A stretch of 14,027 nucleotides of DNA from an uncultured Asticcacaulis sp. (GTDB lineage Bacteria > Pseudomonadota > Alphaproteobacteria > Caulobacterales > Caulobacteraceae), in contig CAMLPZ010000094.1 in NCBI GenBank assembly GCA_946482045.1, positions 1 through 14,027 of the forward strand, written 5' to 3'. This document shows positions 1-14,027 of this stretch, one piece after another. Numbering within the stretch: the first letter of the stretch is position 1; each line of letters starts with the position of its first letter. The translations under genes were made by a program, and so were the position numbers. The notes below the pieces were generated by a model. That model was not told the origin of the DNA. It searched no databases and saw only the letters and a list, made by a program, of their open reading frames with translations.

Positions 1-236
1 GCGCACCGATGACACGCGGGCAATTCGCCACCTATCGCACGGCCTTCGACGCCTTTGCCGACTGCGCCCGGTCGACGCAGGACAAGGCGCGATGTGCAGG
101 CGAATGGACCAGGGCGACGAGCGCTTTACGCGCACCGGACCCGGCGAATGATCCGCGTACCATCGCGATGGCGGAATACTATGTCGATGTGCTTCGATCC
201 AACGGCGGCAACAGCAAATTTTGTAATGCGCCCTAA
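1..236 (+). CDS. C-terminal end of an unrecognised protein, cut by the window start
   Basis: The frame is open from the first in-frame base to TAA at 234-236, so the ATG at 9-11 may be internal and the true start may lie before the window. I do not recognise the family. The visible part (75 residues from that Met) is polar, has no membrane segment, and contains three cysteines, at residues 19 and 29 and in the final CNAP. This pattern would suit an exported, disulfide-containing small domain, but that is only a guess. The stop codon overlaps the stop of the convergent glutaminase gene: TAA on + and TAG on - share 4 bases at 233-236. This overlap of two gene ends supports both being real. An overlapping frame at 55-264 is judged a shadow. 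Confidence 0.55.
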   Translation, partial: APMTRGQFATYRTAFDAFADCARSTQDKARCAGEWTRATSALRAPDPANDPRTIAMAEYYVDVLRSNGGNSKFCNAP

Positions 237-1183
237 AGCACCGAACAATTGGTCAGTTGGCTGAAATATTCCAGTGCATAGCCGCCGACCACGCTGGTGC
301 CGAAGCGGTCGAGTTCCGGCGACCAGACGGCGATCGCCGCCGTTTCCGGTACGATGGCGACAATGCCGCCGCCCACACCGCTCTTGGCTGGAAGACCGAC
401 ACGATATGCGAACGATCCTACCGAATCGTAGATGCCACACGTAAGCAGCAAGGCGTTCAGGCGCCGGCTGAGGCGCGGCGGAAAGATGGTTTCCTCCACC
501 ACCGGCGAAAACCCGCCGGCGGCCAGCGGCAAGGCGGCGCGCGCCAGTTGGCGGCAGGTGATGGCGATCGCGCACTGGTGGCAGTAGGCGGATATAAGCG
601 CCTCGACGTCGTGCGTAATGGTGCCGAAATTGCGCATAAGATTGGCGATGGCGCGGTTCTTGTGGGCTGTGGCGATTTCGCCTTCGGCCACCGCTTCATC
701 GATGGTCAGCCTCGTCTTCGACAGCATGCCCATGACGTCCCGCACCAGGAACTGAGGACGTGACACGATGTCCATCAGGCAGTCGGTGACCGCCAGGGCG
801 CCCGGATTGATGAACGGATTGCGGGGAATGCCTTCCTCATGTTCGAGCTGGGACAGATAGTTGAACGGCGTCCCCGACGGCTCCTTGCCGACGCGCGTCC
901 AGACCTCGTCGCCGAAACGGTTGAGCGCCAGGCCCAGTGCAAACAGCTTGGTGATCGACTGCGCTGAGAACGGCTCATCGGCGTCACCGACCGCATATTC
1001 TTCAAAGCCGCTTATGTTGCCGTTGCCCGCCCGTTTTACCGTGCACACCGCCATGCCGAAACGGCGCGGATCAATCTCGGCCAGTTGCGGGATATAGTGC
1101 GCCGGCCGGCCTTTGCCGAAATGCGGCTGAACCATGATGGCGACTTCGGCCAGCACATCGGAGATTGAGACGCCTTGTTTCAT
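233..1183 (-). CDS. glsA: Glutaminase A (serine-dependent, beta-lactamase-fold)
   Basis: The enzyme hydrolyses L-glutamine to L-glutamate and ammonia, probably in the cytoplasm as no signal peptide is visible. It has 316 residues, close to the usual 300-310 of bacterial GlsA. The catalytic SxxK motif is S76-I-T-K79. N126 (in NPFINPGAL), E169, N176, Y200, Y252 and S268 (in AKSGVGGG) fall where the E. coli enzymes carry their substrate-binding and catalytic residues, at a constant offset of 8-9, so the active site looks complete. The ATG at 1181-1183 is the first possible Met in the frame; an in-frame stop lies ten codons upstream. The GAAGG before it is very close to the ATG, so initiation may depend on the gene before it. 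It lies 38 bases behind the beta-lactamase gene and is probably the last gene of that run. Its stop overlaps the stop of the convergent gene at 1-236. The identification is firm; the reason for its association with a peptidase and a beta-lactamase is unknown. Confidence 0.95.
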   Translation of the reverse strand: MKQGVSISDVLAEVAIMVQPHFGKGRPAHYIPQLAEIDPRRFGMAVCTVKRAGNGNISGFEEYAVGDADEPFSAQSITKLFALGLALNRFGDEVWTRVGKEPSGTPFNYLSQLEHEEGIPRNPFINPGALAVTDCLMDIVSRPQFLVRDVMGMLSKTRLTIDEAVAEGEIATAHKNRAIANLMRNFGTITHDVEALISAYCHQCAIAITCRQLARAALPLAAGGFSPVVEETIFPPRLSRRLNALLLTCGIYDSVGSFAYRVGLPAKSGVGGGIVAIVPETAAIAVWSPELDRFGTSVVGGYALEYFSQLTNCSVL

Positions 1184-1221
1184 GCCTTCAGAAACCGGCT
1201 CACCCTGAGTCTGTCAAGGCA

Positions 1222-2145
1222 TCAGGATGACGTAGCTGACGACTCTTTCTCGCCCAGGCTCTCCGCGAACGCCAGGGTCTCGAAGACGACGCGCGTCAGG
1301 TCGGCAATGACCTTGTCGCGCCCAGCGTCGTCAAGCGTTCCGCCCGTCGTGAAAATCGACAGGAACATCGGTGGCTTGCCCCCCACCGGCCAGATGACCG
1401 CGACGTCGTTGGCGTGCGTTGCGGCTGTACCGGTCTTGTGGCCGACGACATAGCCGGCAGGCACGCCTGCGGGAATGCGGTTCTTGCCGGTCGTCGTCGC
1501 GACCATCCAGTCCTTGAGCAGCGACAGGCTGGCGGGTTTGAGAACGGTACCGGTGAAGACCGTCTTCAGCAACTGCGTCATGGCCGCGGGCGTGGTTGTG
1601 TCCCGCTCATCGCCTTCCGGCACGTCGTTCAATGACGGCTCGTTGCGGTCGAAGCGCGTCGTTGTATCGCCAATCGCCCGCACGAAGGCGGTCAGGCCCG
1701 CCGGGCCGCCGACCAGCGGCAGCAGCAGGTTTGCGGCGGTATTGTCGCTGACCGCCACGGCGGCAGAACACAGGTCGCCGATCGTCATCTTCCCCTTTGC
1801 AACGTGCTGGGTCGTCACGGGCGCGTATTCGAGCAGGTCAACCTTGGTGTAGGACACCTCATGCGCGACTTTCAGCTTGCCCTGGTCCACCGCCTGGAGA
1901 ACGGCGGCGGCCAGTACCCATTTGAACACCGAACACATGGCGAAGCGCTGGTCGGACTGGATGTTGAAATTGCTGTTGGCGTCACCTGTGCCCGAAGCGA
2001 GGCTTACCCCGACACGACCGCCGTGACGCCGGACGATCTCGGCAACCTCCTGGCCGATGCCGACGACGTGGCTGAACTCCTTCGAGCAACCAGCCAGCAG
2101 GCCCGCTCCAGCCACTCCAAGCATCATCCCCCTGCGCGACAGCAT
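1222..2145 (-). CDS. bla: Class A beta-lactamase, predicted Tat/lipoprotein export
   Basis: This is a 307-residue serine beta-lactamase expected to hydrolyse beta-lactam antibiotics outside the cytoplasm. All class A motifs are present: S72-V-F-K75 (SxxK), S133-D134-N135 (SDN loop), E169-P-S-L-N173 in the omega loop (Ambler E166 and N170), and K237-T-G239 (KTG). The N-terminus has a twin-arginine motif (S3-R-R-G-M-M), a short hydrophobic stretch and a lipobox L-A-G-C20. A lipid-anchored protein exported folded through Tat is therefore likely. C71 corresponds to Ambler C69, but no Cys sits at Ambler 238, so the carbapenemase-type disulfide cannot form. The spectrum cannot be read from sequence. 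The ATG lies 3 bases after the TGA of the peptidase gene, and its Shine-Dalgarno GGAG lies inside the end of that gene, so translation is probably coupled. No LysR-type ampR regulator is adjacent. The C-terminus ends in a short Ser-rich tail. Confidence 0.95.
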   Translation of the reverse strand: MLSRRGMMLGVAGAGLLAGCSKEFSHVVGIGQEVAEIVRRHGGRVGVSLASGTGDANSNFNIQSDQRFAMCSVFKWVLAAAVLQAVDQGKLKVAHEVSYTKVDLLEYAPVTTQHVAKGKMTIGDLCSAAVAVSDNTAANLLLPLVGGPAGLTAFVRAIGDTTTRFDRNEPSLNDVPEGDERDTTTPAAMTQLLKTVFTGTVLKPASLSLLKDWMVATTTGKNRIPAGVPAGYVVGHKTGTAATHANDVAVIWPVGGKPPMFLSIFTTGGTLDDAGRDKVIADLTRVVFETLAFAESLGEKESSATSS

Positions 2146-2148
2146 GGC

Positions 2149-4230
2149 TCATTTCTCCGTATGCGTTGTCATCCAGTCGAACACCGTGGCATGCCACTTC
2201 AGAGAGTTCTGTGGCTTAAGCACCCAATGATTCTCATCCGGGAAACGCAGGAACTTCGACTCGATACCCTGGCGCTGCAAGGCGGTAAAGGTTGCGATCC
2301 CCTGTCCCGGCACAACACGATAGTCCTTGTCGGAATGGATGACCAGCATCGGCTTCGACCATTTGTGTGCATAAAGCGCCGGATTAAAAGCGTCCATCTT
2401 GGCCATGTTGCCGTAGGGCATGCCGCCATTCTCGGTTTCAGAGAACCAAAGCTCCTCGGTTTCCTCCGCCATCGTGCGCGTATCGAAAATGCCGTCGTGA
2501 TTGACCAGGCACTTCCACGGTTCCTTCCAGTTGCCGGCGATCCAGTTAATCATGTAGCCGCCATAAGACGCCCCCAGCGCGCAGGCGCGGCCGCCATCGA
2601 GGAACTTGTAGTTCGCCAGGACATGCGCCCAGCCTTTCTGCAGGTCTTCCAGCGGCCGGTCGCCCCAGTGCTGCGAGATCGAGTCGGTAAAGGCCTGACC
2701 GTAACCCGGCGAGCCATGGAAATCGATGAACACCACCGCATAGCCTTCGCCGGCGAAGACGTTCGGGTTCCAGCGATAGGACCATGCGTCGCTGAACGAC
2801 ACTTGCGGACCGCCGTGAACGATGAAGGCAACCGGATAGGTCTTGCCCTCCTCGTAATTGGCCGGCTTCATGACATAGCCGTGGACGGTCTCGTCGTTCC
2901 AGCCCTTGAAACTGAACTGTTCGTACTGGCCGAAGGCGCGGTCCTTCAGCACCGGATTGATGCCGGTCAGGCTGCGCGCCCCCATGTCGATGAACATCGC
3001 CTTCGAATTGGCGAGGTAAAGCTGCGACGGACCGGACAGCCCGCTCTTGAGGTACACCATACCTTGCGGCGTTTCCGCGTAGGCGTCGATGTGGCCGTCC
3101 TTCGATAGAGCCGTGACCTTGCCGGTCTTGACGTCGATGCGGAACAGCTTGTGCGTACCGATGTCGTCGGAACTGACCAGCAGGCTCTTGCCGTCCTTCG
3201 ACCAGGCGATCTCATTCGCGCTATGGTCCCAGTCAGTGGCCAAAGGCGTCACCTTACCGGTCTTGAGGTCGCGCAGGAAGATGTCGAAGCGGTCCGCTTC
3301 GTTCGCCGGACGCTTCATCGCCTTGTAAGCCAGGGTCTTTCCGTCAGGCGACAGGCGCGGCATCGCGTCCCACGCTTCGTTGCCATCGGTCAGGTTGGTC
3401 AGTGCGCCGCCGCTCATGGGAGCTGAATAGACATCGAAATTGGTCGACCATGGCTCGGTCCTGCCGGCTTCGCGCGCCGCGAAATAGATCGTCTTAGCGT
3501 CGGCCGAGATGGTGTATTCGGCCTCATCGCCGAACGGCTTGGACGGCACATCACCGTCATAGCCGTCGGTCAGGGAAACGGGCGCCGCACCATCGAAACC
3601 GACATAGAACAGGTGGTTGCGCGTGCCATCGGCCCATTCGTCCCAGTGGCGGACGAACAGCTTGTCGTAGACGATGCCGCTCGACTTCTGCGCCTTGCGA
3701 TCGGCACTTGTCCTGACCGTACAGTCGATCTCATTGCCCTTGCATTCCGGAAAGACGGCGAGCGAGACGACGACGCCCTTGCCGTCCGGCGACACCAGGT
3801 AAGAGCCGACATCGAGCGGCAGCTTGGTCACTTGCGTCGCTGTGGCGCCGGTCATGTCGGTCATCCACACCTGCATCGACCCGGACCGCGCCGACAGGAA
3901 GTAGATCGTGTTACCGTCAGCGCTGAACTTCGGCGAGGCCGCCCCGCCTTCGGAGGCCGCGAGTTTGATCTCCGGTGTCGCCGGCTTGGACAGGTCCTTC
4001 AGCCAGATCGCGCTGACGCCCTTGTTCTTGTCGAGATCGGTGGCGCGGACCTGGAAGACGGCATAGCGGCCGGCGCCATCGACGCTCAAGCCGCTGATAC
4101 GGTCAAGGGACACCAGGTCCTTGTAGGTAAAGGGGGCCTTCGCGGTTTGCGCGCTTGCTGACAGGGTCAGCAGGGACGCCGAGCCGATAAGTGTGGCGGC
4201 AAGGATGGATTTCAGGTTTCGGGAAAGCAT
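2149..4230 (-). CDS. S9 family serine peptidase, dipeptidyl-peptidase 5 (S9C) type
   Basis: The product has 693 residues and is an exported prolyl-oligopeptidase-family enzyme, most like bacterial DPP5, which removes dipeptides from peptide N-termini in the periplasm. A Sec signal peptide with cleavage after ASA (residues 25-27) precedes a beta-propeller-like region (about 35-430) with repeated segments such as SPDGK and SADG. The C-terminal alpha/beta-hydrolase domain (about 440-693) carries HGGPQ at 472-476, the nucleophile elbow G-A-S555-Y-G-G, the acid D636 in SDKDYRV, and H668 in ENHW. The triad is complete. The segments WSYRWNPNVFAGEGYAVV and GSPGYGQAFTD resemble DPP5 closely. The start follows a weak AGG about 9 bases upstream. 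It is the first gene of a tight unit with bla and glsA. One reading of the context is peptide scavenging followed by glutamine deamidation, which is inference. A general acylaminoacyl-peptidase is the alternative name. Confidence 0.92.
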   Translation of the reverse strand: MLSRNLKSILAATLIGSASLLTLSASAQTAKAPFTYKDLVSLDRISGLSVDGAGRYAVFQVRATDLDKNKGVSAIWLKDLSKPATPEIKLAASEGGAASPKFSADGNTIYFLSARSGSMQVWMTDMTGATATQVTKLPLDVGSYLVSPDGKGVVVSLAVFPECKGNEIDCTVRTSADRKAQKSSGIVYDKLFVRHWDEWADGTRNHLFYVGFDGAAPVSLTDGYDGDVPSKPFGDEAEYTISADAKTIYFAAREAGRTEPWSTNFDVYSAPMSGGALTNLTDGNEAWDAMPRLSPDGKTLAYKAMKRPANEADRFDIFLRDLKTGKVTPLATDWDHSANEIAWSKDGKSLLVSSDDIGTHKLFRIDVKTGKVTALSKDGHIDAYAETPQGMVYLKSGLSGPSQLYLANSKAMFIDMGARSLTGINPVLKDRAFGQYEQFSFKGWNDETVHGYVMKPANYEEGKTYPVAFIVHGGPQVSFSDAWSYRWNPNVFAGEGYAVVFIDFHGSPGYGQAFTDSISQHWGDRPLEDLQKGWAHVLANYKFLDGGRACALGASYGGYMINWIAGNWKEPWKCLVNHDGIFDTRTMAEETEELWFSETENGGMPYGNMAKMDAFNPALYAHKWSKPMLVIHSDKDYRVVPGQGIATFTALQRQGIESKFLRFPDENHWVLKPQNSLKWHATVFDWMTTHTEK

Positions 4231-4269
4231 GCGGCGGCCTGCGAATTAGTTACCAATGCGACTGTTAAA

Positions 4270-4287
4270 GCCGCCTTTCGCCGCCTT
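4270..4287. repeat. Two direct copies of GCCGCCTT, 10 bases apart, upstream of the S9 peptidase
   Basis: GCCGCCTT occurs at 4270-4277 and again at 4280-4287, one helical turn apart. It lies between the candidate promoter and the start codon of the peptidase gene, on that gene's template strand. Such spacing can mark a protein site, but two short GC-rich copies can also arise by chance. No known regulator is recognised. Confidence 0.25.
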
Positions 4288-4301
4288 GTCGAGGCAGGGG
4301 G

Positions 4302-4331
4302 GTCATAAAATCGCGAAAATTGTAGCATCAA
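4302..4331 (-). promoter_or_regulatory. Weak candidate sigma70-like promoter for the peptidase-bla-glsA unit
   Basis: On the - strand TTGATG (4326-4331) is followed after 18 bases by TATGAC (4302-4307), each matching four of six consensus bases. It lies about 70 bases before the start of the S9 peptidase. The 148-base gap 4231-4378 is the longest upstream gap of this unit and the natural place for a promoter. It also holds a weak imperfect inverted repeat (CCTAT...ATAGG) just after the end of the SRPBCC gene, without a T-run, so read-through from that gene cannot be excluded. Confidence 0.25.
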
Positions 4332-4378
4332 CACCCGCTCTATTTACCTATTCATCCCCATTTCATGGCGAGGATAGG

Positions 4379-4828
4379 CTAAGCCGAGCCTTGTTGGGAA
4401 AGAATGGCTTTTAAATCCGCCATCGCTTCGGCCGTCTGTTTCGGCAGCTTGGCCCTGAACAGCGGCAGGAGCAGTTTGCACAACAAGGAATTGGGCACCA
4501 GCTCAACCCGATGCGTCAGGCGTGTCCCCTCCCCTTGCGGTTCCAGGTGGAAGTCGACGAAGGCCTGCATCATTTTGTCGTAATAGCGGTAGCTCAACTG
4601 CCGGTCGGGCTCATAGGTCGAGATAACGCCATCCATGATGCGGTGCTTGCCGCCTTCGTAATAGGCGTAACGCAGCTTGTCGCCGGCCTTGTTCGGCCCC
4701 TGCCCCAGCTTGGCCACGCCCTCGCACCGTTTCAACCACGTCGGTACGCGCTTGAAATCGTCCAGAAAGGCGAAGACCTCATGTGGCGGCTGAGGTAGAT
4801 CTATGCCGTGTTCGACGACAATGGGCAT
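4379..4828 (-). CDS. SRPBCC (START/polyketide-cyclase-like) family protein
   Basis: This 149-residue cytoplasmic protein probably has the helix-grip fold that forms a hydrophobic ligand pocket. Supporting features are the N-terminal pattern V-V-E-H-G-I-D-L-P-Q-P-P-H-E-V-F-A-F-L-D, typical of SRPBCC proteins (strand, then helix containing the 'P..VF.fl.D' signature), the following P-T-W-L-K segment, alternating strands in the middle (L-S-Y-R-Y-Y-D, A-F-V-D-F-H-L), and a long amphipathic C-terminal helix. The ligand is unknown. No Hsp90-activator or catalytic signature is recognised. The length fits a single-domain family member. It has an AGGAG about 11 bases before its ATG and a plausible promoter of its own, and sits just behind the terminator of the signalling unit. 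It is therefore probably transcribed alone or as the first gene before the peptidase unit. Confidence 0.8.
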   Translation of the reverse strand: MPIVVEHGIDLPQPPHEVFAFLDDFKRVPTWLKRCEGVAKLGQGPNKAGDKLRYAYYEGGKHRIMDGVISTYEPDRQLSYRYYDKMMQAFVDFHLEPQGEGTRLTHRVELVPNSLLCKLLLPLFRAKLPKQTAEAMADLKAILSQQGSA

Positions 4829-4855
4829 CCGGAAAAAAGCTCCTGAGATTCGGTA

Positions 4856-4884
4856 AATCTAAGCCTCACCTTCTCTGGCATCAA
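4856..4884 (-). promoter_or_regulatory. Candidate sigma70-like promoter for the SRPBCC gene
   Basis: On the - strand TTGATG (4879-4884), a 17-base spacer and TAGATT (4856-4861) each match four of six consensus positions at ideal spacing. The site lies between the terminator at 4902-4931 and the SRPBCC start at 4828. It predicts a short leader carrying the AGGAG ribosome-binding site. Confidence 0.4.
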
Positions 4885-4901
4885 GACAATAATGCAACAC
4901 G

Positions 4902-4931
4902 AAAAAGGCCACGCGGCACCGCCGCATGGCC
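4902..4931 (-). terminator. Rho-independent terminator of the sensor kinase/regulator unit
   Basis: A near-perfect hairpin spans 4907-4931: GGCCA, one unpaired base, GCGGC, a 3-base loop, GCCGC, one unpaired base, TGGCC. Read on the - strand it is followed directly by TTTTT (4902-4906) and more T-rich sequence, the classical form. It lies 40 bases after the stop of the response regulator at 4972-5424. The + strand side has no T-run, so it is directional. Confidence 0.92.
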
Positions 4932-4971
4932 AAACAAAATGTCCCAAGCAAGAGCCCAACAGGCAAATCGT

Positions 4972-5424
4972 CTATTCCGCGGCCGAGGGCTCCGGCAGCT
5001 CGACCAGAAAGAAGAAGAACTGTTCGATGGTCGATATGGCGGCGCGAAAGCTGTCGAGATCGACGGGCTTGACGACATAGGCATTGGCGTGCAGGGCGTA
5101 GCTGCGTGCGATGTCCTGCTCGGCCGCCGAGCTCGACAGGATGATGACCGGAATATGCCGCAGGCGCGCATCCGCCTTGACTTGGCCAAGCACGTCACGG
5201 CCGCTCATACGCGGCAGGTTGAGGTCTAGCAGGATCAGATCCGGCAAGGCCTGGGCGTCATCGCGCAGCCTTTCCAGCGCCGCTTCGCCGCTTTCGGCGA
5301 CCGACAGACGGTTCTCGATCTGCGCCGACTGCAACGCCTTGCGCGTCAGCAGCACATCGCCACGATTGTCCTCGACAAGCAGGATTTCCGCCGGGCGGTT
5401 TCTATGCATCAACAGACTGGACAT
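4972..5424 (-). CDS. Single-domain response regulator, Rcp1-like (CheY-like receiver)
   Basis: The 150-residue protein is only a receiver domain with a short C-terminal tail and has no DNA-binding or enzymatic output. The acidic pocket is E18-D19, the phospho-acceptor is D67 in LLDLNLP, the switch residue lies in the SSS at 97-99, and K119 is in VVKPV. These residues make phosphorylation very likely. The EDNRGD, LDLNLP and C-terminal IEQ...LP features fit the Rcp1 family, which partners phytochrome-type kinases. Its ATG lies 9 bases after the stop of the kinase gene. Its ribosome-binding site GAGG overlaps that stop, so the two are co-translated and the kinase is the likely phosphodonor. A run of four Phe (136-139) near the C-terminus may help dimerisation, as the C-terminal region does in Rcp1-type proteins (inference). 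A paralogue lies at 7244-7714. Confidence 0.93.
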   Translation of the reverse strand: MSSLLMHRNRPAEILLVEDNRGDVLLTRKALQSAQIENRLSVAESGEAALERLRDDAQALPDLILLDLNLPRMSGRDVLGQVKADARLRHIPVIILSSSAAEQDIARSYALHANAYVVKPVDLDSFRAAISTIEQFFFFLVELPEPSAAE

Positions 5425-5433
5425 GTTACCTCT

Positions 5434-6993
5434 CTAACTGACTGTCTGTGCCGATCCGGCTGGCCGCGGAAGCGTAATGTGGAACTCGCTGCCGCCGGAT
5501 TTGACGGAAGTGGCCCAGATTCGGCCACCGTGGCTTTCGACGATCTTCTTGCAAACCGCCAGACCCAAACCGGTTCCCTTGATGGCCTCCCAGGTATGCA
5601 GACGCCGGAAGGGCTCGAAGACCTGCTCGATAAAGGCCGGCTCGATGCCTAAGCCATTATCACGGACGATGAAGTGCCACCGTCCCGGCTCGGCCACCAC
5701 GCCGATATGGATGACCGGCGTATTGCCCGGCGCCTGGTACTTGATGGCGTTGCTGATCAGGTTCTGCAAAAGACGCATGATCTGGACCGGATTGCCCTGG
5801 ATGAAAGGCAGTGGATCGGAGGTGACGATCGCCCCCGTATCGGCGATGAGCTGGCCGAGATTGGTTTTGACGTGGTCCAGCTCCACGGCCATGTCGACAT
5901 CGACGATGGTCGCCCCTTCGCGGCCCAGGCGGGCATATTCAAGCAGGTCGTGGACCATTTCGCGCATGCGCAGGGCACTGTCACCGACGATCTTGAGATA
6001 CTCCTTACCATCCTCATCCAGCGCATCCTCATAATCCTTGGCGATGATCTGGCTGAAGTTCAGCACCATGCGCAGGGGCTCCTGCATGTCGTGCGAAGCG
6101 ACATAGGCGAAGCGTTCCAGTTCGGTGTTGGATTCCGTCAGCCGCGCCAGCAGGCGTTCGCGCGCCTCTTCGGCCTGCTTGGCCTTGGTGATGTCGCGCA
6201 CAATGCCGGAGAAGTGACGCACGCCATCGATGGTAAAGGCGCTGACCGATAGGTCGAGCGGAAACACGGAACCGTCCTTGCGCTTGCCCTGGACCTCACG
6301 GCCGGCCGTGCCGATAATCCGGGCTTCGCCGGTTCCCATGTAGTGCGCCAGATAGCCGTCGTGACCGCTGTGATATGGCTCAGGCATCAGCATCTTGACG
6401 TTCTGCCCCATGACCTCGGATGCCGTATAGCCAAAGATGGTTTCGCACGCCCGGTTATAGCTTTCGACCTGCCCCCGCTCGTTGATGGTGATGATGCCGT
6501 CCAGCACGTTGTCGACGATCGCCTGCAGGCGCACGCGGCCGCGTTCCTGGCTTTCGGCATAAAGCTTTTCCAGCTTGGCATTGGCGGCCTGAAGCTGCGC
6601 ATTGGTTTCGCGCAACTGATCCGGCCCTGGGATCGCCAGCATCTTGGGCAGCAGGCGGATCGTCATGGCCAGGGTCCCCAGAGATGCCAGCGCCGTCAGC
6701 CCCTTGATCACGCCTTCGGTGTAGTAGGATGGATGCCATAGCGTCCAGATGCTGACGACGTGCGTCGTCCCGCACAGCAGGATGAAGGCGCCGAACAGCA
6801 GGAAAACCAGCGGGAAGGGCAGGTCCGGCCGCTTGCGCACGAAATAGAGCAGAGCAATCGGAATGCCGAAATAGGCCAGGGCGATCAGCGAGTCGGAAAT
6901 GACGTGCAGCAACAGTATGTCCGGCTGCCACAGGAAACAGTAGCCATGCGGCATGAAGCTGGTGTGTTGCGCCATGTCGTGAGCGGCCGTCAT
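5434..6993 (-). CDS. Membrane histidine kinase with ETR1-like ethylene-binding domain and FixL-like haem PAS
   Basis: The 519-residue sensor kinase is predicted to autophosphorylate and pass phosphate to the adjoining receiver proteins. Residues 1-120 form three membrane helices (about 24-52, 60-82, 93-118) matching the ETR1 ethylene-binding domain: D34, Y41, I44, P45, I71, C74 and H78 correspond to ETR1 D25, Y32, I35, P36, I62, C65 and H69, all at offset +9. C74 and H78 would hold Cu(I). A coiled coil follows (about 125-150), then a PAS domain (about 152-270) with NVKMLMPEPY and H211 in HDGY, which aligns with the haem-ligating H200 of Bradyrhizobium FixL. HisKA has H301 in ASHDMQEPLR, the phytochrome-type form. 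The ATPase domain shows N415 (N box), D445-N-G-L-G (G1), FEPF and GTGLGLA (473-479). GAGGT about 7 bases before the ATG sets the start. Ligand and output are inference; the domain order is clear. Confidence 0.93.
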   Translation of the reverse strand: MTAAHDMAQHTSFMPHGYCFLWQPDILLLHVISDSLIALAYFGIPIALLYFVRKRPDLPFPLVFLLFGAFILLCGTTHVVSIWTLWHPSYYTEGVIKGLTALASLGTLAMTIRLLPKMLAIPGPDQLRETNAQLQAANAKLEKLYAESQERGRVRLQAIVDNVLDGIITINERGQVESYNRACETIFGYTASEVMGQNVKMLMPEPYHSGHDGYLAHYMGTGEARIIGTAGREVQGKRKDGSVFPLDLSVSAFTIDGVRHFSGIVRDITKAKQAEEARERLLARLTESNTELERFAYVASHDMQEPLRMVLNFSQIIAKDYEDALDEDGKEYLKIVGDSALRMREMVHDLLEYARLGREGATIVDVDMAVELDHVKTNLGQLIADTGAIVTSDPLPFIQGNPVQIMRLLQNLISNAIKYQAPGNTPVIHIGVVAEPGRWHFIVRDNGLGIEPAFIEQVFEPFRRLHTWEAIKGTGLGLAVCKKIVESHGGRIWATSVKSGGSEFHITLPRPAGSAQTVS

Positions 6994-6997
6994 TGCT

Positions 6998-7123
6998 CTA
7001 CCTCTGGGTCAGACGAGTCGGCATGCGTACCATGAAACGGGACTTGCCACTATCACCGCCCGCCCGGCAACCGCAGGTACCAGACGTCGGGTTTTGCGTC
7101 ACGGCGTGGAAGATGAATTTCAT
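6998..7123 (-). CDS. Possible small ORF (41 codons) leading the sensor kinase operon
   Basis: An ATG at 7121-7123 opens a 41-codon frame that stops with TAG at 6998-7000, 4 bases before the kinase ATG. The kinase ribosome-binding site lies over this stop, as in coupled gene pairs. A GGAAG ribosome-binding site sits 5 bases before the small ORF's ATG. The product starts MKFIFHAV, has a T-C-G-C-R motif in the middle and is basic at the end; no family is recognised. By hand count about 28 of 40 third positions are G or C, compatible with coding but not proof. It could be a real small protein, a translated leader controlling kinase expression, or chance. The GGAAG is part of a hairpin with codons 4-6 (see the dyad at 7108-7133). 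Confidence 0.42.
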   Translation of the reverse strand: MKFIFHAVTQNPTSGTCGCRAGGDSGKSRFMVRMPTRLTQR

Positions 7124-7133
7124 GTGATCTTCC
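7108..7133 (-). promoter_or_regulatory. Dyad that would fold over the ribosome-binding site of the small ORF
   Basis: GGAAGAT (7108-7114) and ATCTTCC (7127-7133) are perfect 7-base inverted arms with a 12-base spacer. In the - strand transcript the 5' arm contains the GGAAG ribosome-binding site of the small ORF and the 3' arm is its codons 4-6, with the AUG in the loop. A second overlapping palindrome, ATGAA-T-TTCAT (7113-7123), shares the region. It could act as an RNA switch or thermosensor, or as an operator in DNA for the divergent genes. No clear promoter was found in 7124-7243. Confidence 0.4.
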
Positions 7134-7243
7134 CGTGTGTTCTTTGGTGATTAAGGACTTGCGGGCCAAGATAAAATCGGGAAACAATACTGCGCCGGAA
7201 CGAAACCGTCCTTACGGCGGCATTCCTGGAATACGGAGTAGTA

Positions 7244-7714
7244 ATGACGAAGGTCATCGAGAGATCGCGCGCGGCTCAGGTACTTTTGATCGAGGACAAC
7301 CGTGGCGACGCCGTCCTGACCCGCCGGGCCTTCAAGCGCGCGACCCTGGCTAACGAAATCACGATCGCAGAAACCGGTGAAGCCGGGCTGAACATTCTGC
7401 GCCGCCAGGGCGAGCATGAAGGTGCCCCACGGCCAGATATCATCCTGCTCGACCTGAACCTGCCGCATATGCACGGCCAGGACTTCCTGAAGGAAGTGAA
7501 GTCGGATCCGGACCTGCGCCAGATTCCGGTCATCATCCTGTCCAGTTCCAGCGCCGATTCGGATGTCGAGAACTGCTACGACCGCCACGCCAACGGCTAC
7601 ATTACCAAGCCGGTGACCAACGATACCTATGACGAGATCGTCAACAAGATCGAGCAGTACTGGTTCGGGCTGATGCAACTGCCGCCGGACGGCAAGCCAG
7701 CCACGCTAAACTGA
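7244..7714 (+). CDS. Second single-domain response regulator, Rcp1-like
   Basis: This 156-residue receiver-only protein has E17-D18, phospho-acceptor D70 in LLDLNLP, the SSSS run at 100-103, and K122 in TKPV. It is clearly a paralogue of the regulator at 4972-5424, sharing EDNRGD, LLDLNLP, IPVIILSSS, KPV and an IEQ...LP end, but differs in the helices that usually choose partners. GGAG 7 bases before the ATG supports the start. It is transcribed away from the kinase from a 120-base region (7124-7243) not taken up by the small ORF. It ends 9 bases from the convergent alkB stop. It may be a second acceptor for the same kinase, a phosphate sink, or a partner of a kinase elsewhere. Output proteins are not visible here. 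Confidence 0.92.
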   Translation: MTKVIERSRAAQVLLIEDNRGDAVLTRRAFKRATLANEITIAETGEAGLNILRRQGEHEGAPRPDIILLDLNLPHMHGQDFLKEVKSDPDLRQIPVIILSSSSADSDVENCYDRHANGYITKPVTNDTYDEIVNKIEQYWFGLMQLPPDGKPATLN

Positions 7715-7727
7715 GATGTGGTCTCAG
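7711..7727. terminator. Small inverted repeat between convergent genes, possible two-way terminator
   Basis: CTGAGA (7711-7716), TGTGG and TCTCAG (7722-7727) make a perfect 6-base stem with a 5-base loop. Both stop codons lie within the arms: TGA on + at 7712-7714 for the response regulator, and TGA on - at 7724-7726 for alkB. No T-run follows on either side, so termination by this hairpin alone would be weak. It is the only candidate in the 9-base gap. Confidence 0.3.
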
Positions 7728-8359
7728 CGGGCCTTGCGGATTGTCAGGTTAAGGCGCCGGCGGCCAAGCTCAGGGTGCAAACCGTCCTTCAGGGGCGCGA
7801 TGCCGTGATAGGCCATCCGCGCCGGACCACCCCACACCACGACATCGCCGTGATTGAGCGCGATCCGCGCCTGCGGGTCGCTGCGTTTAAGGCCGCCGAA
7901 CAGAAAGGTTGCTGAAAGCCCCAGCGACACCGAGACGATCGGCGCGTTGCGGTCGACCTCGTCACGGTCCTGATGCAATCCCATGCGCGCGCCGGGTTCA
8001 TAACGGTTGATCAGGCAGGCGTCGGGCTGGAAGCCTTCAAACCCGGCGGCAGTGGCGGCGCGCACGGCCAGGGCGTGAAGCAACGCCGGCATCTCAGGCC
8101 ACGGCTGCCCCGTCAACGGATCGGCAGGCGAATAGCGATATCCCTTGAGATCGGTCACCCAGCCGGCGGCGCCGCAATTGGTCATGGCGACCGACATGGT
8201 GCCCCCGCCGGGCACCTGCATGACGCGAAACGGCGCGGCCTTGCTGAGTCGTTCGACCTCGGACAAAATCGCGCCCGACTCCGCCAGGGCAAAACCGCGT
8301 AGGATCGTCACGCCCTCGGGCGATGACTCTGCGAACAGGGTCAGTTGGTCAGGCGGCAT
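7724..8359 (-). CDS. alkB: AlkB, alpha-ketoglutarate-dependent DNA-repair dioxygenase
   Basis: AlkB uses Fe(II), O2 and 2-oxoglutarate to remove alkyl groups oxidatively from 1-methyladenine and 3-methylcytosine in DNA and RNA. With the chosen start the protein has 211 residues, against 216 in E. coli. It shares long blocks with E. coli AlkB, including GGTMSVAMTNCG-like sequence at 52-63, QPDACLINRY, IVSVSLGL, FGGLKR and HGDVVVWGG. Iron ligands are H129, D131 and H185; R202 and R208 bind 2-oxoglutarate (E. coli R204, R210). The frame extends upstream to 8488, but those 43 residues look unlike AlkB and lie inside the previous gene. The ATG at 8357-8359 gives MPPDQLTLF, close to the E. coli N-terminus. 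It overlaps the preceding dioxygenase gene by 11 bases and is the last gene of the operon led by ada. Confidence 0.96.
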   Translation of the reverse strand: MPPDQLTLFAESSPEGVTILRGFALAESGAILSEVERLSKAAPFRVMQVPGGGTMSVAMTNCGAAGWVTDLKGYRYSPADPLTGQPWPEMPALLHALAVRAATAAGFEGFQPDACLINRYEPGARMGLHQDRDEVDRNAPIVSVSLGLSATFLFGGLKRSDPQARIALNHGDVVVWGGPARMAYHGIAPLKDGLHPELGRRRLNLTIRKAR

Positions 8360-9041
8360 CGTGGAAGATGATCCCCAAGGCCCGGCGCTTGCCCGACCGG
8401 ATGCGGCTGACGCCGTGGCGCATATTGACGCGGTAATCGCCATGCGATCCGCGGACCGGACGGTAATGGACGGCAAAGATGACGGCATCCCCCTGCTGAA
8501 GCGGTACGACTTCGACGCGCGACTGCATGCGAGGCCTCTGCTCAGTCAGGACGAACTGGCCACCGGTGAAATCCTCCTCCGGCTGCGACAACAGGACCGC
8601 CACCTGCAGCGGGAAGACGAGATCGCCATAAAGGTCCTGATGAAGGCAGTTGTAGTCACCCGGCCCGTAGTTGAGCATCAGAGGCGTCGGCCGCAGTTGG
8701 CCGGCGGCATGGCATTGCTCAAGATACGCGCCGTGGTCAGCCGGGTAACGGATATCAATCCCCATCCGCGCGTTCCACCGTCCGGCGATCGCGGCTAGCG
8801 GCGGGTAAAGGCCTGCGCGCAAGCTCGCCACCAGGGGCGGCAAAGGGTATGCGAAGTACTTGTAATCGCCGCTGCCAAAGCCATGCCGCGCCATATGGAT
8901 ATGGCTGCGATACGCGCCCGTGACATAGAGGGTATTCAGCTCGTGGCACTGGTCCGGATCGATCAGGCCGGGCAGGACGGCGCAGCCATGCGCGTTCAAC
9001 TCCGCTTCCACCGCCAGCCAGTCGCAGTCCTCAGGCGTCAT
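8349..9041 (-). CDS. 2OG-Fe(II) dioxygenase, not AlkB, in the ada operon
   Basis: The product has 230 residues from the chosen start. It shows the double-stranded beta-helix iron motif H134-Q-D136 followed by L-Y-G-D-L-V-F-P-L-Q-V-A-V-L-L-S, a distal H209 in MRHGVS, and a basic patch with R219/R220 that probably binds 2-oxoglutarate, ending ALGIIFHDA. It lacks the AlkB signatures and resembles a bacterial family of uncharacterised 2OG-Fe(II) oxygenases. The substrate is unknown; its position makes a damaged nucleobase or a repair-related protein plausible (inference). The start chosen is the ATG at 9039-9041, which overlaps the ada stop as ATGA. The frame continues 31 residues further upstream, but that part lies inside ada. 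The stop overlaps alkB by 11 bases, so translational coupling along ada, this gene and alkB is likely. Confidence 0.87.
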   Translation of the reverse strand: MTPEDCDWLAVEAELNAHGCAVLPGLIDPDQCHELNTLYVTGAYRSHIHMARHGFGSGDYKYFAYPLPPLVASLRAGLYPPLAAIAGRWNARMGIDIRYPADHGAYLEQCHAAGQLRPTPLMLNYGPGDYNCLHQDLYGDLVFPLQVAVLLSQPEEDFTGGQFVLTEQRPRMQSRVEVVPLQQGDAVIFAVHYRPVRGSHGDYRVNMRHGVSRIRSGKRRALGIIFHDAA

Positions 9042-10108
9042 CGACCGGCCTCGCGCTGCAAAAGGACGCGCTTGCGCTCGGCGCCCCAGCGATAGCCGCT
9101 TATCGCGCCATCGGTCCGGACGATGCGGTGACATGGCACCAGCAATGCCAGCGTGTTGGCCGCGCAGGCGCCGGCGACGGCGCGCGCCGCCTTAGGATCG
9201 CCGATACGCTCGGCCAGTTCGGCATAGCTCAGCGTCTGACCCGCCGGGATTCGCCGCAGCGCCGCCCACACCTTCTGCTGGAAGGCCGTACCGCGGATAT
9301 CCAGCGGCAGGTCAAGACCCTTCTCTGGGCCCTTTTTCGGATGGTCGACAAGGCCGACCACCTCGGCCACCCGGCGCTCGAACGCTTCGTCGCCGCCGAT
9401 CAGCTGCGCCTTCGGAAAGCGATCCTGTAGCTCGCGCACCAGCGTATCAGGCTCGTCGCCCAGCGCCACCGAACAGATGCCCTTGTCGCTTTCCGCAACC
9501 AGCATGGCGCCAAGGCTGGTCGCTGCGACGGCGAAGCGCACCTCGGTGCCATCTCCGCCATTCTTGAACCGGGTCGGCGTCATGCCAAGGATAGCATTGG
9601 ACGCTTCGTAGAACCGGCCATTCGAGTTGAAACCGGCGTCGTAAAGCGCATCGGTCACCCGCCCTTCGCCCGAAAGCGCCTCCCGCACTCGACGGGCACG
9701 ATTCGCCTTCGCATAGGCCTTGGGCGTCAGGCCGGTCGCAGCCTTGAAGACACGGTGGAAGTGAAACGGGCTGAGCCCCGCCTGCCCCGCCAGTTGTTCC
9801 AGCGTCGGTTCGCTTTCCGCCGTTTCGATTTGGCGGCAAGCCGCGGCGATCATCCCGGCCCGGGCGCTGCCAAGCGGCTGTTCCGGTTTGCAGCGTAGGC
9901 AGGGACGGAAGCCTGCGGCACGCGCATCCTCCGGCCCGGTATAGAAGCGTATATTTTCCGGCTTCGGCGTGCGCGCGCCGCACGATGGGCGACAGAACAC
10001 CCCCGTGGTGACGACGGCATAGACAAACTGTCCATCCGCGTGCGCATCGCGGTCGCGGATGGTCTGCATGCGCGTGTCTATGGGGATCGCGGTCATAATC
10101 TCTAACAT
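9038..10108 (-). CDS. ada: Ada, bifunctional methylated-DNA methyltransferase and transcription activator
   Basis: Ada takes methyl groups from DNA phosphotriesters (N-terminal domain) and from O6-methylguanine (C-terminal domain), and once methylated activates its own operon. The protein has 356 residues. Its N-terminal zinc site is C39, C43, C70 and C73 (E. coli C38, C42, C69, C72), with C39 the phosphotriester acceptor. An AraC-type helix-turn-helix region follows (about 85-180), including LSPFHFHRVFKAATGLTPKAY. The C-terminal MGMT domain carries V-P-C326-H-R, the O6-methylguanine acceptor (E. coli C321). The start is the ATG at 10106-10108, because AAGGAG lies 8 bases before it (10117-10122). 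Two earlier in-frame ATGs, at 10147 and 10132, lack such a site and add residues not seen in Ada. Its last bases overlap the next dioxygenase gene by 4. Autoregulation is expected, but no convincing E. coli-type Ada box was found. Confidence 0.95.
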   Translation of the reverse strand: MLEIMTAIPIDTRMQTIRDRDAHADGQFVYAVVTTGVFCRPSCGARTPKPENIRFYTGPEDARAAGFRPCLRCKPEQPLGSARAGMIAAACRQIETAESEPTLEQLAGQAGLSPFHFHRVFKAATGLTPKAYAKANRARRVREALSGEGRVTDALYDAGFNSNGRFYEASNAILGMTPTRFKNGGDGTEVRFAVAATSLGAMLVAESDKGICSVALGDEPDTLVRELQDRFPKAQLIGGDEAFERRVAEVVGLVDHPKKGPEKGLDLPLDIRGTAFQQKVWAALRRIPAGQTLSYAELAERIGDPKAARAVAGACAANTLALLVPCHRIVRTDGAISGYRWGAERKRVLLQREAGR

Positions 10109-10132
10109 AGGATATTCTCCTTCCTCTGACAT

Positions 10133-10160
10133 CCCTCGATGGATCACATCCTACTGAGGG
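10133..10160 (-). promoter_or_regulatory. Nested imperfect dyad in the ada leader
   Basis: CCCTC (10133-10137) pairs with GAGGG (10156-10160), and inside it GGAT (10141-10144) pairs with ATCC (10148-10151) around a 3-base loop. The structure lies just upstream of the ada ribosome-binding site. It could be an operator for Ada or an RNA stem in the leader. The stems are short and the signal is modest. Confidence 0.28.
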
Positions 10161-10225
10161 CGCATTGTCCCAGCGCTCCACTCCTTGCGATCAAATTCGG
10201 AAATCTGTCGCGAACGAAATCGCTT

Positions 10226-10265
10226 AATCCATATGGATTTTTTGCAGTCTCTTAACCTCCTTAAG
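10226..10265. promoter_or_regulatory. Palindromes in the divergent ada/tamA control region
   Basis: The 168-base gap between ada and tamA must hold promoters for both directions. AATCCATATGGATT (10226-10239) is a perfect 14-base palindrome, and CTTAA-CCTCC-TTAAG (10251-10265) is an inverted repeat with 5-base arms. On + a poor promoter-like pair, TTGCAG (10242-10247) and GTCTAT (10265-10270), would start transcription at or near the tamA ATG. That fits the absence of a ribosome-binding site there. No regulator is recognised, and on - no promoter for ada stands out. Confidence 0.35.
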
Positions 10266-10276
10266 TCTATGCGTTC

Positions 10277-12592
10277 ATGACGAACGCCAGTGAGAGGGCG
10301 ATACACATTTCTAAGCCAAGGGTCAGATCGCGCCTGTACGCCGGGTCCGGAAAACTGGCCTGGTGCCTTATCGCACCTGCGGCCCTGTGCAGCCTGGCCG
10401 CCGCCGCACAAGACGTACCGCCCAGTACGCAGGCCGCGCCAGGTCTGACCACCCCATCCGCTGAGCCGCCAAGCGTCATGGTGCCTCTGCCCTTGCCGCC
10501 GGCGCTCGAAAAAAAAGACGAAGACAAGACGGACGACAAGGACGCGGCCACGCCGGATGCGCCCGTCGCGCCGCCACCGCCCGGCACGCCGACCATCACC
10601 CTGCCGTCACCGCCCGAAACCGAGCAGCCCATCCCGCCGCCAGCCTCACTGGATACGCCCATCGTCAGCGATGCCGACTTCGACGCCGCCCTGCCGGCAC
10701 TCGAAGCCGGTGAGGTTCCCGAAGGCACGGTCCAGGTCGACGCGGGCCAGCAACTGGCGCCTGTCGAGACGCCGGAGGATGCCGAACTGGCGCAAGCCCT
10801 GGCGCCGATCTCAGGTTACGATGTCCAGCCGGTCGATATTGGCGCAGCCCCCGAAACGCCGCCCAGCATCGTCTACTCGACGCAGGTCAGCGGCTTGAAG
10901 GCGATTGGCCAGGACGACCGTTTCGAGGATCTGAGCGCGCTGGAAAACGGCAAGGGCAAGGCCGCCAATGCCGCCATGGTCCGCGCCCGCGCCAATGAAG
11001 ACCAGGCGCTGGCCGTCCGGCTGATGAAGTCGGCTGGCTATTACGACGGCAAGGTGACGACGACCATCACGGCGCCTGCGACGGAAGGCAGTCCGATCGT
11101 GGCGACGCTGACGGCCCAACCCGGAACGCCCTACAAGCTGGGCGAAATCACGATCGACGCGAAACCCACCGTGCCTGAAACCTTGATGCGCGATGCACTG
11201 CCACTCAAGACCGGCGATGTCATCTCGGCCAATTCCGTGCTGGCGGCCGAGGCCAATGTCGGCGTCGTGCTGCCGCGCAACGGCTACCCCTTCGCCAAGG
11301 TCGGCGCACGCGACATTGTGCTCGATCCGCAAACCCATGTCGGCGACTACACGCTCAAGGTTGATACCGGCAACCGCTCGCGCTTCGGCAAGGTCACGAC
11401 CGACGGCGACCTGGCGTTTGATGCCGACCACATCGCCGTCCTGACGCGCTTCGACCAGGGCGAACTTTACGACAGCCGCATGGTCGATGACCTGCGTCAG
11501 GCCCTGGTCTCCACCAGCCTGTTCCGCACGGTCTCGGTCGAAGCCACGCCCACCGGCGTCATCGACGGCGAAGGTGTCGAAACGGTCGATCTGGTCGTCC
11601 ACCAGAACGCTGGCCCGCCACGCACCCTGTCTGCCGAGGTCGGCTTCGCTACCGGCCAGGGCGCGACGGCCGAAGGCACCTGGACGCACCGCAACTTCTT
11701 CCCGCCCGAAGGCGCGCTGATCGCCCATGGCATCATCGGCACACAGGAACAGGGCCTGGATCTGACTTACCGCCGCTCGAACTTCAAAAAGCGCGACCTG
11801 ACCCTGTCCCTATCGGTGAGTGCCGATCACCAGATCTACGACGCGTATCAGGCCTACACGACCGGCCTTACCGGCTCGCTGGCGCGCGTCTCGACGCCGA
11901 TTTGGCAGAAGGAATGGACCTGGTCGATCGGCGCCGAGCTTCTGGCATCGCGCGAAAAGGCAACCATCGCTAACACGACGCTATCGGCCTTCGAGACCTA
12001 TTATCTCGCCAATATCCCGGCGCGGCTGGGCTACGACCAGAGCGACGACCTGCTGAATCCGACCAAGGGCTACCGGCTGGCTATCCAGGGCGGCCCACAG
12101 TTCTCGCTGTCGGGCACTGCCGCCTCAACCTTCCGGACCGTGCTCGACGCCAGCTATTACAAGGCCTTCGGCGCCAAGATCGTCCTGGCGACGCGCGCCC
12201 GTATCGGCTCGCTGACCGGCGGCGGGACCGCCGACATCGCACCATCGCGCCGGCTCTATGCGGGTGGCGGAGGTTCGGTGCGCGGCTTCGCCTATCAGGG
12301 GCTTGGGCCTCTGGATGCCACGGGCGATCCAACCGGCGGTCGCAGCCTGTTTGAAGCCTCGGCAGAAGTACGCTACCGCTGGGGCGACTGGGGCGTCGTC
12401 CCCTTCGTCGATGTCGGCCAGGTCTACGACGCACAATTTCCGGAATTTTCCGACATGCGCGTCGGCATCGGCGTCGGTGCCCGCCTTTATTCCAATTTCG
12501 GCCCCATCCGCATCGATGTCGCCACGCCAATCGATCGCCGCACCGATGAACCGCAATTCGCGCTTTATGTCGGCATCGGGCAGGCTTTTTGA
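10277..12592 (+). CDS. tamA: TamA-like Omp85 outer-membrane assembly protein
   Basis: The 771-residue outer-membrane protein pairs with the inner-membrane-anchored TamB to form the translocation and assembly module, which helps insert some outer-membrane proteins and moves lipid. A signal peptide with a long basic N-region ends near AAAAQ (about residue 45). A Pro/Ala/Asp-rich, low-complexity stretch follows (about 46-200), then POTRA-like domains (about 200-445) and a 16-strand-type barrel (about 446-771). The barrel carries the Omp85 motif V668-R-G-F671 and ends in an aromatic residue (GIGQAF), as needed for membrane insertion. E. coli TamA has 577 residues; most of the difference is the low-complexity insert. 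The ATG at 10277 is the first possible start after an in-frame TAA at 10262-10264, and no clear ribosome-binding site precedes it. The stop overlaps the start of tamB (TGATG). A BamA paralogue is the alternative, but the tamB neighbour argues for TamA. Confidence 0.9.
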   Translation: MTNASERAIHISKPRVRSRLYAGSGKLAWCLIAPAALCSLAAAAQDVPPSTQAAPGLTTPSAEPPSVMVPLPLPPALEKKDEDKTDDKDAATPDAPVAPPPPGTPTITLPSPPETEQPIPPPASLDTPIVSDADFDAALPALEAGEVPEGTVQVDAGQQLAPVETPEDAELAQALAPISGYDVQPVDIGAAPETPPSIVYSTQVSGLKAIGQDDRFEDLSALENGKGKAANAAMVRARANEDQALAVRLMKSAGYYDGKVTTTITAPATEGSPIVATLTAQPGTPYKLGEITIDAKPTVPETLMRDALPLKTGDVISANSVLAAEANVGVVLPRNGYPFAKVGARDIVLDPQTHVGDYTLKVDTGNRSRFGKVTTDGDLAFDADHIAVLTRFDQGELYDSRMVDDLRQALVSTSLFRTVSVEATPTGVIDGEGVETVDLVVHQNAGPPRTLSAEVGFATGQGATAEGTWTHRNFFPPEGALIAHGIIGTQEQGLDLTYRRSNFKKRDLTLSLSVSADHQIYDAYQAYTTGLTGSLARVSTPIWQKEWTWSIGAELLASREKATIANTTLSAFETYYLANIPARLGYDQSDDLLNPTKGYRLAIQGGPQFSLSGTAASTFRTVLDASYYKAFGAKIVLATRARIGSLTGGGTADIAPSRRLYAGGGGSVRGFAYQGLGPLDATGDPTGGRSLFEASAEVRYRWGDWGVVPFVDVGQVYDAQFPEFSDMRVGIGVGARLYSNFGPIRIDVATPIDRRTDEPQFALYVGIGQAF

Positions 12593-14027
12593 TGAACATC
12601 GAGCCGACACCGCCCGAGAAATCCGACAAGCCCGGCTTGCCCGAGCGTGCAAAAGCGAAGGTGCGCTTAACTGCGGCCGAGTTCAATCGCCGCATGCGCT
12701 GGCAGGACCTGCGATGGGAAAAGGTCGGTCTTTATTGCGTGTCGATCGTCGCTGGCGCCCTGCTGCTGATCGTCGCACTCGGCCTCAGCATCAATACCGG
12801 CCCGGGCAAGCGTCTGCTGCTCGGCTTCGTCAATAAGTTCACGCTGGAAAGCGGACTTGGCGTGCGCATCGGCGCCATCGACGGTTCGCTCTATGGCGAC
12901 ATGATCTTACGCGACGTCGAGGTCCGCGACGGCCGCGGCACTTTCGCCCGTTCGCCACGCATCGCGATCGACTGGCACCCGCTGGCCTACATTAACCGCC
13001 ACATCGACGTCAACGATATCTCAAGCCCTCTGGTCGAAGTCCTGCGCCGTCCTGAACTGCGCCCATCGACCAAACCGCCAAAACCCAACCAACCTCTGCT
13101 CCCCGATCTCGACATCGATATCGACAGCCTGAAGGTAGACAGGATCAAGCTATATCCTGATGTCGCCGGCCCGGATGCGCGCGTCGCCTCTCTATCCGGC
13201 GCGGCGCACCTGACCGACGGACGCGCCCAGCTGACCGCCACCAGCCAGAGTGATCGCAACGACCGCTTCCAGGTCATTCTCGACTCTGTGCCGAAGGACA
13301 ACCGGCTGGATCTCTCCGCGCACCTGAACGCGCCGGAGGATGGCGTTATCGCCGGCCTGGCCGGGCTGAACCAGCCCCTGCGCGCCAATATCGTCGGCCA
13401 AGGCGCGTGGAAGGACTGGAAGGGCAAGCTTCTTGCCAACTATGGCGAAGGCGAGTTGGCCAATCTCGACCTTGCAGCCCGCAGCGGGCGGTTCGGTATT
13501 GCCGGCGTGACGCGGCCAGACCTTTTCCTGAGCGGGGAATCCGCCGCCATCCTGCAACCTAATGTCCGTATCGATCTCGACGCGACCTTGCGCAAACGCA
13601 ACCTGGATATGGACCTGGCTCTGACGTCCGAAGTCGCGACCGTCAAGGCGGCAGGCTTGCTGAACCTGGAGGCCAGCCGCTTCGGCCGGCTGGAGGTGCA
13701 GGTCCGCCTGCTCCGTCCCGAACGGCTCGACCGCAGCTTTACCGGCCAGGACCTGCGCGCCGATCTGAGCCTGGAAGGCGCATTCGGCACGCCACGCATC
13801 GATTATGATATCGACGTCACGCGCTTCGGCCTTGGTAAGATCTATCTCACCAATCTCCACGCCGAGGGTAAGAGCCGCGTCGACCGTCACGGCAAGGTGA
13901 CCGTTCCACTCGAAGTCTCCTTGGGCAGCCTGACCGGCATTAGCCCGCAAGTCGATCCGTTGCTGACCAATCTGCGCCTCGACGGCACGGTCGATATCGA
14001 TAATGGCCAGGCCGAGAGCAACAACCT
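12592..14027 (+). CDS. tamB: TamB (translocation/assembly module inner-membrane component), N-terminal part
   Basis: The frame opens with the ATG at 12592-12594, sharing one base with the tamA stop, and runs without a stop to the window end. That gives 478 complete codons plus two bases; the rest, including the conserved C-terminal TamB domain, lies outside. A charged cytoplasmic N-terminus of about 44 residues precedes one membrane helix (about 45-67, KVGLYCVSIVAGALLLIVAL). Next comes a segment with G-L-G-V-R-I-G-A-I-D-G-S-L-Y-G-D, the start of an AsmA/TamB-like region. It is followed by long beta-strand-rich sequence with repeated I-D-L-D-A and L-N-L-E patterns, as in the lipid-channel beta-taco of TamB. 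The identification rests on this topology plus the tamA-tamB overlap. Translational coupling to tamA is likely. Confidence 0.88.
   Translation, partial: MNIEPTPPEKSDKPGLPERAKAKVRLTAAEFNRRMRWQDLRWEKVGLYCVSIVAGALLLIVALGLSINTGPGKRLLLGFVNKFTLESGLGVRIGAIDGSLYGDMILRDVEVRDGRGTFARSPRIAIDWHPLAYINRHIDVNDISSPLVEVLRRPELRPSTKPPKPNQPLLPDLDIDIDSLKVDRIKLYPDVAGPDARVASLSGAAHLTDGRAQLTATSQSDRNDRFQVILDSVPKDNRLDLSAHLNAPEDGVIAGLAGLNQPLRANIVGQGAWKDWKGKLLANYGEGELANLDLAARSGRFGIAGVTRPDLFLSGESAAILQPNVRIDLDATLRKRNLDMDLALTSEVATVKAAGLLNLEASRFGRLEVQVRLLRPERLDRSFTGQDLRADLSLEGAFGTPRIDYDIDVTRFGLGKIYLTNLHAEGKSRVDRHGKVTVPLEVSLGSLTGISPQVDPLLTNLRLDGTVDIDNGQAESNN

Follow-up and report, generated by a model that had tools for sequence, protein, structure and literature searches.

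The window analysed here, a whole stretch of 14,027 nucleotides from an uncultured Asticcacaulis species, encodes a sensor histidine kinase that is very probably an Etr1-type ethylene receptor, which would signal through its kinase to one or both of two single-domain response regulators, RR1 and RR2. The N-terminal part of the protein matches the ETR1_N profile (PF25487) over residues 26–121 with 131.9 bits (1e-38; curated cut-off 27), far beyond chance. ETR1_N is also the sole Pfam family reported for residues 1–125, where no other three-helix family scores better. The features on which the argument depends are the following.

5434..6993, minus strand: Etr1-type sensor histidine kinase, 519 aa (open reading frame; Pfam ETR1_N, PAS, HisKA and HATPase_c)
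6631..6918, minus strand: putative ethylene-binding domain, residues 26–121 (ETR1_N, 131.9 bits)
6190..6531, minus strand: PAS domain, residues 155–268, FixL-like (Pfam PAS and solved-structure matches)
5461..6120, minus strand: kinase core, HisKA 292–357 (H301) and HATPase_c 400–511 (Pfam)
4972..5424, minus strand: RR1, single-domain response regulator (Response_reg, 72.9 bits)
7244..7714, plus strand: RR2, single-domain response regulator, divergent (Response_reg, 69.2 bits)
6994..7243, no strand: divergent intergenic region of 250 bp from the kinase to RR2 (coordinates)

The ligand site and the kinase

A preliminary description of this DNA had placed a complete ETR1-type copper/ethylene site of a bacterial sensor kinase at 6640–6930. 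The span does belong to the kinase, being the minus-strand codons of approximately residues 22–118 in the reading frame 5434–6993, whose start codon is the ATG at 6993. The seven ligand-site residues of ETR1 that were listed, here D34, Y41, I44, P45, I71, C74 and H78, can be read directly from the window, as can the block L-L-C-G-T-T-H with its Cys and His. The constant offset of +9 to ETR1 is correct for helices 1 and 2 and fails for the helix-3 lysine, K97, which corresponds to K91 of AtETR1 (+6). Of the ETR1 numbers, D25, C65, H69 and K91 were equated through AzoEtr1 and the accessible part of PMC11819568, while the other four are those of the preliminary description.

All seven residues are invariant, and K97 is nearly so, in an alignment of 54 rows (the window protein and 53 selected homologues), in which the kinase motifs are also intact, with H301 and N411 invariant. 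The eight positions read D-Y-I-P-I-C-H-K in 118 of 120 database matches, these being the best 120 of 2332 and a sample biased to close relatives; in a wider set of 259 ethylene-domain rows, some of them from duplicate loci, 214 keep all seven residues. The profile score, the intact site and the intact kinase motifs thus give good support to the claim of an ETR1-type domain on a complete histidine kinase.

The domain order is ethylene domain, coiled coil, PAS, HisKA and HATPase_c. An AlphaFold2 model built from 54 input sequences (mean pLDDT 81.4, pTM 0.47) has long N-terminal helices at residues 24–54, 61–86 and 90–119, which provide the three helices of the ethylene domain as predicted, and a further helix at 124–161 that runs into the PAS domain; the transmembrane placement of the three helices is likewise a prediction. 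By sequence, residues 1–121 have no match to solved structures at E ≤ 10. Comparison by fold gave 1135 matches, the best 50 of which comprise histidine kinases, phytochromes and PAS proteins of a similar kind; no entry among these 50 stands out for the membrane domain.

We think that the three-helix domain would insert into the membrane, hold Cu(I) via C74 and H78, and bind ethylene. Binding of the ligand would alter the packing of the helices, and the signal may then reach the PAS domain and the kinase by way of a D34–K97 contact and the coiled coil, changing the autophosphorylation of H301 and the phosphotransfer to RR1 and/or RR2. As for the direction of the response, ethylene would inhibit the kinase, by analogy.

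The ligand could also be another small alkene, as plant ethylene receptors bind other olefins too, or simply Cu(I). In AtETR1 the metal is bound by the two conserved residues, Cys and His, according to the accessible part of PMC11819568, and this fits a domain whose natural signal would be copper(I) or a different olefin and not ethylene. We consider such a role unlikely, because conservation extends beyond Cys and His to all seven residues, as in ethylene-binding receptors, and because a Pfam scan of ten window proteins reports no copper-export or copper-resistance family.

The top three solved sequence matches of the kinase core are bacteriophytochrome kinase cores, the closest being 8f71, titled HK domain of bacteriophytochrome RpBphP2. 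Together with RR1 and RR2, which we take to resemble Rcp1, these matches would suit a kinase with light as its main input and the membrane domain as a mere anchor. SynEtr1 (Synechocystis slr1212), in which an ETR1-type domain is likewise joined to a kinase that signals to a response regulator, is reported to be bifunctional for light and ethylene, unlike our reading of the window kinase, which is likened to it by description (PMC11819568). Light as the main input is nevertheless very improbable, since Pfam reports no GAF or PHY domain in the kinase and a mere anchor would not retain a complete ligand site.

Relation to known receptors and distribution

The ethylene-receptor reading is helped by comparison with AzoEtr1 of Azospirillum brasilense Sp7, a soil and root-colonising alphaproteobacterium. 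AzoEtr1 keeps all seven residues, and a fragment comprising its residues 1–130 binds [14C]ethylene (PMC11819568). Its site residues, of which D35, C75, H79 and K98 are named in the accessible part of that paper, are those of the window numbered one later, and its ETR1_N score is practically the same (132.0 bits, against 131.9 for the window). Both proteins have the order ethylene domain, PAS, HisKA and HATPase in a similar length (525 and 519 aa), and both have a response regulator gene just downstream. The two differ in that full-length identity is 31–32%, in that the PAS domain of AzoEtr1 lacks the candidate haem histidine discussed below, and in that a 7.5-kb stretch of the AzoEtr1 locus, located on plasmid ABSP7_p1, holds no match to RR1 or RR2 of the window at E 1e-8.

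With an ethylene domain on a complete histidine kinase and RR1 starting 9 nt after the kinase stop, the window fits the bacterial Etr1 two-component pattern. It shares with the plant ETR1 family the profile match (PF25487) and the site residues, equated via AzoEtr1, whereas the plant family signals predominantly independently of His kinase activity, according to the accessible part of PMC11819568.

ETR1_N was found at E ≤ 0.001 in 2332 of 2606 candidate proteins. Among the genomes sampled, which include some of Asticcacaulis, the domain is carried by 28 of 385 in the class, by 58 of 390 in the family and by 29 of 398 in the phylum (over the cut-off in 28 of these), and it is found in none of 14 control genomes; these counts make it a minority trait, yet a widespread one. 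The novelty first attributed to the domain in free-living alphaproteobacteria was therefore somewhat overstated, given its presence in 28 of the 385 sampled class genomes and the ethylene binding of AzoEtr1. Judged by its sequence, the window kinase extends a proven kind of bacterial ethylene receptor, itself already known, to Asticcacaulis. Among the titles listed by a search of the literature on Asticcacaulis and ethylene, which covers few subscription papers, none concerns an ethylene receptor, and no binding, copper or kinase data on an Asticcacaulis protein turned up there.

The PAS domain and the haem question

The 13 top solved matches of the PAS domain are all FixL or DosP/yddU chains, with 61–108 bits, the next one scoring 40.5. 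H211 aligns with the FixL His at F-alpha and R232 with a FixL Arg, which we take to be the proximal and distal haem residues, so that H211 is a candidate proximal haem histidine and R232 a candidate distal arginine. Although we lean slightly against it, a receptor of two gases is a serious possibility: the Cu(I) domain would read ethylene, a haem-binding FixL-like PAS domain would read O2 (or NO/CO), and the kinase would integrate both, for example by responding to ethylene only at low O2. Should the PAS domain hold haem, ethylene and oxygen would be sensed by a single kinase; the levels of both gases presumably vary in waterlogged soil.

Several points are favourable to haem besides the structural matches. 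H211 and R232 occur together in 58 of 73 proteins with a window-like PAS domain, with the whole FG loop in 39 of these, the 73 being drawn from 220 unique proteins with the ethylene-domain Cys and His. The position of R200 in SmFixL is presumably that of H217 in the window. The accessible part of PMC10765370 states that SmFixL R200H retains haem spectra and CO binding, and that R200 variants autoxidise in air. According to the accessible part of a survey (PMC10468136), whether a PAS domain of the FixL/DosP cluster binds haem depends primarily on the F-alpha histidine; for most members of that cluster haem is itself a prediction, which weakens the argument.

Other points go against haem. Relative to FixL, one residue is inserted before R232, in a loop modelled in part at low confidence (residues 225–229, pLDDT <50), and H211 lies two residues ahead of the predicted helix 213–221 in the AlphaFold2 model. 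The window kinase and the FixL/DosP haem proteins share PAS sequence likeness and the position of the candidate proximal His and perhaps that of the candidate distal Arg; they differ in the inserted residue and in the N-terminal domain, and haem is a candidate ligand of the window kinase. Among 128 PAS columns, H211 ranks 18th and R232 31st in conservation. For this reason we do not take the degree to which H211 is conserved to prove haem, and we keep the ethylene receptor as the main reading and haem as its rival. The PAS loop is, moreover, deleted in 7 of the 10 Asticcacaulis orthologues examined (L003–L008 and P0031), so haem is not required by the cassette, and the PAS domain of AzoEtr1 has no such histidine. 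No proposal of a haem-binding ethylene receptor was found among the titles and abstract openings listed from the literature on ethylene-binding domains with FixL or heme and on AzoEtr1 and SynEtr1 with heme, with few subscription papers covered, and the sole mention of heme in the accessible part of the AzoEtr1 paper (PMC11819568) is an unrelated gene name.

The gene cassette and its neighbours

The order RR2, kinase, RR1 is kept in 10 of 11 distinct loci compared (L001–L008, L145, L146 and L148; L147 repeats L002, and L146 and L148 come from genomes within the same family group). RR2 is next to the kinase in all 11 and RR1 in 10, none having been found beside the L008 kinase. From this position we infer that RR1 and RR2 are partners of the kinase. 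The orthologue in A. solisilvae is 95% identical to the window kinase over 519 aa, and ten further window genes are matched at its locus, with 87–96% protein identity and the order kept.

Beyond RR2 there are alkB, a DNA oxygenase-type gene (PF09859) and ada (7724–10147, minus strand), which are convergent with RR2 and begin 9 nt beyond its end. The ada and alkB genes adjoin the cassette in 6 of the 11 loci (L001, L002, L004, L006, L008 and L146). Ethylene oxide alkylates DNA, and a link between these alkylation-repair genes and the ethylene cassette is a speculation.

On the other side, a small SRPBCC-type protein is encoded at 4379–4828 (minus strand); it is near the cassette in 11 of 11 loci, at a varying distance. 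A class A beta-lactamase gene (1222–2145, minus strand; NCBIfam bla_class_A, 300.9 bits), which L001, L005, L145 and L146 likewise have close to the cassette, has as neighbours a glutaminase gene (233–1183) and a gene for a Dpp5-like peptidase (2149–4230, under the cut-off of that model).

Loss and probable exchange of the sensor in sibling species

The cassette is retained without the site in two siblings, A. taihuensis (L005) and sp. AC466 (L007). The eight positions read D-A-L-G-S-A-A-R in L005 and D-C-M-A-M-A-A-R in L007, so that Tyr, Pro, Cys and His are replaced, D34 is kept and K97 is changed to Arg. The pair of AtETR1 equivalent to D34 and K97 is predicted to be in contact, the lysine serving output, according to the accessible part of PMC11819568. 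A site of the lost type is also present in P0123–P0129. ETR1_N still recognises the lost domains (59.2 bits in L005 and 56.8 bits in L007), and the A. taihuensis genome has no other match to this profile. Since the cassette persists at these two orthologous loci despite loss of the site, ethylene appears to be dispensable to it.

The lost domain does not look like a decaying one. When the L005 protein, P0121, is compared with P0126 in blocks of 25 columns, the ethylene domain is 76–88% identical, except for 40% in the first block (unequal N-terminus), which is about as similar as the PAS-kinase part (76–100% in whole blocks) and argues against decay. The comparison of P0121 with the intact P0031, encoded by L120 at the same place as L145, gives 88–100% in whole blocks from residue ~150 and 32–72% in the six preceding blocks. 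At the DNA level, L005 and L145 form a single alignment of 10,628 columns with 88% overall identity, most 60-base blocks being at 85–98%. Ten consecutive blocks, at L005 ~5780–6375, fall to 27–63%, bar one of 80%, forming an island of ~600 bp at about 50% that spans the ethylene domain together with the divergent promoter, the counterpart of window 6994..7243 lying inside. It is the only long island, the dips elsewhere, some of them within genes, comprising one or two blocks (48–77%).

The kinase tree and the ethylene-domain tree also disagree. The lost label needs four changes on the kinase tree and one on the ethylene-domain tree, the latter having been built by a quick method, with a long branch for L007. 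The kinase tree was drawn up with 59 rows, from which P0038 (no anchor) and P0047 and P0132 (too short) were dropped, and an AU test on it rejects one lost clade (p 0.0147; lost in 9 of 56 rows). We rejected a single loss of the site followed by descent on the strength of this test and the difference in changes. Taken together, the island profile and the disagreement between kinase and sensor trees mean that the A. taihuensis island is best read as a recombinational sensor swap.

We also considered whether an assembly chimera could mimic the swap and find this improbable, given that L005 belongs to a named strain, that P0123, 99% identical, has a database entry of its own, that the contig with the intact partner is 1.87 Mb long, and that the intact P0018 and P0037 also fall among the lost rows of the kinase tree. 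Against this dismissal, the protein of the intact partner is named as MAG-derived, and the tree leaves many branchings within that clade unresolved.

We tentatively propose, while regarding it as rather doubtful, a modular cassette for two gases (copper/ethylene in the membrane and haem/O2 in the PAS domain), in which the ethylene module and its promoter were swapped by natural recombination for a version lacking the copper ligands, the kinase and both regulators staying in place, with siblings that have ethylene-seeing or ethylene-blind circuits. The swap is supported by the DNA; haem binding and ethylene blindness are presumed. With the same cassette, a replaced site and one ETR1_N match in its genome, A. 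taihuensis offers a natural control, and its comparison with an intact sibling would show what use ethylene is to the bacterium and would separate ligand residues from output residues. In our opinion, the possible haem PAS domain and the natural exchange of the sensor in siblings, neither of which was in the preliminary description, make this kinase interesting beyond the site itself.

Other variants of the site

Loss of the site is not unique to this clade, as ethylene-domain homologues outside it have altered sites too (e.g., L113, L149 and L150). Upstream of helix 1, the kinase has a cysteine, C19 (6937–6939, minus strand), in the motif P-H-G-x-C, which is invariant in the 54-row alignment and is gone along with the copper ligands in P0121 and P0123–P0129. 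An accessory role may be considered for it. Its joint loss with the site is suggestive in the lost clade; we do not claim C19 as a ligand, since L151 and L189 have another residue there and both keep C74 and H78. Finally, two Terriglobia MAGs (L009 and L010) have ethylene-domain kinases with Arg in place of the Cu-ligand His (D-Y-I-P-I-C-R), and Cys and Arg occupy the ligand positions in L190 and L191 as well.
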